The translations under genes and the position numbers were made by a program. 64,000 nt of DNA from positions 1,178,001-1,242,000 of the forward strand of contig NZ_CP015594.1 in NCBI RefSeq assembly GCF_001647675.1, given 5' to 3'. Source of the stretch: Acinetobacter sp. NCu2D-2. GTDB lineage: Bacteria; Pseudomonadota; Gammaproteobacteria; Pseudomonadales; Moraxellaceae. The notes under the pieces are model-generated. The model was not told the origin of the DNA, ran no database searches, and saw nothing but the letters and a program-made list of their open reading frames with translations. Positions 1 to 64,000 of this stretch are shown piece after piece; position 1 is the stretch's first letter, and each line of letters opens with the position of its first letter.

Positions 1-164
1 TACAAAACTTTGAATATCCTGAACTGCTGCATGTGCTTGAAAAAATGACGCAACGCATTCAAACACAGCAACAACTCACCAATGCGGAAGGGATTGTAAA
101 ACTCAATATTGAAGATGAGGTTGCTGTTGATTTAGTTGCGCATTCTAAAGAGTTTCAAAATTGA
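1..164 (+). CDS. C-terminal end of an unrecognised protein (cut by window start)
   Basis: An open frame runs in from the left edge (codons from base 3) and stops with TGA at 162-164. It encodes about 53 residues, hydrophilic, with a Gln-rich stretch and an acidic end finishing HSKEFQN. No family is recognisable from so short a piece. A hairpin with a T-run follows directly, consistent with a true gene end. The start lies outside the window. Confidence 0.6.
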   Translation, partial: QNFEYPELLHVLEKMTQRIQTQQQLTNAEGIVKLNIEDEVAVDLVAHSKEFQN

Positions 165-189
165 TCATTTGATATCAAATTTTAGAAAC

Positions 190-215
190 GCTCCGATAAA
201 AAAGGAGCCTTTTTA
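190..215 (+). terminator. Rho-independent terminator after the partial gene
   Basis: A short stem GCTCC/GGAGC (190-194 with 204-208) is followed by CTTTTT. It sits between the partial plus-strand gene and the convergent 575-aa gene, and probably serves mainly the plus strand. Confidence 0.6.
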
Positions 216-218
216 TAA

Positions 219-1946
219 TTAAACCCACTTTTGATTTGCTAAATTGATATCGAAATTCAAGTTGTGATAGACCTCATTTAAATTAAATTTAGATCTGTCT
301 TCAGGTAGTTGTACCATAATAGGTAATCGAGTTATACCATTTTCTCCCACTGAAAAAGCATAGTTTCTTTCTTTTTCATTGATTGAAATTTCTGCTTCAT
401 ATTCCAAATATACAGTTGTACTTGGATGGTTTTTGGGTACACGTATGATATCAATAAATGCATTAACTTTAATTTTATTTAGATTTTCTTTTAGTAAAAT
501 TAGATTCTCTTCTTTTTTCTTTTTTGTATTAAAAATTTTACCTATAAATCCATTTGAAGCTTCAATTTCACGTTCGAGAATTTTGATATTTTTAAGATTC
601 TCTTTATACGCGTTAATTGATGTTTTAATAATAAGTGATAATTCAGTTATGGAGTTATGCATCATTTCATTTGATAATTTCCAATCTTCTGTAGATTGCT
701 TGATGAAAATTTGAGAATAACGTTTCTCAATTAAATTAAGCCAAGCTAATAATCGATAAAAGAACACTTTAGACTTGGAATCAAATAGTAAGGCTGGTTG
801 ACTTTGAAAGTCTTTAAAATAACTTAATATATCAGAAAAAATTTCTTTTAAACTTACAAAGATATAGTTAGATTCATCTTGGTGATTAATTTTATACTTT
901 AAGAATTCACATGTTGGCTCTAAAATATTTAAGATCAAATTTTTCTCGAAATCAATTAAACGGTCTTCAATAACCTTTTCCATATTTAAACCAGAAGAGT
1001 CAAGTGGTTTTGTTAATAAAGGTAACAAAATATTACTATTCAGATTTTGCAAATTTTCAATAAAATTTGTTACCTCATCGCTGATTTGTTTTTCAATTGT
1101 CACAATTTTTAAAATATTGGTGCGAAAGAGATCAGTATAATTATTATTATCAATGAGGGTTATATCTAAACCAACACCATTTAAATATATACTATCTGAA
1201 ATTAAACTTTTTTCTTCATTTAAAAAGCGTCTTATTGAATAGGTATTAACGTTTTTATTATTGGGTTGTGATAAACAAAAAAAGAATTTAGAGGTTTTAA
1301 TAATTTCTAGTTGACGTAATTTTTTCTGTTGTAATGTAAAATCTTTGAGAAGTGAATGTTTAAAAGTTTTTAATTCACGAATTGGAACGGATTTAAACCA
1401 AAAATTGAGCAGTTGCTGTTTTAAGTATACTTCATTGATGAAAACTTTTAATATTTCTGTGTTTAGTTGACGCTCATTATTTGGAATTATAATGTTATCT
1501 TTTTCTTTGATAATGTTCGCAATATGATAAATTAATTCTGACTTTATCTGATTTTTGTATTTTTGAAGTAGTATATTGTCTTCCGTGTCAATTTTAGCTA
1601 CCTGTGACACCAAACCTTCAATAAAGTTTGCAATTTCCTCTATATTTGAATATTTTTCTAACTGATTGCATGAAGTTAAAATTTTCTCAGCGAGATTTCT
1701 CATTCCCGCATGTTCGAGAGTAGTAATATATGTTGCAAAACTATGTTCTTTCGTGAGTCTAAAGCTATTATTTTTTTTATCCCAATATATAAATTTTTTT
1801 TGAAAAATTTGGCTAGCTACCATTTCTTTCTGTTTTGTATCAAGTTGTGAGAATAGTTTTTGGCAATTATTTACCCAATACAAGTCTAAGTTTGGATCAA
1901 TCTGATTGGCAAATGAGCGTATTTCATAAGGAATATAATCGTTCAT
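219..1946 (-). CDS. Unrecognised 575-aa protein, low GC
   Basis: A single long frame starts at ATG 1946, with a GAAAG ribosome-binding stretch just upstream. I do not recognise the family. The protein is rich in Asn, Ile, Lys and Leu, has no obvious signal peptide or membrane segment, and is mostly helical. A charged, coiled-coil-like stretch near residues 450-500 contains a KKKKEEN run, followed by a probable beta-rich C-terminal domain of about 80 residues. Base composition is visibly more AT-rich than the flanking isc genes, and an IS30 element lies immediately upstream. Both suggest acquired accessory DNA. A role in phage defence or another accessory function is possible but unsupported. 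Confidence 0.75.
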   Translation of the reverse strand: MNDYIPYEIRSFANQIDPNLDLYWVNNCQKLFSQLDTKQKEMVASQIFQKKFIYWDKKNNSFRLTKEHSFATYITTLEHAGMRNLAEKILTSCNQLEKYSNIEEIANFIEGLVSQVAKIDTEDNILLQKYKNQIKSELIYHIANIIKEKDNIIIPNNERQLNTEILKVFINEVYLKQQLLNFWFKSVPIRELKTFKHSLLKDFTLQQKKLRQLEIIKTSKFFFCLSQPNNKNVNTYSIRRFLNEEKSLISDSIYLNGVGLDITLIDNNNYTDLFRTNILKIVTIEKQISDEVTNFIENLQNLNSNILLPLLTKPLDSSGLNMEKVIEDRLIDFEKNLILNILEPTCEFLKYKINHQDESNYIFVSLKEIFSDILSYFKDFQSQPALLFDSKSKVFFYRLLAWLNLIEKRYSQIFIKQSTEDWKLSNEMMHNSITELSLIIKTSINAYKENLKNIKILEREIEASNGFIGKIFNTKKKKEENLILLKENLNKIKVNAFIDIIRVPKNHPSTTVYLEYEAEISINEKERNYAFSVGENGITRLPIMVQLPEDRSKFNLNEVYHNLNFDINLANQKWV

Positions 1947-2010
1947 ATCTTTCTACTAATGAGTTTAAATTAAGTAAGTGTTTTCAAAAGATTTTATCAT
2001 ATTTTTAATC

Positions 2011-3082
2011 GCAGATTCAAATCCCAAGTGCAACACATTTGTAGTTAGTTGAAAAAGTTAGGTGTATTCATAGAATCATTAGACTTTTTCAACTCGCAAT
2101 TGGAAAGCACACAATGAAGAAATACACCCAACTTTCTCAAGATGAAAGATACGAAATTTATGCTACTTTGAAAAGTAAAAGTTCAATCGCTACCCTTGCT
2201 CGGGAGTTAGGACGTTCACGATCAACCATCTACCGTGAAATAAAAAGAAATACTGGGCAACGTGGATATAGAGCTCAACAGGCAGCTAAATTTGCAAGTC
2301 AAAGACGGTACCGTCCTTCATCATCAATGACAGCATTTGCCTTCGCTTATATTGATTATTTGATTGGTTTGGACTGGTCACCAGAACAAATTTCAGGTGC
2401 TTTAACACAACGCGGTTGGCTGGATGTACCTTCACATGAGTGGATTTACCAGTACATTTATCAAGATAAATCACAAGGAGGTAAACTCCATCTACACTTA
2501 AGGCATCAGAAGAAATATCGAAAACGCGGTTACAAAAACACGGATCGTAGGGGGCAAATCATTGATAAAACAAGTATTCACTGCAGAGACCAGGTCATTG
2601 ATCAACGACAACGTTTAGGAGATTTCGAAGGTGACACGGTGATTGGTAAACATCATAAAGGTGCTTTATTGACACTCGTTGATCGAAAGAGCCTGTATGT
2701 ACATATTGTTCATTTAGGGCCAACGAGAGCATCCTCTCAAACGATTACTTGTGCATTAGATCGTTTACAAATGAGCCATGCTTATAGTGTGACATTTGAT
2801 AATGGCAAAGAATTTTCCGAACACAAAAGAATTACTGATGCTGGGATAGAGACGTATTTTGCTGATCCTTACAAGTCTATTCAGCGAGCTAGAAATGAAA
2901 ATACGAATGGTTTAATCCGTCAATATCTGCCAAAATCATCATCGTTTGATGATGTGTCAAACGAACAAATAGAGCAGATAGAATTTGCACTCAACCATCG
3001 TCCTAGAAAAACACTAGGTTGGTATACACCGAGTGAAGTTATGGCTGGTTTTTATACTGTTGCACTTGCCGTTTGAATCCGC
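2011..3082 (+). mobile_element. IS30-family insertion sequence, about 1.07 kb
   Basis: Imperfect terminal inverted repeats of about 25 bp lie at 2011-2035 and 3058-3082 (21 of 25 positions match when one is reverse-complemented; shared core AAGTGCAACA). They bracket one IS30-type transposase, whose stop codon falls inside the right repeat. Exact ends and the short target duplication could not be fixed by eye. The element sits between the unknown 575-aa gene and the downstream side of the isc operon, and does not interrupt a visible gene. Confidence 0.8.
2114..3076 (+). CDS. IS30-family transposase
   Basis: This 320-aa protein catalyses cut/copy transposition of its own element. An N-terminal helix-turn-helix (about residues 1-50, containing LSQDERYEIYATL and RELGRSRSTIYREI) binds the ends. 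A DDE catalytic core follows: FEGDTVIG supplies the first Asp, TFDNGKEF the second, and the NENTNGLIRQYLPK stretch the Glu. Length is normal for IS30 transposases, including those common in Acinetobacter such as ISAba125, and the frame is intact, so the element may be active. It starts at ATG 2114. Confidence 0.93.
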   Translation: MKKYTQLSQDERYEIYATLKSKSSIATLARELGRSRSTIYREIKRNTGQRGYRAQQAAKFASQRRYRPSSSMTAFAFAYIDYLIGLDWSPEQISGALTQRGWLDVPSHEWIYQYIYQDKSQGGKLHLHLRHQKKYRKRGYKNTDRRGQIIDKTSIHCRDQVIDQRQRLGDFEGDTVIGKHHKGALLTLVDRKSLYVHIVHLGPTRASSQTITCALDRLQMSHAYSVTFDNGKEFSEHKRITDAGIETYFADPYKSIQRARNENTNGLIRQYLPKSSSFDDVSNEQIEQIEFALNHRPRKTLGWYTPSEVMAGFYTVALAV

Positions 3083-3091
3083 CAATTATAA

Positions 3092-3129
3092 AAAATACTT
3101 GAAGATATTTTTATTAAATATCTTCAAGT
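3092..3129 (-). terminator. Terminator of the isc-hsc-fdx operon
   Basis: A perfect 14-bp stem (3097-3110 with 3116-3129) with a 5-base loop lies just past the fdx stop. Read on the minus strand it is followed by ATTTTTATA. This places the end of the isc transcript between fdx and the IS30 element. Confidence 0.75.
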
Positions 3130-3145
3130 AACAGCTCATTAAGTT

Positions 3146-3484
3146 TTAATGATTTTCAGAAGCATGATTAATCGTGTACTTCGGAATTTCAACTTCTAGG
3201 TCTTCATCAACCAATTTGACTTGGCAAGACAGGCGAGAGTCGGGTTCTAAGCCCCAAGCACGATCAAGTAAGTCAGCTTCTACGTCGTTCATTTCATCTA
3301 GACTATCAAAGCCTTTACGTACAACGACATGGCAAGTTGTACATGCAGCTGACATATCACAAGCATGTTCAATTTTGATGCCATTGTTGAGTAGGCTTTC
3401 GCATAAATTGGCATTTGGCTCAACTTCAAACTCAGCGCCTTCAGGGCAAATCTGCGCATGTGGAAGAACTTTAATACGTGGCAT
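3146..3484 (-). CDS. fdx: ISC-type [2Fe-2S] ferredoxin
   Basis: This 112-aa adrenodoxin-like ferredoxin supplies electrons for iron-sulfur cluster assembly on IscU in the cytoplasm. Four cluster ligands are visible at Cys42, Cys48, Cys51 and Cys87, with the family spacing C-x5-C-x2-C. Length and the LSCQVKL region are typical. It is the last gene of the isc operon, 15 bp after hscA, and is followed by a strong terminator. No iscX gene follows it here. Confidence 0.95.
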   Translation of the reverse strand: MPRIKVLPHAQICPEGAEFEVEPNANLCESLLNNGIKIEHACDMSAACTTCHVVVRKGFDSLDEMNDVEADLLDRAWGLEPDSRLSCQVKLVDEDLEVEIPKYTINHASENH

Positions 3485-3499
3485 AATCTTTACCTTAAA

Positions 3500-5359
3500 T
3501 TAATTTGAGTTTGACCAGTCATCAAGCTTAGTGCCTTTCAATGCGGCATCAATGTGCTGATTCATACGCATTGCTGCAAAAGCATCACTGTGAATTTTAA
3601 GCTGTTCAATTGCAGATTCAATGGCTTTAATATCTGAACCTTGTAACTGATTTTCTAATTGAGCTTGAGCAGATTGTAAATCAGTGAGCTGCTGTTCAGA
3701 AAGTAGTTTTGCATCCACTTTAAGTGCTTGAACTAATGCTTCAAGCTCACGTTTCGCCTCTACTTTGGTTTCATTTAAATGACGCAGATTTTTGTCTTCT
3801 TCTGCATATTTGAAACCTTCAATCAGCAAGCGTTCAGTATCTTCAGAAGACAGACCATATGACGGCTTGATGTCAATCTTTGCTGTGACACCAGACGTGG
3901 TTTCTTTGGCAGAAACAGTGAGTAAGCCATCAGCATCTACTTGGAAAGTAACTTCAATACGCGCTTGACCTGCAGTCATTGGCGGAATGCCATGCAACAC
4001 AAAACGACCGAGACTACGACAATGCTCAACTAAGTCACGTTCACCTTGTACCACATGAATCAGCATAGCGGTCTGACCATCTTGATATGTCGTAAATTCT
4101 TGGCGACGCGCCACAGGAATTGCAGTATTACGTGAAATTAAACGTTCCACCAAACCACCCATGGTTTCAAGACCTAACGAGAGTGGAGTTACGTCCAATA
4201 ACAATGAACCGTCTTTACTGTTGCCGATTAATTGATTAGCTGTAATTGAAGCACCGATTGCAACCACTTCATCTGGGTTAATCGTGCAAAGTGGTTCTTG
4301 GTTAAATACTTCACGAACGGCTTTTTGCACTGCATAAGAACGTGTTGAACCGCCGACAAGAACAACATTTTGAATATCATTAAGTTCAAGTTTGGCATCA
4401 CGCATTACACGTTTACAAACACTAATCGTTTTGTCTAAAGCAACTTTGATGATCTCTTCAAATGTTGCACGATCTAAGGTAAGCGTTTGGTCTAAGAGTT
4501 GTAATTGTGTTGTTTCTCGATCAGATAATGCTTCTTTAGCTTTACGTGCAGCAACAATCAGATGTGCATATTCAGCGTCATCTAAAGTTTCGATATTTAA
4601 CTGTTTTTTTGCCCACTTTAGAATTAAGCGGTCAAGGTCATCACCACCGAGTGCTGTATGACCACCAGTCGCTAAAACTTCGAATACACCTTGGCTAAAA
4701 CGTAAAATAGAGACGTCAAAAGTACCGCCACCTAAGTCATAAATCACATAGTTGCGATCTGTGCTTAGATTAGTGTCTTGGTCTAAACCATAAGCAACTG
4801 CAGCAGCAGTCGGTTCGTTTAATAGACGTAGAACATTTAAACCTGCAAGTTGTGCTGCATCACGTGTTGCCTGACGTTGTGCTTCATCGAAATAAGCTGG
4901 AACAGTAATCACTGCACCATTAATCTCATTTTTCAAACTTGCTTCAGCACGGTCTTTGAGTTGTTTTAAGATGTCAGCTGAAATCTCGACAGGCGTTTTA
5001 CGACCCTGAGCAGTATCAAATGCTGGCATTTCATTTGCTTCACCCGTTAAAGCGTAGGGATGCTGGAATTTAATATCAGCAGCTGAACGTCCCATAAAAC
5101 GCTTTACAGAAACGATGGTATTTTTAGGATCATTCGTAATAAAAGGCTTAGCTTCATCACCGTATTCGGTGCTTTGTGCTGCATAATGAACAATAGAAGG
5201 AAGTAACACACGACCTTGTTCATCTTTGAGTACTTTGGCTTGACCTGATAGAACCGTGGCAACCAAAGAGTGGGTGGTGCCTAAATCGATACCAATCGCA
5301 ATGCGGTGTTCATGCGGTGCACTTGATTGACCTGGTTCTGCAATTTGCAAGAGAGCCAT
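3500..5359 (-). CDS. hscA: Fe-S assembly Hsp70 chaperone HscA
   Basis: This 619-aa specialised Hsp70 binds the LPPVK loop of IscU and uses ATP to drive release of the nascent Fe-S cluster to acceptor proteins. The nucleotide-binding domain (about residues 20-385) shows [12 protein letters not shown], the [13 protein letters not shown] phosphate loop and VVLVGGSTR. The substrate-binding domain and helical lid follow. Length matches other HscA proteins. It lies between hscB (39 bp upstream) and fdx, so co-chaperone and ferredoxin are co-produced. Confidence 0.96.
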
Positions 5360-5398
5360 TGTGTTACATCCTTTGCACGTTAAATATTAAAAAGAATT

Positions 5399-5914
5399 TT
5401 AAAAATCATCATCTAAATCAAAGCTGTCATCATCTAAAAAGCGATCTTCCGCTTTATCGATATCTGCCATTACTTTGACAAAGAAACGTAGCTTACGTAC
5501 GGTATCGCGAGCTTCACCCCAATCTTCATCCGTGTAATCAATTTTAAATTCACGAACTAAGCCATCAATCCATTGCTGAACTTCAACTTTTAAAGATTTT
5601 AGATCATCTGCAGAGCTTGCTTCATCCAATTGTTCGCGAATTTCTAAAGCATCTTGTAAAAACTCGAAATCGCTAATGGATTGATCTAAATGATAATCTT
5701 GTTTTTTGAGAGACAACAAATAAGCAGCGCGACTATCGACCGCAGAAAGTACTTTAAATGCTTGATTGATTTCACTTGATTTGATTAAAGCAAGATCTTT
5801 GTCTTCGGCTTTATCTGGGTGATATTGTTGCTGCAACTTTAGAAATTCAGACTTTAAAGCTGCTAAATCAATATCGAGTGCTACTGGAAGATTGAACAAC
5901 TCAAAATGATTCAT
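5399..5914 (-). CDS. hscB: Fe-S assembly J-domain co-chaperone HscB
   Basis: This 171-aa J-domain protein delivers IscU to HscA and stimulates its ATPase. The N-terminal J domain carries the essential His-Pro-Asp at residues 32-34 (QYHPDK). The C-terminal three-helix region (about 90-165) is the IscU-binding part. A very acidic tail (DDDSFDLDDDF) ends the protein. It is separated from iscA by about 100 bp containing a stable hairpin, so its level may be set separately from iscRSUA. Confidence 0.94.
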   Translation of the reverse strand: MNHFELFNLPVALDIDLAALKSEFLKLQQQYHPDKAEDKDLALIKSSEINQAFKVLSAVDSRAAYLLSLKKQDYHLDQSISDFEFLQDALEIREQLDEASSADDLKSLKVEVQQWIDGLVREFKIDYTDEDWGEARDTVRKLRFFVKVMADIDKAEDRFLDDDSFDLDDDF

Positions 5915-5963
5915 GGGAGATTGTGTCCGCGATTATTTTGCAAAAAAGAGCAAGCTAAATACA

Positions 5964-5994
5964 ATTAAAACAGTGCGTTATACACTGTTTTAAT
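5964..5994 (-). other. Intercistronic hairpin between iscA and hscB
   Basis: A perfect 12-bp inverted repeat (5964-5975 with 5983-5994, stem ATTAAAACAGTG) with a 7-base loop sits between the two genes. No T-run follows immediately on the minus strand, so it looks more like an mRNA-processing, stabilising or partial attenuation structure than a full terminator. Confidence 0.6.
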
Positions 5995-6017
5995 CTTTTA
6001 AAGGTTTGTGGTATGGC

Positions 6018-6338
6018 TTAAACCGTAAACGATTCGCCGCAACCACATTCACCTTTTTTATTGGGGTTATTGAATTCGAAGCCTTCATTTAAGCCATTTT
6101 TTACATAGTCCATCTCTAAACCTTCGAGATACACCAGACTTTTCGGGTCAACAAATACTTTTACACCAAACTGTTCAAAAGTTTCATCGTGTTCATCAAT
6201 TTCATCAACGAACTCGAGTACATAAGCTAAACCAGAACAGCCTGAAGTTTTCACACCAACGCGAATGCCTTCACCCTTACCGCGATTTTTTAAATAATTG
6301 CTGATATGAGTTGCAGCATTTTCAGTTAAATGGATCAT
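6018..6338 (-). CDS. iscA: A-type iron-sulfur carrier IscA
   Basis: This 106-aa A-type carrier receives clusters or iron and passes them to [4Fe-4S] apoproteins. The three invariant cysteines are present: Cys34 in TSGCSG, and Cys98 and Cys100 in the C-terminal CGCGESF motif. Size and the ESF ending are typical of IscA. It is 34 bp downstream of iscU in the same transcript. Confidence 0.95.
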
Positions 6339-6372
6339 GAAAACTCCGTTAAAATTTCAAAACGTGGAACAA

Positions 6373-6759
6373 TTAAGCTTTAACTTTCTTGCTACGGTAG
6401 TCTTCTACAGCTGCTTTAATCGCATCTTCAGCAAGAACAGAGCAGTGTACTTTTACAGGTGGAAGCGCAAGTTCGTTTGCAATATCAATGTTCTTGATTT
6501 GTTGAGCTTGATCTAAAGTTTTACCTTTAAGCCATTCAGTAACCAATGAACTTGATGCAATTGCAGAACCGCAACCATAAGTTTTAAAACGAGCTTCTTC
6601 GATTACGCCTTCGTCGTTCACTTGAATTTGTAAACGCATTACGTCACCACACGCTGGAGCACCGACCATACCAGTACCAACGTTTTCAGCATTTTTGTCT
6701 AAAACACCAACATTACGAGGATTTTCGTAATGATCAATTACTTTTTCGCTATAAGCCAT
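6373..6759 (-). CDS. iscU: Iron-sulfur cluster scaffold IscU
   Basis: This 128-aa scaffold has clusters built on it from IscS-derived sulfur, iron and ferredoxin electrons. Cluster ligands are Cys37 (GAPACGD), Cys63 (YGCGSA), His105 and Cys106. The chaperone recognition loop LPPVK at 99-103, bound by HscA, is intact. The start ATG follows an upstream GGAGAAGC ribosome site. About 100 bp with a hairpin separates it from iscS. Confidence 0.97.
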   Translation of the reverse strand: MAYSEKVIDHYENPRNVGVLDKNAENVGTGMVGAPACGDVMRLQIQVNDEGVIEEARFKTYGCGSAIASSSLVTEWLKGKTLDQAQQIKNIDIANELALPPVKVHCSVLAEDAIKAAVEDYRSKKVKA

Positions 6760-6822
6760 GTTGCTTCTCCAAACCTCGGGGTCAGCCTTAATTTAAATAT
6801 GGGGGTTAAAAAACATTTATCA

Positions 6823-6854
6823 ATAAGATAGCCATTAAAAAATGACTATCTTAT
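6823..6854 (-). other. Intercistronic hairpin between iscS and iscU
   Basis: The inverted repeat ATAAGATAG...CTATCTTAT (6823-6831 with 6846-6854) is extended inside by CAT/ATG pairs. On the minus strand a TTTTTT stretch begins roughly 10 bases after the stem. It may partly terminate or process the iscRS message ahead of iscU. Confidence 0.5.
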
Positions 6855-6862
6855 GAGTGAAA

Positions 6863-8080
6863 TTAGTGCTCAGCCCATTCGACTGAAGAAAGGTCAATCC
6901 CTTCTTTATACATATCCCAAAGCGGAGAAAGTTCACGTAACTTCTCAACAGCTGCTTTAGTGACATTTAACACGTGGTCAATATCAGCTTCTGTCGTATA
7001 TTTACCGAAGCTAAAACGAATTGAGCTGTGTGCAAGTTCGTCTGAAAGACCTAAGGCACGAAGCACATAAGATGGTTCAAGTGTTGCAGATGTACAAGCT
7101 GAACCTGAAGATACTGCAGCATCTTTAAGCGCCATCATGAGTGATTCACCTTCAACAAAGTTGAAGCTCACGTTCAAGTAGTTGGCAACGTTTTGAGTAG
7201 GGTGACCGTTAAGGAAAACTTGTTCCATTGAGTTCAAGCCATTCCAAAGTTTGTCACGTAGAACGCGTAAACGAGTTTGTTCAGCTGCAAGGTTTTTACC
7301 TGCAAGTTCAAACGCTTCACCCATACCTACGATTTGGTGTGTTGCTAATGTACCAGAACGCATACCACGTTCATGACCGCCACCGTGCATTTGCGCTTTA
7401 ATACGTACACGTGGTTGACGACGTACATAAAGAGCACCAATACCTTTAGGGCCATAAATTTTGTGACCAGAGAAACTCATCAAATCGACTTTCATTGTGG
7501 AAAGATCAATTTCGATTTTACCGGCAGCCTGTGCAGCATCCACGTGGAAGAAAATTTTCTTCGCGCGAGTGATTTCACCAATCGCCGCAACATCAGTCAC
7601 GGTACCGATTTCGTTGTTCACCATCATAAGTGAAACAAGAATCGTATCTGGACGGATCGCAGCTTCAACCATTTCAGGGGTAATTAAACCTGTTTGTGGT
7701 TGTGGCTCAAGATACGTAATTTCAAAACCTTCAGATTCTAATTCACGGCACGTATCCAAAATTGCTTTATGTTCAATTTTAGATGTGATGATGTGTTTAC
7801 CTTTAGAACCGTAGAACTGAGCAACACCTTTAAGGGCTAAGTTGTCAGATTCTGTTGCACCTGAAGTCCATACGATTTCGCGTGGATCAGCTTTAACAAG
7901 GTTTGCAACTTGTTCACGAGCGTATTCAACTTTCTCTTCCGCTTGCCAGCCATAAGCATGTGAACGAGATGCTGCATTACCGAAGGTACCTTCGAAAGTT
8001 AAACACTCCATCATGCGTTCTGCGACTTGAGGGTCTACAGGAGTTGTAGCTGCATAATCAAGATAAATCGGACGTTTCAT
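6863..8080 (-). CDS. iscS: Cysteine desulfurase IscS
   Basis: This 405-aa PLP enzyme (class V aminotransferase fold) converts L-cysteine to alanine and a protein-bound persulfide used for Fe-S clusters and tRNA thiolation. The PLP Lys lies in [10 protein letters not shown] and the persulfide-forming Cys in [13 protein letters not shown]. Length equals other IscS proteins. It is the likely sulfur donor for the TusDCB-TusE relay encoded near 59 kb. It is one base pair downstream of iscR. Confidence 0.97.
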
Positions 8081-8081
8081 G

Positions 8082-8555
8082 TCAAATACCTGTAACCGAT
8101 AAAAGGGCTGAATCTAAGTTTGCTGAATTTTGGCGAAGTGAAACCGTTTGTACGTTGTCACGAGCGACGAGATCAGCAAGAGTGATTTTTGCAAGATAAT
8201 CGGCGATGTGGTGGGAGAGTTCCTGCCATAAATCATGAGTTAAGCACATTGCACCGTTTTGGCAGTTACCTTTATGGTCGCAACGAGTTGCATCAACAGT
8301 TTCGTTTACAGCTTCAATAATTTCTAACACGGTAATTTCATCAGCGTTACGTGCCAGGTGATAACCACCATTGGCACCACGAACACTCGACACTAAGCCA
8401 TGACGCTTAAGTTTTGCAAATAACTGCTCCAAATAAGCAACAGAAATCGTTTGACGAGCTGCAATTTCAGCAAGCGTGATCGTTTGTTCAGTTGGCTGCA
8501 AAGCTAAATCAAGTAGAGCAGTCACTGCGTAGCGACCGCGAGTGGTTAAGCGCAT
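8082..8555 (-). CDS. iscR: Fe-S cluster regulator IscR
   Basis: This Rrf2-family regulator holds a [2Fe-2S] cluster and represses its own operon when clusters are plentiful. I choose ATG 8555 ([11 protein letters not shown]) rather than the upstream in-frame GTG at 8567. With this start the protein has 157 residues and the three cluster cysteines fall at 92, 98 and 104, the same numbers as in E. coli IscR. An N-terminal winged helix ([13 protein letters not shown] recognition helix) is clear. A matching IscR type 1 operator lies upstream. Confidence 0.95.
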
Positions 8556-8588
8556 GATTCGATACACATGGTTAGACTAGATGTATCG

Positions 8589-8621
8589 ATTTTATGAATC
8601 CTGACTAAATTAGTCAAGTAT
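8589..8621 (-). promoter_or_regulatory. isc operon promoter with overlapping IscR type 1 site
   Basis: On the minus strand, TTGACT (8612-8617) and TAAAAT (8589-8594) form a -35/-10 pair with a 17-bp spacer. The -35 lies inside a 25-bp segment (8597-8621) that fits the published IscR type 1 consensus almost throughout, including the GACT and AGTC half-sites separated by AATTT. Bound holo-IscR would block this promoter, giving feedback control of the isc genes. Confidence 0.85.
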
Positions 8622-8668
8622 TTTTATGAGGACTTAAGACTAAAGAATTGTTCCCTAAAAAGAACAAT

Positions 8669-9316
8669 TTAGGGATTTATCCAATTATATACTAATAACG
8701 TAATAAGGAGTATAGAAAAAATGCTAAAGCCAATATTAATCCGCTTCTGACGACGCTCAAGACGTTTCAGACGATTCTTATATTGCTTGACTTGTACTTG
8801 AAGTGTATTGATATTTGAACGTTGTTGTTCAATCTTCTCTAAAAGTGGAGCAATACGATTTTTAGAGGCAATCACATCATCACTATCACGTGGTTCTGAC
8901 AGCCAGATTTTCCAGTCCGATAATAATTTTGGTAATGCGAATAAAGTTAAAAGATCACGAAATTCATCTTTTAGGACTTTATTGCCATCAATACGCATGG
9001 CTTTAATACTGCGGCGGTTACCAAAAATAAAGATTTTGATCAGATCAGGCAGCGTAGTACGGATATCAAGGTCAATGATTTTATTCGGTGCTTTATGATC
9101 AAACAGCAGACCATTTTCCGTAAATTGTAAAAAGATGTCGAAATAGGGAATATAACTATTCAGCTTGATCGCGATATTTTCATCAACAAATTTTTTCGCT
9201 TGTAATGCCACAACACGGTCATGTTTAAGAATAAACGTGAATATCGTTTCTAGAACGATTAAAGTCATGGTTAACAACAAAGGGGGTTGTTTTTGACTCT
9301 CTTGCGATTCACTCAT
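8669..9316 (-). CDS. Conserved membrane-anchored hypothetical protein
   Basis: This 215-aa protein has a hydrophobic N-terminal stretch (about residues 13-30), a middle region (about 50-130), a coiled coil rich in Gln, Lys and Arg (about 160-192) and one C-terminal membrane helix (GFSIFSILLITLLVYNWI). The layout, a lipid-type domain followed by coiled coil, recalls UbiJ/SCP2-like proteins, but I cannot confirm that. It probably sits on the inner membrane. A weak hairpin (8647-8668) follows the stop. Confidence 0.75.
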   Translation of the reverse strand: MSESQESQKQPPLLLTMTLIVLETIFTFILKHDRVVALQAKKFVDENIAIKLNSYIPYFDIFLQFTENGLLFDHKAPNKIIDLDIRTTLPDLIKIFIFGNRRSIKAMRIDGNKVLKDEFRDLLTLFALPKLLSDWKIWLSEPRDSDDVIASKNRIAPLLEKIEQQRSNINTLQVQVKQYKNRLKRLERRQKRINIGFSIFSILLITLLVYNWINP

Positions 9317-9520
9317 AAATGCAATTAATCCTTACCTGAAAAGTGAAATAAATTAAGCATCCTGCTTGTCATAATCTTTCAGGGTTCAACAAAAAGACTT
9401 GAAATAAACTGCTTTGTAGAACAGTTTAGCAAATGTATCAAGTACTATATTTGCTATTATGGTGAGGTTTTGTAGATTTATTTAATGTATTTGCTGTAAA
9501 AATAATCTGGAGATGTGCGC

Positions 9521-9994
9521 ATGGATAAGACTAAAATCGCGCAAGATGATCATCAAAATTCAAATGAAAAAACGGTTAAAACCAAGACGAGATCTGCATC
9601 TGATCGTAAGTCGGTACTCGATTTTAGAAAATACACCAAACAAATTTGGTTGGCCGGATTAGGGGCTTTTTCTCGTGCAGAGGAAGAAGGCAATAAACTG
9701 TTTGACTCATTGGTCAAGGTTGGCGAAGAGCTAGAATCTAAAACCACAGAAATTGCTGACCAAACTGTCGAAAAAGTCTCAGAAAAAGCCAAAGAATCTG
9801 TCACTGATACCAAAGATAAGGTTGAAAAACTGATTGATAACTCTGTTCATCATTCTTTGAATCGGATAGGATTAGTCACGTTGAAGGACGTACAACATTT
9901 AGAAAGACTCATCCTTCAACTGCACAGTAAAATCGATTTGTTGACTGCTGAGCAGGAAAAGCTAAAGGCAGAATTGTCGAAAAAAAACCAATAA
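9521..9994 (+). CDS. Phasin-like, granule-associated family protein
   Basis: This 157-aa protein resembles the PhaI/PhaF phasin family that coats polyhydroxyalkanoate granules. The central motif KYTKQIWLAGLGAFSRAEEEG (about residues 38-58) is characteristic, followed by a long amphipathic helix with AKESVTDTKDKVEK-type repeats and a C-terminal coiled coil. ATG 9521 is chosen over an in-frame GTG at 9515 because the GGAG site at 9509-9512 is correctly spaced only for the ATG. No PHA synthase is in this window, so the granule role is from family knowledge only. Confidence 0.8.
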   Translation: MDKTKIAQDDHQNSNEKTVKTKTRSASDRKSVLDFRKYTKQIWLAGLGAFSRAEEEGNKLFDSLVKVGEELESKTTEIADQTVEKVSEKAKESVTDTKDKVEKLIDNSVHHSLNRIGLVTLKDVQHLERLILQLHSKIDLLTAEQEKLKAELSKKNQ

Positions 9995-10061
9995 AAATGA
10001 CTTTATTCATTATTCATTGTTTTTTTCGCATATTTTTTGAATAAAAAGAGGTTCAAGAGTA

Positions 10062-10091
10062 TTGCGTTTAGACCTAAAGCATTGCTATAAA
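10062..10091 (+). promoter_or_regulatory. Possible hupB promoter
   Basis: TTGCGT (10062-10067) and TATAAA (10086-10091) are separated by 18 bp and lie about 70 bp before the HU start codon. No operator is recognisable. Confidence 0.35.
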
Positions 10092-10158
10092 GTCGATATG
10101 GCAATTTATACAAATTTCTTGGATCTTAAATAAACGAAATTAAGAGGACGTAATTTTC

Positions 10159-10431
10159 ATGAATAAATCAGAATTAATTGATGCAATTGCAGAGAAAGGG
10201 GGATTATCTAAGGCTGACGCAGGTAAAGCTTTAGATGCTACAATTGCTTCTGTTACTGAAGCGCTAAAAAATGGCGACACAGTTACTTTAGTTGGTTTTG
10301 GTACTTTCGGCGTTAAAGAACGTGCTGCACGTACTGGCCGTAACCCACAAACTGGTGCAACGCTTGAAATTAAAGCAAGCAAAGTACCAAGCTTCAAAGC
10401 AGGTAAAGGCTTGAAAGACGCTGTTGCATAA
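10159..10431 (+). CDS. hupB: DNA-binding protein HU-beta
   Basis: This 90-aa histone-like protein binds and bends DNA as a dimer to compact the nucleoid. It begins [22 protein letters not shown] and carries the arm signature [21 protein letters not shown], with the intercalating Pro near residue 63. It starts at ATG 10159 behind AGAGGACG. It lies immediately upstream of ppiD with its own strong terminator, an arrangement also found in other gammaproteobacteria. Confidence 0.96.
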
Positions 10432-10446
10432 GTCTATTCAGCGATG

Positions 10447-10476
10447 AAACGCGCCAATCTTGGCGCGTTTTTTATT
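10447..10476 (+). terminator. Terminator after hupB
   Basis: A perfect 10-bp stem AAACGCGCCA/TGGCGCGTTT (10447-10456 with 10461-10470) with an ATCT loop is followed by TTTTATT. Confidence 0.9.
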
Positions 10477-10561
10477 GAATAAACAAATTGAACCGATGAA
10501 CGCATTCATTCATAGCGCATTTTCGGGTAAAATTCCACGCAATTAAAATATTGGAATACTT

Positions 10562-12427
10562 ATGGAATCTTTTCGTAAAGTTATTAAGGGATGGTTGGGC
10601 AAGGTCTTGCTCGTTCTGTTTTTGACCCCTTTAGCGCTTGTAGGTATTGAAGGATATTTTAGCGGGGGCAGTAAAGACAGCGTTAAATCTGTGAACGGTA
10701 CTGACATCTCTGAAAAAGAATTAGAGTCATTAACGAAAACATTCAAACAACAATACCTTGCTTATGCCAATAGTGATGAAACTTTATTAAATCAAAGTTT
10801 TATTGATCAAAAAGCAATGGATACTTTGGTTGCACGTACTTTGTTATTGCAACAAGCTGAAAAATTAGGCATTAGCTTGAGCGATCAGCAAATTGCCCAA
10901 ATGATTTCACAGCAACCTTCATTCCAGCAAGATGGTAAATTTTCTGACGCACTCTTTGAAAACTACTTAAAGTCTGTAGGTATGACCAACCGTGCATTGG
11001 TTGAAAGTTTACGTAAAGACCATGCATTGAAAATGCTATCAACGACTTTTACCGATTATCCATTGGTGAGTACGATTGATATTGCTCAAATTGCAAATTT
11101 ACAAACTGAGCAACGTCATATTCATATTGCGAGCGTCAATCTCGAAAGTTACAAGAAAAATGTCAAAGTCAGTGAAGCAGAAATTGCCGCTTATTATGAA
11201 AAGCATAAAACTGCATTTAAACAACCAACAAGCGTTGATGTAGATTATGTGGTTGTGAAACCAACTGATATTCCAGCACAAACAGCACAAGCGACTGATG
11301 CTGAATTACAAGAAGCTTATCAATCATTTGTTGCTGAGCAAAAGAAATCAGTCAAGCCACAAGTGAAGCATATTCTGATTACTACAGATAATCGTGATGA
11401 TGCTGCAGCTAAAAAGTTAGCGACTGAAGTTGCTGCAAAAATTAAAGCAGGCACGACTTTCGCTCAAGCTGCTGCTCAGTATTCTGAAGATACAGAATCT
11501 AAAGCGAAGGGTGGTGTATTGGCTGCCTATGAAGCGGGTGTATTTGGTACAGCGTTTGATAGTGCGGTAAATGCATTACAGTCTGGTCAAGTTTCAGCGC
11601 CGATTAAAACTGAATACGGTTATCATTTAATTGAAACCAATGCGCCAGCGGTAAAAGTTCCTTCGTTTGAAGCTGAGAAAGCACGTTTAACTGAACAAGT
11701 ACTTGCAGCGAAGAAAGCCAATGTTTTCTCTGATACTGTGAATAGCTTAAACGACATGGTGGTTGGTAGTGATTCACTTGATGTTGTCGTACAAGAGTTG
11801 AAAACTGTTCGCGTACAAACTGCAAAAGGCGTAACACTTTCTACTCAAGATGAATTGTTAAGCGATCCAGCATTGAAAGTGAAACTGTTCAATGATGATG
11901 TGAAGAATGGTGATCGTAATGCATCTTCAAGCATTCAGTTGAAAAATGGTGATGTGGCTTGGGTAAAAGTACGTAATTACCATGCAGCAGGTGAACAAAC
12001 TCTTGCTGAGGCAAAAGCCAAAGTTAAAGCGAAATTGATTGAAGAAAAAGTATTTAATGCGGCGAAAGCAAACATTCAAAATACATTGAATGAATTTAAA
12101 ACTAAGCCTACAAGTGCTGTAAATAAAGGTCAATTGAACTTTACCGATGCCGGTCTATTTACACGTGCAGATGGTTTACTTAAACGTGATGTTCAACGTG
12201 CTGCATTTAGTGTGAAAACACCAGCAGCAGGTCACTGGTCAGCTACAACAGCATTATTGCCAAATGAATTGGTTGTTGTTGCAGTGTCTGAAGTGAAGAA
12301 AAATCCAGCGTCTGTATTGAGTGCTGAACAACGTGCTGAATTGTTGAAATTGTATCAACAGTTACGTGGTCAACAAGAATTTGAAGATTACACACGTTAT
12401 TTAAAAGCACACGCAAAGATTAAGTAA
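10562..12427 (+). CDS. ppiD: Periplasmic folding chaperone / peptidyl-prolyl isomerase PpiD
   Basis: This 621-aa inner-membrane-anchored chaperone sits at the Sec exit and helps newly exported proteins fold. It has an N-terminal cytoplasmic tail and one membrane helix (about residues 14-32, VLLVLFLTPLALVGIEGYF), a SurA-like N domain (about 35-200), and a parvulin domain (about 268-365) with HILI, YSEDTESKAKGG and TEYGYHLIE. A long C-terminal periplasmic region follows. Length matches E. coli PpiD. It is transcribed after hupB and ends at a strong hairpin. Confidence 0.94.
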   Translation: MESFRKVIKGWLGKVLLVLFLTPLALVGIEGYFSGGSKDSVKSVNGTDISEKELESLTKTFKQQYLAYANSDETLLNQSFIDQKAMDTLVARTLLLQQAEKLGISLSDQQIAQMISQQPSFQQDGKFSDALFENYLKSVGMTNRALVESLRKDHALKMLSTTFTDYPLVSTIDIAQIANLQTEQRHIHIASVNLESYKKNVKVSEAEIAAYYEKHKTAFKQPTSVDVDYVVVKPTDIPAQTAQATDAELQEAYQSFVAEQKKSVKPQVKHILITTDNRDDAAAKKLATEVAAKIKAGTTFAQAAAQYSEDTESKAKGGVLAAYEAGVFGTAFDSAVNALQSGQVSAPIKTEYGYHLIETNAPAVKVPSFEAEKARLTEQVLAAKKANVFSDTVNSLNDMVVGSDSLDVVVQELKTVRVQTAKGVTLSTQDELLSDPALKVKLFNDDVKNGDRNASSSIQLKNGDVAWVKVRNYHAAGEQTLAEAKAKVKAKLIEEKVFNAAKANIQNTLNEFKTKPTSAVNKGQLNFTDAGLFTRADGLLKRDVQRAAFSVKTPAAGHWSATTALLPNELVVVAVSEVKKNPASVLSAEQRAELLKLYQQLRGQQEFEDYTRYLKAHAKIK

Positions 12428-12440
12428 AGCTGTTTGCATA

Positions 12441-12468
12441 AAAAACCAGCCTAAGGGCTGGTTTTTTT
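12441..12468 (+). terminator. Terminator after ppiD
   Basis: The stem AAAAACCAGCC/GGCTGGTTTTT with a short AAG-type loop continues into a T-run. It also separates ppiD from the convergent DUF2797 gene. Confidence 0.88.
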
Positions 12469-12515
12469 GTCTTAAGATAAATATAAAAGCGATATAAATA
12501 TAGAGAGAACTTAAA

Positions 12516-13388
12516 TTACTCTGCACGAATTTTTAGTTCATAGCCAGTATATTTACGAATATTGATGACACCCGTATCTAGAATTAAATACTGACCTTTA
12601 ATGCCTTGTAGTTTACCTCGAATAATTGGGGTTTTATCAAGGTTATGCGATTTGATTTTTTCAGGATATTGTTCAACAGGATAGATGAACTCACGTGGCA
12701 ATTCTTTTTCCAGAATCTCTACATTTTCATTAAAGTCAAAATTCATGCTGAACTCATCACGAATCTGCTGAATTTGAGGTGAAAATTCTTCCAAAAGATT
12801 ATCTCGGATTTCGAGTAAATTAATAGGCTCAGCTTCGCCTTTTAAGAGTTTACGCCAGTCAGTTTTATCTGCGACTTGCGTACCAAACATGGTTTCAAGC
12901 TGACCTGATAAACGTCGAGAGCCGACTTGCATGATCGGTAAGGCTTGCGTTGCACCTTGATCGAGCCAACGCGTTGGCATTTGACCGAAACGTGTTATCC
13001 CTACTTTTAAAGCACTTGAGTTAGCTAGATAAACAATATGTGGTTGGAAGCAGACTTCTTGGGCAAAACTTTCTTCACGACATGTGCCTAAATGATAGTG
13101 GCAGGTCTCTGGCTTCATAATACACATATCACATGAAGCTTTGGTTTTAAAACATTTGAAACAATGTCCTTGCGAGAAGGACTTATTAGTTTTATTTCCA
13201 CATGAAACACAGATAATTTTACCTGTCCATTCAATTTCAATTTCTTGACCTAAACTAAAAGGCAGATCAATTTGTGAACGGTCTAAGATAAATTTATACT
13301 CAACATTTGCCTGTTGTACGTGTTGATCAGTTACACTTAGGTTGATTAAACCAGCGTGCATTTTATGGCAAATGCCCTGAAGTTCCAT
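12516..13388 (-). CDS. DUF2797 family protein with zinc-binding cysteine cluster
   Basis: This 290-aa protein matches the DUF2797 family in layout. A cysteine-rich region (about residues 58-110) holds CVSCGNKT, CFKCF, CDMC, a C-H pair and CREE, and probably binds one or more zinc ions. A later segment, HIVYLANSSALKVGITRFGQ, resembles the GIY-YIG-like core seen in this family. Biochemical function is unknown. It is divergent from the 13424 gene, with a spacing of about 35 bp, so the promoters must overlap. Confidence 0.85.
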   Translation of the reverse strand: MELQGICHKMHAGLINLSVTDQHVQQANVEYKFILDRSQIDLPFSLGQEIEIEWTGKIICVSCGNKTNKSFSQGHCFKCFKTKASCDMCIMKPETCHYHLGTCREESFAQEVCFQPHIVYLANSSALKVGITRFGQMPTRWLDQGATQALPIMQVGSRRLSGQLETMFGTQVADKTDWRKLLKGEAEPINLLEIRDNLLEEFSPQIQQIRDEFSMNFDFNENVEILEKELPREFIYPVEQYPEKIKSHNLDKTPIIRGKLQGIKGQYLILDTGVINIRKYTGYELKIRAE

Positions 13389-13423
13389 AAAAATTTCTCA
13401 CTTAAAACATAAGGATGCAGTTA

Positions 13424-13894
13424 ATGGCTGAACAGAATGTCATAACTTCTATGCTAGACGATTTTGCAAAGGAGCAGCCAATCCATACTGCGATTTGTAT
13501 TGGGCAGGACTTGAGCCTCATACCATCAAATCAGTCCATTCAATGGCACTATTTTAACGTATCTGAGTTTTTAAATCTGCCTTTTCAGCAACGTTATGAT
13601 ATGGCGATGGTTTTGTTAGATACTCAAGAGATGCAAACGCTGAGTGCACAGCAAGTGAGTCAAATTTTAGTAAAATTACGTGATTTGTTTGCCAAGCGCT
13701 TATTGGTCGTCAGTCGATTACAAGATGAAAAATTATTGCGCTCATTGGGATTGACTCAATTAATTGATAAAACCACCCATGATGCCGACTTTGCTTTGTG
13801 GCAGTTTAATATTTTGACTTATAAACATGTGCCGGACTGGTTTAACTCGAAATTCTGGGCGAATCCGGAAAATTGGGATAAGTTCCGCTGGTAA
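13424..13894 (+). CDS. DUF6231-like conserved hypothetical protein
   Basis: This 156-aa soluble protein is conserved in Acinetobacter and resembles DUF6231. The fold looks like a truncated methyltransferase-like Rossmann unit (YDMAMVLLDTQEM, then RLLVVSRL), without a clear cofactor motif. The Trp-rich C-terminus reads WFNSKFWANPENWDKFRW. ATG 13424 is preferred over the in-frame ATG at 13415 because AAGGA at 13411-13415 is well spaced for it. No function is known. Confidence 0.75.
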   Translation: MAEQNVITSMLDDFAKEQPIHTAICIGQDLSLIPSNQSIQWHYFNVSEFLNLPFQQRYDMAMVLLDTQEMQTLSAQQVSQILVKLRDLFAKRLLVVSRLQDEKLLRSLGLTQLIDKTTHDADFALWQFNILTYKHVPDWFNSKFWANPENWDKFRW

Positions 13895-14007
13895 GCGTCT
13901 ACAGGAGTTGTCCATACATTGGGTACTTTGCAAAATAGTAACAATTTCATCATCGATCGTCCTTAAGTACACCGTATGCTATAAATAAATAGCAGTGGAA
14001 TAACAAC

Positions 14008-14631
14008 ATGACAAATTTAAGTAATATTGTTGAAATTTTGGCGAAACAGGCATTGGGTCAGCAAAATCAACAATCTTCAAACCAAGGCGGTTTAGGTGGT
14101 ATTTTAGGTTCTGTATTAGGTCAGCTTGGTGGAAATACAGGACAAAGTCAGAATCAATCATCACAAGGTGGATTGGGCGGCATCCTCGGTTCTGTATTAG
14201 GTCAATTGGGTGGTCAAACAGCGACAAATAGCTCATCTACACGAGGTGGTTCTACTGGTACAACGCTTCTTATTGCAGTATTACCGATTGTATTGGCTTG
14301 GATTCAAAAACAAGGTGGCATTCAAGGTGCTTTGGATAAACTCAAAGGGCAAGGCTTAACTAGTCAAGTGGAAGATTGGGTATCAACAGGACCTGGTGAG
14401 AATGCACCAATTCCAACCCAACAAGTTCAGCACTTATTTGACGATCAAGACATTGAACAGGTTGCCTCACAAGCGCAAGCACCAAAGCAAGATGTTTATC
14501 AAGCGATTACACAGGTTCTGCCGCAAATTATTGATTCTTTGACGCCAAAAGGTGAGCAAACAGATAAACAAGAAGCCAATGATGATATTCAAAATGTGTT
14601 GAATATGGTCTCAGGTTTTTTAAAAAGATAA
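14008..14631 (+). CDS. YidB/DUF937-like protein with internal Gly-rich duplication
   Basis: This 207-aa protein has a low-complexity N-terminal half in which a 17-residue unit QGGLGGILGSVLGQLGG occurs twice, 27 residues apart. A hydrophobic segment (TTLLIAVLPIVLAWIQKQG, about 90-108) and a C-terminal helical half with a DUF937/YidB-type pattern (EDWVSTGPGENAPIPTQQV) follow. The family is often annotated as of unknown function. The two repeat copies are diverged at the DNA level but nearly identical in protein, so the duplication is old and maintained. Confidence 0.85.
   Translation: MTNLSNIVEILAKQALGQQNQQSSNQGGLGGILGSVLGQLGGNTGQSQNQSSQGGLGGILGSVLGQLGGQTATNSSSTRGGSTGTTLLIAVLPIVLAWIQKQGGIQGALDKLKGQGLTSQVEDWVSTGPGENAPIPTQQVQHLFDDQDIEQVASQAQAPKQDVYQAITQVLPQIIDSLTPKGEQTDKQEANDDIQNVLNMVSGFLKR
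14083..14213 (+). repeat. Two 50-bp in-frame repeats inside the DUF937 gene
   Basis: Copies at 14083-14132 and 14164-14213 (period 81 bp) encode the same Gly/Leu-rich motif. Differences are largely synonymous (for example TTAGGT versus TTGGGC), which points to an old duplication under protein-level constraint. Confidence 0.8.
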
Positions 14632-14662
14632 GCTATTTATAAAAGTAGATAGATAAAAATAT

Positions 14663-14688
14663 AAGCCTAGTGAAAACTGGGCTTTTTT
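14663..14688 (+). terminator. Terminator after the DUF937 gene
   Basis: The stem AAGCCTAG/CTGGGCTT (one T-G wobble) with a 6-base loop continues into TTTT. It lies between two convergent genes. Confidence 0.7.
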
Positions 14689-14692
14689 AATG

Positions 14693-15310
14693 TTATTTGT
14701 CTAAGCCGAAAAGTCGATTCGATTTGCTGATTTTCTTGGCGACATAATGAGACTTACGTAAACGCACCAGAATAATCTGCGATTGAAATTCAAGTTCACC
14801 AAATTCAGGTTCGACTTGAACATAATGCAATTGTCCAAATTCATCACGAACCCGTGCCTGGGCAGAAAATCCTGGACGTGCATTACCACTCGAGATGGTC
14901 GCTAGACGACCTAAAAGATGTGAATGTTTCTTTTTAAATTTAGGTGGAATAACTTGATCCAGACAATGGATCATAAATACGGTAAAGAATAGCGCGATGA
15001 TGAGTGCAGGAACAATCAGGTAATATGCGGGCAAAAATTCTCGGTCTTGCGCGTAAACCATGAGTTGTAAAACATAGCCTGCAAAACTGAAGTTCATTAA
15101 TAAAAAAAACACAATTAAGGTTTTTGAAAATTTCACATTAAATAATGCAACATGATCAAAACGATAAGGTGAAACTTTTTGAATAATACGACTCGGACGT
15201 AGATTAAAATAAAAACCTAATGTTTCGAGTAAGCCAAGCAACAATACGGCGAATAAACTTAAATGAAATGGCATCAAGTTATAGTCAAGTAAAAATGCTG
15301 GCATACTCAA
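14693..15310 (-). CDS. YqiJ-like inner-membrane protein with OB-fold domain
   Basis: This 205-aa protein has three or four predicted membrane helices (about residues 15-33, 60-80 and 90-115) and a soluble C-terminal domain (about 125-190) with the beta-strand pattern of the YqiJ/NfeD-like OB fold. E. coli YqiJ partners the flotillin YqiK, but no flotillin gene is present here. The assignment is by architecture and moderate motif similarity. It lies 11 bp after the Rieske gene and is probably co-transcribed with it. Confidence 0.65.
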   Translation of the reverse strand: MSMPAFLLDYNLMPFHLSLFAVLLLGLLETLGFYFNLRPSRIIQKVSPYRFDHVALFNVKFSKTLIVFFLLMNFSFAGYVLQLMVYAQDREFLPAYYLIVPALIIALFFTVFMIHCLDQVIPPKFKKKHSHLLGRLATISSGNARPGFSAQARVRDEFGQLHYVQVEPEFGELEFQSQIILVRLRKSHYVAKKISKSNRLFGLDK

Positions 15311-15321
15311 AACCTATGTGA

Positions 15322-15645
15322 TTATTCTGACAGGTAAATTCCACCATCGGAATGCACTTCAATATTCACTTTTTCAAGCGCTTGTCCTTGGCAAGGACCA
15401 GAAATACATTCACCACTTTCTACCATGAACAATGCACCATGGGTTGAACACTCAATGTATTCTTGATCGCGGTCTAAAAATTGATTCTCAAGAAACTCGA
15501 GTTCAACTTGTAAGTGTGGGCAAATATTCTGATACGCATAGAAGCTGCCATCACGCTGAGTGATAAAAATGATCTCACCCTCAGGTGTTTCGAATGATCG
15601 TGCTTCGCGCTCAGGAATATCTTCCGTCATGCAAATCTTAAACAT
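15322..15645 (-). CDS. Rieske [2Fe-2S] domain protein
   Basis: This 107-aa stand-alone Rieske ferredoxin carries the two ligand pairs: Cys-Pro-His (NICPHLQ) and Cys-x2-His (CSTHGALF). The tail after SGECISGPCQGQAL is typical of small Rieske proteins that donate electrons to oxygenases or of unknown partners. I start it at ATG 15645 (MFKICMTEDIP), which has AAGGA about 9 bases upstream and forms a TAATG overlap with the kinase stop. An earlier ATG at 15654 is too close to that ribosome site. Confidence 0.85.
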   Translation of the reverse strand: MFKICMTEDIPEREARSFETPEGEIIFITQRDGSFYAYQNICPHLQVELEFLENQFLDRDQEYIECSTHGALFMVESGECISGPCQGQALEKVNIEVHSDGGIYLSE

Positions 15646-16649
15646 TAAGCACATTCCTTTTGAAAATCTTCAAGTAAAGCAGCATAGTCACGAATCGCTA
15701 AGCGCGGACCATACTGAGAAACCACTTGGCTAGAAATTAAAATGGCAAGTTCAGCGGCAGTCGTAAAGCCTAAATTTGCATTTAAGGCATATAAGAACGC
15801 ACCTGCAAATGCATCACCCGCACCATTAGTATCTACAGCGATAACCGCACGACCCGGAACTTTAAAAGTTTCTGAAGGGGTAGAAATCAGCGCGCCACTT
15901 GAAGAAAGCGTAATCACCACATGCTGGCTTAATGTTTTTAATTTTGCTAATGCTGAATCAATGTCTTGAGTTTGTGTATACATCAAAGCTTCTTGTTCAT
16001 TACAGAACAACAGGTCCACACCGTCAGCAATCATTTCATCTAAACCAGTACGGGCATATTGCACCATGGCAGGGTCAGAAAGCGTAAGTGCGATTTTTAC
16101 ATGATTGGATTTAGCAATTTCACGCGCTTGTTTAACTGCTAAACGTGCTGAATCTGAAGTCGATAAGTAGCCTTCAATATATAACCATTGTGCAGTTTTG
16201 AGTGGTTCAAAATCAATTTGCTGTTCGGTCAGTTCTGCCGTAATACCCAAATAGGTATGCATAGTACGTTCAGAATCATCGCTGACCAAAACCATACATG
16301 TACCTGTGGTACCTTCACTGATCGATTTTTTTGTGGTTTGAATATGAGCTTCGTTTAAACCATCTAAATACACTTGACCTAAATCGTCATTACCGACACG
16401 ACACGCATAAAATGCTGAACCACCTAGAGCTGCAAATGCAACGGTTGTATTGGCTGCAGAACCACCTGATGCCTGACCTTTATAAATTTGGCTTTCTTGA
16501 AGTGCATTAAATAATGCTGCTTGTGTTTCGCCATCGCAAAGTTGCATCGTACCTTTTTGCAGTTTTTGTGCAGTTAAAAAGTCGTCAGTCACTTTAAATT
16601 CTTGGTCAATTAGTGCATTACCAATTGCAAAAAGATCAACATTTGCCAT
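15645..16649 (-). CDS. PfkB-family sugar/nucleoside kinase (adenosine kinase-like)
   Basis: This 334-aa cytoplasmic ribokinase-fold protein transfers phosphate from ATP to a sugar or nucleoside hydroxyl. Visible motifs are the substrate-side SGGSAANTTVAFAALGG (about residues 60-76) and the C-terminal DTNGAGDAFAGAFLYAL anion-hole/catalytic-Asp motif (about 272-288). It is usually annotated as adenosine kinase in Acinetobacter, but substrate is not decided by sequence alone. Its stop overlaps the Rieske start by one base, suggesting translational coupling. Confidence 0.88.
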   Translation of the reverse strand: MANVDLFAIGNALIDQEFKVTDDFLTAQKLQKGTMQLCDGETQAALFNALQESQIYKGQASGGSAANTTVAFAALGGSAFYACRVGNDDLGQVYLDGLNEAHIQTTKKSISEGTTGTCMVLVSDDSERTMHTYLGITAELTEQQIDFEPLKTAQWLYIEGYLSTSDSARLAVKQAREIAKSNHVKIALTLSDPAMVQYARTGLDEMIADGVDLLFCNEQEALMYTQTQDIDSALAKLKTLSQHVVITLSSSGALISTPSETFKVPGRAVIAVDTNGAGDAFAGAFLYALNANLGFTTAAELAILISSQVVSQYGPRLAIRDYAALLEDFQKECA

Positions 16650-16905
16650 GTCTTACATCACATCAAAAGAACGGAAGGTTTTAGTGTACACCAATGTTTT
16701 CTTTAGCTGTAGCATGCTGAAACGTTTTCAAAAAAAAATCAAAAAAGCATCGAATATTTCATGATGTTAAATTAGTGTAATTTTCATGTAAATGTGAAAT
16801 TTATATGCGGTTGCCATTGCGTTAGTAGGCTTTTTTTATTTATAAGTAATGTACGGTTTTAAATAAAAAATCGTGTTCACTCAAAATTGATTTAGTAGTG
16901 TGTAT

Positions 16906-17355
16906 ATGGATATTAAGATTGTAAAGGCTGAACAACTCCCTGAACAAATGCAAACACTGGCAAAACAGGCACGTAAAGAGGGCTTTGATTTGCTGGATAA
17001 ATTAATCGAGGAATATCAAACTGGTAAAAATAGTTTTAGTCGTGACAATGAATATCTCGCATTGGTTTATGATGGTGATAAATTAATTGCCTGTGGTGGC
17101 TTAAATCAACAATGGGGTGATCAGGAGATTGAGGCGCGTATTGGTCGTGTACGTCGTTGTTATGTTCATCCTAAATATCGTCAACATGGTATAGGTCGTC
17201 AATTGCTGGCATTTTTAGAAAAATTAGCGCGACCACACTATGCAGCGCTTTGTTTGCAAACCGATACTAAAAATGCCGCAAGTTTTTATCAAAAGCTGAA
17301 TTACGTTTTTGTGGAAAGTCATCCAAATTATAATTATTTCAAATACCTAGTTTAA
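16906..17355 (+). CDS. GNAT family N-acetyltransferase
   Basis: This 149-aa protein has the GNAT fold. The acetyl-CoA binding motif A reads RRCYVHPKYRQHGIGRQLLAFLEKLA (given in full family order: V-x-P-x-x-R-x-x-G-I-G), and motif B lies around AASFYQKLNYVFVE. The substrate is unknown. ATG 16906 is used in preference to an in-frame GTG two codons earlier; neither has a strong ribosome site. The roughly 250 bp upstream is AT-rich and contains no recognisable gene. Confidence 0.85.
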   Translation: MDIKIVKAEQLPEQMQTLAKQARKEGFDLLDKLIEEYQTGKNSFSRDNEYLALVYDGDKLIACGGLNQQWGDQEIEARIGRVRRCYVHPKYRQHGIGRQLLAFLEKLARPHYAALCLQTDTKNAASFYQKLNYVFVESHPNYNYFKYLV

Positions 17356-17526
17356 TTTTTAGCTTTATTTTTTCCTTTTATATTGTTGCATAAAGCGCGA
17401 TGATTTTGACAAGGAATCATCGAGCTTACTTAATTTGACTAAAATGATCGGTTTTCAACGTGAATATTCCGAATAACTAAAGCTATAATGTTCTCAGTTA
17501 ATCATAAATGAAAATTAGGAGATCGC

Positions 17527-20466
17527 ATGACTGTAGATGTCACTGAAACCATTTCAAATACTGTACATCCCGCGTTTCAGTTGGTACGTCAACACCATGT
17601 TGAAGCTTTAGACATTGCGGTGTCTGAATATAAACATAAAGTGACTGGCGCCATTCATTATCACTTGGCGACAAATCACGACGAAAATGTATTTCTAGTA
17701 GCATTTCGTACCCAGCCAATGGATTCGAAAGGTGAAGCTCACATTCTAGAACATACAGCATTATGCGGTTCTGAAAAATTCCCTGTGCGTGATCCATTCT
17801 TCCTGATGATTCGCCGTTCTTTAAATACCTTTATGAACGCATTCACCGCAGCAGATTGGACCGCTTACCCATTTGCGACACAAAATAAGAAAGACTTCCA
17901 AAACTTACTTGAAGTTTATATGGATGCTGCATTTGCTGCGAATTTGAATCCACTCGATTTTGCTCAGGAAGGCATTCGTATTGAGCTTGAAAATGGTGAG
18001 CCTGTTTATAAAGGCGTGGTCTTTAATGAAATGAAAGGGGCTATGAGTTCACCTTCAGATCAGTTGTATCATGCAGTTGCGCATCATTTATTCCCAAATA
18101 CAACGTATCACTACAATTCAGGTGGTGATCCTAAAGATATTCCTGATCTGACATACGAAGAATTGGTTCAGTTCTATAAAACGCATTATCATCCAAGTAA
18201 TGCGGTGTTTATGACCTTTGGTAATACGCCTGCGTATGACTTACAAGAACAGTTTGAAACACTCGCATTATCTAAATTTGATCAAGGCGAAACTTTATAT
18301 TCAACACCTGAAACACGTTTAGCAGCGCCAATTACTGTCACAGATACCTACGCGGTTGATGGTGAAGATCTTAAAGATAAGACTTATCACGTATTGTCAT
18401 GGTTATTGCCTGAAGCGAGTGATATTAAACTTCGTCTAGGTATGCGTCTCGTTGAAGGTATTTTACTTGAGGACTCAGCTTCACCACTGCGTCATTATTT
18501 AGAAACCTGTGGTTATGCTGAAGCAACCGGTCCATTCATGGGTGTGGATGACTCTAACTTTGAAATGACCTTCTACTGCGCAGTTCAAGGTTCTAACCCT
18601 GAACACACTGAAGAATTTAAAAATGGCGTTTTCAAAGTCTTAGAAGAAGTCGCTTCAAAACCTGTTGATCAAAACATGGTGGATGCGATTTTACATCAAA
18701 TTGAATTGCATCAACGCGAGATCAACGGCGATGGTACACCGTATGGTCTAAGCTTAATTTTAAGTGGTTTAAGTAGTGCAATTCATCATCGTGATCCAGT
18801 TGAAGTCTGGGACGTAGATTCTGCAATTGCAGCGGTGAAAGAAGAATTGAAAGATCCAATGTGGCTTTCAAACTTAATTAAAACCCATTTAATAGATAAT
18901 CCACATCGTGTGCAGTTGACACTTGTGCCTGATGCAGAAAAATCTGCGAAAGAAATTGCAGATGAAAAAGCACGTTTGGCTGAAATTGGTAAAAATCTGA
19001 CTGAAGAGCAAAAAGCTGAAATTGTGAAACAAACCGAAGCTTTGAATCTTCGTCAAGATACACCTGATGATCTTAACCTATTGCCAAAAGTAGGTTTGGA
19101 AGATGTACCTGCTGAGCTGCAAATTGTGCGTGGTCAATTGCGTGAAATTATCTGTAATGGTATTGATACACCATTAAACCTGTATCATGCGGGAACCAAT
19201 GGTATTTACTATCAACAGGTATTGGTGCAAATTCCTGATGAAGTTGTACAGTCGCCGTATTTTAACTTGCTTTCGATTTTAGTCGGTGAAGTAGGTGCGG
19301 GTGAATACGATTACTTGAGCTTCCAGCAGTTACAAACGGCTGTTAGTGGTGGCTTAGGTATGGGCGCATCGCTACGCTCAAAAGTTGATGATAAAAACAA
19401 AATCTCTGCGTGGTTGACCTTAACGACTAAATCTCTTGTTAATAACTTACAAGCCATTCAATTGTTAAAAACGGGTTTTGAACAACTTCGTTTTGATGAA
19501 AAAGATCGCATTATTGAGTTACTGCAACAACGTAAGACACGTTGGCAAGCACGCGTTTCAGGTTCAGGTCATAGTTATGCGATGCAAGCGGCTTCTCGCC
19601 ATCATAGCGCACTCGCATTACGTGACTATAAAAACACAGGACTTGGCGCGCTCAATTGGCTGGTTGAATTGTTAGCAAGCATTGAGAATGACGCAGCTGC
19701 TTACGATGCACTAATTGCAGAGCTTCAAGCGATTCACCGTGTTTTACTACAAGCGCCAAAACAGTTCTTATTGGTTTGTGAAGAACATCAATCTGAACAT
19801 TTAGTTGAAGAAGTTCAAACTGTTTGGGACAAACTTGCAGTTGATCGTGCATCTGTTGAATTAAAAAAAGTCGATACTCAAGTTAATGAAAAAGATGAAG
19901 CATGGTTAGTTCAAGCCAATGTACAGTTCTGTGCAGCTGCTTATCCAACAGTTGAAGTGTCACATCCTGATGCTGCGCCTTTGATGGTGCTTGCAGGATA
20001 TTTACGTAATGGTTTCTTGCATAGTGCTATTCGTGAGAAAGGTGGAGCTTATGGTGGCGGTGCAAGCTACGATGGAAATGCATGTTCATTCCGCTTCTAT
20101 AGCTATCGTGATCCACGTCTAGCAGAAACTTTCCAAGACTTTGAAGCGAGTATTGATTGGTTGCTCAATGCACCACAGCAACCACATCAGCTTGAGGAAG
20201 CGATTTTAGGTCTGATTGCAAGCATGGATAAACCAGGTTCGCCAGCAGGTGAGGCAATTACGGCATGTTATGCATATTTACATAAACGTACGCCTGCATT
20301 CCGTAAGCAAATGCGTGAGCGTTTACTCTCTGTAACCTTGGATGACTTGAAAAGAGTTGCACAACAGTATTTATTGAATCAAACAGCATCAAAAGCTGTT
20401 GTGGCTCCAATGGCAAAACGTGAAACTTTAGAACAACTCGGATTTGTGATTAAACAAGTTCAATAA
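17527..20466 (+). CDS. M16C insulinase-family zinc metallopeptidase (PreP-like)
   Basis: This 979-aa peptidase resembles the presequence protease/Cym1 branch of family M16, which degrades short unstructured peptides inside a clamshell. The inverted zinc motif HxxEH is His72-Ile-Leu-Glu75-His76, with the distal Glu in the FNEMKGAM region. The C-terminal half contains the conserved REKGGAYGGGASY motif. There is no signal peptide, so it is probably cytoplasmic. It starts at ATG 17527 behind AGGAG. The pldA gene follows 20 bp later. Confidence 0.92.
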   Translation: MTVDVTETISNTVHPAFQLVRQHHVEALDIAVSEYKHKVTGAIHYHLATNHDENVFLVAFRTQPMDSKGEAHILEHTALCGSEKFPVRDPFFLMIRRSLNTFMNAFTAADWTAYPFATQNKKDFQNLLEVYMDAAFAANLNPLDFAQEGIRIELENGEPVYKGVVFNEMKGAMSSPSDQLYHAVAHHLFPNTTYHYNSGGDPKDIPDLTYEELVQFYKTHYHPSNAVFMTFGNTPAYDLQEQFETLALSKFDQGETLYSTPETRLAAPITVTDTYAVDGEDLKDKTYHVLSWLLPEASDIKLRLGMRLVEGILLEDSASPLRHYLETCGYAEATGPFMGVDDSNFEMTFYCAVQGSNPEHTEEFKNGVFKVLEEVASKPVDQNMVDAILHQIELHQREINGDGTPYGLSLILSGLSSAIHHRDPVEVWDVDSAIAAVKEELKDPMWLSNLIKTHLIDNPHRVQLTLVPDAEKSAKEIADEKARLAEIGKNLTEEQKAEIVKQTEALNLRQDTPDDLNLLPKVGLEDVPAELQIVRGQLREIICNGIDTPLNLYHAGTNGIYYQQVLVQIPDEVVQSPYFNLLSILVGEVGAGEYDYLSFQQLQTAVSGGLGMGASLRSKVDDKNKISAWLTLTTKSLVNNLQAIQLLKTGFEQLRFDEKDRIIELLQQRKTRWQARVSGSGHSYAMQAASRHHSALALRDYKNTGLGALNWLVELLASIENDAAAYDALIAELQAIHRVLLQAPKQFLLVCEEHQSEHLVEEVQTVWDKLAVDRASVELKKVDTQVNEKDEAWLVQANVQFCAAAYPTVEVSHPDAAPLMVLAGYLRNGFLHSAIREKGGAYGGGASYDGNACSFRFYSYRDPRLAETFQDFEASIDWLLNAPQQPHQLEEAILGLIASMDKPGSPAGEAITACYAYLHKRTPAFRKQMRERLLSVTLDDLKRVAQQYLLNQTASKAVVAPMAKRETLEQLGFVIKQVQ

Positions 20467-20486
20467 AATTATAAAAGGACCCTCAG

Positions 20487-21635
20487 ATGGCGCTTAATGC
20501 TTTTAAGCGCTCAACAATGGCACTGAGCATTTCGCTCGGTGCTTTTGTTGTAGTGCATGCTGAAAATGGAACAATTCATGCTGTACCTGACAGTCCGATG
20601 CCAGCGACTGCAGAAGCGTGTTCAGCTGTTGAAACCAATTCAGAACGTTTGGCTTGTTACGATGCTGTATTTAAAGCAAAACCAGATACTCAGCCGATTA
20701 TCTCTGAACGTCGTGCTGCAGCAGAATTGGCCCCTGAACCGGATAATCTAAAAGCGAAAATTAGTAGTGCAGTGTCAAATATCTACGCGACTGAAGCCAC
20801 GAAACTGACGCCTGAACTTTCTTTAATGGATAGCCGTTGGGAACTATCTCCTGAAAGTAAGTTGGGGACATGGAATATTCGAGCTTACCAGCCTGTCTAT
20901 TTGATGCCAGTGTTCTGGACCAGTAATAAAAACGAACGTCCACGTAGTGAAAATCCTGAAAATACGGTTTCTGCTGAAGATGAACGTCCCTTAACTTCTA
21001 ATGAAGCAAAATTCCAGCTGTCGCTCAAAACCAAAGCAGTTGAAAATATCTTTGGTGATAACGGTGATTTGTGGCTGGGCTATACGCAAAGTTCACGTTG
21101 GCAAGTCTATAACGGGGATGAGTCACGACCGTTCCGCGAAACCAATTATGAACCTGAAGCAACCTTGATGTTTAGAACTAATTACGAGTTATTAGGTCTG
21201 AACTGGCGCTTATTGGGTTTAACTTTAAATCACCAGTCGAATGGTCGTTCAGATCCTTGGTCACGAAGTTGGAATCGCGTGATGCTGAACTTAGGTTTTG
21301 AGCGTGATAACTTCGCCCTGATGATTCGCCCTTGGTATCGCATTAAAGAAGATTTTAAAGACGACAATAACCCGGATATTACCGACTATATTGGACGTGG
21401 TGATATCAACATGTTCTACCGCTGGAATGAACATGATTTTTCTGTGCTACTACGCCATAGTTTTAAAGATGGTGAAGATAACCGCGGTGCAGTACGCTTT
21501 GATTGGTCATTCCCAATCAGTGGACGCTTACGCGGTAATTTCCAACTCTTTGATGGCTATGGTGAAAGTATGATTGATTATAATCACCGTGCGACCTACT
21601 TGGGATTGGGTGTTTCACTGATGAATTGGTTCTAA
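20487..21635 (+). CDS. pldA: Outer-membrane phospholipase A (OMPLA)
   Basis: This 382-aa outer-membrane beta-barrel enzyme hydrolyses phospholipids that reach the outer leaflet. An N-terminal signal peptide (about residues 1-25) is followed by a periplasmic extension longer than in E. coli, then the barrel. The catalytic triad is clear in NHQSNGRSDPWSRSWNR: His249, Ser251 and Asn263, with exactly the E. coli spacing (142/144/156). Calcium-dependent dimer activation is known for the family. It starts behind AAAAGGA and ends at a strong terminator. Confidence 0.94.
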   Translation: MALNAFKRSTMALSISLGAFVVVHAENGTIHAVPDSPMPATAEACSAVETNSERLACYDAVFKAKPDTQPIISERRAAAELAPEPDNLKAKISSAVSNIYATEATKLTPELSLMDSRWELSPESKLGTWNIRAYQPVYLMPVFWTSNKNERPRSENPENTVSAEDERPLTSNEAKFQLSLKTKAVENIFGDNGDLWLGYTQSSRWQVYNGDESRPFRETNYEPEATLMFRTNYELLGLNWRLLGLTLNHQSNGRSDPWSRSWNRVMLNLGFERDNFALMIRPWYRIKEDFKDDNNPDITDYIGRGDINMFYRWNEHDFSVLLRHSFKDGEDNRGAVRFDWSFPISGRLRGNFQLFDGYGESMIDYNHRATYLGLGVSLMNWF

Positions 21636-21654
21636 ATATCAGTTTTGGAATAAT

Positions 21655-21683
21655 AAAAAACCACGCTTTTGCGTGGTTTTTTT
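21655..21683. terminator. Bidirectional terminator between pldA and trkH-like gene
   Basis: A perfect stem AAAAAACCACGC/GCGTGGTTTTTT with a TTTT loop carries T-runs on both strands and serves the two convergent transcripts. Confidence 0.9.
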
Positions 21684-21692
21684 CATCTAAAA

Positions 21693-23030
21693 TTAACCGA
21701 CTTGAATTTCTGCCGATGGATGTTTAATTCGGCTTCTTTTCGGTGTTGCAATAAAATATGCCAAGGTTAGAGGACCTAAACGACCTGCAAACATTAAAAG
21801 CATAATAATGAATAAACTGGCAGGTTGCAGTTCTTCGGTAATACCGCGAGATAAACCCACGGTGCAGGCTGCAGAAACTGCTTCAAACAGAATGTCTAAA
21901 AAGTCTAAATCAGGTTCTAAAATCAATAAGGTAAAGAAGCCCATCATGATCAGACCGGCGGTGATACACACGACAGATAAGGCTTTAAAAGCTGCTTGTT
22001 TAGAAATCGAGTGTTTAAATAGTCGCGTTTCTTCTTCACGGCGTAAGAAGCTAATGACACTTAAAATCACCACAATAAACGTTCCAACTTTAATACCGCC
22101 TGCAGTACTTAGTGAGCCACCACCAATAAACATCAACATCATGGTGACTAAAGTTGAAGCATCGGTCAATTGATCCATCGGTAAGCTATAAAACCCTGAA
22201 GAGCGGGGTACAGTGGCATGGAACCATGCATTTAAGGCTTGATCACCTAAACTCATTAAACCTAATGTTTGTGGGTTAGATGCTTCTAATAGCCAAATCA
22301 CGATAAAGGCAGTTAAGTTCAAACCACAGATGGTGGTAATGATTAACTTGCTATTGGGTGTCAGTTTTTTCCAGCGTTTATGGCGTTTAATATCCATTAG
22401 CACTAAAAAGCCGATACCACCGAGGATATACAGCATACTAATGGTAAAGGTAACAAAGTACTGTCCTGAAAAGCTCATTAAACTGTTGGGGAACAGCGAA
22501 AACCCTCCATTGTTAAAGGCTGAAACACTATAGAAAGCTGCATAGAAAAAGGCTTGATTGAAATTGTAGTCTTGCATCCAAGCAATTGTGAGAATAATGG
22601 TGCCAATTGCTTCAAAAAATAGTGAGTAAATAAAGACCGCTTTAATCGTGTGGGTAACTTTCTTTAAACTGGTTTGACCAATAGACTCTTGTGCCATCAC
22701 TTGCTGTTTTAAGCCTAATTTGGGCGCAAGGCTGACCACTGCTAAGATTGCAAAGGTCATAAAACCTAAGCCACCGCACTGTAGTAACAGCATAATCACG
22801 ACTTTCCCAAACACGGTATACGCTTCACCGACATTAACAACAGATAGTCCTGTAATCGTTACGGCGGATGTTGCAGTAAAAATTGCCTGCATCCATGTGA
22901 CATCTTGATGATGCGCAACGGGCAGCATGAGAAGAATAGATCCGATAATAATCAGCACCAAAAAGCCCAAGGCCAATAAACTGGGTGGGCTTAAATTGAT
23001 GGTTCGATTTTTCTCTACTAGTTTTTTCAT
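21693..23030 (-). CDS. TrkH/KtrB-type potassium uptake channel subunit
   Basis: This 445-aa inner-membrane protein belongs to the TrkH/TrkG/KtrB superfamily. Four M1-P-M2 repeats are suggested by four filter-like segments: TSAVTITGLSVV, SVSAFNNGGFS, ATVPRSSGFYS and SAACTVGLSRG, each with the conserved Gly of the selectivity filter. The length is nearer KtrB (about 450) than TrkH (about 480). It is encoded just after its regulatory partner, with a 4-bp ATGA overlap, so the two are made together. Confidence 0.92.
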   Translation of the reverse strand: MKKLVEKNRTINLSPPSLLALGFLVLIIIGSILLMLPVAHHQDVTWMQAIFTATSAVTITGLSVVNVGEAYTVFGKVVIMLLLQCGGLGFMTFAILAVVSLAPKLGLKQQVMAQESIGQTSLKKVTHTIKAVFIYSLFFEAIGTIILTIAWMQDYNFNQAFFYAAFYSVSAFNNGGFSLFPNSLMSFSGQYFVTFTISMLYILGGIGFLVLMDIKRHKRWKKLTPNSKLIITTICGLNLTAFIVIWLLEASNPQTLGLMSLGDQALNAWFHATVPRSSGFYSLPMDQLTDASTLVTMMLMFIGGGSLSTAGGIKVGTFIVVILSVISFLRREEETRLFKHSISKQAAFKALSVVCITAGLIMMGFFTLLILEPDLDFLDILFEAVSAACTVGLSRGITEELQPASLFIIMLLMFAGRLGPLTLAYFIATPKRSRIKHPSAEIQVG

Positions 23031-23683
23031 GCGTGTTTAAAATACTTAGAAAGACGGCGCAAAGGTTCTAATAGACCTTCAACGACAAGGAAATCATCGG
23101 TCTGTAAAATTAGATTTGGGTCTAAAGAATATTGTAATTCTTCACCACGCTTATGCATTAATGTTTTAACTTCAGGCACATGATCCATTAATTGATGTAG
23201 ACGCATACCGTTTTGTTCAGCATCAATTTTGATTTTTACAATAAAATGATCATCTTCTAATGCCATATAACGGCTGACCATTGGGTAGCTTAATGACTGT
23301 GCCACACGGACGCCCATGTCTTCTTCAGGATGAATAATTTTATCCACGCCTAAATGGGTTAAAATCATATGATGCGCTTTCGATTTGGCTTTAGCCCAAA
23401 TTTTTTTAACGCCCATATTTTTAAGATGGAGTACGCATAAAATACTGGCTTCGATGTCTTCACCAATCGCGACCACAACGGCTTCACATTTTTGAACATT
23501 AAGTTCATCTAAAACGTGTTCATCTGTCGCATCAGCAATCACGGCATGACTTAGTTGATCTGAAATATTTTCAACGAATTTTTTATTTGAATCTATGCCA
23601 ATGACATCATGATTTAAGCTCATGAGTTGCGTGGCAATCGTGGCACCGAAGCTTCCTAGGCCAATCACAGCAAATAGTGCCAT
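23027..23683 (-). CDS. TrkA/KtrA-type RCK regulatory subunit
   Basis: This 218-aa cytoplasmic ring protein gates the adjacent potassium channel in response to nucleotides. The N-terminal Rossmann RCK-N domain has the dinucleotide motif GLGSFG (residues 8-13) and an acidic residue after strand 2 (GIDSNKK). An RCK-C domain (about 140-215) follows. A single RCK unit, rather than the double unit of TrkA, makes it KtrA-like. Confidence 0.92.
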   Translation of the reverse strand: MALFAVIGLGSFGATIATQLMSLNHDVIGIDSNKKFVENISDQLSHAVIADATDEHVLDELNVQKCEAVVVAIGEDIEASILCVLHLKNMGVKKIWAKAKSKAHHMILTHLGVDKIIHPEEDMGVRVAQSLSYPMVSRYMALEDDHFIVKIKIDAEQNGMRLHQLMDHVPEVKTLMHKRGEELQYSLDPNLILQTDDFLVVEGLLEPLRRLSKYFKHA

Positions 23684-23811
23684 GGATATAAGAACCTCTA
23701 TTTTTAATCATGCAGATTGAATTAGTAAAATTTTGCCATAAATTTGAAAGATTTAATCCAATCCTGAAGATTTAATTGTTGTGATCGGGTTAATACTCAA
23801 ATGAAGCTATT

Positions 23812-23836
23812 AAAAAACCGCCTCGAAAGGCGGTTT
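23812..23836 (-). terminator. Terminator after ilvA
   Basis: The stem AAACCGCC/GGCGGTTT (23815-23836 region) with a short loop is followed on the minus strand by TTTTTTAA, immediately after the ilvA stop. Confidence 0.85.
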
Positions 23837-23850
23837 CAAAAAGTTTTATC

Positions 23851-25389
23851 TTATTTCAGGAAACGTTGATAACCTAAGTTATTGGTAATTTCTTGGTATG
23901 GATAAGTGATATTTTCTAGGGTTTCCACTAAGCCATCTGGGTTTTGTTGAGCATCTTCCGCTTCAAGACCAACCAATACACGACCTTCTGCTGCACCATG
24001 GTTACGGTAATGGAACAGGGTAATGTTATGCGTTGGACCAAGACGTTCCAAGAATGTTAATAGCGCGCCTGGACGTTCAGGGAATTCCACACGGAATAAA
24101 CGTTCATTCTCAATATCAGCATGACCACCGATTAAATAACGAATATGTAGCTTCGCCACTTCATCATCCGATAAATCATCTACGTCATATTGGAATTTCA
24201 AGGTTTCATAGATTTCTTGACGTTCTTTTTCGCCGTTTTTCAAACTAATGCCAACGAACACTTGTGCAGCTGTTGCATCACTCGCACGGTAGTTAAACTC
24301 AGTAATGTTACGACCCTGAAGTGCACGGCAGAATTTTAAGAACGCGCCTTTTTCCTCAGGAATGGTCACTGCAAAAATCGCTTCTTTGCGTTCACCAAGC
24401 TCTGTACGTTCCGCAATATAACGTAAACGGTCGAAGTTCATGTTGGCGCCACACACGATCGACACCATGTTTTTGCCTGTTAAGCCATGTTCAGCGACAT
24501 ATTTTTTGATCCCTGCAAGTGCCATTGCACCTGATGGCTCAACAATGCTACGGCATTCGTCATAAGTATCTTTAATTGCAGCACAGATTTCGTCTGTATT
24601 CACAAGTACAACATTTGGCTCAACAATTGGACCAGAATTGTCAGATTTTTGCAGACGAATCACATCAAATGGTTTTTCACCAATTTGTGCAACAGCTGTA
24701 CCATCGGCAAATAGACCCACAGAGGGCAGAATTACACGTTCATTGGCTTCTAATGCAGCTTTTAAACATGCGGATTCGTCATATTCCACAGGAATGACTT
24801 TGACATGCGGAGCAACATCACCAAGGTAAGCTGCAACACCTGCGATCAAACCGCCGCCGCCTACAGCAACGAAGACATATTCCACATCACGCCATTGACG
24901 TAAGATTTCATTGGCAATAGTTCCTTGACCAGCCATCACGAGTTCATCGTCATAAGGTGGAATAAAGGTCATACCATCTTCAGCCGCACGCGCGATGGCA
25001 TATTTATTGGCAATATCAAAAGAGTCGCCATGTAAAACAACTTCACCACCTAAGCGTTTTACTGCCTGAACTTTAATATCTGGTGTGGTTTTTGGCATCA
25101 CAATAATCGCACGAATGCCGAGTTTTTTTCCTGAAAGTGCAACACCTTGCGCATGGTTACCCGCAGATGCCGTAATGACACCACGTTCCAGTTGTTCTTT
25201 TGGGAGTTGACTAATTCTGTTATAGGCACCGCGGAGTTTAAAAGAGAATACGGGTTGGAGGTCTTCACGTTTAAAACGAATATTATTATTAAGACGTTCA
25301 CTAATTCGTGGTGCCGCTTCGAGTGGAGTTTCGATCGCAACATCGTAAACCGTTGCTTGTAAAATTTGTCGAACCAAACGAGACAGCAT
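23851..25389 (-). CDS. ilvA: Biosynthetic threonine ammonia-lyase
   Basis: This 512-aa PLP enzyme deaminates L-threonine to 2-oxobutanoate, the first committed step to isoleucine. The N-terminal catalytic domain has the PLP Lys in SFKLRGAYN, the phosphate loop GGGGLIAG and SAGNHAQG. The C-terminal third contains two ACT-like regulatory domains that mediate isoleucine feedback inhibition (ITEFNYRASD, then ITLFHYRNHG). Length and the double regulatory domain identify the biosynthetic rather than catabolic enzyme. It is divergent from rpiA. Confidence 0.96.
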   Translation of the reverse strand: MLSRLVRQILQATVYDVAIETPLEAAPRISERLNNNIRFKREDLQPVFSFKLRGAYNRISQLPKEQLERGVITASAGNHAQGVALSGKKLGIRAIIVMPKTTPDIKVQAVKRLGGEVVLHGDSFDIANKYAIARAAEDGMTFIPPYDDELVMAGQGTIANEILRQWRDVEYVFVAVGGGGLIAGVAAYLGDVAPHVKVIPVEYDESACLKAALEANERVILPSVGLFADGTAVAQIGEKPFDVIRLQKSDNSGPIVEPNVVLVNTDEICAAIKDTYDECRSIVEPSGAMALAGIKKYVAEHGLTGKNMVSIVCGANMNFDRLRYIAERTELGERKEAIFAVTIPEEKGAFLKFCRALQGRNITEFNYRASDATAAQVFVGISLKNGEKERQEIYETLKFQYDVDDLSDDEVAKLHIRYLIGGHADIENERLFRVEFPERPGALLTFLERLGPTHNITLFHYRNHGAAEGRVLVGLEAEDAQQNPDGLVETLENITYPYQEITNNLGYQRFLK

Positions 25390-25493
25390 GTTAATTTTCC
25401 ATCTAACAGTTTAAAATAGACCTTTATTGTAACAAACCATGCGGCTTTGCGGGTCAAAAATACTGCGAAAGTCCAAAATAGTTGAGTGAAGTC

Positions 25494-26165
25494 ATGAGTC
25501 TATATGCAACCCAAGATGAGAAAAAGCAAGCTGCAGCCAAAGCGGCTTTAAAACACTTACCAAAAGGCGGCATTTTAGGCGTAGGTACTGGTAGTACTGT
25601 TAACTTCTTAATTGATCTTCTCCCAGAGCTTCAATTGGAAGCGGCTGTTGCAAGTTCTGAAGCAACTGCACAGCGTTTAAAAAAATTAGGTATTGAAGTG
25701 GTCGACATGAATTCAGTTTCAGGTCTTGACGCTTATGTCGATGGTGCAGACGAAATCGATCGTCATATGCACATGATTAAAGGTGGTGGTGCTGCGCTAA
25801 CTCGTGAAAAAATCGTGGCGTCTATTGCGAAAAAATTCGTATGTATCGTTGACGATTCAAAATGGGTTGAGCAATTGGGTCGTGATTTTCCGCTTCCTGT
25901 TGAAGTGATTCCAATGGCGCGTTCTGCTGTGGCGCGTAAAATCGTTTCTTTAGGTGGTGATCCTGCTTACCGTGAAGGTGTCGTGACCGACAATGGCAAT
26001 GTGATTTTAGATGTTCATAATTTGAATATCTTAAACGCGCTTGAACTTGAAAAAACTATTAACGACATCCCTGGTGTTGTATGTAACGGTATTTTCGCGT
26101 TAAACAAAGCTGATATTGCAATCGTTGCGACCAATAACGGTATTGAAGAACATACTGCTGTCTAA
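25494..26165 (+). CDS. rpiA: Ribose-5-phosphate isomerase A
   Basis: This 223-aa enzyme interconverts ribose 5-phosphate and ribulose 5-phosphate in the pentose phosphate pathway. Diagnostic motifs are [10 protein letters not shown] (phosphate loop), DGADEID with the catalytic acid region, and [11 protein letters not shown] with the active-site Lys. ATG 25494 is chosen; an in-frame TTG four codons earlier would add little and lacks a better ribosome site. It is followed by a repeat-like intergenic element that contains its probable terminator. Confidence 0.95.
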
Positions 26166-26170
26166 TTCTA

Positions 26171-26280
26171 AATCTCCCTAAATCCCTCTTTAATAAAGAG
26201 GGACTTTTCTCTCTCCTTTTTTAAGGAAGGACTTCCCCCTTAGAAAAGGTGAGAAGCACTGCTTCGCAAGGAGGGGGATT
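26171..26280. repeat. Palindrome-rich intergenic repeat element after rpiA
   Basis: This 110-bp purine/pyrimidine-skewed element starts AATCTCCCT and ends GGAGGGGGATT, so its ends are near-inverted. Inside are nested stems: CCCTCTT/AAGAGGG (26184-26202), a CTCCTTTTTT/AAGGAAGG region, and GAAGCA/TGCTTC (about 26253-26265). It resembles dispersed intergenic palindromes, possibly a miniature mobile element. The first stem with following ACTTTTCT may end rpiA transcription. Confidence 0.5.
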
Positions 26281-26302
26281 AAAATAATGATTAAATAAAA
26301 AA

Positions 26303-26986
26303 ATGACCCTATCCCAACTCCCAGAAATTCAAATTACTCGTAATCTACGCTCAACTCGACTGCGTCTAAGAATCGATGGACAGCAGATTAAACTCACAGC
26401 ACCTGTATTTTGTACGCAGCGTCAAATACAAAATTTTATCCAGCAATCTGAAGGTTGGATCATTAAAACATGGCAGGCACAGCAGCAGCGCGTTGAGAGC
26501 ATTGAGCGGATTTTGCCCAGTGAAATTCAGTTATTTGATCGAAGTACAGCGATTCAAACTCAATACAACACACAAAAACAAAACTATATATACGACGATG
26601 TACAGAATGTACTAACTGTAAGTACCCGCCAACCTGAAATTTATTTAAAGCAGTTTGTGATCGAATATGCTAAACAGGTTTTGCCTCTGTATTTGAAAGC
26701 TGTTTCAGAACAAATTGGACTGAATTATCAGCAGTGTAAAATTCGGCAGCCCAAAACACGTTGGGGGAGTTGTTCAGCGAAGCATGACATTATGCTCAAC
26801 AGTGGCATTGTTTTATTTCAAGAATCAGTAGTGCGTTATTTATGTGTGCATGAGTTGGCGCATACTCGGCATTTTGACCATAGCGCACGTTTTTGGGCAT
26901 TAGTACAGCAGTTTGATCCAAATCATAAAATACATCGACAATTGTTAAAAAATACACCACTGCCGTATTGGTGGAATGAAAGTTAA
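26303..26986 (+). CDS. YgjP-like M48/WLM-type metallopeptidase-fold protein
   Basis: This 227-aa protein belongs to the DUF45/YgjP family. The zinc motif HExxH appears as HELAHTRHFDHS, preceded by the family hallmark KTRWGSCS (about residues 151-158), with a distal acidic region near the C-terminus. E. coli YgjP has been reported to hydrolyse UTP, but substrate here is unknown. It starts at ATG 26303 with little ribosome-site signal. It follows the repeat element after rpiA and is probably transcribed separately. Confidence 0.88.
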   Translation: MTLSQLPEIQITRNLRSTRLRLRIDGQQIKLTAPVFCTQRQIQNFIQQSEGWIIKTWQAQQQRVESIERILPSEIQLFDRSTAIQTQYNTQKQNYIYDDVQNVLTVSTRQPEIYLKQFVIEYAKQVLPLYLKAVSEQIGLNYQQCKIRQPKTRWGSCSAKHDIMLNSGIVLFQESVVRYLCVHELAHTRHFDHSARFWALVQQFDPNHKIHRQLLKNTPLPYWWNES

Positions 26987-27190
26987 TTTGTATTTTAATT
27001 CACCATAAATCTGCTAAAAAAAGCATAAAAAAATATAAGTCAGTATCGAATAAATTCTTGATAACTTATCACTTTTGATTGTTTTTCAAACCTAAAACTC
27101 TTTTCTAGAATGGCGAAAAATAAGGCGTTGCATAGTCTAGTTCAAAGTGCTGAGCAGTCGTAATTCAACTCATTTTTGTGGAAAATTTTT

Positions 27191-28183
27191 ATGGTTCATT
27201 CAAAGTTATTATTCACTTTTTCGCTTATATCGAGCATTTTTCTAACTGCGTGTAATAAGAGCGAAGCACCAAAAGTTGAAACGGCTGCTGCAGAAGCAAG
27301 CTATAAAGCAGATACTGTGCGCATTGGTTATCAACGTTCATCAACACTGATGACTTTATTAAAAGAAACCGGGGAACTTGAGCAACAACTGGCTGAAAAG
27401 AAAGTCAAAGTCAGCTGGCATGAATTTACCAGTGGTCAACCACTGGCTGAGGCGCTCAATGTTGGCAGTATTGATGTCACCGCCGATGTTGCTGACACCG
27501 TACCTGTCTTTGCACAAGCAGCGAAAGCCAATCTCACTTATTATGTAAAAGAAACAGCATCACCTAATGCACAAGCGATTTTGATTCCACAAAACTCTTC
27601 GATTAACACCGTTGCAGATTTAAAAGGTAAAAAGATTGCAGTGACTAAAGCTGCAGGTAGTCACTATCTATTAATTGCTGCTTTAAATAAAGCGGGCTTA
27701 AGTTTTAAAGATATTGAACCTGCATGGTTAAGTCCAGCAGATGGTCGTGCGGCATTTGAACATGGTGGTGTCGATGCATGGGTAACATGGGAACCGTATG
27801 TATCAAGTGGTACAGTCGTGCAACATGCGAAGATTCTAGCTTCTGGCGAGGGCTTGGCAAGCTATACACGTTATTACTTAACTGGGCATAAATTTGCTCA
27901 GGAAAATCCAGCCATCTTAAATGACATCGTCAATGCATTAAAAGAAAAAGCGGCTTGGGTAAAACAAAATCCCGACGATGCAGCAAAAGTCCTTGCACCT
28001 TTATGGGGTAATTTACCAACAGAAGTTGTTTTAAAAGCGAATGCAAATCGTAGCTATGATGTTCAAGGCGTCGTATTAGATGACATGCCAGAGCAACAAA
28101 AAATTGCGGATGCTTTCTTTAATGAAAAGCTGATTCCAAATACGATTGATGCAAAATCGTCAGATATTTATCCATTGAAATAA
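27191..28183 (+). CDS. Sulfonate/taurine-type ABC transporter substrate-binding lipoprotein
   Basis: This 330-aa periplasmic binding protein of the SsuA/NMT1-like family is anchored as a lipoprotein: the signal peptide ends in SIFLTAC with the lipobox Cys at about residue 21. Family features are RIGYQRSSTLMTLLK, NVGSIDVTADVADTVP, and DLKGKKIAVTKAAGSHYLL. ATG 27191 is chosen over an upstream TTG because the signal peptide begins there. No permease or ATPase gene adjoins it. A rhodanese gene follows about 75 bp later, hinting at a sulfur-metabolism context. Confidence 0.9.
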   Translation: MVHSKLLFTFSLISSIFLTACNKSEAPKVETAAAEASYKADTVRIGYQRSSTLMTLLKETGELEQQLAEKKVKVSWHEFTSGQPLAEALNVGSIDVTADVADTVPVFAQAAKANLTYYVKETASPNAQAILIPQNSSINTVADLKGKKIAVTKAAGSHYLLIAALNKAGLSFKDIEPAWLSPADGRAAFEHGGVDAWVTWEPYVSSGTVVQHAKILASGEGLASYTRYYLTGHKFAQENPAILNDIVNALKEKAAWVKQNPDDAAKVLAPLWGNLPTEVVLKANANRSYDVQGVVLDDMPEQQKIADAFFNEKLIPNTIDAKSSDIYPLK

Positions 28184-28190
28184 TACGTAA

Positions 28191-28217
28191 AAGCCTCGAA
28201 ACAATCGGGGCTTTTTT
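28191..28217 (+). terminator. Terminator after the binding-protein gene
   Basis: The stem AAGCCTCGA/TCGGGGCTT (one wobble pair) with a 5-base loop is followed by TTTT. It separates the binding protein from the rhodanese gene, so the two are not simply one operon. Confidence 0.8.
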
Positions 28218-28259
28218 ACTTGCATAAATAAATAGCCTAAGCAAATTTAGAGATCTTCC

Positions 28260-29855
28260 ATGTCAAATATTCCAGAACTTAATTTTGTTCAAATCCGAGA
28301 AAAACTCATCAATGGTGAAGAAATTGCAATCGTTGACCTGCGCGAAGAACATATCTATGCGCAAGCGCATCCGCTGTTTAGTACCAATATTTCGCTTTCT
28401 CGTTTAGAAATAGAAATTCTTAATCGTATACCACGTTTAGATACCACGATTGTTATTTATGATGATGCAGATGGTCGCGTAGAACGTGCATTTGAAAAAT
28501 TGACACGTTATGGCTATAACCGAGTTCATGTCCTGCAAGGGGGAGTTCAGGCATGGGAGCGTGATGGTGGTGAGCTATTTATAGATGTAAATTCTGCTAC
28601 CAAAGCCTTTGGTGAATGGGTCGAACATTTTAAACATACGCCGTCTTTAAGTGCTGAAGAAGTGCTAGCCAAAATTGATGCGAATGAAAATATCGTGATT
28701 TTGGATGCACGCCGTTTTGATGAATATAACACCATGAGTATTCCAACAGGTCAAAGTGTGCCAGGCGCTGAATTGGTTTTACGTGCACCATCATTAGTCA
28801 AAGATGAAAATACGACGATTATTGTCAATTGTGCTGGACGTACAAGAAGCATTATCGGAACACAGTCTTTGGTCAATGCAAAAATTAATCATCCCGTTTA
28901 TGCACTTCGAAATGGCACTATTGGTTGGACTTTAGCAGGTCAGGAACTAGCGCACGGTCAACAGAAATCCTTTAAAGATCAAAAAACATCGCTGAAACCT
29001 GAACTTTTAGAAAATGCAAAAGATTTAGCACAACGTGCCAAGGTGAAGACAATTTCTTTGGATGTGTTAAATACATTAAAAGCAGATGCTACACGCACGA
29101 CCTATGTATTTGATGTGCGTGATGAAGATGAATATATTACAGGACATCTTGCGGGTTCAAAATGGGTGGCTGGCGGGCAATTGGTTCAGGAAACTGACCA
29201 TAATGCTGCTGTAAGAGGTGCGCGTATTGTACTGATTGATGATCAACTCATACGTGCTTATATGACAGCTTCGTGGTTAGGACAAATGAATTGGGAAGTC
29301 TATGTTTTAGACACGGATTTTAGTGCAGTATTGACTGAGCAAGGGGCTTGGCAGCCGAATGTGCCTGCGAGTAAAGCCATTTCAACCCTTACACCACAGC
29401 AACTTGTTGATTTGCAGCAACAGCGCGATGTCGCAATTTGGGATGTTCTACCTTTTGCACAATATAAAAAAGGACATATTCCAGATGCTGCTTGGTTACT
29501 CAAAGCTGATGCGATTGAATTGATCCAGAAACCTGAATGGCAAGCCAAAGACGTGATTGTGCTGACATGTGGTAAATCTGTATTAGCCAAGTTTGCAGCC
29601 GAAGACATAGAGCCATACTTAGCGGAACATCAAACACTTTATGTACTTGAAGGTGGAAATACAGGCTGGAAAACGGCTGGATTTCAATTGGTGACTGATA
29701 ATGTCATTACATTGTCTGCGCAAATTGATCGTTATAAACGTCCCTATGAAGGAACAGACAACTCTCGTGAAGCAATGCAAGCATATTTGGATTGGGAGTT
29801 TGGACTTGTAGATCAATTGAAAAAAGATGGCACACACGGCTTCTTTGTGGTTTAA
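28260..29855 (+). CDS. Four-domain rhodanese-like sulfurtransferase
   Basis: This 531-aa cytoplasmic protein is built from four tandem rhodanese domains (about residues 8-108, 128-232, 262-362 and 376-475) and a short tail. Only domains 2 and 4 have the persulfide-forming Cys (Cys191 in NCAGRTRS, Cys437 in TCGKSV). Domains 1 and 3 have Asp at the equivalent loop (YDDADGR, LIDDQLI) and are probably structural. It would transfer sulfane sulfur from thiosulfate or a persulfide to an acceptor; acceptor unknown. The neighbouring sulfonate-type binding protein supports a sulfur role. Confidence 0.9.
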   Translation: MSNIPELNFVQIREKLINGEEIAIVDLREEHIYAQAHPLFSTNISLSRLEIEILNRIPRLDTTIVIYDDADGRVERAFEKLTRYGYNRVHVLQGGVQAWERDGGELFIDVNSATKAFGEWVEHFKHTPSLSAEEVLAKIDANENIVILDARRFDEYNTMSIPTGQSVPGAELVLRAPSLVKDENTTIIVNCAGRTRSIIGTQSLVNAKINHPVYALRNGTIGWTLAGQELAHGQQKSFKDQKTSLKPELLENAKDLAQRAKVKTISLDVLNTLKADATRTTYVFDVRDEDEYITGHLAGSKWVAGGQLVQETDHNAAVRGARIVLIDDQLIRAYMTASWLGQMNWEVYVLDTDFSAVLTEQGAWQPNVPASKAISTLTPQQLVDLQQQRDVAIWDVLPFAQYKKGHIPDAAWLLKADAIELIQKPEWQAKDVIVLTCGKSVLAKFAAEDIEPYLAEHQTLYVLEGGNTGWKTAGFQLVTDNVITLSAQIDRYKRPYEGTDNSREAMQAYLDWEFGLVDQLKKDGTHGFFVV

Positions 29856-29872
29856 ACACAATCAAAAAAGAA

Positions 29873-29903
29873 ATAACCAAACTCATGAAATGGGTTTGGT
29901 TAT
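29873..29903. other. Hairpin downstream of the rhodanese gene
   Basis: The stem ATAACCAAAC/GTTTGGTTAT lies 17 bp after the stop codon. There is no T-run, so it is either a weak terminator or an mRNA-end structure. Confidence 0.35.
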
Positions 29904-30053
29904 GTAAAATGAAGGAGTTCAGTTTTATATTTTGGATTTGATCCAGCTTTCGCTGCTAATAAAACAGCCAATTACCCCCAAAACAGTTCAGAAAATAAGA
30001 ACTTCCTGTCATACTAGCTACATATAAGAAACATCTATGCAGAGGTAGCGATC

Positions 30054-31103
30054 GTGATTTCAGTGGGTATTGTTGGTGGTACAGGTTATACAGGCGTTGA
30101 ACTTTTACGTCTTTTATTACGTCACCCAAATGTACAAGTAACAACACTGACTTCGCGTACTGAAGCAGGTCGCCGCGTAGACGATATGTTCCCAAGTTTA
30201 CGTGGTCATACCGATCTTCAATTTTCAGATTTAAATATTGAAGTATTAAAAGCATGTGATGTGGTGTTTTTTGCAACACCGCATGGTGTGGCTATGAAAC
30301 ATGCAGAAGAGTTAGTGGCTGCGAATACCAAAGTCATCGACTTGGCTGCAGACTTCCGTTTACAAGACTTAGAACAGTTTGAAAAATGGTATGGTTTAGA
30401 GCATGCCTGCCCAGCGCTTCTTAAAGAATCTGTATATGGTCTTTCAGAATTAAACCGTGAAAAAATTAAGCAAGCCAATGTGATTGGTAACCCAGGTTGT
30501 TATCCAACAACCGTTCAATTGGGTCTTGCACCTGTTTTAAAATCTGCAGAAGCTTTGGTTAAACCTGAGAGCATTATTATAGATGCTAAATCAGGCGTAT
30601 CAGGTGCAGGGCGTAAAGCAAGTCTTGGCATGATCTATTCTGAAAATGCAGATAACTTCAAGGCTTATGGCGTTGCGGGACATCGTCATCATCCTGAAAT
30701 TGTGGAAGCGCTTGAAAATATCTCAGGTCAAAAAGGTGTGTTTGAACATATCTTATTTGTTCCTCATTTGGTGCCAATGATCCGCGGTATGTTGTCGACG
30801 ATCTACATTGATTTAACCGAAGCAGGTCAGTCAGCTGATTTACAAGCATTGTATGAAGCATTTTATGCTAACGAAGCATTCGTTGATGTTATGCCAGCTG
30901 GCAGTTCACCAGAAACACGTTCTGTGCGTGGTGCAAACCAGCTCCGTATTGCACTTTATAAACCACAACCAACGAAGCTTGTGATTTTAGTGGCTCAAGA
31001 TAACTTGGTAAAAGGTGCAGCAGGTCAAGCAATTCAAAACATGAATTTGATGTTTGGATTTAAAGAAGATGCTGGTTTAACTCAAATTGGTTTATTACCA
31101 TAA
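30054..31103 (+). CDS. argC: N-acetyl-gamma-glutamyl-phosphate reductase
   Basis: This 349-aa enzyme reduces N-acetylglutamyl phosphate to the semialdehyde with NADPH in arginine biosynthesis. The nucleotide motif [17 protein letters not shown] (from residue 5) and the catalytic Cys in GNPGCYPT (about residue 150) are present, as is the later AGHRHHPEI. The start is GTG 30054 with AGAGG about 8 bases upstream. It lies far from argF in this window, so the arginine genes are scattered. Confidence 0.95.
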
Positions 31104-31178
31104 AAAAACGTATTTGAACTTCACACACATTTAAATTTCGATTTAAATGTGTGTCTTGAATAAAGAAAAGAGATCACT

Positions 31179-31931
31179 ATGACGCAGCAAGAGTCAAACG
31201 ATACTAACCTCTATCACGAGTATGATAAAAAAGCATGGACGAAAACCAATATGCCTCTGGTTATTGGTGGCGTTATTATTGCTGTCAGCAGTGGTTTATT
31301 AGGTTATACAGTTGGACATCGTCAAGGTCTCACTGTGGTTGGTTTCGATGCAGATGCAGAACAATTGGTTGAAGTGGTGCAAAAGCAGAAAGCCAGCCTA
31401 GAAACATTGAATAAAAACTATAATGCAGCCGTTCAGGAACGTGATCTCGCTGTAAGTAATTCAAATGACCTGTATACCGCGATGAAAGTTGCACGTGATG
31501 AATATGCACAAGCTGAAAGCTTAAGTGTGATTTATCGTGAAATTTTACGCCAACGTGGTGGGATTGCATTGGCAGTTCAGCATTTAGGTATTAAACCACT
31601 GCCTGAAAATGCCTTTGAATATCACCTTGATTTAGTTCAAGTGAGCCCAAATCGTGCGCGTGCTACAGGTACAGTCGAAATACGTTTAATCAAGGGTACC
31701 GAAATTTTGGTTGTACCACTTGAAGATAAAAACTTTAATTTTGAAAATTTTGAGCGTCTTACAGGTCGTTGGACGATGCCAAAAGGCTTTGTTCCACAAT
31801 TCGTTGAAGTTCGCTTATCCGGTGGTTCTAAACCTGTGGCACGTCGCTTCAGTTGGGGTCAGGGTAAACCAATCGAAAACCAATCTGCATTTTTGTCTGA
31901 AATTCCTCAAACAGCCGCAAATGCAAATTAA
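31179..31931 (+). CDS. DUF6776-like membrane-anchored coiled-coil protein
   Basis: This 250-aa protein has one N-terminal membrane helix (about residues 24-46, [21 protein letters not shown]), a coiled coil (about 62-118) and a beta-rich periplasmic C-terminal domain (about 140-235). This architecture matches the DUF6776 family. Function is unknown; the layout suggests an envelope protein. It sits between argC and clpS-clpA without an obvious terminator, so it may be co-transcribed with clpS. Confidence 0.75.
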
Positions 31932-31948
31932 GTGTGAATATTAATTTT

Positions 31949-32362
31949 ATGCCAAGCAACAAGCGTCATATGTCTCTAAGCGACATTCAGAATTCTTTTT
32001 TCCAGTCTGGTATAATTGACTGGCATCTAAATCCGCGCCTAGAAAATGAATCTTTTGATGATGAAGATTCTGACATTGCAGTGCAAACGGCACCACCAGA
32101 AATTAAACGACCGCCCATGTATGCTGTTGTTTTATTGAACGATGATTACACCCCAATGGAGTTTGTAATCGAAATTTTACAACAATACTTTGCAATGAAT
32201 CTTGACCAAGCCACACAAGTAATGCTAACTGTACATTATGAAGGAAAAGGTGTTGCTGGGGTCTATCCAAGAGACATTGCAGAGACCAAAGCGAACCAAG
32301 TCAATAATTACGCTCGATACCAAGGTCATCCTTTATTGTGCCAAATCGAGCCTAAAGATTAA
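31949..32362 (+). CDS. clpS: ATP-dependent Clp protease adaptor ClpS
   Basis: This N-end-rule adaptor captures proteins with bulky hydrophobic N-termini and delivers them to ClpAP. The conserved core [23 protein letters not shown], given here as family order, starts about residue 52 and includes the NDDYTPMEF binding-pocket motif. The N-terminal arm (about 50 residues) is longer than in E. coli. Start is uncertain: GTG 31934, ATG 31949, ATG 31970 and a later GTG are all in frame and none has a good ribosome site. clpA follows 9 bp downstream. Confidence 0.88.
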
Positions 32363-32371
32363 GGGGGTTGC

Positions 32372-34648
32372 ATGCTCAGTCGTCAATTAGAAGTATCACT
32401 ACGTTTGGCTGTAAGCATGGCTCGTCAGAAGAGACATGAGTTCCTGACTGTAGAACATTTATTATTGGCATTACTTGACAATGATTCTGCTGTAAATGCA
32501 TTAAAAGCATGCGGTGCAGATATTATTGTGCTTCGAAAAGAACTTGAAGAATACGTCGAACAACATACCCCTAAATTGGGTGAAAATAACGAACAAGCCC
32601 CACATCCGACTGAGAGTTTTGACCGCATTTTACAGCGTGCCATTTTCCACGTTCAATCGAGCGGTGGAGATCGTACTGTAGAAGGTGCGGATATCTTAGT
32701 TGCAATGTATTCTGAGCGTGATTCTTTTGCGGTTTATCTGTTAAAACGTCATCAAATCAATCGTTTGACCTTAACCCAATATTTGGCTCACGGTACACGT
32801 AAAGAAGAAGTTCAAGCTGAAGAAGAAATTGAAGAACTCGATGGTGAGTCAACTTCTTCTAGTTCTTCGGGGCCACTCGATCTTTACACGACAAATCTCA
32901 ATATTGAAGCGCAAAAAGGTAAAACCGATCCATTGATTGGACGCGAAAAAGAGATTGAACGAGCTGCACAAATTCTATGTCGCCGTCGTAAAAATAACCC
33001 GCTGCTAGTAGGTGATCCAGGTGTAGGTAAAACATCGATTGCTGAAGGGTTAGCGTGGTTGATTGTGAATGGTAAAGCACCGAAACCACTTGAAAATGCT
33101 GAAATCTATAGCTTAGATATTGGTGCTTTGGTTGCAGGTACTAAATATCGTGGTGATTTTGAAAAGCGTTTAAAACAACTTTTAAATGCTTTAAAGAAGA
33201 AACCAGATGCAGTACTGTTCATTGATGAAATTCATATGATCATCGGTGCAGGCTCTAGCATGGGTAGCACTATGGACGCATCGAACCTCATCAAGCCTGC
33301 TTTAGCTAATGGTTCTTTACGCTGCATCGGTTCAACAACGTTCCAAGAATATCGTCAAGTTTTCGAAAAAGATCATGCCTTGTCTCGTCGTTTCCAAAAA
33401 ATTGATGTCAATGAGCCATCAATCACTGAAACAATCGACATTTTACGTGGTTTAAAAACCAAGTTCGAAGAATTCCATTCAGTTCAATATGACGATCAAG
33501 CTTTGGTGTCTGCGGTAGAGTTATCGGCGAAGTTTATTAATGATCGTTTCTTGCCCGATAAAGCCATTGATGTCATTGATGAAGCAGGCGCGCAGCGCCG
33601 TCTTAAAGCTGAGCAAGAAGATACTTTAATTACTGTTGAAAACATTGAAGACATTGTGTCTAAAATTGCACGTATTCCACCAAAAACTGTATCTAAAGAT
33701 GATAAGACAGTTTTAGAAAATCTTGAACGTGATCTGAAACGTGTAGTCTTTGGTCAAGACGAAGCAATTGAAGCACTCGCTTCAGCGATTAAACTGTCTC
33801 GTGCTGGCTTGAAGTCGCCAGATAAACCAGTGGGTAGTTTTGTATTTGCTGGTCCTACTGGTGTTGGTAAAACTGAAGTCACCAAGCAGCTTGCCAAACT
33901 TATGGGTGTAGAGCTTGTTCGTTTCGATATGTCTGAGTATATGGAACGTCACGCAGTATCCCGTTTAATTGGTGCACCTCCAGGTTATGTTGGTTTCGAC
34001 CAGGGTGGTTTGCTGACTGATGCGATTCATAAAAATCCACATTGTGTTCTACTCTTGGATGAAATTGAAAAAGCGCATCCAGATGTGTTTAACCTGTTAT
34101 TACAAATTATGGATCATGGCTCGTTAACCGATAATAACGGTCGTAAGTCAGATTTCCGTAATGTGGTATTGGTTCTGACTACGAATATTGGTGCGGAAAG
34201 TATTTCTCGTGTCAGCATTGGTTTTATGGATCAAGACAATAGCAATGATAACCAAGAGGCAATGAAAAAAGCATTCTCACCAGAGTTCCGAAACCGTTTA
34301 GATGGTGTGATTCAATTTAAAGCACTGCAGACCACAATCATTGAAAATGTCGTGGATAAGTTCCTGACAGAGCTTCAAGCACAATTGGATGAGAAGAAAG
34401 TTATTCTGGAAGTGGATCAATCTGCTCGTGAATGGATGGCTGAAAATGGCTATGACCGCTTGATGGGTGCTCGTCCAATGCAACGTCTAATTCAGGAACA
34501 TTTGAAGAAACCACTTGCTGAAATGATTCTGTTTGGTGAACTTGCAGAAAACGGCGGTAATGTTGCTGTATCTGTGAAGAAAGAAAATGGCAAAGCAGTA
34601 GGTTTAAATCTTGAAGTATTTGAAGATTCTACGGCTGAACCTGCTTAA
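32372..34648 (+). CDS. clpA: ATP-dependent Clp protease ATP-binding subunit ClpA
   Basis: This 758-aa AAA+ unfoldase forms hexamers that feed proteins to ClpP. It has two N-domain repeats (about 1-140), the first ATPase module with Walker A GDPGVGKT (214-221) and Walker B VLFIDEIH, and the second with GPTGVGKT (about 490) and LLLDEIEKAH. A loop with SIGFMDQ probably docks to ClpP. It is preceded by an AAGGGGG ribosome site 9 bp after clpS and is followed by a strong terminator. Confidence 0.97.
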   Translation: MLSRQLEVSLRLAVSMARQKRHEFLTVEHLLLALLDNDSAVNALKACGADIIVLRKELEEYVEQHTPKLGENNEQAPHPTESFDRILQRAIFHVQSSGGDRTVEGADILVAMYSERDSFAVYLLKRHQINRLTLTQYLAHGTRKEEVQAEEEIEELDGESTSSSSSGPLDLYTTNLNIEAQKGKTDPLIGREKEIERAAQILCRRRKNNPLLVGDPGVGKTSIAEGLAWLIVNGKAPKPLENAEIYSLDIGALVAGTKYRGDFEKRLKQLLNALKKKPDAVLFIDEIHMIIGAGSSMGSTMDASNLIKPALANGSLRCIGSTTFQEYRQVFEKDHALSRRFQKIDVNEPSITETIDILRGLKTKFEEFHSVQYDDQALVSAVELSAKFINDRFLPDKAIDVIDEAGAQRRLKAEQEDTLITVENIEDIVSKIARIPPKTVSKDDKTVLENLERDLKRVVFGQDEAIEALASAIKLSRAGLKSPDKPVGSFVFAGPTGVGKTEVTKQLAKLMGVELVRFDMSEYMERHAVSRLIGAPPGYVGFDQGGLLTDAIHKNPHCVLLLDEIEKAHPDVFNLLLQIMDHGSLTDNNGRKSDFRNVVLVLTTNIGAESISRVSIGFMDQDNSNDNQEAMKKAFSPEFRNRLDGVIQFKALQTTIIENVVDKFLTELQAQLDEKKVILEVDQSAREWMAENGYDRLMGARPMQRLIQEHLKKPLAEMILFGELAENGGNVAVSVKKENGKAVGLNLEVFEDSTAEPA

Positions 34649-34663
34649 AATTTTCAAAGAGAA

Positions 34664-34690
34664 AAACCCGTGTTTACACGGGTTTTTTTG
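34664..34690 (+). terminator. Terminator after clpA
   Basis: The stem AAACCCGTG/CACGGGTTT with a 4-base loop is followed by TTTT, ending the clpSA transcript. Confidence 0.9.
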
Positions 34691-34719
34691 TATATTTCAT
34701 TTGAGTAGAATTAAAAAAG

Positions 34720-35079
34720 ATGATGACTGATTTTTCATTGACTAAACTTATGGTCACCGTAGGATTATTTTTTCTGACGGCTTTGATGGAAATACTGGGG
34801 TGTTATTTTCCTTATCTAATTTTAAATCAGGGGCGTAGTCAGTGGCTATGGATTCCAACCATATTGGCTCTGGCTACATTTGTCTGGTTACTGACATTAC
34901 ATCCTGCTGCATCTGGACGTATTTATGCCGCTTATGGTGGTATCTATATTTGTTCAGCACTCTTATGGCTACGTTATGTTGATCAAATTGCACTGACCCG
35001 TTGGGACTTTCTGGGTGGATGTATCGTCATGGCAGGTGCACTGCTGATTATTCTGCAGCCACAAGGTTTTGTGCGCTAA
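34720..35079 (+). CDS. YnfA family small membrane protein
   Basis: This 119-aa inner-membrane protein has four predicted helices and resembles the YnfA/UPF0060 branch of the drug/metabolite transporter superfamily. The conserved end of the family, RIYAAYGGIYICSALLWLR, is visible at about residues 67-85. Small-multidrug-resistance-like efflux has been proposed for YnfA, but substrate here is unknown. Either of two adjacent ATG codons could be the start; 34720 is used. Confidence 0.88.
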   Translation: MMTDFSLTKLMVTVGLFFLTALMEILGCYFPYLILNQGRSQWLWIPTILALATFVWLLTLHPAASGRIYAAYGGIYICSALLWLRYVDQIALTRWDFLGGCIVMAGALLIILQPQGFVR

Positions 35080-35088
35080 AGTTAATAG

Positions 35089-35553
35089 TTAGAGTTTGCA
35101 ATCTTGTTGTTTTAGTTCGAGTTCATAAGACTTTTCAGGTGAACTGAGTTTAAATTCAACTTTATAAGGATTTTGTCGTTGGTACTGATGCTCATAAAAA
35201 ATGCTGCAATTCTTTTGCAGGTGATGGTGAATCAGTTTTTTAACTTCCTTTGTCCCCATTTCTTGTTCAAACTGGCTAAAGTCAGGAGTAATGATCAGAC
35301 CTTTAATTTCAGAATGATTGGCTGTCAGGGAAAATTGCTCAATAATTAAATTCTCATCAATTTTAATCGGTAAGGTTTTAGAGTCTTCAGCAGATAAAAC
35401 CTCAAGAATTTCATTTAGTTGCTTTCTATCTTGTATCTGATATTGTGCATTTAAAATCTTCTTATCTTGTAAATAAGTATCAAAGTCAGAGGCTTGTAGG
35501 CTTAGTGAAGCTATACTGCAAACCAAACCCAGTGCTGCAATTTTCATAGACAT
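35089..35553 (-). CDS. Exported hypothetical protein
   Basis: This 154-aa protein has a classical signal peptide (MKIAALGLVCSIASLSLQA, cleavage about residue 21) and two Cys residues near the C-terminal end that could pair in the periplasm. The mature part is charged and predicted mixed alpha/beta. I do not recognise the family. It is convergent with ynfA and downstream of argF, from which it is separated by a terminator. Confidence 0.7.
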   Translation of the reverse strand: MSMKIAALGLVCSIASLSLQASDFDTYLQDKKILNAQYQIQDRKQLNEILEVLSAEDSKTLPIKIDENLIIEQFSLTANHSEIKGLIITPDFSQFEQEMGTKEVKKLIHHHLQKNCSIFYEHQYQRQNPYKVEFKLSSPEKSYELELKQQDCKL

Positions 35554-35605
35554 ATTGTTATCACTTTATAATATTCTGTTTTCAGTATAATCAATTGCAT
35601 ATAAA

Positions 35606-35627
35606 AAAAGCACCCGAAGGTGCTTTG
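35606..35627 (-). terminator. Terminator after argF
   Basis: A perfect stem AAAGCACC/GGTGCTTT (35607-35614 with 35619-35626) with a CGAA loop is followed by TTTTATA on the minus strand. Confidence 0.88.
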
Positions 35628-35642
35628 ATTTAGACTAATGAA

Positions 35643-36563
35643 TTAGTCTTTTTTTAGGTTTTCATTCAGTAAAAATTCAACCAAAGCTTTTTGAGCATGA
35701 AGGCGGTTTTCAGCTTCATCCCAAACAACTGCATTTTTGTGATCAAGCATATTTTCTGAAATTTCTTCACCACGGTGCGCAGGTAAGCAGTGCATAAATA
35801 AACAATCTGGATGAGCTAGATCCATTAAGCGTTCATTGACTTGGTAATCAGCAAAGGCTTTCTCACGGATTTTTTGTTCTTCTTCCTGACCCATACTTGC
35901 CCAAACGTCAGTCACGATCAAATCTGCATTGACAGCTGCATCTTCTGCAGATTCAACTAATTCTACACAGTGAGCAAATTCAGAAAGGAATTTTTCTTGT
36001 GGCTCATAGCCTTTTGGTGCAGCAATTTTAAGTTTAAAGCCCCACATATGCGCTGCTTCAATATATGAATTACACATATTGTTGCCATCGCCAATCCAAG
36101 CTACAGTTTTGCCTTCAATTGAACCACGATGCTCAATATACGTTTGCATGTCTGCAAGTAACTGACAAGGGTGGTGGTCATCTGTTAAAGCATTGATTAC
36201 TGGAACTTTTGAGTAAGATGCAAAACGTTCAACGATGTCATGACCAAAAGTACGAATCATGACGATATCAAGCATGCTTGAAATAACGCGAGCAGAATCT
36301 TCAACCGGTTCACCACGACCCAATTGTGAGTCACGTGATGAAAGGAAGATCGCGCTACCGCCAAATTGGCTCATGCCAGCTTCAAACGAAACACGTGTAC
36401 GAGTACTCGATTTTTCAAAAATCATACCCATGACTTTACCAACAAATGGTTGGAAAACTTCATTGTTATGCTGCTTACGTTTGAGTTCAATCGCACGTTG
36501 CAAAATTTGGTTAAGTTCTAAAGTCGATAAATCACGTAAAGTTAGAAAGTGACGGAGAGCCAT
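35643..36563 (-). CDS. argF: Ornithine carbamoyltransferase
   Basis: This 306-aa enzyme makes citrulline from ornithine and carbamoyl phosphate in arginine biosynthesis. Signature motifs are [10 protein letters not shown] (carbamoyl phosphate binding), [13 protein letters not shown] and the catalytic [11 protein letters not shown]. The length suits the anabolic ArgF form. It is transcribed alone, ends at a strong terminator, and begins in a gap of about 110 bp from the TetR-family gene. Confidence 0.96.
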
Positions 36564-36677
36564 CAGTTACTCCACAATAATCGCTGAAAATAAATCATCA
36601 ACAATCAGTTGTTGGTTAGTTAAGAAAAAATACGGAATCAGCTAATATACTATATGAATATCAAATTTCAAAAATAA

Positions 36678-37328
36678 CTAGCGTTTTTGATGAGCGTCTA
36701 AGAAGCGATCGACACAATAACTGATGTAATTGATTATTTCTTGATCTGTTTCGTGCGGTGGAATACCCATTAAAATACGCCATTCCAAATTTCTTAAAAT
36801 ACCAAAGTAAAGCTGTGCTGAAAAAAGCGGATTTTCACAGTGCAGTAAACCTTGTAAGTGAGCTGTTTCTAAGAAATACGCAATTGATTGTTGAATATGT
36901 ACAGGACCACGTTCGTGAATATGCAGGGCAATATCAGGGTCGCGTTGACTTTGTTCCAAAATCAGCCGCATAAATGCTGCATTTTCAGGTTCAAGAATAT
37001 GGCAATAAAAGTTTAATAAAGTATCAATCAGATGTTGGCGTAAATCACAGTTGGTATCTTCAGTATGTACATTTATATCTGCAAAGAACTTCTCCCGACG
37101 GTAATCACAAATTGCCTTAAATAGACCTGCTTTATTCCCAAAATACTTATAAATGGATGCTTTAGAGCCGCCAGCGTGATTCACGATGTCATCTAAGGAA
37201 ACATTGTCATAACCACGTTCTAAAAAAAGCTCAGTGGCTGAGAGCAAAAGTGCAAGACAGCGTTCATGTCCACGCTTGGTTTGTGGGACGTCTTTGGCTA
37301 AAGGCTCAAGCTGAACGTGTTCATGCAT
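36678..37328 (-). CDS. TetR/AcrR family transcriptional regulator
   Basis: This 216-aa repressor-type protein has an N-terminal helix-turn-helix (about residues 20-66; FLERGYDNVSLDDIVNHAGGSKASIYKYF) and a C-terminal ligand domain of the AefR-like type. It is divergent from prpB with about 220 bp between them, so it may control the methylcitrate genes. In other bacteria those are usually run by GntR- or PrpR-type regulators. Its ligand is unknown. Confidence 0.9.
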   Translation of the reverse strand: MHEHVQLEPLAKDVPQTKRGHERCLALLLSATELFLERGYDNVSLDDIVNHAGGSKASIYKYFGNKAGLFKAICDYRREKFFADINVHTEDTNCDLRQHLIDTLLNFYCHILEPENAAFMRLILEQSQRDPDIALHIHERGPVHIQQSIAYFLETAHLQGLLHCENPLFSAQLYFGILRNLEWRILMGIPPHETDQEIINYISYCVDRFLDAHQKR

Positions 37329-37548
37329 AAAAGAAGTATCTAAGATTTAGAAATTTAGTTGCTATTATAGCAAAGTTGTGAGCACATGATGTGAAAAGAC
37401 CATCTTCACTATGTTGAGAATAAGCATAAATAAATAGTGGAATATTTGACTAAAGTTTTAGAGTATTTATTCTATTTGGTCATGGTCTGATGGGTACAAA
37501 TGGGTATACTCGAAATTCAATAATTATAGTGAAACTGTGGAAAGGACT

Positions 37549-38433
37549 ATGACACAAAAAACGTCTGCAGGTTTGAGATTTAGACAAGCACTCGAACAAG
37601 AACGCCCGCTACAAATTATGGGTACAGTGAATGCCTATTCAGCCATGATGGCAACCCAAGTCGGTTACAAGGCTATTTATGTTTCTGGTGCTGGTGTCGC
37701 AAACTACTCTTATGGCTTACCTGACTTAGGTATGACCAGTTTAGACAATGTCCTTGAAGATGTTCGACGGATCACGGAACGAGTGGATACGCCACTTTTG
37801 GTTGACATCGATACAGGATGGGGTGGTGCATTCAATATTGCACGCTCTGTTAAGCAGATGATTGCTGCGGGTGCTGCTGCAGTACATATTGAAGATCAAG
37901 TGGCACAAAAACGCTGTGGTCACCGTCCTAATAAAGAAATCGTGACACAACAAGAAATGGTAGATCGCGTGAAAGCCGCCGTGGATGCAAAAACAGATTC
38001 CGATTTTGTGGTTATGGCACGTACTGATGCTTTGCAAAAAGAAGGCTTACAAGCGGTAATTGATCGTGCTTGTGCATGTGTGGAAGCGGGTGCAGATGCG
38101 ATTTTCGCTGAAGCAATGACAGATATCACCATGTATAAAACCGTTTGTGAAGCGGTTGGTGTACCTGTCCTTGCGAATTTAACTGAATTTGGTGATACAC
38201 CTTATTACACCGTCGATGAGCTTGCTGAACAAGGGATTCGCATGGTGCTATATCCTTTGACTGCAACGCGTGCAATGCAAAAAGCTGCCTTAGAAGTCAT
38301 GCAATCTGTACGTCAACATGGGACACAAATCCATGTTCTTGATAAGATGCAACAAAGAAAAGAACTATATGAATTTTTAGATTATCACAGCTTTGAAAAT
38401 ACATTAGATAAACTGTTTAAGCAGGAGAATTAA
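37549..38433 (+). CDS. prpB: 2-methylisocitrate lyase
   Basis: This 294-aa enzyme splits 2-methylisocitrate into pyruvate and succinate in propionate breakdown. It has the isocitrate lyase superfamily signature around [11 protein letters not shown] (catalytic Cys in the KRCGH loop) and metal-binding acidic residues in [12 protein letters not shown] 37549 is chosen with the GGAAAGGA ribosome site just upstream; the in-frame GTG at 37537 precedes that site. prpC follows after 4 bp. Confidence 0.95.
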
Positions 38434-38437
38434 AACA

Positions 38438-39565
38438 ATGGCTGAAGGAAAAGTACTCACAGGCGCTGGATTACGTGGTCAAGTTGCAGGGAAAACAGCA
38501 TTATCTACCGTAGGTAAAAGTGGCGCAGGTTTGACTTATCGTGGTTATGATGTCAAAGATTTAGCTGAGCATTGCCAATTTGAAGAAGTGGCTTATTTGA
38601 TTTTCTTTGGCGAACTCCCTACATCTCAACAATTGGCTGATTATAAAGCTAAACTCAAATCTTTACGTCGGTTACCGCAAGCTTTAAAAGAAGTCTTGGA
38701 ACGTATTCCTGCTGACTCACATCCAATGGATGTGATGCGTACAGGTGTATCGATGCTAGGTAATTTGGAAACCGAGCAAAACTTTGCTGAACAGCAAGAT
38801 GTTGCAGATCGTATTTTGGCGACCTTGCCAGCGATTATTTGTTATTGGTATCGCTATAGCCATGATGGTGTACGTATTGAAGAAAATACTGATGATGATT
38901 CAATCGGTGCACAATTCTTGCATTTACTCCGCGGTGAAAAACCAAATGCATTACATGAACAAGTGATGAATGTTTCATTAATTCTTTACGCTGAGCATGA
39001 GTTTAATGCATCGACATTTACTGCACGTGTCTGTGCATCGACTTTATCTGATTTACATTCATGCATTACTGGTGCTATTGGTTCACTGCGTGGTCCACTA
39101 CACGGCGGTGCCAACGAAGCTGCGATGGAGATGATTGAGAACTGGAGATCCCCTGAAGAAGCTGAACGTGAAATGTTGGGGATGCTTGAGCGTAAAGAAA
39201 AAATTATGGGCTTTGGTCATGCGATCTATAAAGACAGTGACCCACGTAATGAGATTATTAAAGTCTGGTCAGAAAAACTGGCACAGGATGTGGATGATAC
39301 CGTGTTGTATCCAGTATCTGTACGTTGCGAAGAAGTCATGTGGCGCGAGAAGAAGCTGTTCTGTAATGCTGACTTTTTCCATGCATCTGCCTATCACTTT
39401 ATGGGCATTCCAACCAAGCTGTTCACGCCAATTTTCGTGATGTCACGCGTAACAGGTTGGGCAGCGCACGTGATGGAACAACGTGCAGATAATCGTATTA
39501 TTCGTCCGAGCGCAGACTATACAGGTCCTGAATTGCGTAAAGTTATCCCAATTACGCAGCGTTAA
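38438..39565 (+). CDS. prpC: 2-methylcitrate synthase
   Basis: This 375-aa enzyme condenses propionyl-CoA with oxaloacetate. It has the citrate synthase fold with active-site motifs GSLRGPLHGGANE (His), MGFGHAIYKDSDPR (His) and the Asp/Arg region NADFFHASAYHFMG. The length and the short form match PrpC rather than the longer type II GltA. A strong terminator follows, and no methylcitrate dehydratase gene (prpD or acnD) is present after it. Confidence 0.94.
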   Translation: MAEGKVLTGAGLRGQVAGKTALSTVGKSGAGLTYRGYDVKDLAEHCQFEEVAYLIFFGELPTSQQLADYKAKLKSLRRLPQALKEVLERIPADSHPMDVMRTGVSMLGNLETEQNFAEQQDVADRILATLPAIICYWYRYSHDGVRIEENTDDDSIGAQFLHLLRGEKPNALHEQVMNVSLILYAEHEFNASTFTARVCASTLSDLHSCITGAIGSLRGPLHGGANEAAMEMIENWRSPEEAEREMLGMLERKEKIMGFGHAIYKDSDPRNEIIKVWSEKLAQDVDDTVLYPVSVRCEEVMWREKKLFCNADFFHASAYHFMGIPTKLFTPIFVMSRVTGWAAHVMEQRADNRIIRPSADYTGPELRKVIPITQR

Positions 39566-39582
39566 TTTTCTGTAGTTATAAA

Positions 39583-39612
39583 AAAGACCTCCAAATTAGA
39601 GGTCTTTTTTAC
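39583..39612 (+). terminator. Terminator after prpC
   Basis: A perfect stem AAAGACCTC/GAGGTCTTT (39583-39591 with 39599-39607) with a 7-base loop continues into TTT. It closes the short prpBC transcript. Confidence 0.88.
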
Positions 39613-39634
39613 GACTTATTTTTATTAATTTAGC

Positions 39635-40123
39635 TTAAGAATGAGGATGCTGAATAATATTAAGTATTTCTTGTGCCATGAGTTTAGTTAATGCATCTAA
39701 TCGTTGCTGCGCTGTGCCATTGATGAGGTAGCGAAACGGATAAAAACGATTATGATAGTTGATACAAATAAAAAAAGTTCCTTCAGGCTTTTCAGCCGTA
39801 GCACTTCCTCCAGGCTTTAGTAGACCTGTACAAGCGACAACCAAATCTGCATCTTTAAAAAGTACCTTGCCGCGTTCAGCCATCGCCTGTGTGACTTCTG
39901 CTGATTCAGGTGTGTATTGCTCAATGAGTGTTTGAGGAATATGAAGAATTTGTTGCTTAATATTAGCATCATAACTGACTAAACCACCAAGTAAAATTTC
40001 AGCACCACTATTTTTATAGATTGAGATCTGATTGCACAAATAACCTGAGCTGGCACTCTCAATGAACGCGATTTTAAGGGTTAATTGTTCTAATTCAGCA
40101 CAGCACTGTTTAATAATTGACAT
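39635..40123 (-). CDS. CinA C-terminal-domain family protein (PncC-like)
   Basis: This 162-aa protein resembles nicotinamide-nucleotide amidohydrolase PncC, the stand-alone CinA C-terminal domain that recycles NMN. The glycine-rich motif CTGLLKPGGSATAEKPEG and the N-terminal ESASSGYLCNQIS correspond to family landmarks. The second is altered from the usual AESCTGGL, with the ES kept and the Cys replaced. Activity therefore needs proof. It is transcribed alone. Confidence 0.75.
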   Translation of the reverse strand: MSIIKQCCAELEQLTLKIAFIESASSGYLCNQISIYKNSGAEILLGGLVSYDANIKQQILHIPQTLIEQYTPESAEVTQAMAERGKVLFKDADLVVACTGLLKPGGSATAEKPEGTFFICINYHNRFYPFRYLINGTAQQRLDALTKLMAQEILNIIQHPHS

Positions 40124-40326
40124 ATATTGCTATTATTTACAAGTTTGTATGAAAAACATACTCTAAGATAAGTAAATAAAATTCAAAATACAATCCGTGT
40201 TTAAGTTTGTATGCGTCATGAATTGTTTGTCTAAACACTGATCAGTTTCAGAAATTAAAGGTTTTCACACCGCGCAATAAATGGTAAAAATAAAAATAAA
40301 GTGCATAACGAAAGTGGGTTAAATGA

Positions 40327-40557
40327 ATGAAAACTACAGTTAAATATGTTGTCCTTAAAAGTTTAGATTACCAACTAGGAACGCCTTTATATCAAGAAGA
40401 AATTGAAGCAGATGGTCAGTATTTTGATCAAATCCCGAGTACATTTGAGTATCAAAATTTAAAACTTAAAGTCAAAAGTAAAGAGTTAAAACGAATCTAT
40501 CTGGCTGAGGAAAATGAAGACACCCAAACGATTATTGTCAAAGTTGTTGTGATCTAA
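40327..40557 (+). CDS. Small hypothetical protein
   Basis: This 76-aa soluble protein is rich in Lys, Glu and Tyr, with an alternating beta pattern and a YVVLKSLDYQLGTPLYQE start. It has no recognised domain. It starts at ATG 40327; a GGGTTAA stretch upstream is only a weak ribosome site. Codon use looks like its neighbours. It is probably a genuine small gene. Confidence 0.55.
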   Translation: MKTTVKYVVLKSLDYQLGTPLYQEEIEADGQYFDQIPSTFEYQNLKLKVKSKELKRIYLAEENEDTQTIIVKVVVI

Positions 40558-40719
40558 GGCCAGTATGTCAGCATCAAAGGCTAGCGCTTAGTCTTTGATG
40601 TGTGATATTTAAACTTATTTTGCAATAATGTTTATTTATGTAAAAATAGAGGATTAAAACTGGAAAATTAACTGGAACATTATTATTTTGTCGGTGTTTT
40701 ATTTAGTAGCACCATATTT

Positions 40720-40833
40720 ATGAATATTTTAAAATTTTTAAATGGTTTTAATACCACTTCTACCTATTTAGTTATCTCTCTTGTAGTTCTTATATTTTTA
40801 GTCGCTTATTTCTACTTTATAAATCCAGTTTAA
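40720..40833 (+). CDS. Possible 37-aa single-pass membrane micro-protein
   Basis: ATG 40720 to TAA 40833 encodes 37 residues. A short polar N-terminus is followed by one continuous hydrophobic helix (YLVISLVVLIFLVAYFYF) and an INPV end, a composition expected of a small membrane protein and less of random AT-rich DNA. The ribosome site is weak (GTAGC about 10 bases upstream). It lies in a stretch of nearly 490 bp (40558-41044) otherwise without a gene. Confidence 0.35.
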   Translation: MNILKFLNGFNTTSTYLVISLVVLIFLVAYFYFINPV

Positions 40834-41044
40834 ATATCAAATGTTGATTGATTAAATTGATCTTATTTGCCTCTATTAAAATGAGTGAATATTTACGTTA
40901 AATATGTTTTAAATGTTACTGAGTGGATGCTATTTCAGTAGCTTAGCGATATCTAGATTACATTGAATTATGTTGTAACAGTAGATCAGATGAAAACAAT
41001 AAAAATAGGTTTAGGATGTTCATTCGAACTAGAGGAGTACGAAC

Positions 41045-41236
41045 ATGTCTAATCAAGAACGTAATCAACAGGGTATTCCAAACCAACAGCAACAAGACCA
41101 ACAGAATTTAAATCAAAGACAACAGAATCAACAAGATCAACAGCAGCAACAACAACCCAACCATCAAGGTCAGAGAGACCAAAACCAGAGCCAACATCAA
41201 CGTGATCAACAGGATCAGCAAAACCAACAACGCTAA
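41045..41236 (+). CDS. 63-aa Gln/Asn-rich hydrophilic protein
   Basis: The protein is almost entirely Gln, Asn, Asp, Arg, His and Pro, with about 45 percent Gln and no hydrophobic core, so it should be intrinsically disordered. An AGAGGAG ribosome site 8 bases before ATG 41045 and a strong terminator right after support a real expressed gene. Its function is unknown. Its make-up resembles desiccation- or stress-related hydrophilic proteins, but that comparison is only suggestive. Confidence 0.7.
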   Translation: MSNQERNQQGIPNQQQQDQQNLNQRQQNQQDQQQQQQPNHQGQRDQNQSQHQRDQQDQQNQQR

Positions 41237-41244
41237 TAATTAAA

Positions 41245-41271
41245 AAAAGCCCTCAATCGAGGGCTTTTTTA
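41245..41271 (+). terminator. Terminator after the Gln-rich gene
   Basis: A perfect stem AAAAGCCCTC/GAGGGCTTTT with an AATC loop is followed by TT. It lies about 15 bp from the left end of the IS5 element. Confidence 0.88.
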
Positions 41272-41284
41272 TCGTCTAAATTTA

Positions 41285-42141
41285 GGGTCTGTTGACATTT
41301 GTTGCTTAAAAAAATAGCGAGGTAGTAAAATTAAATCGCCAAACCCAATTTTACTCTCGCTATGCCTCGTACAATGCTGAATGATCAACACTGGTCTAAG
41401 TTACTTTCTATTTTCCGAAATTTTGATATCTATTTCAAATCTAATTTGAGAAATTTTGTCGAAGCCATACTTTATAGAATAAGAACAGGCTGTCCTTGGC
41501 GTGATTTGCCTAAAGAATTTGGTTCGTATAACTCAATATTTAAAAAATATAATCGTTGGTGTAAAAATGATAAGCTAATGAAAGTATTTAAATTAATTTC
41601 TTCAAATGCTGATATGGAATGGGTTTTTATTGACGGTAGTCATGTTCGGGCACACCAACATTCTGCTGGAATAAAAGATCAGGATATTTCTAAAAGCATT
41701 GGTGGAAATAGTTCTAAAATACACTTAGCTGTTGATGCAGATGGCAATCCAATTGAAATTATTATCTCCGATGGAACGACGCATGACGTCAAGATTGCTC
41801 CAAAAATGATTGAAAAACTGGATTTGAGTGAAACGGAAGTATGTTGTGCAGACAAGGGATATGACTCTGAATCATTAAGGGAACAAATATCTGCGAAAAA
41901 AACTAAAGCTAATATTCCAAGAAAATCAAATACACAGTCAAATAATGACCATATGGATTGGTATTTATATAAAATCAGGCACTTAGTTGAGAATGCATTT
42001 TGTAGGTTAAAGCAGTTCAGAGGAATAGCAACACGATATGATAAGCTAAAGTGTAGCTATGAGGGTGCAGTTGCATTAGCTTGTGTATTTATTTGGCTAC
42101 CTTTATCGGGTAAATTCTATACTTGAAATGTCAACAGACCC
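41285..42141 (+). mobile_element. IS5-family insertion sequence, 857 bp
   Basis: Perfect 16-bp terminal inverted repeats GGGTCTGTTGACATTT (41285-41300) and its complement (42126-42141) flank one intact transposase. A TA dinucleotide sits at both ends (41283-41284 and 42142-42143), consistent with a 2-bp target duplication. The perfect repeats and intact frame suggest a recent insertion. Confidence 0.92.
41362..42126 (+). CDS. IS5-family transposase
   Basis: This 254-aa DDE transposase has an N-terminal domain with the DUF4096-like CPWRDLPKEFG motif and a catalytic domain with Asp in VFIDGSHVRAHQ, Asp in CCADKGYDSE, and Glu in the ENAFCRLKQFRGIATRYDK C-terminal motif. It is one continuous frame, unlike IS5 relatives that need frameshifting. 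Its stop codon overlaps the start of the right inverted repeat. Confidence 0.94.
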   Translation: MPRTMLNDQHWSKLLSIFRNFDIYFKSNLRNFVEAILYRIRTGCPWRDLPKEFGSYNSIFKKYNRWCKNDKLMKVFKLISSNADMEWVFIDGSHVRAHQHSAGIKDQDISKSIGGNSSKIHLAVDADGNPIEIIISDGTTHDVKIAPKMIEKLDLSETEVCCADKGYDSESLREQISAKKTKANIPRKSNTQSNNDHMDWYLYKIRHLVENAFCRLKQFRGIATRYDKLKCSYEGAVALACVFIWLPLSGKFYT

Positions 42142-42223
42142 TAATTTAAGAAAGAATAAAAGGGATAATGTAGATAGATAAAGGCAATATAATAAATGCT
42201 TACATTTAAATAAATTGACTTCA

Positions 42224-43383
42224 ATGTTGCATCTTGCGAATCAGACCAAACTCGGTGGATTTTATTTTTTCTACTATTCCATTGTTGGTACCTTCATGCC
42301 ATTTTGGAATTTGTACCTCGAGGATCAAGGTTTTAACTATCAAGAGATTGGGCTGCTTTCCTCCTTAGCCATCATTACTCGTTTTTTTGCACCATTTATC
42401 TGGGGCTGGATTGCTGATAAATCTGGCAAACGCATGTTATTAGTCCGCATTGCAACATGGGTCGAAGCATTTATTTGGCTGATCATTTTTGTTATTCCCA
42501 ATGACTTCCAATCCATTGCATTACTGATGTTGATTTTTAGCTTTTTCCAAAATGCAATATTGGCACAGTTCGAAGGGGTCACACTGTTTTGGCTCGGTGA
42601 TGAGCGCGAAAGACTATATGGCAAAGTACGTAAATGGGGCTCCATTGGCTTTATTGTTGGGGTATTTGCCATTGGTGCCATTTTAGATGTGGTAGACATT
42701 CAATATTTACCTGTCATGTTACTGAGTATTGCTGTCCTGACATTTATTTGGTCGTTTAGTATTAAAGAGCCTACAGGTGCGCCGACATCACAAAAAAATC
42801 TAGAATCGATTTTCCCCATTCTTAAACGTCCAGTTGTCGCTGCATTTTTTGCTATTGAACTGATTTTATTATTTTCACATGCGCCGTTTTATAGTTTTTA
42901 CAGCAATTATTTACATCAAGTTGGATATAGCACCACAGAAATTGGGATGCTATGGTCTGTCGGGGTAATTGCTGAAATTATCATGTTTGCCTATGCAGCA
43001 AGTTTACTACAGCATTATAGCTGGCGCGGGTTGGTGAGTCTTTGTTTGATTTTAACCGCGATGCGTTGGTGTATGGTGGGACTGTTTGCGCACTCATTTA
43101 TATTACAATTTTTAGCACAAACGGTGCATGCCTTTAGTTTTGGTCTATTTCATATGATTGCGATGCGCATTATTTTCCAAAATTTTAGTGCAGGGCAACA
43201 AGGGCGAGGGCAAGCCTTGTATAGCACCATGTGGGGCTTAGGCGTGGCAATGGGTAGTATATTGGCAGGACAGTATTGGGATATTCTGGGGGACAGAGTA
43301 TCTTTATATTGGCTGGTCTAGCCTGTTTAATGGGACTTGTATTCGTCCATAAACTGCCACATAAAATAGCCAATACAGTCTAA
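42224..43383 (+). pseudogene. MFS transporter (PPP/HcaT-like) with a C-terminal frameshift
   Basis: This major facilitator of the phenylpropionate-permease-like MFS_1 family has about 12 membrane helices, with GWIADKSGKRMLL between helices 2 and 3. The main frame runs to TAG 43321. In another frame the sequence continues coherently as FILAGLACLMGLVFVHKLP to TAA 43383. Adding one G to the GGGGG run at 43288-43292 joins the two into a normal last helix. Either the last helix is lost here or the base is a homopolymer error. ATG 42224 is the preferred start. Confidence 0.8.
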
Positions 43384-43388
43384 TTTAA

Positions 43389-43412
43389 AAAGCCCTTAAT
43401 CACTTAAGGGCT
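43389..43412 (-). terminator. Terminator after the amidase gene
   Basis: The stem AGCCCTTAA/TTAAGGGCT (43391-43399 with 43404-43412) is followed on the minus strand by TTTTTAAA, between convergent genes. Confidence 0.82.
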
Positions 43413-43419
43413 GTTGATA

Positions 43420-44907
43420 TTAGATTTTAATTTCTTGATAGCGCCACCACCACGGCTGTGCTTGTTCTAGTTGTACTGCGAGTTGCAATAACACATCCTC
43501 ACGGGCAAAAGGCGCGATAAACTGCGAACCTAAAGGTAAACCTGCTTTATTCCAATATAAAGGAACTGACATAGCGGGTAGGCCAGTAATGTTGGCAAGC
43601 TGTGTAAAGGGTACCCATTTCAGATTTTCCCGAATCATCTGCTCAACTAACTTACCTTCTGCCAAAATATGCGCTTTGCCAAGTTTTAGTAAGCCTTTAA
43701 GGATGGGCTTTTGCCAACTTGGGGTTTTGACTTCACCATTTTTAGGTGCAACGGATGCAGTGGCAGGCAATAAAAATAAATCGTATTGGCTGAAAAAGGT
43801 ATTCATTTGGGCAACATAGGTTCCCCATTGTTCAAGAGTATGTAAATACTGAGTGGCTGTAGTCCGTGCACCAAAGGCTTCAATTGCTAAAGAATCGAGT
43901 TCAAAGTCAGCGTCAGTGACTTTGACCGTTTTACGAATTTGATCCATAGCGTAAGTAAACTGACTAAACCACGTCACAATAAAATCTTTGGCAAGGCTCA
44001 TACCATCAATTGCGGGCTTGGCTTCAACCACATCATGTCCTAGCTGTGTCAGTAACTTCGCCGTATGTAAGACCGCAGCTTTTGCATCCTCAGAAATTTT
44101 GGTGTCAATGGGTGACTCTATACAAAAACCAATACGTAATTTCTTCGGCGGTCTTTGAATGGTTTTTAAGTAACTTTCATGTGGTGCAGGGATTTTAAAT
44201 AATGAATGAGCATCTTCACCCTGTGTGGCATCGAGCATTGCAGCACTGTCACGCACCGATTTGGTTAACACATGTTGCATGGCTGCGCCGTGCATAGCCT
44301 CACTGGTGTGTGGTCCCCATGGTGTACGTCCTCGACTAGGTTTTAAACCAAATAAACCACAGTAAGAAGCCGGAATACGAATTGAGCCACCACCATCACT
44401 GGCACCGGCTAAAGGGACAATTCCTGCAGCAACGGCTGATGCAGAGCCGCCTGAGGAGCCACCACTATTATGTTTGAGGTTCCAAGGGTTTTTACACGTG
44501 CCCCAAGCATCGGGTTCGGTAATGCCTTTAATGCCAAACTCAGGCGTATTGGTACGACCAAAGGTGATAATGCCTGCATTGTTCCAGCGATGCACAATTT
44601 CAGAGGTGGTTTCTGCTATATAGCCTAAGCGTTTAAATGCTTTACAACCATAAGTCGAAGGATATCCTTCATACTCTTGATATAAATCTTTGACTAAAAA
44701 GGGTACACCTGCAAAAGGACCAGTTAAATGAGTTTTTGCACGTGTTTCCGCATAATCCTGCATGGAAATAGTAATGCAGTTCAAAGTTTTAGTTTGTTCC
44801 GCACGTGCTAATGCGACTTGCAGCAATTCTTTTGCTGAAACTTGCTTCTTTGCCACAAGTTCCGCAAGTCCTAGACCATCATATTGTAAATATTCTTTTA
44901 ATTGCAT
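43420..44907 (-). CDS. Amidase-signature family amidase
   Basis: This 495-aa amidase-signature enzyme hydrolyses carboxylic amides through a Ser-cisSer-Lys triad. The residues are visible as Lys73 (FLVKD), Ser151 in the GGSSGGSAS loop and Ser175 in DGGGSIRIPA, with the 24-residue Ser-Ser spacing normal for the family. There is no signal peptide. The substrate is unknown. It lies 47 bp downstream of the GGDEF gene and may share its transcript. Confidence 0.92.
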   Translation of the reverse strand: MQLKEYLQYDGLGLAELVAKKQVSAKELLQVALARAEQTKTLNCITISMQDYAETRAKTHLTGPFAGVPFLVKDLYQEYEGYPSTYGCKAFKRLGYIAETTSEIVHRWNNAGIITFGRTNTPEFGIKGITEPDAWGTCKNPWNLKHNSGGSSGGSASAVAAGIVPLAGASDGGGSIRIPASYCGLFGLKPSRGRTPWGPHTSEAMHGAAMQHVLTKSVRDSAAMLDATQGEDAHSLFKIPAPHESYLKTIQRPPKKLRIGFCIESPIDTKISEDAKAAVLHTAKLLTQLGHDVVEAKPAIDGMSLAKDFIVTWFSQFTYAMDQIRKTVKVTDADFELDSLAIEAFGARTTATQYLHTLEQWGTYVAQMNTFFSQYDLFLLPATASVAPKNGEVKTPSWQKPILKGLLKLGKAHILAEGKLVEQMIRENLKWVPFTQLANITGLPAMSVPLYWNKAGLPLGSQFIAPFAREDVLLQLAVQLEQAQPWWWRYQEIKI

Positions 44908-44954
44908 CGCTGATCCTTAGCGTAAGATAAGCCTTATTTGTATATAAAACCTGT

Positions 44955-46382
44955 TTAAGAAGCAAGCACGACCTGGTTACGCCCAAGGTGTTTCGCCTTA
45001 TAAAGTGCTTTATCTGCTTGATTGATTAAAACCTGTAGATCTTGGGTTTGTGGTGCTTCACGATGCAAAATGCCCAAGCTGACTGTAATGTGTAATGGCT
45101 TTCCAGTAGCTTGGTAAATTGGTGTTTTTTCAACGATATCACGTATCCGCTCAGCAATATATTGTGCTTCTCCAGGATCAATATCCCAAAGCAAGATGAC
45201 AAATTCTTCACCACCAATGCGTGCAAACAAATCATTCGAGCGTAAATTAACTCGCACTAACTCAACAAATTGTTGTAAAACCTGATCACCCATATGATGA
45301 CCATATTGGTCATTCAAGCGTTTAAAATGATCGATATCGAGCATAATCACTGAAAACGATAATTTTTTTGCTTGCTTCAGCCGATTTTCACCTTCCTGAA
45401 AAAAGTAATGCCGGTTCATCGTACGGGTGAGGCTGTCATGATTCGCCAAATATAAAATACGTTTAAATAATTCATTTCTATTTTGACTAATAATGCAAAG
45501 AATTAGAGGGGAGAGCGCCAACATAAATAGTCCAATACGAATGGAAATAAATGTTGCAGAATCGATCCCAGTCATTTGGTCAAGATAATACTGCGTTAAG
45601 CTGTGATAACTCATAAGTACAACAAACGCATTTAACAGGGTGACCGTAAACAATCGATAGGTTAAAGCAACCCATATTAATGCAGCTAAAGGATAAAGGA
45701 GCGAGCCTGGCCCGACAAACATATGCGTAAGGATGACACAGGGCAAAATGCTGAATATGGGTAAGTAGTATGTCGCTTTATGTCTACGCTGACGGCGATT
45801 TTTAAAATAATGTCGTATTTCTTTTTGTCGTGGAAATGCCAGGACTAAAGGCAAGACGAGAATGTAATTCACCATTTCGCCAGTCCACCACATGGCAAAA
45901 TCATGCCATAGGTTGGCTTTCGTCATAAATGAGCCAGATACATTGGGCAATGTAAATACTGCAAAAGCGGCACTGGCTAAACAGCCTGCAAAAGCAAAAA
46001 TTCCAAATAAATGAATAAAAGTAAAACCTGTATTGTAGTATTTATAGTTGATGTTAAAAAAACGTATAAAAAACAAAGATACAATAACACTAATTAAGTT
46101 GGATAAAGTCAAAAAAAGTGACAAGGTGAAATAACTGCCCGTCAATAGGTCGGCAAACATATAGCCACTGAATGCGCCGAGCCAACCACCTTTTAGATTT
46201 AAATTTGGAAAACGTAGAAAAACAGCAAGTAAAGCAGCATTTGCCGGCCAAAGAAATGCCAGATGCTCGATTGGACGAGTCGCTATACCAAATAGACTGC
46301 AGATGAGCACCAAAAAAGAAATCAGCAAATATGCATGTGTCTCAGGGTCAATTTGCAGCTTTTTAATTTCTGCTAATCGCAA
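44955..46382 (-). CDS. MASE1-GGDEF diguanylate cyclase
   Basis: This 475-aa inner-membrane protein has an N-terminal MASE1-type sensor of about eight helices (residues 15-310) and a C-terminal GGDEF domain (about 318-473). The active site reads GGEEF, and an inhibitory I-site RSND lies five residues before it, so it should make cyclic di-GMP and be product-inhibited. NHDSLTRTMNRH opens the GGDEF domain as usual. The MASE1 ligand is unknown. No EAL or PilZ gene lies nearby. Confidence 0.93.
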   Translation of the reverse strand: MRLAEIKKLQIDPETHAYLLISFLVLICSLFGIATRPIEHLAFLWPANAALLAVFLRFPNLNLKGGWLGAFSGYMFADLLTGSYFTLSLFLTLSNLISVIVSLFFIRFFNINYKYYNTGFTFIHLFGIFAFAGCLASAAFAVFTLPNVSGSFMTKANLWHDFAMWWTGEMVNYILVLPLVLAFPRQKEIRHYFKNRRQRRHKATYYLPIFSILPCVILTHMFVGPGSLLYPLAALIWVALTYRLFTVTLLNAFVVLMSYHSLTQYYLDQMTGIDSATFISIRIGLFMLALSPLILCIISQNRNELFKRILYLANHDSLTRTMNRHYFFQEGENRLKQAKKLSFSVIMLDIDHFKRLNDQYGHHMGDQVLQQFVELVRVNLRSNDLFARIGGEEFVILLWDIDPGEAQYIAERIRDIVEKTPIYQATGKPLHITVSLGILHREAPQTQDLQVLINQADKALYKAKHLGRNQVVLAS

Positions 46383-46641
46383 GTGTTTATCCTTAAAATA
46401 AATATCTATAAAAACCGCGGTTTCTATGCAGTATTTTTGTTTTAATCTTACTTGTTAGTTTCTGAAATATTTAAAGAAACGATTTAAGTACAAAATATAT
46501 ACAATAAAGTTTTAAAAAGAAATGGTTTAGAACGTATTTCAGATGAAAGTATGAAAGGAATAATGAATGACTTGAATCAATCCGATACATCGTTTAAAAC
46601 TATGTTAAATTCATAAAAACTTTTTTATTGATCGCTAAAAT

Positions 46642-47103
46642 ATGAAAAGAATAGGTTTGTCTTTACTCTGTATATTAAGTTCATCTTTTGTGTTGGCTAC
46701 AGATCAAAAAAATACGGTTAAGGCGGATGTACCCAATACCTTTAAAGTAGTGACACGTCCTGAAATTACCGGGTTGTGGGGCATGCAAATTAAGCCAAAT
46801 AATCAATGTATTGAGTACTACAATTTTAAAGCGAATAACAGTGTAATTATTAAGAGTGGCGAAGAATGGTCATCAGGTATCTATAACTATCAACCTGTAT
46901 CGGATCCAACCCAAGAAATCCCAGCATTAGTATTACAAGTTAAATATGACAACAATGAAAAAGACTGCTCTGGAAATCAGGAAGACCAAACAGGGGAAAT
47001 CAGTCAATATTTCGTCAAATGGAAAAATCCAACCACGATTGATTTTTGTGTGAATGAAAAAGGCGAACAGTGTTTTGCCACGCTAAAGCGTGTTTTACCT
47101 TAA
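46642..47103 (+). CDS. Exported hypothetical protein
   Basis: This 153-aa protein has a signal peptide (MKRIGLSLLCILSSSFVLA, cleavage about residue 19) and four Cys residues in the mature part that could form two disulfides. The segment ITGLWGMQI followed by CIEYYNFKANN recalls small lipocalin-like periplasmic proteins, but the family is not certain. It ends at a strong bidirectional hairpin. The 260 bp upstream are AT-rich without a recognisable gene. Confidence 0.75.
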   Translation: MKRIGLSLLCILSSSFVLATDQKNTVKADVPNTFKVVTRPEITGLWGMQIKPNNQCIEYYNFKANNSVIIKSGEEWSSGIYNYQPVSDPTQEIPALVLQVKYDNNEKDCSGNQEDQTGEISQYFVKWKNPTTIDFCVNEKGEQCFATLKRVLP

Positions 47104-47114
47104 GTATTCCAATA

Positions 47115-47142
47115 AAAAACCGCTGATCATCAGCGGTTTTTA
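47115..47142. terminator. Bidirectional terminator between the exported protein and accC
   Basis: The stem ACCGCTGA/TCAGCGGT, extended by A/T pairs, has T-rich tails on both strands and lies between convergent genes. Confidence 0.88.
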
Positions 47143-47154
47143 TATAAAGAAAAA

Positions 47155-48519
47155 TTAAGATTTTTCTTCAGCACCTTCAAGTTGCTTTAACAAATGTGTT
47201 TCAAGATAATGGATATCCATTGCTTGTGCACAGAAGTTTTCATCTTGAAGAATAAGATCTTTATGAAGTGGAATATTGGTTTTGATTCCTGTCAAAATGA
47301 TCTCATCTAATGCTTGTTTCATACGGGCAATAGACGTTTCACGATCTTTACCATGTGCAATAAGTTTTGCAATCATAGAGTCGTAATACGGTGGAATGCT
47401 ATAACCTGGATAAATATGTGAATCTAAACGAATACCTGCACCGCCTGGGGCGTAGAAGCTTTCAATCTTACCCGGTGATGGCATAAATGTTGAAGGATCT
47501 TCAGCATTGATACGACATTCGATCGCGTGACCATGTAACTTAATATCGTCTTGTTCGATATTCAGACCTAGACCTGCTGCAACACGAAGCTGTTGTTCAA
47601 TAATATCAACGCCTGTTACCATTTCAGTTACAGGGTGTTCAACTTGAACACGTGTATTCATTTCAATAAAGAAGAATTCACCATCTTCAAATAAGAATTC
47701 GAAAGTACCCGCACCGCGGTATTGCATCATCTTACATGCATTCACGCAGGCTTCTAAAATATCTGCACGCGCTTTTTCAGGTAGGTTTGGAGCTGGTGCT
47801 TCTTCAAGCACTTTTTGATGGCGGCGCTGTAATGAACAGTCACGATCGTACAAGTGAATTGCATGACCATTACCATCACCTAAAATTTGCACTTCAACGT
47901 GGCGTGGTTTTTGGAGGAAACGTTCCATATACACGGTGTCGTCGCCGAACCACATTTCAGCATCACGTTGTGCTGCTTGAACAGATTCAAGTAGGGTATC
48001 GAGGCGTTCAACAATACGCATACCACGACCACCACCACCAGAAGCTGCTTTCACGATTAATGGGAAGCCAATTTGTTTTGCTTCAGCCACCGCATTGTTG
48101 GTTGTCACTGCATGAGCAGAACCTGGAACTGTAGGAACACCTGCCTTACGCATCGCGGTAATAGCAGAAACTTTGTTCCCCATTAGTCGAATATGTTCAG
48201 GACGTGGACCAATAAAGATAAAGCCAGAGTTTTCGACAATTTCAGCAAATTCAGCATTTTCTGATAGGAAACCATAACCAGGGTGAATGGCATCCGCCCC
48301 TGTGATTTCTGCCGCTGTGATAATGGCTGGAATATTCAAATAGCTATCGCTACTTGCACCCGGACCAATACATACCGCTTCATCGCAGAAGCGTAAATGC
48401 ATGAGATCTTTGTCTGCATCTGAGTAGACACCAACGGTCTTAATACCCAAAGTTTTGCAAGCACGGGTAATGCGTAATGCAATCTCACCGCGGTTTGCAA
48501 TTAAAACTTTTTGCAACAT
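47155..48519 (-). CDS. accC: Biotin carboxylase subunit of acetyl-CoA carboxylase
   Basis: This 454-aa ATP-grasp enzyme carboxylates biotin on AccB, the first half of malonyl-CoA formation for fatty acids. Motifs are [20 protein letters not shown], the glycine-rich ATP loop [12 protein letters not shown], and the catalytic [13 protein letters not shown]. Length is standard. It is 18 bp after accB in the aroQ-accB-accC operon. Confidence 0.97.
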
Positions 48520-48537
48520 TTTAAATCCCCGAGGTGA

Positions 48538-48954
48538 TTAGGCGCGGTAGCGGAAAAGTGGTTGACCAAATTGAATCACTTCGCCGTTTTTCACTAAAAT
48601 TTCTTCAATCACGCCGCTTTGAGTTGCTTCAATCGGGTTCATGATTTTCATTGCTTCGATAATACCGAGGGTTTCACCTGCCGCAACAGTTTGACCAACT
48701 TTAACAAAATTTGCTTCGCCTGGACTTGGTGCTGCATAGAACACACCAACCATCGGAGATTTTTCCACAGCACCACGTGGTGATTTTGCTGCAGGGACAT
48801 CAGCAGCTGGTGCAGGCATTGCAGGAACAGCTGCTGCAACAACTGGATTACGACGAGTTAATGCAATCGATTGATCGCCTTCTTTAACTTCGATCGCCTG
48901 TAAGTCAGATTCAATCATCAAATCGATGAGTTTCTTGATTTTACGGATATCCAT
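48538..48954 (-). CDS. accB: Biotin carboxyl carrier protein of acetyl-CoA carboxylase
   Basis: This 138-aa carrier holds the biotin that shuttles CO2 between AccC and the carboxyltransferase. The biotinylation Lys is in EAMKIMN (about residue 103). The N-terminal part (DIRKIKKLIDLMIESDLQAIEV) is typical, followed by a Pro/Ala linker (about 38-60) and the thumb-containing biotinyl domain (VGVFYAAPSPGE). It is placed between aroQ and accC. Confidence 0.96.
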   Translation of the reverse strand: MDIRKIKKLIDLMIESDLQAIEVKEGDQSIALTRRNPVVAAAVPAMPAPAADVPAAKSPRGAVEKSPMVGVFYAAPSPGEANFVKVGQTVAAGETLGIIEAMKIMNPIEATQSGVIEEILVKNGEVIQFGQPLFRYRA

Positions 48955-48970
48955 GAGACAGTATTCCTAA

Positions 48971-49426
48971 TTAAGATTGCTTAGAAGATTGAATTTTTTC
49001 AATGACGTAGTCGAGTGCGGCTACATAACCTTTTGCACCTAAACCACAGATCACACCAATCGCTTTATCGGACAAATACGAGTGATGACGAAATGCTTCG
49101 CGTGCATGTACATTGGATAAATGCACTTCGATAAATGGAATTGCTACGCCAAGTAGAGCATCACGTACAGCAACAGAGGTATGTGTTAATGCTGCTGGAT
49201 TAATAATGATGTATTCAACGCCATCTTTTTGTGCTTGGTGGATACGGTCTACAACCGCACCTTCCCAATTACTTTGGAACGTATCAAGAGAAATTTGGGC
49301 TTGATTCGCCTGAGAGACAAGCTGCTGATTGATATCATCTAGAGTTAGGTGACCATAAACTTCCGGTTCTCGCTGTCCTAGCAAATTAAGATTCGGTCCA
49401 TGAATGACCAAAATGGTCGAACTCAT
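48971..49426 (-). CDS. aroQ: Type II 3-dehydroquinate dehydratase
   Basis: This 151-aa enzyme converts 3-dehydroquinate to 3-dehydroshikimate in aromatic biosynthesis. Family landmarks are [17 protein letters not shown] with the active-site Tyr, [17 protein letters not shown], and [16 protein letters not shown] with the catalytic His. It heads an operon with accB and accC, the order also found in Pseudomonas. Confidence 0.96.
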
Positions 49427-50102
49427 TCAGCATGCTCCAATAAGAAATTGTTAATGAAACTTTGCAAGATGCTTGCAAAGTTTGATCATTATTGCACAAA
49501 AATCGAGGTTTTTTCGAAAATTTCTTATAAGTGGTTAAGAAATTAACTGCAAAATGTGGACACTATAATGAAAAACTTGCAGCGATTTAGCAATGTTAAA
49601 AAATGACATTTCTTCTAATTTGCATTGTTTATGTATTGTAAGCAGGATTGGCAAAAAGGTTTAATCGCATTTTTGTAACTAAAGAAATGAAACGAACCTA
49701 AAACATCCTAACTGTTTTTATTTTGATCAGATTAGCACGACAATTTGTCTTTGAATAATATATTTTTGTCAGTTCGTCACAAATTTTACAATGCTTAAAA
49801 AAATTGAAATACAGATAAAATAAAGATAAGGATATGCTTTCATTTAAATTAAATATTTGAAAATAAAATATATTCTATAAATTATGAAATACTGGTGAAT
49901 CTAATTCTGGTTCTAAAATACTTACTTTGTTCTTGTGAGCAATTTCATGAGTTCCAGACAATTTTATTTATTTTGTATTTAAGAACTTAATTTTTATTTA
50001 AGCCAACTCAATGTTCATTTTATTTCACTTCATACAAAACAATTTAACGGGTCAATGTTTTATAGGTGGCATAAGCTGTTGAAATTTTGAAGTAGCAATA
50101 GA
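49427..50102. other. 676-bp AT-rich gap upstream of aroQ-accBC
   Basis: No convincing protein gene is seen. A 10-bp inverted repeat (49459-49481) lies about 35 bp before the aroQ start. Around 49560-49600 there are TATAAT-like and TTGCTA-like elements that could form the aroQ promoter, and a TATAAT also reads on the plus strand at about 49571. The rest is featureless A/T-rich sequence up to the end of the cdsA-like gene. Confidence 0.5.
49459..49481 (-). other. Hairpin in the aroQ leader region
   Basis: A perfect inverted repeat ACTTTGCAAG/CTTGCAAAGT is separated by ATG. There is no upstream gene for it to terminate, so it may act in the aroQ-accBC leader RNA or as a palindromic protein-binding site. 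Confidence 0.45.
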
Positions 50103-51041
50103 CTAAGACCACCAGTAACGTAGGATATGAAAGAAGATCGGTGCAGAAAAACAAATAGAATCTATACGATCTAACATTCCACCATGTCCTTGTATCATTT
50201 GTCCCCAATCTTTGACCCCGCGGTCGCGTTTGATTGCTGACATGACTAAGCCACCAAAAAAACCAAAAATACAAATGACTAATCCAATACCTGCAGCTTG
50301 AAGATAGTTAAAAGGTGTCAGCCATGACATTGCCACACCGAGTAGCGTCGCAAGTAATATACCGCCTAAAAGTCCTTCAATCGTTTTAGAGGGAGAAAGC
50401 CGAGGTGCGACTTTGTGTTTGCCAAATAATTTACCGCAGACATACTGCAATACGTCTGAGGCTTGCACCACCATAATGAGCCAAATCGCCAACCAAATTT
50501 TTTCACCCTCAAAGCCAGGTAATTTGAGATTGAGTAATGCGGGAACGTGCGAAATACAGAACACGCTAACCATTAAACCCCATTGGATTTTTGACGAACG
50601 CTCAAGAAAACGCATCGTGTCTTCAGTTTTTAAGCTGGCAATGGGTAGCAATAAAAATACATAAAGGGGAATAAAGATTGAATACAACCCGTACCAATCT
50701 ATATAGACCAAATAATATTGATAAGGAATAACAAAATAAAAAGCGATCAGAAGTGGGAGATAATCTCCCATCCGTGTAGGCAATAAACTGATAAATTCTC
50801 TGAGAGCAAAGAGCGAAATCAGCCCAAACAAAATAATAAAAGCTGCCTTACCTAAGAAAATGGCAATCCCCAAGACAATCAGCATCACCCACCAAGCATT
50901 AATTCGGGCAACGAGATTTTCCACGACAGGTGAAGGCTGAACTTTGTGTTTGCGGCGGATAATAGATGCAATCGTTGAGGCAATAATCAGAATGACCGCA
51001 AATATAGCAAACAGTAGAAAAGTGGATTGATGATTGGTCAT
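50103..51041 (-). CDS. CdsA-family phosphatidate cytidylyltransferase (YnbB-like)
   Basis: This 312-aa inner-membrane enzyme makes CDP-diacylglycerol from phosphatidic acid and CTP. About eight hydrophobic helices are followed by the family signature SAIKRDRGVKDWGQMIQGHG and the GGMLDRIDS continuation near the C-terminus, with all the expected basic and acidic residues. It closes a six-gene lipid operon 1 bp after the acyltransferase. By context it corresponds to E. coli YnbB, a CdsA paralogue; a separate housekeeping cdsA is expected elsewhere in the genome. Confidence 0.9.
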   Translation of the reverse strand: MTNHQSTFLLFAIFAVILIIASTIASIIRRKHKVQPSPVVENLVARINAWWVMLIVLGIAIFLGKAAFIILFGLISLFALREFISLLPTRMGDYLPLLIAFYFVIPYQYYLVYIDWYGLYSIFIPLYVFLLLPIASLKTEDTMRFLERSSKIQWGLMVSVFCISHVPALLNLKLPGFEGEKIWLAIWLIMVVQASDVLQYVCGKLFGKHKVAPRLSPSKTIEGLLGGILLATLLGVAMSWLTPFNYLQAAGIGLVICIFGFFGGLVMSAIKRDRGVKDWGQMIQGHGGMLDRIDSICFSAPIFFHILRYWWS

Positions 51042-51042
51042 C

Positions 51043-51699
51043 TTATAAATACTCCACTTCTTTTAATGCCAAAAGTTGTTTTCTAGCCAACTCTAAAAAT
51101 AATGCTTTATCCATATCTTGGGAAACGGCTAAGGGTTGCCCAAAACTAACTGTTGATAATAGAGGAAGAGGAATAAGTGCGCCTTTAGGCATGACTCTTT
51201 TTAAATTTGAAATCCAAACAGGTATAATTTCGACATGAGGATGATTTTGATATAAATGATACAGCCCACTTTTAAAAGCTAAGAGTTCAATATCATCATC
51301 AAGGTTGCGTGTTCCTTCTGGGAAAAAAATGATGGAATCACCAGATTGAAGTACATCTTTGACACTTTGTAGCGGGTCTTGTGTATCTGTTCGCGTGCGC
51401 TGAATGGTAATTCCTGAAAAGGTGTCTTCAATTAGAAAACGGCGAAAACCATCTTTAAGCCAATAGTCAGAAGCTGCGACAGGACGTGTTCGACGACGCA
51501 GTGGTGTTGGGAGAGAAGACCACAATAAAATAAAGTCGATGTGACTATTATGATTGGCATAATAAATACGTTGTTTGAGTTCTGGTTGACAGCCAAACCA
51601 TAAGCTACGTGCACCGGTTAACAGTCGCGCACTACGACGAATCGTAAAAGAAATAAAAGCAGCGAGAGATTGAAATAAAAAGCGTGGTTTATATGCCAT
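51043..51699 (-). CDS. PlsC-type lysophospholipid acyltransferase
   Basis: This 218-aa protein carries the glycerophospholipid acyltransferase motifs NHNSHIDFILLW (HxxxxD form, motif I) and IFFPEGTRNLDDD (motif III). It should acylate a lysophospholipid or lysophosphatidic acid at the membrane face. The short N-terminal hydrophobic region (about 5-20) is a likely membrane anchor. It is encoded between a small membrane protein and the CdsA-like gene, where it could supply phosphatidic acid. Confidence 0.9.
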   Translation of the reverse strand: MAYKPRFLFQSLAAFISFTIRRSARLLTGARSLWFGCQPELKQRIYYANHNSHIDFILLWSSLPTPLRRRTRPVAASDYWLKDGFRRFLIEDTFSGITIQRTRTDTQDPLQSVKDVLQSGDSIIFFPEGTRNLDDDIELLAFKSGLYHLYQNHPHVEIIPVWISNLKRVMPKGALIPLPLLSTVSFGQPLAVSQDMDKALFLELARKQLLALKEVEYL

Positions 51700-51735
51700 A
51701 GGAACGCTGCTCGTGTGAATTAAATTTGAATTGTT

Positions 51736-52158
51736 TTAGATCGTATTTTTATAAGTGCAGACACTGAGTATGAGTAATACATACTGTATCATATTCAGCA
51801 TAATTTGGATTTTAAATAATCGCAAGCAACCCTTTAAACGTAGTGTCCAATCCCGATTCTGCTTATCTGAGGATAATAATTTGAGTGTAGTCAGGGTTTG
51901 GTCTAATTCTTGTGTAAATTGCGGGAGCTGATTTGCTTCTTCTGGTATGTGTTGTAAGAGATTGAAATCAAAATATAAGCGAATAAAGATGTATTGATGT
52001 AGTAACATGATTAAAACAGAAACAATCAATACCGTGCACCAGTAATTGGGCATTAGAAGAATAATCAAGATGGTAAAAAAGAACGCGATATAACCTGAGA
52101 TTAGTAGTGGTAGTGATGATTTTAAAAGTGCTGCCATTGTCTTGATTTGTGTGATCAT
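51736..52158 (-). CDS. Small membrane protein of the lipid operon
   Basis: This 140-aa protein has three likely membrane helices: two near the N-terminus (about 12-33 and 37-56) and one at the C-terminus (LNMIQYVLLILSVCTY). A soluble helical segment lies between them. I do not recognise the family. Its start overlaps the end of the PAP2-phosphatase gene by 4 bp (ATGA), so it is translationally coupled and very likely works with these enzymes. Confidence 0.75.
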   Translation of the reverse strand: MITQIKTMAALLKSSLPLLISGYIAFFFTILIILLMPNYWCTVLIVSVLIMLLHQYIFIRLYFDFNLLQHIPEEANQLPQFTQELDQTLTTLKLLSSDKQNRDWTLRLKGCLRLFKIQIMLNMIQYVLLILSVCTYKNTI

Positions 52159-53537
52159 GGCGCTAGACCTTTAAGTTTTAACTGATAAATTTGTATTTGC
52201 TTAATTTGAGCAGGCTTGAGTACTACATGTGGGCGAGCTTGCGAGATCATTGCTATGGCTTGTTCAATACTGCTGATAGCGCCATGACTTATTAGATAAG
52301 CACATAAGATTGCACTACTTCGTGAATAGCCAAGTGCGCAAAAGAGTAATAGTTTTTGCGGATCTTGCTTAAAATTTAAATTTTTGATTTGAGTATCAAG
52401 TCGTTCTACAGCCTCAGCAAGTTGATTGGCTGCTATTACAGTTAAATCCAAATGTAGATACTGGCAATAAGAACTAGCATCTGATGTCATATGTTCAGAA
52501 AGAGAAACAGGTAGTTCAGCACAACAATCAAAAAGTGCTGAATAGGCTAAGCTCTGTTGAATTGAAGGTAGACGACCCAGATAAATTGCTAAATTCCCTG
52601 AGTGTATAATATATGAATCTTCAGGATGTTTCTGTGTCCAGATCCGTGAATTAAGCCAAGCTAAAGCAATATAAGGCGAAAATAAAATCCAAGAGGCGCT
52701 TGTAAATCGACCATGATTATTTTTTTGGAAGAAATGTGGACGCGCAAAAAAGTACGCGAGCGCAACGAGTAGTAAACTAAATGCTGGATAGAGAAGCCAA
52801 AGTGCCCAAGATTGAAGATGGAGACTCAGTACAGTAAGCAGAATCACACCAATTAAATATAAAAGACCAAGTTTGATATGTTTTAAACTCAGTTTTAGAC
52901 CCGATTGCCAAGGTGCTTTAGCGTGAATAGGAAAAAGCCATAAACAGAGTGCACCGACAAGAAGTCCCGTAGGAACATCAATAAAATGATGCTGCCATGT
53001 AGTGAGTACAGAAATCCCAATCAGCAGAGACCAAATATCGACTAGATTTTTGAAATAACCATTGCTATGACGGCGATAAAAATCCCAAAGGATAACTAAA
53101 AGCACAATATGTAGCGAAGGTGCTTGATTAAAAGGCTGGTCAAAACTCATTAAAATATCAAACCAATGACCAAAAAAACCTTCTATAGACGGGCGTTCAA
53201 AACTAAATGCAAGTGGATAAATAAAAAAGCAGGTAACTGAAATGAGCTGCGCAAAAAGCAATCGCAAACTCTGTTGTTTTAATTCAAATTTATTGCAACA
53301 GAGTAAAAGTGATAGTCCATAAAACAGATCAATCGACCAATAAGGCACAATGCTCCAAGACCAAATGGGAATGTTTTTTTCCCACGCAAAGACAACACTT
53401 GGAACATGAGTTAATGAAGAAGCATATTGATTGGCTAGTCCATAGCTCCAAAAGAAGAAAGGTGCAAGGAAGAGCAAAATAATAACACCATATTTCCATG
53501 TTCCATTTTCTCGAGGCATATCATCGATATTCTGCAT
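52155..53537 (-). CDS. PAP2-dual-specificity phosphatase fusion (YnbD-like)
   Basis: This 460-aa membrane protein has multiple helices (about residues 15-290) with a PAP2-type lipid phosphatase or inositolphosphotransferase core. Landmarks are the APSLHIVLLVILWDFYRRH segment and a downstream HHFIDVPTGLLVG. A cytoplasmic dual-specificity phosphatase domain (about 310-455) follows, with FCALGYSRSSA, a CX5R loop. The His usually before the Cys is Phe. The architecture equals E. coli YnbD. It could remove phosphate from a lipid intermediate. Confidence 0.85.
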   Translation of the reverse strand: MQNIDDMPRENGTWKYGVIILLFLAPFFFWSYGLANQYASSLTHVPSVVFAWEKNIPIWSWSIVPYWSIDLFYGLSLLLCCNKFELKQQSLRLLFAQLISVTCFFIYPLAFSFERPSIEGFFGHWFDILMSFDQPFNQAPSLHIVLLVILWDFYRRHSNGYFKNLVDIWSLLIGISVLTTWQHHFIDVPTGLLVGALCLWLFPIHAKAPWQSGLKLSLKHIKLGLLYLIGVILLTVLSLHLQSWALWLLYPAFSLLLVALAYFFARPHFFQKNNHGRFTSASWILFSPYIALAWLNSRIWTQKHPEDSYIIHSGNLAIYLGRLPSIQQSLAYSALFDCCAELPVSLSEHMTSDASSYCQYLHLDLTVIAANQLAEAVERLDTQIKNLNFKQDPQKLLLFCALGYSRSSAILCAYLISHGAISSIEQAIAMISQARPHVVLKPAQIKQIQIYQLKLKGLAP

Positions 53538-53558
53538 AATTGAATACTGCTTTAATCA

Positions 53559-55319
53559 TTATTTTTGAATTTTTCGAGCCACGGAAACGGTGAAAATGCC
53601 AAATTCATCGATACATTGGTCAATTTTTTCGAATCCCTCAGCTTCAACTAGAGCATCCATTTCAGCTTGTGAGCGTAAGCGCATGACCCATGCTTGACCT
53701 TGACGATGTGAACTTAACGCACGGGCTATAAACTCTTGCTGCGGATGCCAAATTTGTCCTGTATATAACAGATAACCTTCATCTTGCATGGCTTGGTAGA
53801 TGCCTCTTAATGATTGACGAATGAGTGCATTGTCGCTGAAGAGTTCATATAAGCCTGAAACGACAGCAAAATTGACTTTTGGTTCAGTGCTGGCTAATGA
53901 CTGCTCATCAAATGCATCAGCTTGAATAAACTGAACGGTGTCACTTAGTCCGCGTTCTCGAATTAATTTTTGACCGGATTCCACATTAATCGGACTGTAG
54001 TCTCGTAATGTCACTGATTTTGGTGGCACACTTAGAGCATGAATTGCATCTAAAATATAACGGCCATGACCCGCTGCAATATCCATCACGTGGAGTTCTT
54101 TGCCTTGTTTTAAAAGTGTGTTGGCATATTGCGTAAAGAGTTGTTCAATATGTTGCTTGCGCACACGAATGCCGCGCCAGCCAATTGCATTTAAATAGTA
54201 ATGGTCGATTAATTTACCGATGAGGTTATGACTTTCAGGTTGGTTGCGATATACAAAATCGAGGGTACTGCCTGAGTCGTATCCGGTTTGTTCTCCAATT
54301 TCTAAGCCTCTAGAAAAATGGCTTCCAATTTTTAAATTCTGTTTCGTTAAATCCCAGAAACGCTGCTTTAAAGAGCCTTCTGGAAGATGAGTGGATAGTT
54401 GTTCGGCTACAGCGCAACTGTGACCAATTTTATCTGCATGAAGCAGCTCAGGTGCTGTATAGGGTTGCTTAAAACATTGCTGAATAAAGCGCCGTATTTT
54501 CTCAACGGCAATAGCACGGTCTTTTTCACCCAATGTATCGTGATAGAAACCCTCTAATACATGAAACTCTTTTAAGGGATTGGGTAATTTGTCAAAGAAA
54601 GCCTTTTGAGGTTTTTGATGAACGACAAAGTCTGCACCTGAACTGAGGACTTGAGTGGGCACATAAATATGTGCTGCATCTTCCACGATACGCTTTGATG
54701 CTTCATAGAGTCCTAAAAGCATACGAACCGAAATCGCTCGGGCAATTTTAGGATCGTGCTCGTAGCTTTGAGAACGGTCACGGTCATGGGTGAGCATCTT
54801 CGCTTTCACATAGCTATTCACAAAAAAATTACCGCGTATTTTTTGCATCGCGGTTAAGCCTTGTTTAGCGAAAGGGATATATAACTTAATATCAAAAGCA
54901 GGTGAGGCTAAACATAAGGCACGTATCTTTGGCGCATAGTCATGTACCCATGTCGCAGCCAAGACTGCCCCAACACTTTGAGCCACAACTGCGATATTTT
55001 GTGGTGCAATGCCATAGTGTTGTTGTAGATGTTTTACAAAAAATTGAATGTCTTTCACACAAGCGGAAAAACTGGGTGCATCGCCACGTTCACCGGGCGA
55101 ATTGCCATGACCGCGTGCATCCCAAGCAAAAAAATCAAAATCATCAAGCTGTAGTTCATTGACTAAGTGAGCCATACGGTCTGAATGCTCATGTCCGCGA
55201 TGAAAAAGTAAAATTGCTTTTCGAGCAGCATTATTTTGGTTGTGCGAACTCGACCAATGTTGGTAAAAAAGCGGTGTGCCATCATGTGTAATAAATTGAT
55301 TTTGATTATTTTTATACAT
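53559..55319 (-). CDS. Alpha/beta hydrolase-methyltransferase fusion (YnbC-like)
   Basis: This 586-aa two-domain protein joins a lysophospholipase-like alpha/beta hydrolase to a class I SAM methyltransferase. The hydrolase (about residues 1-290) has its nucleophile elbow as AQSVGA and its His in EGFYHDTLGE. In the methyltransferase (about 300-586), motif I VMDIAAGHGRYILDAI begins near 411. Both catalytic cores look intact. The fusion matches E. coli YnbC. A natural reading is acyl hydrolysis or transfer plus methylation of the lipid made by its neighbours. Confidence 0.88.
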   Translation of the reverse strand: MYKNNQNQFITHDGTPLFYQHWSSSHNQNNAARKAILLFHRGHEHSDRMAHLVNELQLDDFDFFAWDARGHGNSPGERGDAPSFSACVKDIQFFVKHLQQHYGIAPQNIAVVAQSVGAVLAATWVHDYAPKIRALCLASPAFDIKLYIPFAKQGLTAMQKIRGNFFVNSYVKAKMLTHDRDRSQSYEHDPKIARAISVRMLLGLYEASKRIVEDAAHIYVPTQVLSSGADFVVHQKPQKAFFDKLPNPLKEFHVLEGFYHDTLGEKDRAIAVEKIRRFIQQCFKQPYTAPELLHADKIGHSCAVAEQLSTHLPEGSLKQRFWDLTKQNLKIGSHFSRGLEIGEQTGYDSGSTLDFVYRNQPESHNLIGKLIDHYYLNAIGWRGIRVRKQHIEQLFTQYANTLLKQGKELHVMDIAAGHGRYILDAIHALSVPPKSVTLRDYSPINVESGQKLIRERGLSDTVQFIQADAFDEQSLASTEPKVNFAVVSGLYELFSDNALIRQSLRGIYQAMQDEGYLLYTGQIWHPQQEFIARALSSHRQGQAWVMRLRSQAEMDALVEAEGFEKIDQCIDEFGIFTVSVARKIQK

Positions 55320-55344
55320 GGCATTATTCCTTATTTTTAAAAAT

Positions 55345-55971
55345 CTAAGCCAATGAAAGTCTAATTCGATTAATGACCGTCCAAATGCAAAGTATGCTGA
55401 TGATGGCGAGCAAGCCGTTAATAATTAAACTTTGTAGTTCAGTTGCTAAGCCATAAAGCTCGAAAGTTAAAAGCAGTATAGTGATAGCACTCAACCAAAA
55501 AGCACGGTCACTTTTACCCATTGGACCTGCATAGCAGCGTGGTTTATGGATGAGTGTGGCGGTAACACCTGTAAATTCCGTTAGAACGGCGAGGAAGCAA
55601 AGCAATAACAGTAAATGGGCTTGAATGGGTGAGATGACGATTAAGCAAATATATAGGGCAGTATCTGAGATGACATCGCAAAGCTCATTGAGAAAAGCGC
55701 CCAAATCGGACTGCTGCAAAAATTCACGAGCCAACATGCCGTCTATAGCATTGAATGCCATGCGAATCAGCATCCAAATTGGAAATAATAAGATCCAGTA
55801 ATTCACTGCATGATTTGAGTAATAGCAATAAAGACCGACACTTAAACCAACAGACAACAACATAGCTGCCAATGTGACATGATTTGCCTGAATGCCGAGT
55901 TTATACATCCCGCTGACTAAAGGTCGGAGCATATTTTGAAATGCAGGTTTCAGCTGATATATAGAGGGCAT
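55345..55971 (-). CDS. CDP-alcohol phosphatidyltransferase (YnbA-like)
   Basis: This 208-aa inner-membrane enzyme has about six helices and the CDP-alcohol phosphotransferase motif, here NAIDGMLAR-x8-GAFLNELCD. The first and third aspartates of the canonical D-x2-DG-x2-AR-x8-G-x3-D-x3-D are Asn. The same change appears in E. coli YnbA as I remember it, which suggests a special subfamily rather than decay. It would join a CDP-diacylglycerol to an unknown alcohol. It is the first gene of the six-gene operon. Confidence 0.88.
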   Translation of the reverse strand: MPSIYQLKPAFQNMLRPLVSGMYKLGIQANHVTLAAMLLSVGLSVGLYCYYSNHAVNYWILLFPIWMLIRMAFNAIDGMLAREFLQQSDLGAFLNELCDVISDTALYICLIVISPIQAHLLLLLCFLAVLTEFTGVTATLIHKPRCYAGPMGKSDRAFWLSAITILLLTFELYGLATELQSLIINGLLAIISILCIWTVINRIRLSLA

Positions 55972-56119
55972 TTTAGTGTTATATCTGAGCTTTTATTTTA
56001 ATTGATTATATTTTAAGCAGCGAAGTTTAAATCTTGCAATCTGAAAATTGTTGTGTAAATGCAAATACTTCTGAAAGGTCTATAATAGATCATTCGTCAT
56101 TTTTAAGCTGAAAAATATT

Positions 56120-56587
56120 ATGACTCCTGCCTGTAAATTATTATCGAGCAAAAAAATCAATTACAGCATTCATGAATATACACATGATGTAAATGCCAAA
56201 AGTTTTGGTTTGGAAGCGGCAGAAAAATTAGGTCTACATGTCCATGAAGTGTTTAAAACATTATTGGTCACGGACGAAAAACAATATTTTGTCGCAATTT
56301 TACCTGTCCATCATCAATTAAACCTCAAGAAAGTGGCGCATGCATTTGGCTGTAAAAAACTACAAATGGCAGACCCAAAACACGCAGAACGCTTAACAGG
56401 ATATTTGGTTGGTGGAATTAGTCCGATTGGACAAAAGAAACGTTTAAAAACAGTGATAGATGCATCGGCTGAAACACTTGAGAAAATGTATGTCAGTGGT
56501 GGTAAGCGTGGTTTAGACATTGGCTTAAAGCCACAAGATTTATCCGATGTACTGTCAGCATCTTTTGTAGATATTGTGGATGAATAA
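56120..56587 (+). CDS. ybaK: Cys-tRNA(Pro) deacylase YbaK
   Basis: This 155-aa trans-editing protein hydrolyses Cys mischarged on tRNA-Pro. It has the YbaK/EbsC fold: [22 protein letters not shown] at the start, [12 protein letters not shown] with the key Lys (KTL), [14 protein letters not shown], and GKRGLDIGL near the end. Length is typical of YbaK. It is transcribed alone, divergent from the lipid operon with a gap of about 150 bp. Confidence 0.93.
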
Positions 56588-56774
56588 TCCTATTTTTTAA
56601 ATATAAGCTTTTGAAATAAAATGAAAATATCAGGCCGACGTTAAGTTTTTGCTTTGGTCGGAAAGCGCTGCAAAATTATTTATACATTTGTATATTGTTT
56701 GAGCTAAACATCAAGGAAAGGTGTTTGGCTTTATTACATATAAAACAAAAACAAAGATAATGCGGAGCATATCC

Positions 56775-58028
56775 ATGAATTTAAATAATAATGTGTTTAA
56801 TCGTATGATGTTGGGGATGGCTGCAATCGCTTCCGTCACAGCGATGACAGTCGGTCATACGGATGCAGCGACATTACCGCAACCGCCAAATAGCCAGCAA
56901 GTTTTTTTTGTAGGAAATAACTGGGATGGTACTGTGACGGTCATTCGTCCATCGGGCGATTTTGGCAAAATTGGTGTCATTAATATGATTCCAGATCGTA
57001 AAGAGCGCCTTAAGGAAATTCATTTAAATCCTATTAAATTGATTGCCTACACTTACATCCAAGCGACTGCAGGTGAAGGAAACGACCAATTGGTAGATGA
57101 TATGTATTCCACACCAGATGGCCAGTCTGTGGTTGCATCACGCCCAAGTTTTGCTGATGTGGTTTCAATTAATATCAAAACGGGAAAAATTAACTGGCGT
57201 ACACCAGTAGAAGGCTTCCGCGCAGACCATATGGCGGTTTCACCGGATGGTCAACGTGTTGCAGTATCAGCATCCTCTGGCAATGTTGTTCATGTACTTG
57301 ATATTCATACTGGTAAAGAATTAGGTCGCTTTGCCACAGGTGATAAGCCACATGAAAATATCTATTTCGATGGTGGGAAAAAGATTCTAAATTCTGCGAT
57401 TGGTAATGTTGAAACAGCAATGGATGCAAGCTGGCAGGATTTCACCAAGGGTAAGCGTTTAATTACCATTGCCGATGCTCAAACACATAAAGTACTACGC
57501 AAAATTGATTTTAGACCTGCTTTAGATGCATTTGGTCGTAAGGATTTATCGAATTCTGTGCGCCCAATGGTGTTTAGTAAGGATGAAACCAAACTCTATG
57601 CACAAGTGTCATTCTTTAATGGCTTGGTGGAATACGACTTAAACCAAAACAAGGTGACAAGGATTGGTCAGTTACCGGGTAGCACGACAATTCCAAGTGA
57701 TCGTACCAAATGGGTGAATGACTCTCGTCACCATGGTTTATCCATCAGTGCGGATGGTGAAAAACTCTGTGTTGCCGGTACGATGGACGATTATGCAACG
57801 ATTGTAGACCGTAAAACACTGACTGCGAAAAAGCTTATTCCAGCGGGCAAGCCTTATTGGGCAACACGCAGTCCAGATGGCAAGAGCTGTATCATTTCAG
57901 AAAGCCAAACTGATGTTGTAACGGTGATTGATTTTGAAACAGGTAATAAAGTCTTGAGCGTACCAGTGGGCAATCATCCACAGCGTGTACGTATTGGTTA
58001 TGCACCTGCAGATTGGTCTACACCTTAA
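56775..58028 (+). CDS. Exported YncE-like beta-propeller protein
   Basis: This 417-aa periplasmic protein has a signal peptide (about residues 1-34, MLGMAAIASVTAMTVGHTDA core) followed by a seven-bladed propeller built from YncE/quinoprotein-like repeats such as VVASRPSFADVVSINIKTG, HMAVSPDGQRVAVS, and VTVIDFETGNKVLSVPVGNHP. ATG 56775 is selected because GGAG at 56764-56767 is correctly spaced; upstream in-frame starts at 56721 and 56760 are less likely. E. coli YncE binds DNA and is iron/MarR controlled, but function here is unknown. Confidence 0.85.
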   Translation: MNLNNNVFNRMMLGMAAIASVTAMTVGHTDAATLPQPPNSQQVFFVGNNWDGTVTVIRPSGDFGKIGVINMIPDRKERLKEIHLNPIKLIAYTYIQATAGEGNDQLVDDMYSTPDGQSVVASRPSFADVVSINIKTGKINWRTPVEGFRADHMAVSPDGQRVAVSASSGNVVHVLDIHTGKELGRFATGDKPHENIYFDGGKKILNSAIGNVETAMDASWQDFTKGKRLITIADAQTHKVLRKIDFRPALDAFGRKDLSNSVRPMVFSKDETKLYAQVSFFNGLVEYDLNQNKVTRIGQLPGSTTIPSDRTKWVNDSRHHGLSISADGEKLCVAGTMDDYATIVDRKTLTAKKLIPAGKPYWATRSPDGKSCIISESQTDVVTVIDFETGNKVLSVPVGNHPQRVRIGYAPADWSTP

Positions 58029-58086
58029 GAAGACTGTCAGGATATGAGTGTGTCTTAACTGAAGGCACACTTTCAGGAGAAATGAT

Positions 58087-58548
58087 ATGGATAAATCATC
58101 GCAGAAATATGCCGTGATTGCCTTGTTTCTTGTAGTAGTCTTAATGCTCATCGGTTATCAAGTCCGAGAGGTCATTTATACTCAGCAGACTGATGATGAA
58201 ATGAATGTAGACGCTGAACAATTAGCTGACACTCAGGTAAATGTCATCAATGCACAAGCGCAAATGCCGAATACTGAACTGGATCAGCTTACTCAGAATC
58301 AGCTGATTGAACAACGTGATCGTTTATATGCTTCATTTGCAGAACTGACTTCAGGCATGAGCAAAGGGCAAAAGCCTAAAGCTGAGCATGTGGTACACAT
58401 GTTAGGGCAGCAACAACAGTTGGTCAGTGCCAATTTAGTGACTGTAGAAGAAGCCAATGCACAAATCGTGTTTTTGAAGAAAGTCTTACCTGAGCTAAAT
58501 ACAGTCTTGAACCAAGCTCAAACTCAGCTCGAGCAACGTCAGTTATAA
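58087..58548 (+). CDS. Membrane-anchored hypothetical protein
   Basis: This 153-aa protein has one N-terminal helix (about residues 9-27, VIALFLVVVLMLIGYQV) and a Gln-rich, helical periplasmic or cytoplasmic region with coiled-coil character (NTELDQLTQNQLIEQRDRLY and a second helix pair at the C-terminus). It follows the propeller gene by 58 bp with a CAGGAG ribosome site and may be co-transcribed with it. The family is not recognised. Confidence 0.72.
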   Translation: MDKSSQKYAVIALFLVVVLMLIGYQVREVIYTQQTDDEMNVDAEQLADTQVNVINAQAQMPNTELDQLTQNQLIEQRDRLYASFAELTSGMSKGQKPKAEHVVHMLGQQQQLVSANLVTVEEANAQIVFLKKVLPELNTVLNQAQTQLEQRQL

Positions 58549-58556
58549 ATCCAAAT

Positions 58557-58868
58557 TTATAAGCAATTTGGTGGTTTGGGAATGCCTGCTAATCGACTAA
58601 GATGGCGGGCAACCAACCCCGTGTTAAATTTTTCTTGAAGTACTGCATTATTGATATCGCTACTTACAGTTTTCATCAGAAACTTAATCAATGGTCGTGT
58701 AGCAGGTGAATGACCAAACTGTTGATAGAACTGACGTACTGCATTTAAGACTTCAAAATGCCACGGTGTGAGCTTGAGCTCCAAACTCTCAGCTAAGACT
58801 TGTGCAACGTCTTCATTCCAAATGGTGTAATCGACTAAATGACCATCTTGGTCTAATTCTAAATTCAT
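58557..58868 (-). CDS. tusE: Sulfur relay protein TusE (DsrC family)
   Basis: This 103-aa TusE/DsrC protein accepts persulfide from TusBCD and passes it to MnmA for 2-thiouridine synthesis in tRNA wobble positions. The essential Cys is the penultimate residue (PKPPNCL). DsrC's second upstream Cys is absent, which supports TusE rather than a sulfite reductase partner. WHFEVLNAVRQFYQQFGHSP is the typical core. It is the last gene of the tusDCB-tusE cluster. Confidence 0.92.
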   Translation of the reverse strand: MNLELDQDGHLVDYTIWNEDVAQVLAESLELKLTPWHFEVLNAVRQFYQQFGHSPATRPLIKFLMKTVSSDINNAVLQEKFNTGLVARHLSRLAGIPKPPNCL

Positions 58869-58887
58869 CTTTAACTCTAACTCAGTC

Positions 58888-59178
58888 TTATTTCATTGAA
58901 ATGCAGCGGGTGAATTGCAAGCATAAGGCAGCAAATTCATCGTAGCTTATGATTTGAATATTTGGGTTGATTGGTTCAGCTAAGAGCTCTGACTCTGTAT
59001 CTAATACAGCAATCTTTGCAAAAGCATCAGTTAAGCCTTGTAGATCATTTAAGACAAGGACTGATTCACCCATAAATACAACTTGATCATTGCTGCTAAA
59101 GATTTGTTTTAACTGTTTAAGGACAGCAGCTGTTGCGCCGTATTGGGATTGAATTAAATAAAGTGTTGGATTTGACAT
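58888..59178 (-). CDS. tusB: Sulfur relay protein TusB (DsrH family)
   Basis: This 96-aa TusB subunit forms the hexameric TusBCD complex that takes sulfur from the IscS-TusA branch. It starts MSNPTLYLIQSQYGA, and the central VVFMGESVLVLND strand is as in the family. It lies between tusC and tusE on the minus strand with spacings of about 20 bp. Confidence 0.85.
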   Translation of the reverse strand: MSNPTLYLIQSQYGATAAVLKQLKQIFSSNDQVVFMGESVLVLNDLQGLTDAFAKIAVLDTESELLAEPINPNIQIISYDEFAALCLQFTRCISMK

Positions 59179-59196
59179 ATATAGACCTATAGCATC

Positions 59197-59547
59197 TTAC
59201 CAATACAGCACGTGATCAAATTTTTGGATAAAAGCGCTATCAAGTTGAACAAATTCAATCTCTTGTTCGCTATCTTTCACGAATGGATGGTTTTGAAACT
59301 GATCTTCAACATAGAGTGGTGTTAAATCATAAAACTCAAAACTGTCGACCATATTTGAAGCGATCTTAAATGCATGTTTCACTTGGTCAAACGCTAAGTC
59401 TGACTTTAACAAGCTAAGTGCAGCACCTTGTAGTAAAACTTTGACTTCAGCACCGAAGGTTGCAAGAACCATGGTCGCAGACAAACTTTCATGTACTTGC
59501 AAGCTGGTGAGGTTGGCTTGGGTTAGAATGACGAGTACAGATTTCAC
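59197..59547 (-). CDS. tusC: Sulfur relay protein TusC (DsrF family)
   Basis: This 116-aa TusC subunit has the DsrE/F fold, starting MKSVLVILTQANLTSLQVHESLSATMVLATFGAEV, given here as one N-terminal domain landmark set: beta-1 SVLVILTQ and the ATFGAEVKVLL helix-strand. No catalytic Cys is expected in TusC. It sits between tusD and tusB in the standard order. Confidence 0.87.
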   Translation of the reverse strand: MKSVLVILTQANLTSLQVHESLSATMVLATFGAEVKVLLQGAALSLLKSDLAFDQVKHAFKIASNMVDSFEFYDLTPLYVEDQFQNHPFVKDSEQEIEFVQLDSAFIQKFDHVLYW

Positions 59548-59590
59548 ACAATTTACCTTTTAAAAGCAACAATTCACAAAAACATAAGCA

Positions 59591-59959
59591 TTAGAATTGA
59601 ATAAGACGTTGGGCGGATTGAACAGCATCTGCAAGTTCACCTAAACCGACCAACTCAAATTTTTCAGCAAGATTATGTTGTTGAATGTTATGACGTTGTG
59701 CATTTTCTGCATCGGTAATGCCTCGTGCTAATGCAGCACTGACACATACAGGCAGTCGAATTTCTAAAGATTGCCATTGCTGTGTCAATCGGCGTTGATC
59801 ATCAGGCACCCATTGTAGTGAATTAGCGACTGATACACCGTCCTGATAAAAGAAAACACGAAAATCTTCTTTTTTCTTTTGTAAGGCTTGTGCTAAACCT
59901 AAAGCATGCCATGCATGTATAGAACTAGGTGCGGAGGTAATCAGGATTAGTGTGCTCAT
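59591..59959 (-). CDS. tusD: Sulfurtransferase TusD (DsrE family)
   Basis: This 122-aa catalytic subunit of TusBCD accepts persulfide on the Cys72-containing loop LPVCVSAALARG, which aligns with the active-site Cys of E. coli TusD. ATG 59959 (MSTLILITSAPSS) is chosen over an upstream in-frame TTG at 59983 because the family normally begins directly with the first beta strand. It is the first gene of the tusDCB-tusE operon, divergent from the epimerase gene. Confidence 0.9.
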   Translation of the reverse strand: MSTLILITSAPSSIHAWHALGLAQALQKKKEDFRVFFYQDGVSVANSLQWVPDDQRRLTQQWQSLEIRLPVCVSAALARGITDAENAQRHNIQQHNLAEKFELVGLGELADAVQSAQRLIQF

Positions 59960-60019
59960 GGAATTCACTACAGGCTGGATCAATATGATCTGGGCTACAT
60001 AATAAGAAGGTAGTATACA

Positions 60020-61030
60020 ATGATTTTAGTGACGGGTGGATTAGGCTTTTTAGGTTCACATATTACTTTAAGCCTGTTGGCACAAGGGCTAGAGGTCATT
60101 GTGGTGGATAATTTATCCAATGCCAGTTTACAAACCCTCGAACGTCTCGAATATATCTCAGGTATGTATGTGCCTTTTGTGAAGGTCGATGTTCGAAATA
60201 CGCCTGCATTAAATAAAGTTTTTGAGCAACATTCCATCCAAGCTGTGATTCATACGGCAGGCTTTAAATCACTAGAAGAATCTGTGTTAAAACCTCTTGA
60301 ATATTATAATGATAATGTCAGTTGCATCATGAGTTTAATGCGCGCGATGCAACGTACAGGTATTCGTCATTTAGTGCATTTATCTAGTCTAGCAGTCTAT
60401 GGTCAATCAGGTACTACACTTGATGAAACACAAGAATTTAATTACACCTATCCAAATCCGTATGTGAAATCTCAGCAGATGGTTGAAGAAATTATTCGCG
60501 ATACTGCACGAACGGATAGTGAATGGAAAATAGCAATTCTACGACTTTCCAATATTGCGGGTGCTTTTGAACATGGTGTCTTGGGCGAATGGGTTCCTCC
60601 ATTACCTAAAAATATTATTCCGTTGGCTTTACAAGTTGGGGCATTGCAACGTGATGCGATTGAACTTCGCCAACAAGCAAAAACTGAAGACCAAACTGTA
60701 GAGCGCAGCTTTTTACATGTATTAGATTGTTGTGACGCCGTTTTGAAGTCACTTCAATGGTTAATGCAGCAAAACGAGCACACTTGTGAAGCATTTAATA
60801 TCAGTGGTGAATTGACGTCTATTCAGAAACTGCTTGATGAAGTTGCCGAAGTCACCCAAGTGACCATCAAAACTGAAGAAGCCCATTACTACACCAGTGC
60901 GGAGTTAGATCAACTGGGTGCAAGTAATGAAAAGGCTGAAAAACTATTACAGTGGAAGCCGACACACTCCATACGAAAAATGCTTGAAGATGAGTGGCGT
61001 TTTTATCAAAACACGCTTAGAGGTCAATAA
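60020..61030 (+). CDS. Extended SDR NAD-dependent epimerase/dehydratase-like protein
   Basis: This 336-aa protein is similar in outline to UDP-glucose 4-epimerase: Rossmann motif GGLGFLGSH (residues 6-14), VVDNLSNAS, and HLSSLAVYG with the catalytic Ser. The expected YxxxK appears as NPYVKSQ, with Gln at the Lys position and Lys two places after Tyr. The protein is therefore not a standard GalE and may be altered in activity. A sugar-nucleotide substrate is likely but unproven. It is followed by fumC, which has its own promoter region. Confidence 0.78.
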   Translation: MILVTGGLGFLGSHITLSLLAQGLEVIVVDNLSNASLQTLERLEYISGMYVPFVKVDVRNTPALNKVFEQHSIQAVIHTAGFKSLEESVLKPLEYYNDNVSCIMSLMRAMQRTGIRHLVHLSSLAVYGQSGTTLDETQEFNYTYPNPYVKSQQMVEEIIRDTARTDSEWKIAILRLSNIAGAFEHGVLGEWVPPLPKNIIPLALQVGALQRDAIELRQQAKTEDQTVERSFLHVLDCCDAVLKSLQWLMQQNEHTCEAFNISGELTSIQKLLDEVAEVTQVTIKTEEAHYYTSAELDQLGASNEKAEKLLQWKPTHSIRKMLEDEWRFYQNTLRGQ

Positions 61031-61043
61031 GGCGTATCGAAAT

Positions 61044-61064
61044 AAATGATAATAAGTATCATTT
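61044..61064. promoter_or_regulatory. Probable Fur box upstream of fumC
   Basis: The palindrome AAATGATA-ATAAG-TATCATTT (61044-61064) closely resembles the Fur consensus built from GATAAT units and lies about 80 bp before the fumC start codon. An iron-repressed fumC would replace iron-dependent class I fumarase activity when iron is scarce. Confidence 0.7.
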
Positions 61065-61143
61065 ACAATATTATATCTTTCACATAAGATCGAAATATAG
61101 AAGGGAAGATAAATCCTAAATAAAGACTTGAGGTGAACTAAAA

Positions 61144-62538
61144 ATGCAAACACGTATTGAACATGACACGATGGGTGAAGTCGCGGTACCAAGCGAAGCA
61201 CTTTGGGGTGCACAAACACAGCGTAGTTTGCAGAACTTTAAAATTGGACAAGAGCGTTTACCTCGTCCAATGATCCGTGCAATGGGTTTAGTTAAAAAAG
61301 CGGCTGCATTAACCAATGCTGAGTTAAATCAAATTCCGCAAGAACTTGCAGATTACATTGTTGGTGCTGCTGAAGAGGTGATTTCTGGTCAATGGGATAG
61401 CCAATTTCCCTTAGTGGTTTGGCAAACCGGTTCAGGCACGCAAAGTAATATGAACTGTAATGAAGTTATTGCCAATATTGCTAATCAAAAATTGGGCAAT
61501 CCTTTAGGTTCACAAAAGCCTGTACATCCAAATGATCATGTCAATCGTGCCCAGTCAACCAATGACTCATTTCCAACCGCAATTCACGTCGCTGCAAGTC
61601 TACAGATCAATGAACTTTTGATTCCGGCCGTGACCCGTCTACGGGATACTTTAAAAGCAAAATCTGAAGCATTTTCCGATATTGTGAAAATTGGACGTAC
61701 TCATTTACAGGATGCGACTCCGCTGACCTTAGGGCAAGAGTTTAGCGGTTATGTGTCACAGCTCGAGCATGCTTTAAAACGTTTAAATCAAGCACTCGAG
61801 GGCTTATATGAATTGCCTTTGGGTGGTACTGCAGTGGGTACAGGTTTAAATGCACATCCTGACTATGCGGTTAAAGCTGCGAAAACCTTAGCGGATTTAA
61901 CTGATCTGCCATTTGTAACTGCTCCAAATAAATTTGAAGCTTTAGCTGGTCGAGATGCCGCCGTATTTGCTTCAGGTGCTTTAAAAACACTTGCTGTAAG
62001 TTTAAATAAAATCGCAAATGATATTCGTTGGTTAGCGAGTGGTCCACGTTGTGGCTTTGGTGAGCTTCGTATTCCTGAAAATGAACCAGGCTCAAGCATT
62101 ATGCCGGGTAAAGTGAACCCAACTCAAAGTGAAGCAATGACGATGGTTGTGGCTCAAGTTCTAGGAAATGATACGACCATTAATGTTGCAGGAGCTTCAG
62201 GTAACTTTGAACTAAACGTGTTTATGCCTGTGATTGCATTTAATCTTTTACAGTCGATCCAACTTTTAGGAGATGCATGTAATAGTTTTAATGATCATTG
62301 CGCCGTCGGTATTGAACCCAATCGCGAGCAAATTAATCATTACTTGCATGACTCTTTAATGTTAGTCACTGCGTTAAACCCAGTCATTGGTTATGAAAAT
62401 GCTGCAAAGGTTGCTAAGACGGCCTATAAGGAAAATAAAACACTGAAACAGGTGGCTGTAGAACTTGGTTTGGTGACTGCTGAACAGTTTGATGAAGTCG
62501 TTAGACCTGAGAAGATGGTTTCAGCAAATGTGAAGTGA
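61144..62538 (+). CDS. fumC: Class II (iron-independent) fumarate hydratase
   Basis: This 464-aa tetrameric enzyme interconverts fumarate and malate without an Fe-S cluster. Superfamily motifs are [30 protein letters not shown], and the signature [13 protein letters not shown] with the catalytic Ser loop. Length is standard. It starts at ATG 61144. A probable Fur box upstream suggests induction during iron limitation, as reported for the fumC gene of the Pseudomonas aeruginosa fumC-sodA operon. Confidence 0.96.
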
Positions 62539-62553
62539 TTTAAAGTTATACAT

Positions 62554-62578
62554 AAAGCCCTCGATTGAGGGCTTTATA
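62554..62578. terminator. Bidirectional terminator between fumC and the acyltransferase gene
   Basis: A perfect stem AAAGCCCTC/GAGGGCTTT (62554-62562 with 62567-62575) with a GATT loop lies between convergent genes. T-runs are short on either side. Confidence 0.75.
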
Positions 62579-62582
62579 AAGT

Positions 62583-64000
62583 TTAATTTATAATATTGTC
62601 AAACATTGGTGCTAGGATTTTATTACCATATTGATTTATATGATCACCATCACTGTATAGCGGATGCCCATCATAGTTTGAAATACATGTTCCAGTTTTA
62701 CATAAAATTTTAGCAGGGGATAAAATTTTAGCACCACATTTACTAGCAACAGATTCAAGTATTCTGTTTATTTTATTAGATCTTTTTTCATATTCGATTT
62801 TTGATATCCCTATCTCATCTTGATTAACCTTTAAAATTAAATTTTTAGCCATAACTTGAGGTACGTTTTTTCCTTGTTCAGGAATACTTTGCACTACAAA
62901 AACAGGGTTTTGCTTTGAAATCCCGCAAATTGTTTTTTCAAAATTCGTTTCAAAATACTCATATTTAAGATTTTTATTTTCGTGCTTTTCAGTAAAGTAG
63001 ATAATTTGTTTATTTTCTTTACTAGGATCATTTTCTCCTTCCATTCTCTGTAGATATCGGCTGACCAAAATAATAGGGGTGTCTTTTATATTTGATAGAT
63101 AATCAAATCGTATTTTATTGACTTCATCACAATAATTATAAGTACTATTGAAATGTGCATTTAAGATGAAGGGGCAACCTGGTGTAGAGATTGATAGAAT
63201 TCCTTCTTTATGCAAATTTATCTTAGAAGTTAGATTAGGTAATAATGAGGAAGCATGGCTATCACCGACTATAATAGCTTTAATATTAGTTTTATTACCA
63301 ATCGTACAATTCGTAAGCTTTGAATTAACTGATGAAGTTTCACATTCCTGTTTTAAATCTATTCTAGCAGGCTCAATAATTTCAAGCACTTCTTTCGAAT
63401 AGTGGTTTTTGAAGCCATCAGTATCTTTTACAAGATAACCACTTATAAAAATGAATAAGAAAAGATAAAAAGGTTTTACTTTTAGAATATCTTTCCATGA
63501 ATTAAAACGAGGAAAATTAATTTTTTCAATGAAATTATAGCTTAAAAAACCTAATAGAATTGAAAGAGGAATCCCCAACATCCACCAATCTACAATTGCA
63601 AAGTAGAATCCAAAAACGACTAATGGCCAATGCCAAACATAAATAGAGTATGACCATTGACCAATTTTATTTGTCATAGCATTATTAAGAATGATATTAT
63701 TTTGATAGTGACTTAATATAATTAAATATGAACCTAACACTGGGATTAATGCCATATAACCAGGCCATGGCATATTTTTTGAAATAAAGAAATAAGATGA
63801 AATAATTAATATTAAACCACAATATTGTAATACAATTCGGTTTATATTGTTCTTGAATGACAATGGATATAAAAAAGCTAATCCACCTAAAAGCATTTCC
63901 CATGCCCGACTTGTAAGAACAAAATATGCTGTTTTACTATCTTTATATGTGGCATAGATGCAGTAAATAAAGCTGGCTAAAAATAAAGCCAATATTACCC
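62583..64000 (-). CDS. OafA-type acyltransferase with SGNH domain (N-terminus beyond window)
   Basis: The open frame continues past the right edge with no start inside the window; about 472 residues are visible. The first part is the membrane half of an acyltransferase-3 protein (several helices, including the YSIYVWHWPLVVFGFYF landmark). The C-terminal part (about the last 270 residues) is an SGNH domain with GDSHASSLLPNL and the catalytic pair in DGDHINQYGNK. Such proteins O-acetylate LPS, capsule or peptidoglycan sugars in the envelope. The DNA is markedly AT-rich, suggesting an exchangeable surface locus. Confidence 0.85.
   Translation of the reverse strand, partial: VILALFLASFIYCIYATYKDSKTAYFVLTSRAWEMLLGGLAFLYPLSFKNNINRIVLQYCGLILIISSYFFISKNMPWPGYMALIPVLGSYLIILSHYQNNIILNNAMTNKIGQWSYSIYVWHWPLVVFGFYFAIVDWWMLGIPLSILLGFLSYNFIEKINFPRFNSWKDILKVKPFYLFLFIFISGYLVKDTDGFKNHYSKEVLEIIEPARIDLKQECETSSVNSKLTNCTIGNKTNIKAIIVGDSHASSLLPNLTSKINLHKEGILSISTPGCPFILNAHFNSTYNYCDEVNKIRFDYLSNIKDTPIILVSRYLQRMEGENDPSKENKQIIYFTEKHENKNLKYEYFETNFEKTICGISKQNPVFVVQSIPEQGKNVPQVMAKNLILKVNQDEIGISKIEYEKRSNKINRILESVASKCGAKILSPAKILCKTGTCISNYDGHPLYSDGDHINQYGNKILAPMFDNIIN

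Follow-up and report, generated by a model that had tools for sequence, protein, structure and literature searches.

A six-gene Acinetobacter cluster related to E. coli ynbABCD, with an altered metal site in its YnbA-type protein and a putative second CDP-diacylglycerol pathway

We analyzed a window of 64,000 nucleotides from Acinetobacter sp. NCu2D-2 (NZ_CP015594.1), whose minus strand carries, from position 55971 to 50103, six open reading frames in the order A, C, D, M, P, B (Table 1). They are separated by 25 (A–C), 21 (C–D), 36 (M–P) and 1 (P–B) bases, and D and M share a four-base ATGA overlap, in agreement with the initial annotation, which had described a tight six-gene minus-strand run with gaps of 1–40 bp and one ATGA overlap. 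The kinship with ynbABCD drawn there also held: the cluster comprises adjacent homologues of YnbA, YnbB, YnbC and YnbD, all four represented with the same domain fusions at the E. coli locus, and it departs from E. coli in gene order and content. In the window as a whole, no tRNA was found and Rfam returned nothing at its gathering scores; promoter-like sites numbered 18 versus 22.3 in shuffles and terminator-like sites 12 versus 5.2, and among the minus-strand terminator-like sites listed none lay in the gap after B. We rejected a defence system, given that PADLOC returned no match for the six proteins, and phage cargo, given that A had no match in phage records; a PHROGs scan of five proteins returned one match, an esterase/lipase for C.

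Table 1. Genes and sequence features of the cluster, with positions in the window
Feature	Position	Strand	Evidence
A: YnbA-like relative of CDP-alcohol phosphotransferases, 208 aa	55345..55971	-	PF01066 43.6 bits
Altered signature of A, residues 74-103	55663..55752	-	alignment of 24; 133/133 relatives; 43-place control set
C: YnbC-like fusion, hydrolase and Methyltransf_20 SAM methyltransferase, 586 aa	53559..55319	-	PF12146, PF12147
D: YnbD-like membrane protein, PAP2-like half and dual-specificity phosphatase, 460 aa	52155..53537	-	PF00782; PAP2/PAP2_3 in relatives
CX5R loop C400-R406 of the dual-specificity phosphatase of D	52320..52340	-	C400, R406 invariant in 21 sequences
M: 140-aa membrane protein, no known family	51736..52158	-	same-place proteins align; hydropathy
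P: PlsC-type acyltransferase, 218 aa	51043..51699	-	PF01553 64.3 bits; 62-genome overlap with B
B: YnbB-type phosphatidate cytidylyltransferase, 312 aa	50103..51041	-	PF01148 241.5 bits; E. coli homologue

A scored above the gathering cut-off of PF01066 (22 bits), placing it among the CDP-alcohol phosphotransferases as previously proposed, and below the cut-offs of more specific models, the best NCBIfam model being archaetidylinositol phosphate synthase (73 bits, cut-off 180) and the phosphatidylinositol-phosphate synthase model NF045883 giving 47 bits (cut-off 170). One study terms the eight-residue signature of this family, D1xxD2G1xxAR...G2xxxD3xxxD4, absolutely conserved (PMC4634129). In A it reads N74xxD77G78xxA81R82...G91xxxN95xxxD99xxxD103, with D1 and D3 replaced by Asn and the other six residues kept. 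The initial annotation, which reported all motifs as seen, had the family right and overlooked these two Asn. The pattern N/D/N/D at the four signature aspartates occurred in 133 of 133 distinct YnbA relatives (the search patterns fixed some positions beforehand, and none of the 133 failed to match), and in a control set of 43 PF01066 places it was found in all 3 YnbA-type members, the other 40 carrying D/D/D/D; one control member (L211) has a longer loop, and its signature was assigned by eye on the translated sequence. Both changed positions are metal ligands, and A could therefore be inactive or carry out other chemistry. A retains the CDP-contact positions N30, T33, G78, A81, R82 and G91 as well as D99, the position of the base; among 24 aligned sequences D99, N30, G78, A81 and G91 are invariant, T33 and R82 nearly so, and D77 invariant or nearly so.

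According to the structural reports, R155 and R195 bind the acceptor phosphate in mycobacterial phosphatidylinositol-phosphate (PIP) synthase (PMC4634129, PMC6506517), and the residue after D4, R94, is K or R in users of inositol phosphate (PMC6506517). The two acceptor arginines correspond to R156 and R202 of A, invariant in the 24 sequences, and the R94 position is V100; of the 120 higher-scoring relatives, 119 have V, I or M there. Searches of the host genome for an inositol-1-phosphate synthase gave no PF07994 or PF01658 match (in Corynebacterium the PF01658 search gave a match and the PF07994 search did not). With no synthase gene found and a non-basic residue at the R94 position, we rejected inositol phosphate made de novo as the acceptor; such a route is unlikely. 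We propose that phosphatidyl transfer from CDP-diacylglycerol (CDP-DAG) is the putative activity of A, and its residues point to an anionic acceptor that is probably not inositol phosphate.

C matched PF12146 (228.2 bits) and PF12147 (462.8 bits), corresponding to a monoacylglycerol-lipase-like hydrolase (approximately aa 1–286) and the methyltransferase (aa 275–583). The N-terminal half has the fold and the Ser-Asp-His residues of monoacylglycerol lipase and, in most sequences, a nucleophile motif A/G-Q-S-V-G whose first place is A more often than G; it matched the lysophospholipase L2 model weakly (45 bits, cut-off 362). Clues to the substrate of the methyltransferase were weak (cyclopropane synthase, E 0.025; type 12 methyltransferase, E 0.0043). 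The structure 3ocj appeared in its Foldseek list, and the fold-match lists for this half and for the PAP2-like half of D were filled by other domains.

D is a dual-specificity phosphatase by PF00782 (44.6 bits, cut-off 33.5) and by its CX5R loop, which we take to be the catalytic loop. The other half of the PAP2–phosphatase fusion originally described scored below the cut-off of PF01569 (17.2 bits, cut-off 27.2) and is backed through relatives, with PF01569 in 15 and PAP2_3 in 12 of 21 alignment members (E <= 0.1) and the PSLH and HHxxD motifs kept in the alignment. The predicted structure of D has a pLDDT of 89.8, and the lipid phosphatase PTPMT1 was among the best fold matches of its phosphatase half, tied with many protein phosphatases. 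M had nothing above cut-off in Pfam; its hydropathy, with a long hydrophobic stretch at 14–65 that could hold two helices and another at 114–137, is compatible with the three helices attributed to it without proving them. Proteins placed after D elsewhere align with M, and D64 and R107 are invariant in 19 sequences, four of which are only 16–19% identical, two of those four having been included by position alone.

P carries HX4D and EGTR motifs, identified by eye, and B matches its homologue at the ynb locus of E. coli (L087) with 178.9 bits. Elsewhere in the genome the host encodes PgsA and PssA of its own, along with a second CdsA (C1 1127655), and the set analyzed here is separate from these, which bears on the earlier concern about a duplicated housekeeping route.

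The conserved co-occurrence suggested as a check was observed: in loci and sampled genomes that were all retrieved using C as bait, the complete order A C D M P B is shared by 75 of the 80 named loci and 20 of the 26 genomes sampled, a recurrence that is beyond chance, and D is present in 80/80 and 24/26, respectively. The PlsC-like and M genes had been regarded as extras relative to E. coli; both belong to the commonest form observed, and it is the E. coli K-12 cluster that lacks them. Among 175 same-genus genomes, strong YnbA matches and C occupy an identical set of 50, P and B an identical set of 62, and all 62 fall within the 63 genomes that carry A or its paralogue A2, consistent with the proposed partnership of PlsC- and CdsA-type enzymes with YnbA. 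The tie of P and B to A is not linkage alone, because B lies near no A in 13 of the 62 genomes (in one of these, G554, A sits at a contig end); neighbours of isolated P–B pairs showed no obvious head-group enzyme. The Fisher value for co-occurrence (3.9e-47) overstates independence because the genomes are related to each other.

Reduced forms of the cluster also occur. D and M are absent from four loci (L089, L090, L126, L127) and from A-B-P forms, and the phosphatase step is thus either not universal or done there by another enzyme. Neither the E. coli cluster nor that of Fusobacterium, ordered C A B, contains P, and L126 lacks both P and B. The A-B-P form without C, D and M recurs in genome G008, in V. 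campbellii (with an A2-type A) and in Caballeronia; the A of G008 is one more YnbA-type protein that reads N/D/N/D, and A is therefore not always accompanied by C outside the genus. A patatin-type phospholipase is added to the Moraxella cluster, and single cases nearby include a glycosyltransferase (Caballeronia; V. sinus) and a short-chain dehydrogenase (Moraxella). No recurring head-group-making gene was seen beside the cluster among loci with neighbours inspected.

We propose that the cluster probably encodes a dedicated second CDP-DAG pathway with an anionic acceptor and a core of A, B and P; we infer every reaction, the reaction order and the existence of a product, and only by inference would the head group be novel. 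P would acylate lysophosphatidate to phosphatidate, which B would activate to CDP-DAG, and A would move the phosphatidyl group from CDP-DAG to a small anionic acceptor, most likely a phosphate monoester. Where D is present, its dual-specificity domain might strip phosphate from the head group and its PAP2-like half might remove phosphate from a lipid phosphate or pyrophosphate; C may trim an acyl ester and methylate the product or an intermediate, and M may keep D in place. More tentatively, and less likely than not, the product would be an undescribed phospholipid class (not PE, PG, PS, PI, PC or cardiolipin), methylated at some stage in most clusters and distributed across proteobacteria, one fusobacterium and one cyanobacterium, made by a YnbA family whose metal site was rebuilt by the change of two ligand Asp to Asn, possibly with the acceptor phosphate as nucleophile to yield a pyrophosphate-linked lipid, the MPIase activity of YnbB being a side view of this function.

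Should the phosphate rather than the hydroxyl of the acceptor attack CDP-DAG, the product could be a pyrophosphate-linked glycolipid precursor, DAG-PP-sugar, of the kind found in MPIase (GlcNAc-PP-DAG). Exchanging the two Asp for Asn would make the surroundings of an anionic nucleophile less negatively charged, and A keeps the phosphate-binding arginines yet has the N/N signature. In the E. coli reports, YnbB makes CDP-DAG and its overproduction raises MPIase (PMC6362211, PMC7018664), and phosphatidate, CTP and GlcNAc-1-phosphate yield compound I in the presence of partially purified CdsA8, of membranes from cdsA8 cells or of membranes from cells overproducing CdsA (PMC6362211). Its formation is attributed by the authors to CdsA itself (PMC6362211), and YnbA therefore need not be involved. 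Deletion of ynbB, however, leaves MPIase unchanged (PMC6362211, PMC7018664), ynbB is reported to be dispensable for phosphoglyceride-linked ECA (PMC8609368), and B was never found without A or A2 in the 175 genomes, unlike a general backup enzyme; we consider a DAG-PP-sugar product quite unlikely. These published activities of YnbB also qualify the initial claim that the ynb genes have no assigned product, which stands for the whole set: no account of the product of the whole operon appeared in the literature searched, mostly outside subscription journals.

Phospholipid repair or remodelling, in which C and D degrade lyso lipids or damaged lipids, CDP-DAG is remade by P and B, and A turns it back into an ordinary phospholipid, would accommodate the acyltransferase P, the lipase-like hydrolase half of C with its weak lysophospholipase L2 match, the C A B cluster of Fusobacterium and the phospholipase of Moraxella. 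Such a cycle, which we regard as unlikely, leaves unexplained the methyltransferase and the presence of a CDP-alcohol-type protein that is neither PgsA nor PssA, and A-B-P clusters without the hydrolase exist. A duplicated housekeeping phosphatidylglycerol or phosphatidylserine route is very unlikely: A is distantly related to PgsA and PssA (26.9 and 19.2 bits) and glycerol phosphate is possible as acceptor, but these scores are far under the cut-offs (109.1 and 107), the best models for A are inositol-phosphate-type synthases, and the host's own PgsA and PssA carry D/D/D/D against N/D/N/D in A. That A is a non-catalytic, CDP-DAG-binding subunit handing substrate to another cluster protein seems highly improbable; all 133 relatives differ at two of the eight signature residues, each a metal ligand, but conservation at D99 and D77, at the CDP-contact positions and at the arginines for the acceptor is complete or nearly so, as in a working enzyme, and the cluster contains no other phosphatidyltransferase.

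For the dedicated CDP-DAG pathway that we favour, co-occurrence marks A, B and P (then C, D and M) as the core and YnbA as the key protein. Members of the YnbA subfamily can be found cheaply by the N/N signature, which also bears directly on the workings of the two-metal site in CDP-alcohol phosphotransferases. Of 5426 complete E. coli genomes, 4242 carry the four-gene form (at least 80% of its length matched), yet the literature found gives the whole set no role.

A, B, C and D each have a homologue at the E. coli K-12 locus, with identical domain fusions, and the YnbA encoded there is also N/N, but the gene order is A B C D, without the PlsC-type and M genes. B is a YnbB-type cytidylyltransferase like the CdsA/YnbB enzymes of MPIase biosynthesis; whereas the MPIase reports concern E. 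coli and mostly overproduction, B is tied here to A and P. The closest characterised relatives found for A are PIP synthase (PgsA1, 6h53; 58 bits, family profile) and archaetidylinositol-phosphate synthase (NCBIfam), and A keeps the acceptor-phosphate arginines of the former; unlike both, it has Asn at D1 and D3 and a non-basic R94 position, and it falls below the family cut-offs. The N-terminal half of C has the fold of monoacylglycerol lipase but differs in its usual nucleophile motif and in being fused to a methyltransferase. The C-terminal half of D resembles PTPMT1-type lipid phosphatases in its CX5R loop and in its fold, a match tied with protein phosphatases, and, unlike them, is fused to a PAP2-like membrane half.

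In the 3.05-Mb source genome, where the window corresponds to C1 1178001-1242000, the tight minus-strand run of six genes proposed in the initial annotation was borne out, with intergenic distances, in transcription order, of 25 and 21 bases, a 4-base overlap, 36 bases and 1 base. The genes are designated A (YnbA-like CDP-alcohol enzyme), C (hydrolase-methyltransferase fusion), D (phosphatase), M (small membrane protein), P (acyltransferase) and B (YnbB-type CDP-diacylglycerol synthase). Their domain assignments also held, the PAP2 part of the window's own D being weak (17.2 bits vs a cut-off of 27.2); among relatives of D, 15 of 21 matched PF01569 and 12 of 21 matched PAP2_3. M was assigned to no family. 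It aligns with proteins 3' of D in other lineages, with D64 and R107 invariant across 19 sequences, four of which are just 16-19% identical to M and include two (L088 and L132) that were picked by position and missed by the profile search. The 676 bases from the operon end to an aroQ-type gene (window 49427-50102) hold no ORF of 80 amino acids and no Rfam match, and contain a 12-pair hairpin at 49457-49483 (+ strand). A YbaK-type tRNA-editing gene adjoins the operon at window 56120-56587 (+), and genes resembling it by eye adjoin isolated P-B pairs in other genomes of the genus (L195, L198 and L201), which hints at an older P-B site.

Open reading frames of the six-gene operon and their domain content
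Feature	Position in window	Strand	Content
Six ORFs (A, C, D, M, P, B in transcription order)	55971 to 50103	minus	
A			PF01066 domain
C			hydrolase + Methyltransf_20 domains
D			dual-specificity phosphatase, front half PAP2-like
P			PlsC type
B			cytidylyltransferase

The six-gene cluster is a conserved unit. Genome contigs searched with C as bait gave 278 relatives, and because only the best 80 were retained the named-locus set is skewed to near relatives, mostly Acinetobacter and Pseudomonas; the order A C D M P B was found in 75 of these best 80. All six genes are also present in the type strain of Acinetobacter baylyi (L030), a laboratory species. The remaining five comprise A C D M (two loci), C D M P B and A C D (one each), and one locus in which P and B are inverted and separate from A C D M; a contig end truncates three of the five (L015, L019 and L071). 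Across a phylum-wide sample, the C methyltransferase occurred in 27 of 398 genomes and 13 of 213 genera, and once the source genome is set aside 20 of the 26 carry the full order. The other six have a reversed A followed by C D (two genomes), A C, A C P B, a reversed B P followed by A C D M, or A C D M B P (one each); at locus L126, A and C stand alone. A complete set is also present at L035, in a record titled Diaphorobacter caeni (64% GC), where C is 69% identical to that of the window although the window has 38.6% GC, a likeness that reflects either between-genus transfer or a mislabelled record. At L125 (7208-9361), from a small gammaproteobacterial genome, C and D have between them a 717-amino-acid protein that matches a WG repeat and whose start, judged by eye, resembles a signal peptide. 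On a Moraxella osloensis plasmid (L092, 7980-12339), the methyltransferase is followed by a patatin-type phospholipase and a short-chain dehydrogenase, and one reading frame, not annotated there as a gene, holds A and the hydrolase part.

Within the genus (175 genomes, source genome included), the C methyltransferase was present in 50 genomes and the A profile matched in 63 at E <= 1e-15. Strong A matches (208 bits or more) fall in the identical 50 genomes as the C methyltransferase, and a weaker paralogue, A2 (128-148 bits), occurs in 17, 13 of them without C. B (E <= 1e-40) was found in 62 genomes and P (E <= 1e-30) in the identical 62, all inside the 63 with A or A2; the sole genome of the 63 without B and P is G469, a draft assembly in about 120 contigs. 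None of the 175 genomes yielded B in the absence of both A and A2, which points to the YnbA family as the native partner of B. The Fisher value for this co-occurrence is not to be read as a probability because the genomes share ancestry. The mutual dependence of A, B and P is not a matter of linkage alone, since B is close to neither A nor A2 in 13 of the 62 genomes (G554, among these, has A at a contig end). Four of these 13, read on both sides (G423, G444, G467 and G410), have A C D M at one site and P B at another; the C gene of G410 is split.

The second distinguishing feature is an altered active-site signature. CDP-alcohol phosphotransferases are described as binding metal through the signature aspartates D1 to D3, with D4 as the likely base (PMC4634129), and for the mycobacterial enzyme the Mg-1 ligands are given as D68, D71 and D89 and those of site 2 as D89 and D93 (PMC6506517). 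In an alignment to the mycobacterial structure 6h53, the matching residues of A are N74, D77, N95 and D99. This N-D-N-D pattern was found in 133 of 133 distinct A relatives, namely 120 that score at least 150 bits (among them the V. campbellii A2-type protein also used to build the profile) and 13 lower-scoring, A2-type sequences; the set is mostly Acinetobacter and Pseudomonas, with alpha-, beta- and other gammaproteobacteria, a fusobacterium and a cyanobacterium. In a separate protein search with A, those of the best 120 of 5522 relatives that bear a name are mostly Acinetobacter. A control covering all 43 PF01066 places in 13 genomes strengthens the signature as a mark of the YnbA type: the three YnbA-type places (source genome, G012 and G008) all read N-D-N-D, and the other 40, including PgsA and PssA of the source genome, have D-D-D-D, matched by pattern in 39 and assigned by eye in the remaining one, whose loop is longer. 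The genetic setting of A2 differs from that of A; it is near B in 6 of 17 genomes, and in four loci inspected the gene before it encodes a small membrane protein, neither of the two scanned matching Pfam. A2, as at L155 (5151-7686) and L160 (4455-7312), has the N/N signature with a basic residue after D4, and C, D and M are not alongside at A2 loci.

The best curated model for A was archaetidylinositol-phosphate synthase (73 bits, cut-off 180), followed by PIP synthase (47 bits, cut-off 170), with lower matches to the PgsA and PssA models. R155 and R195 of mycobacterial PIP synthase are reported to bind the phosphate of inositol phosphate (PMC4634129, PMC6506517), and the corresponding R156 and R202 of A are invariant in 24 sequences. 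At the position of R94, described as basic in enzymes using inositol phosphate (PMC6506517), 119 of the 120 higher-scoring A sequences carry V, I or M and all 13 A2-type sequences carry R. A search of the source genome for an inositol-1-phosphate synthase gave no match. From the retained arginines, the non-basic R94 position and the lack of this synthase, we read the acceptor of A as anionic, probably phosphorylated and other than inositol phosphate; glycerol phosphate would be a possible candidate.

The initial annotation had interpreted the cluster as a phospholipid head-group pathway; its observations stand, the interpretation is supported in part, and the cluster remains a candidate pathway. 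Two results that a sequence-only reader could not have reached raise the value of the finding: two sub-modules that can lie apart in the genome co-occur, and A carries the N/N signature. In E. coli, YnbB overproduction is reported to raise the glycolipid MPIase, ynbB deletion to cause no significant MPIase change, and YnbB not to complement cdsA (data unshown in that paper; PMC6362211). A review states that YnbB makes CDP-diacylglycerol in vitro and terms it an MPIase backup (PMC7018664). In a transposon screen, ynbB received few insertions when only one ECA form, the phosphoglyceride-linked one, was made, and its authors report that ynbB is not required for that form (PMC8609368). No product is assigned to the whole six-gene set in the excerpts that our literature search returned.

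Further records carry reduced or rearranged versions of the cluster. The recurrence of A B P suggests that these three genes are the core and that C, D and M form a tailoring set. The G008 genome has such a cluster at L220 (5671-7867), where an A of YnbA type stands beside B and P and C, D and M are missing; it was reached through PF01066 and not through C, and no match in G008 was listed in the phylum-wide search for the C methyltransferase; outside the genus the tie of A to C is thus weaker, and its tie to B and P stronger. Acyltransferase-bearing versions are also plasmid-borne, on an IncF-type plasmid in Citrobacter (L088) and on a plasmid typed conjugative IncK2/Z in E. coli (L194), the latter with insertion-sequence genes 3' of C and the D gene not annotated. 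V. campbellii has A B P with an A of A2 type, Caballeronia has B P A, and Pseudanabaena has A B P plus a methyltransferase without the hydrolase. A is divergent in Shinella, and Burkholderia carries a reduced or rearranged version. P is absent at the locus both in Fusobacterium (C A B) and in E. coli K-12, where the order is A B C D; the Citrobacter plasmid has A B P C D together with a small membrane protein.
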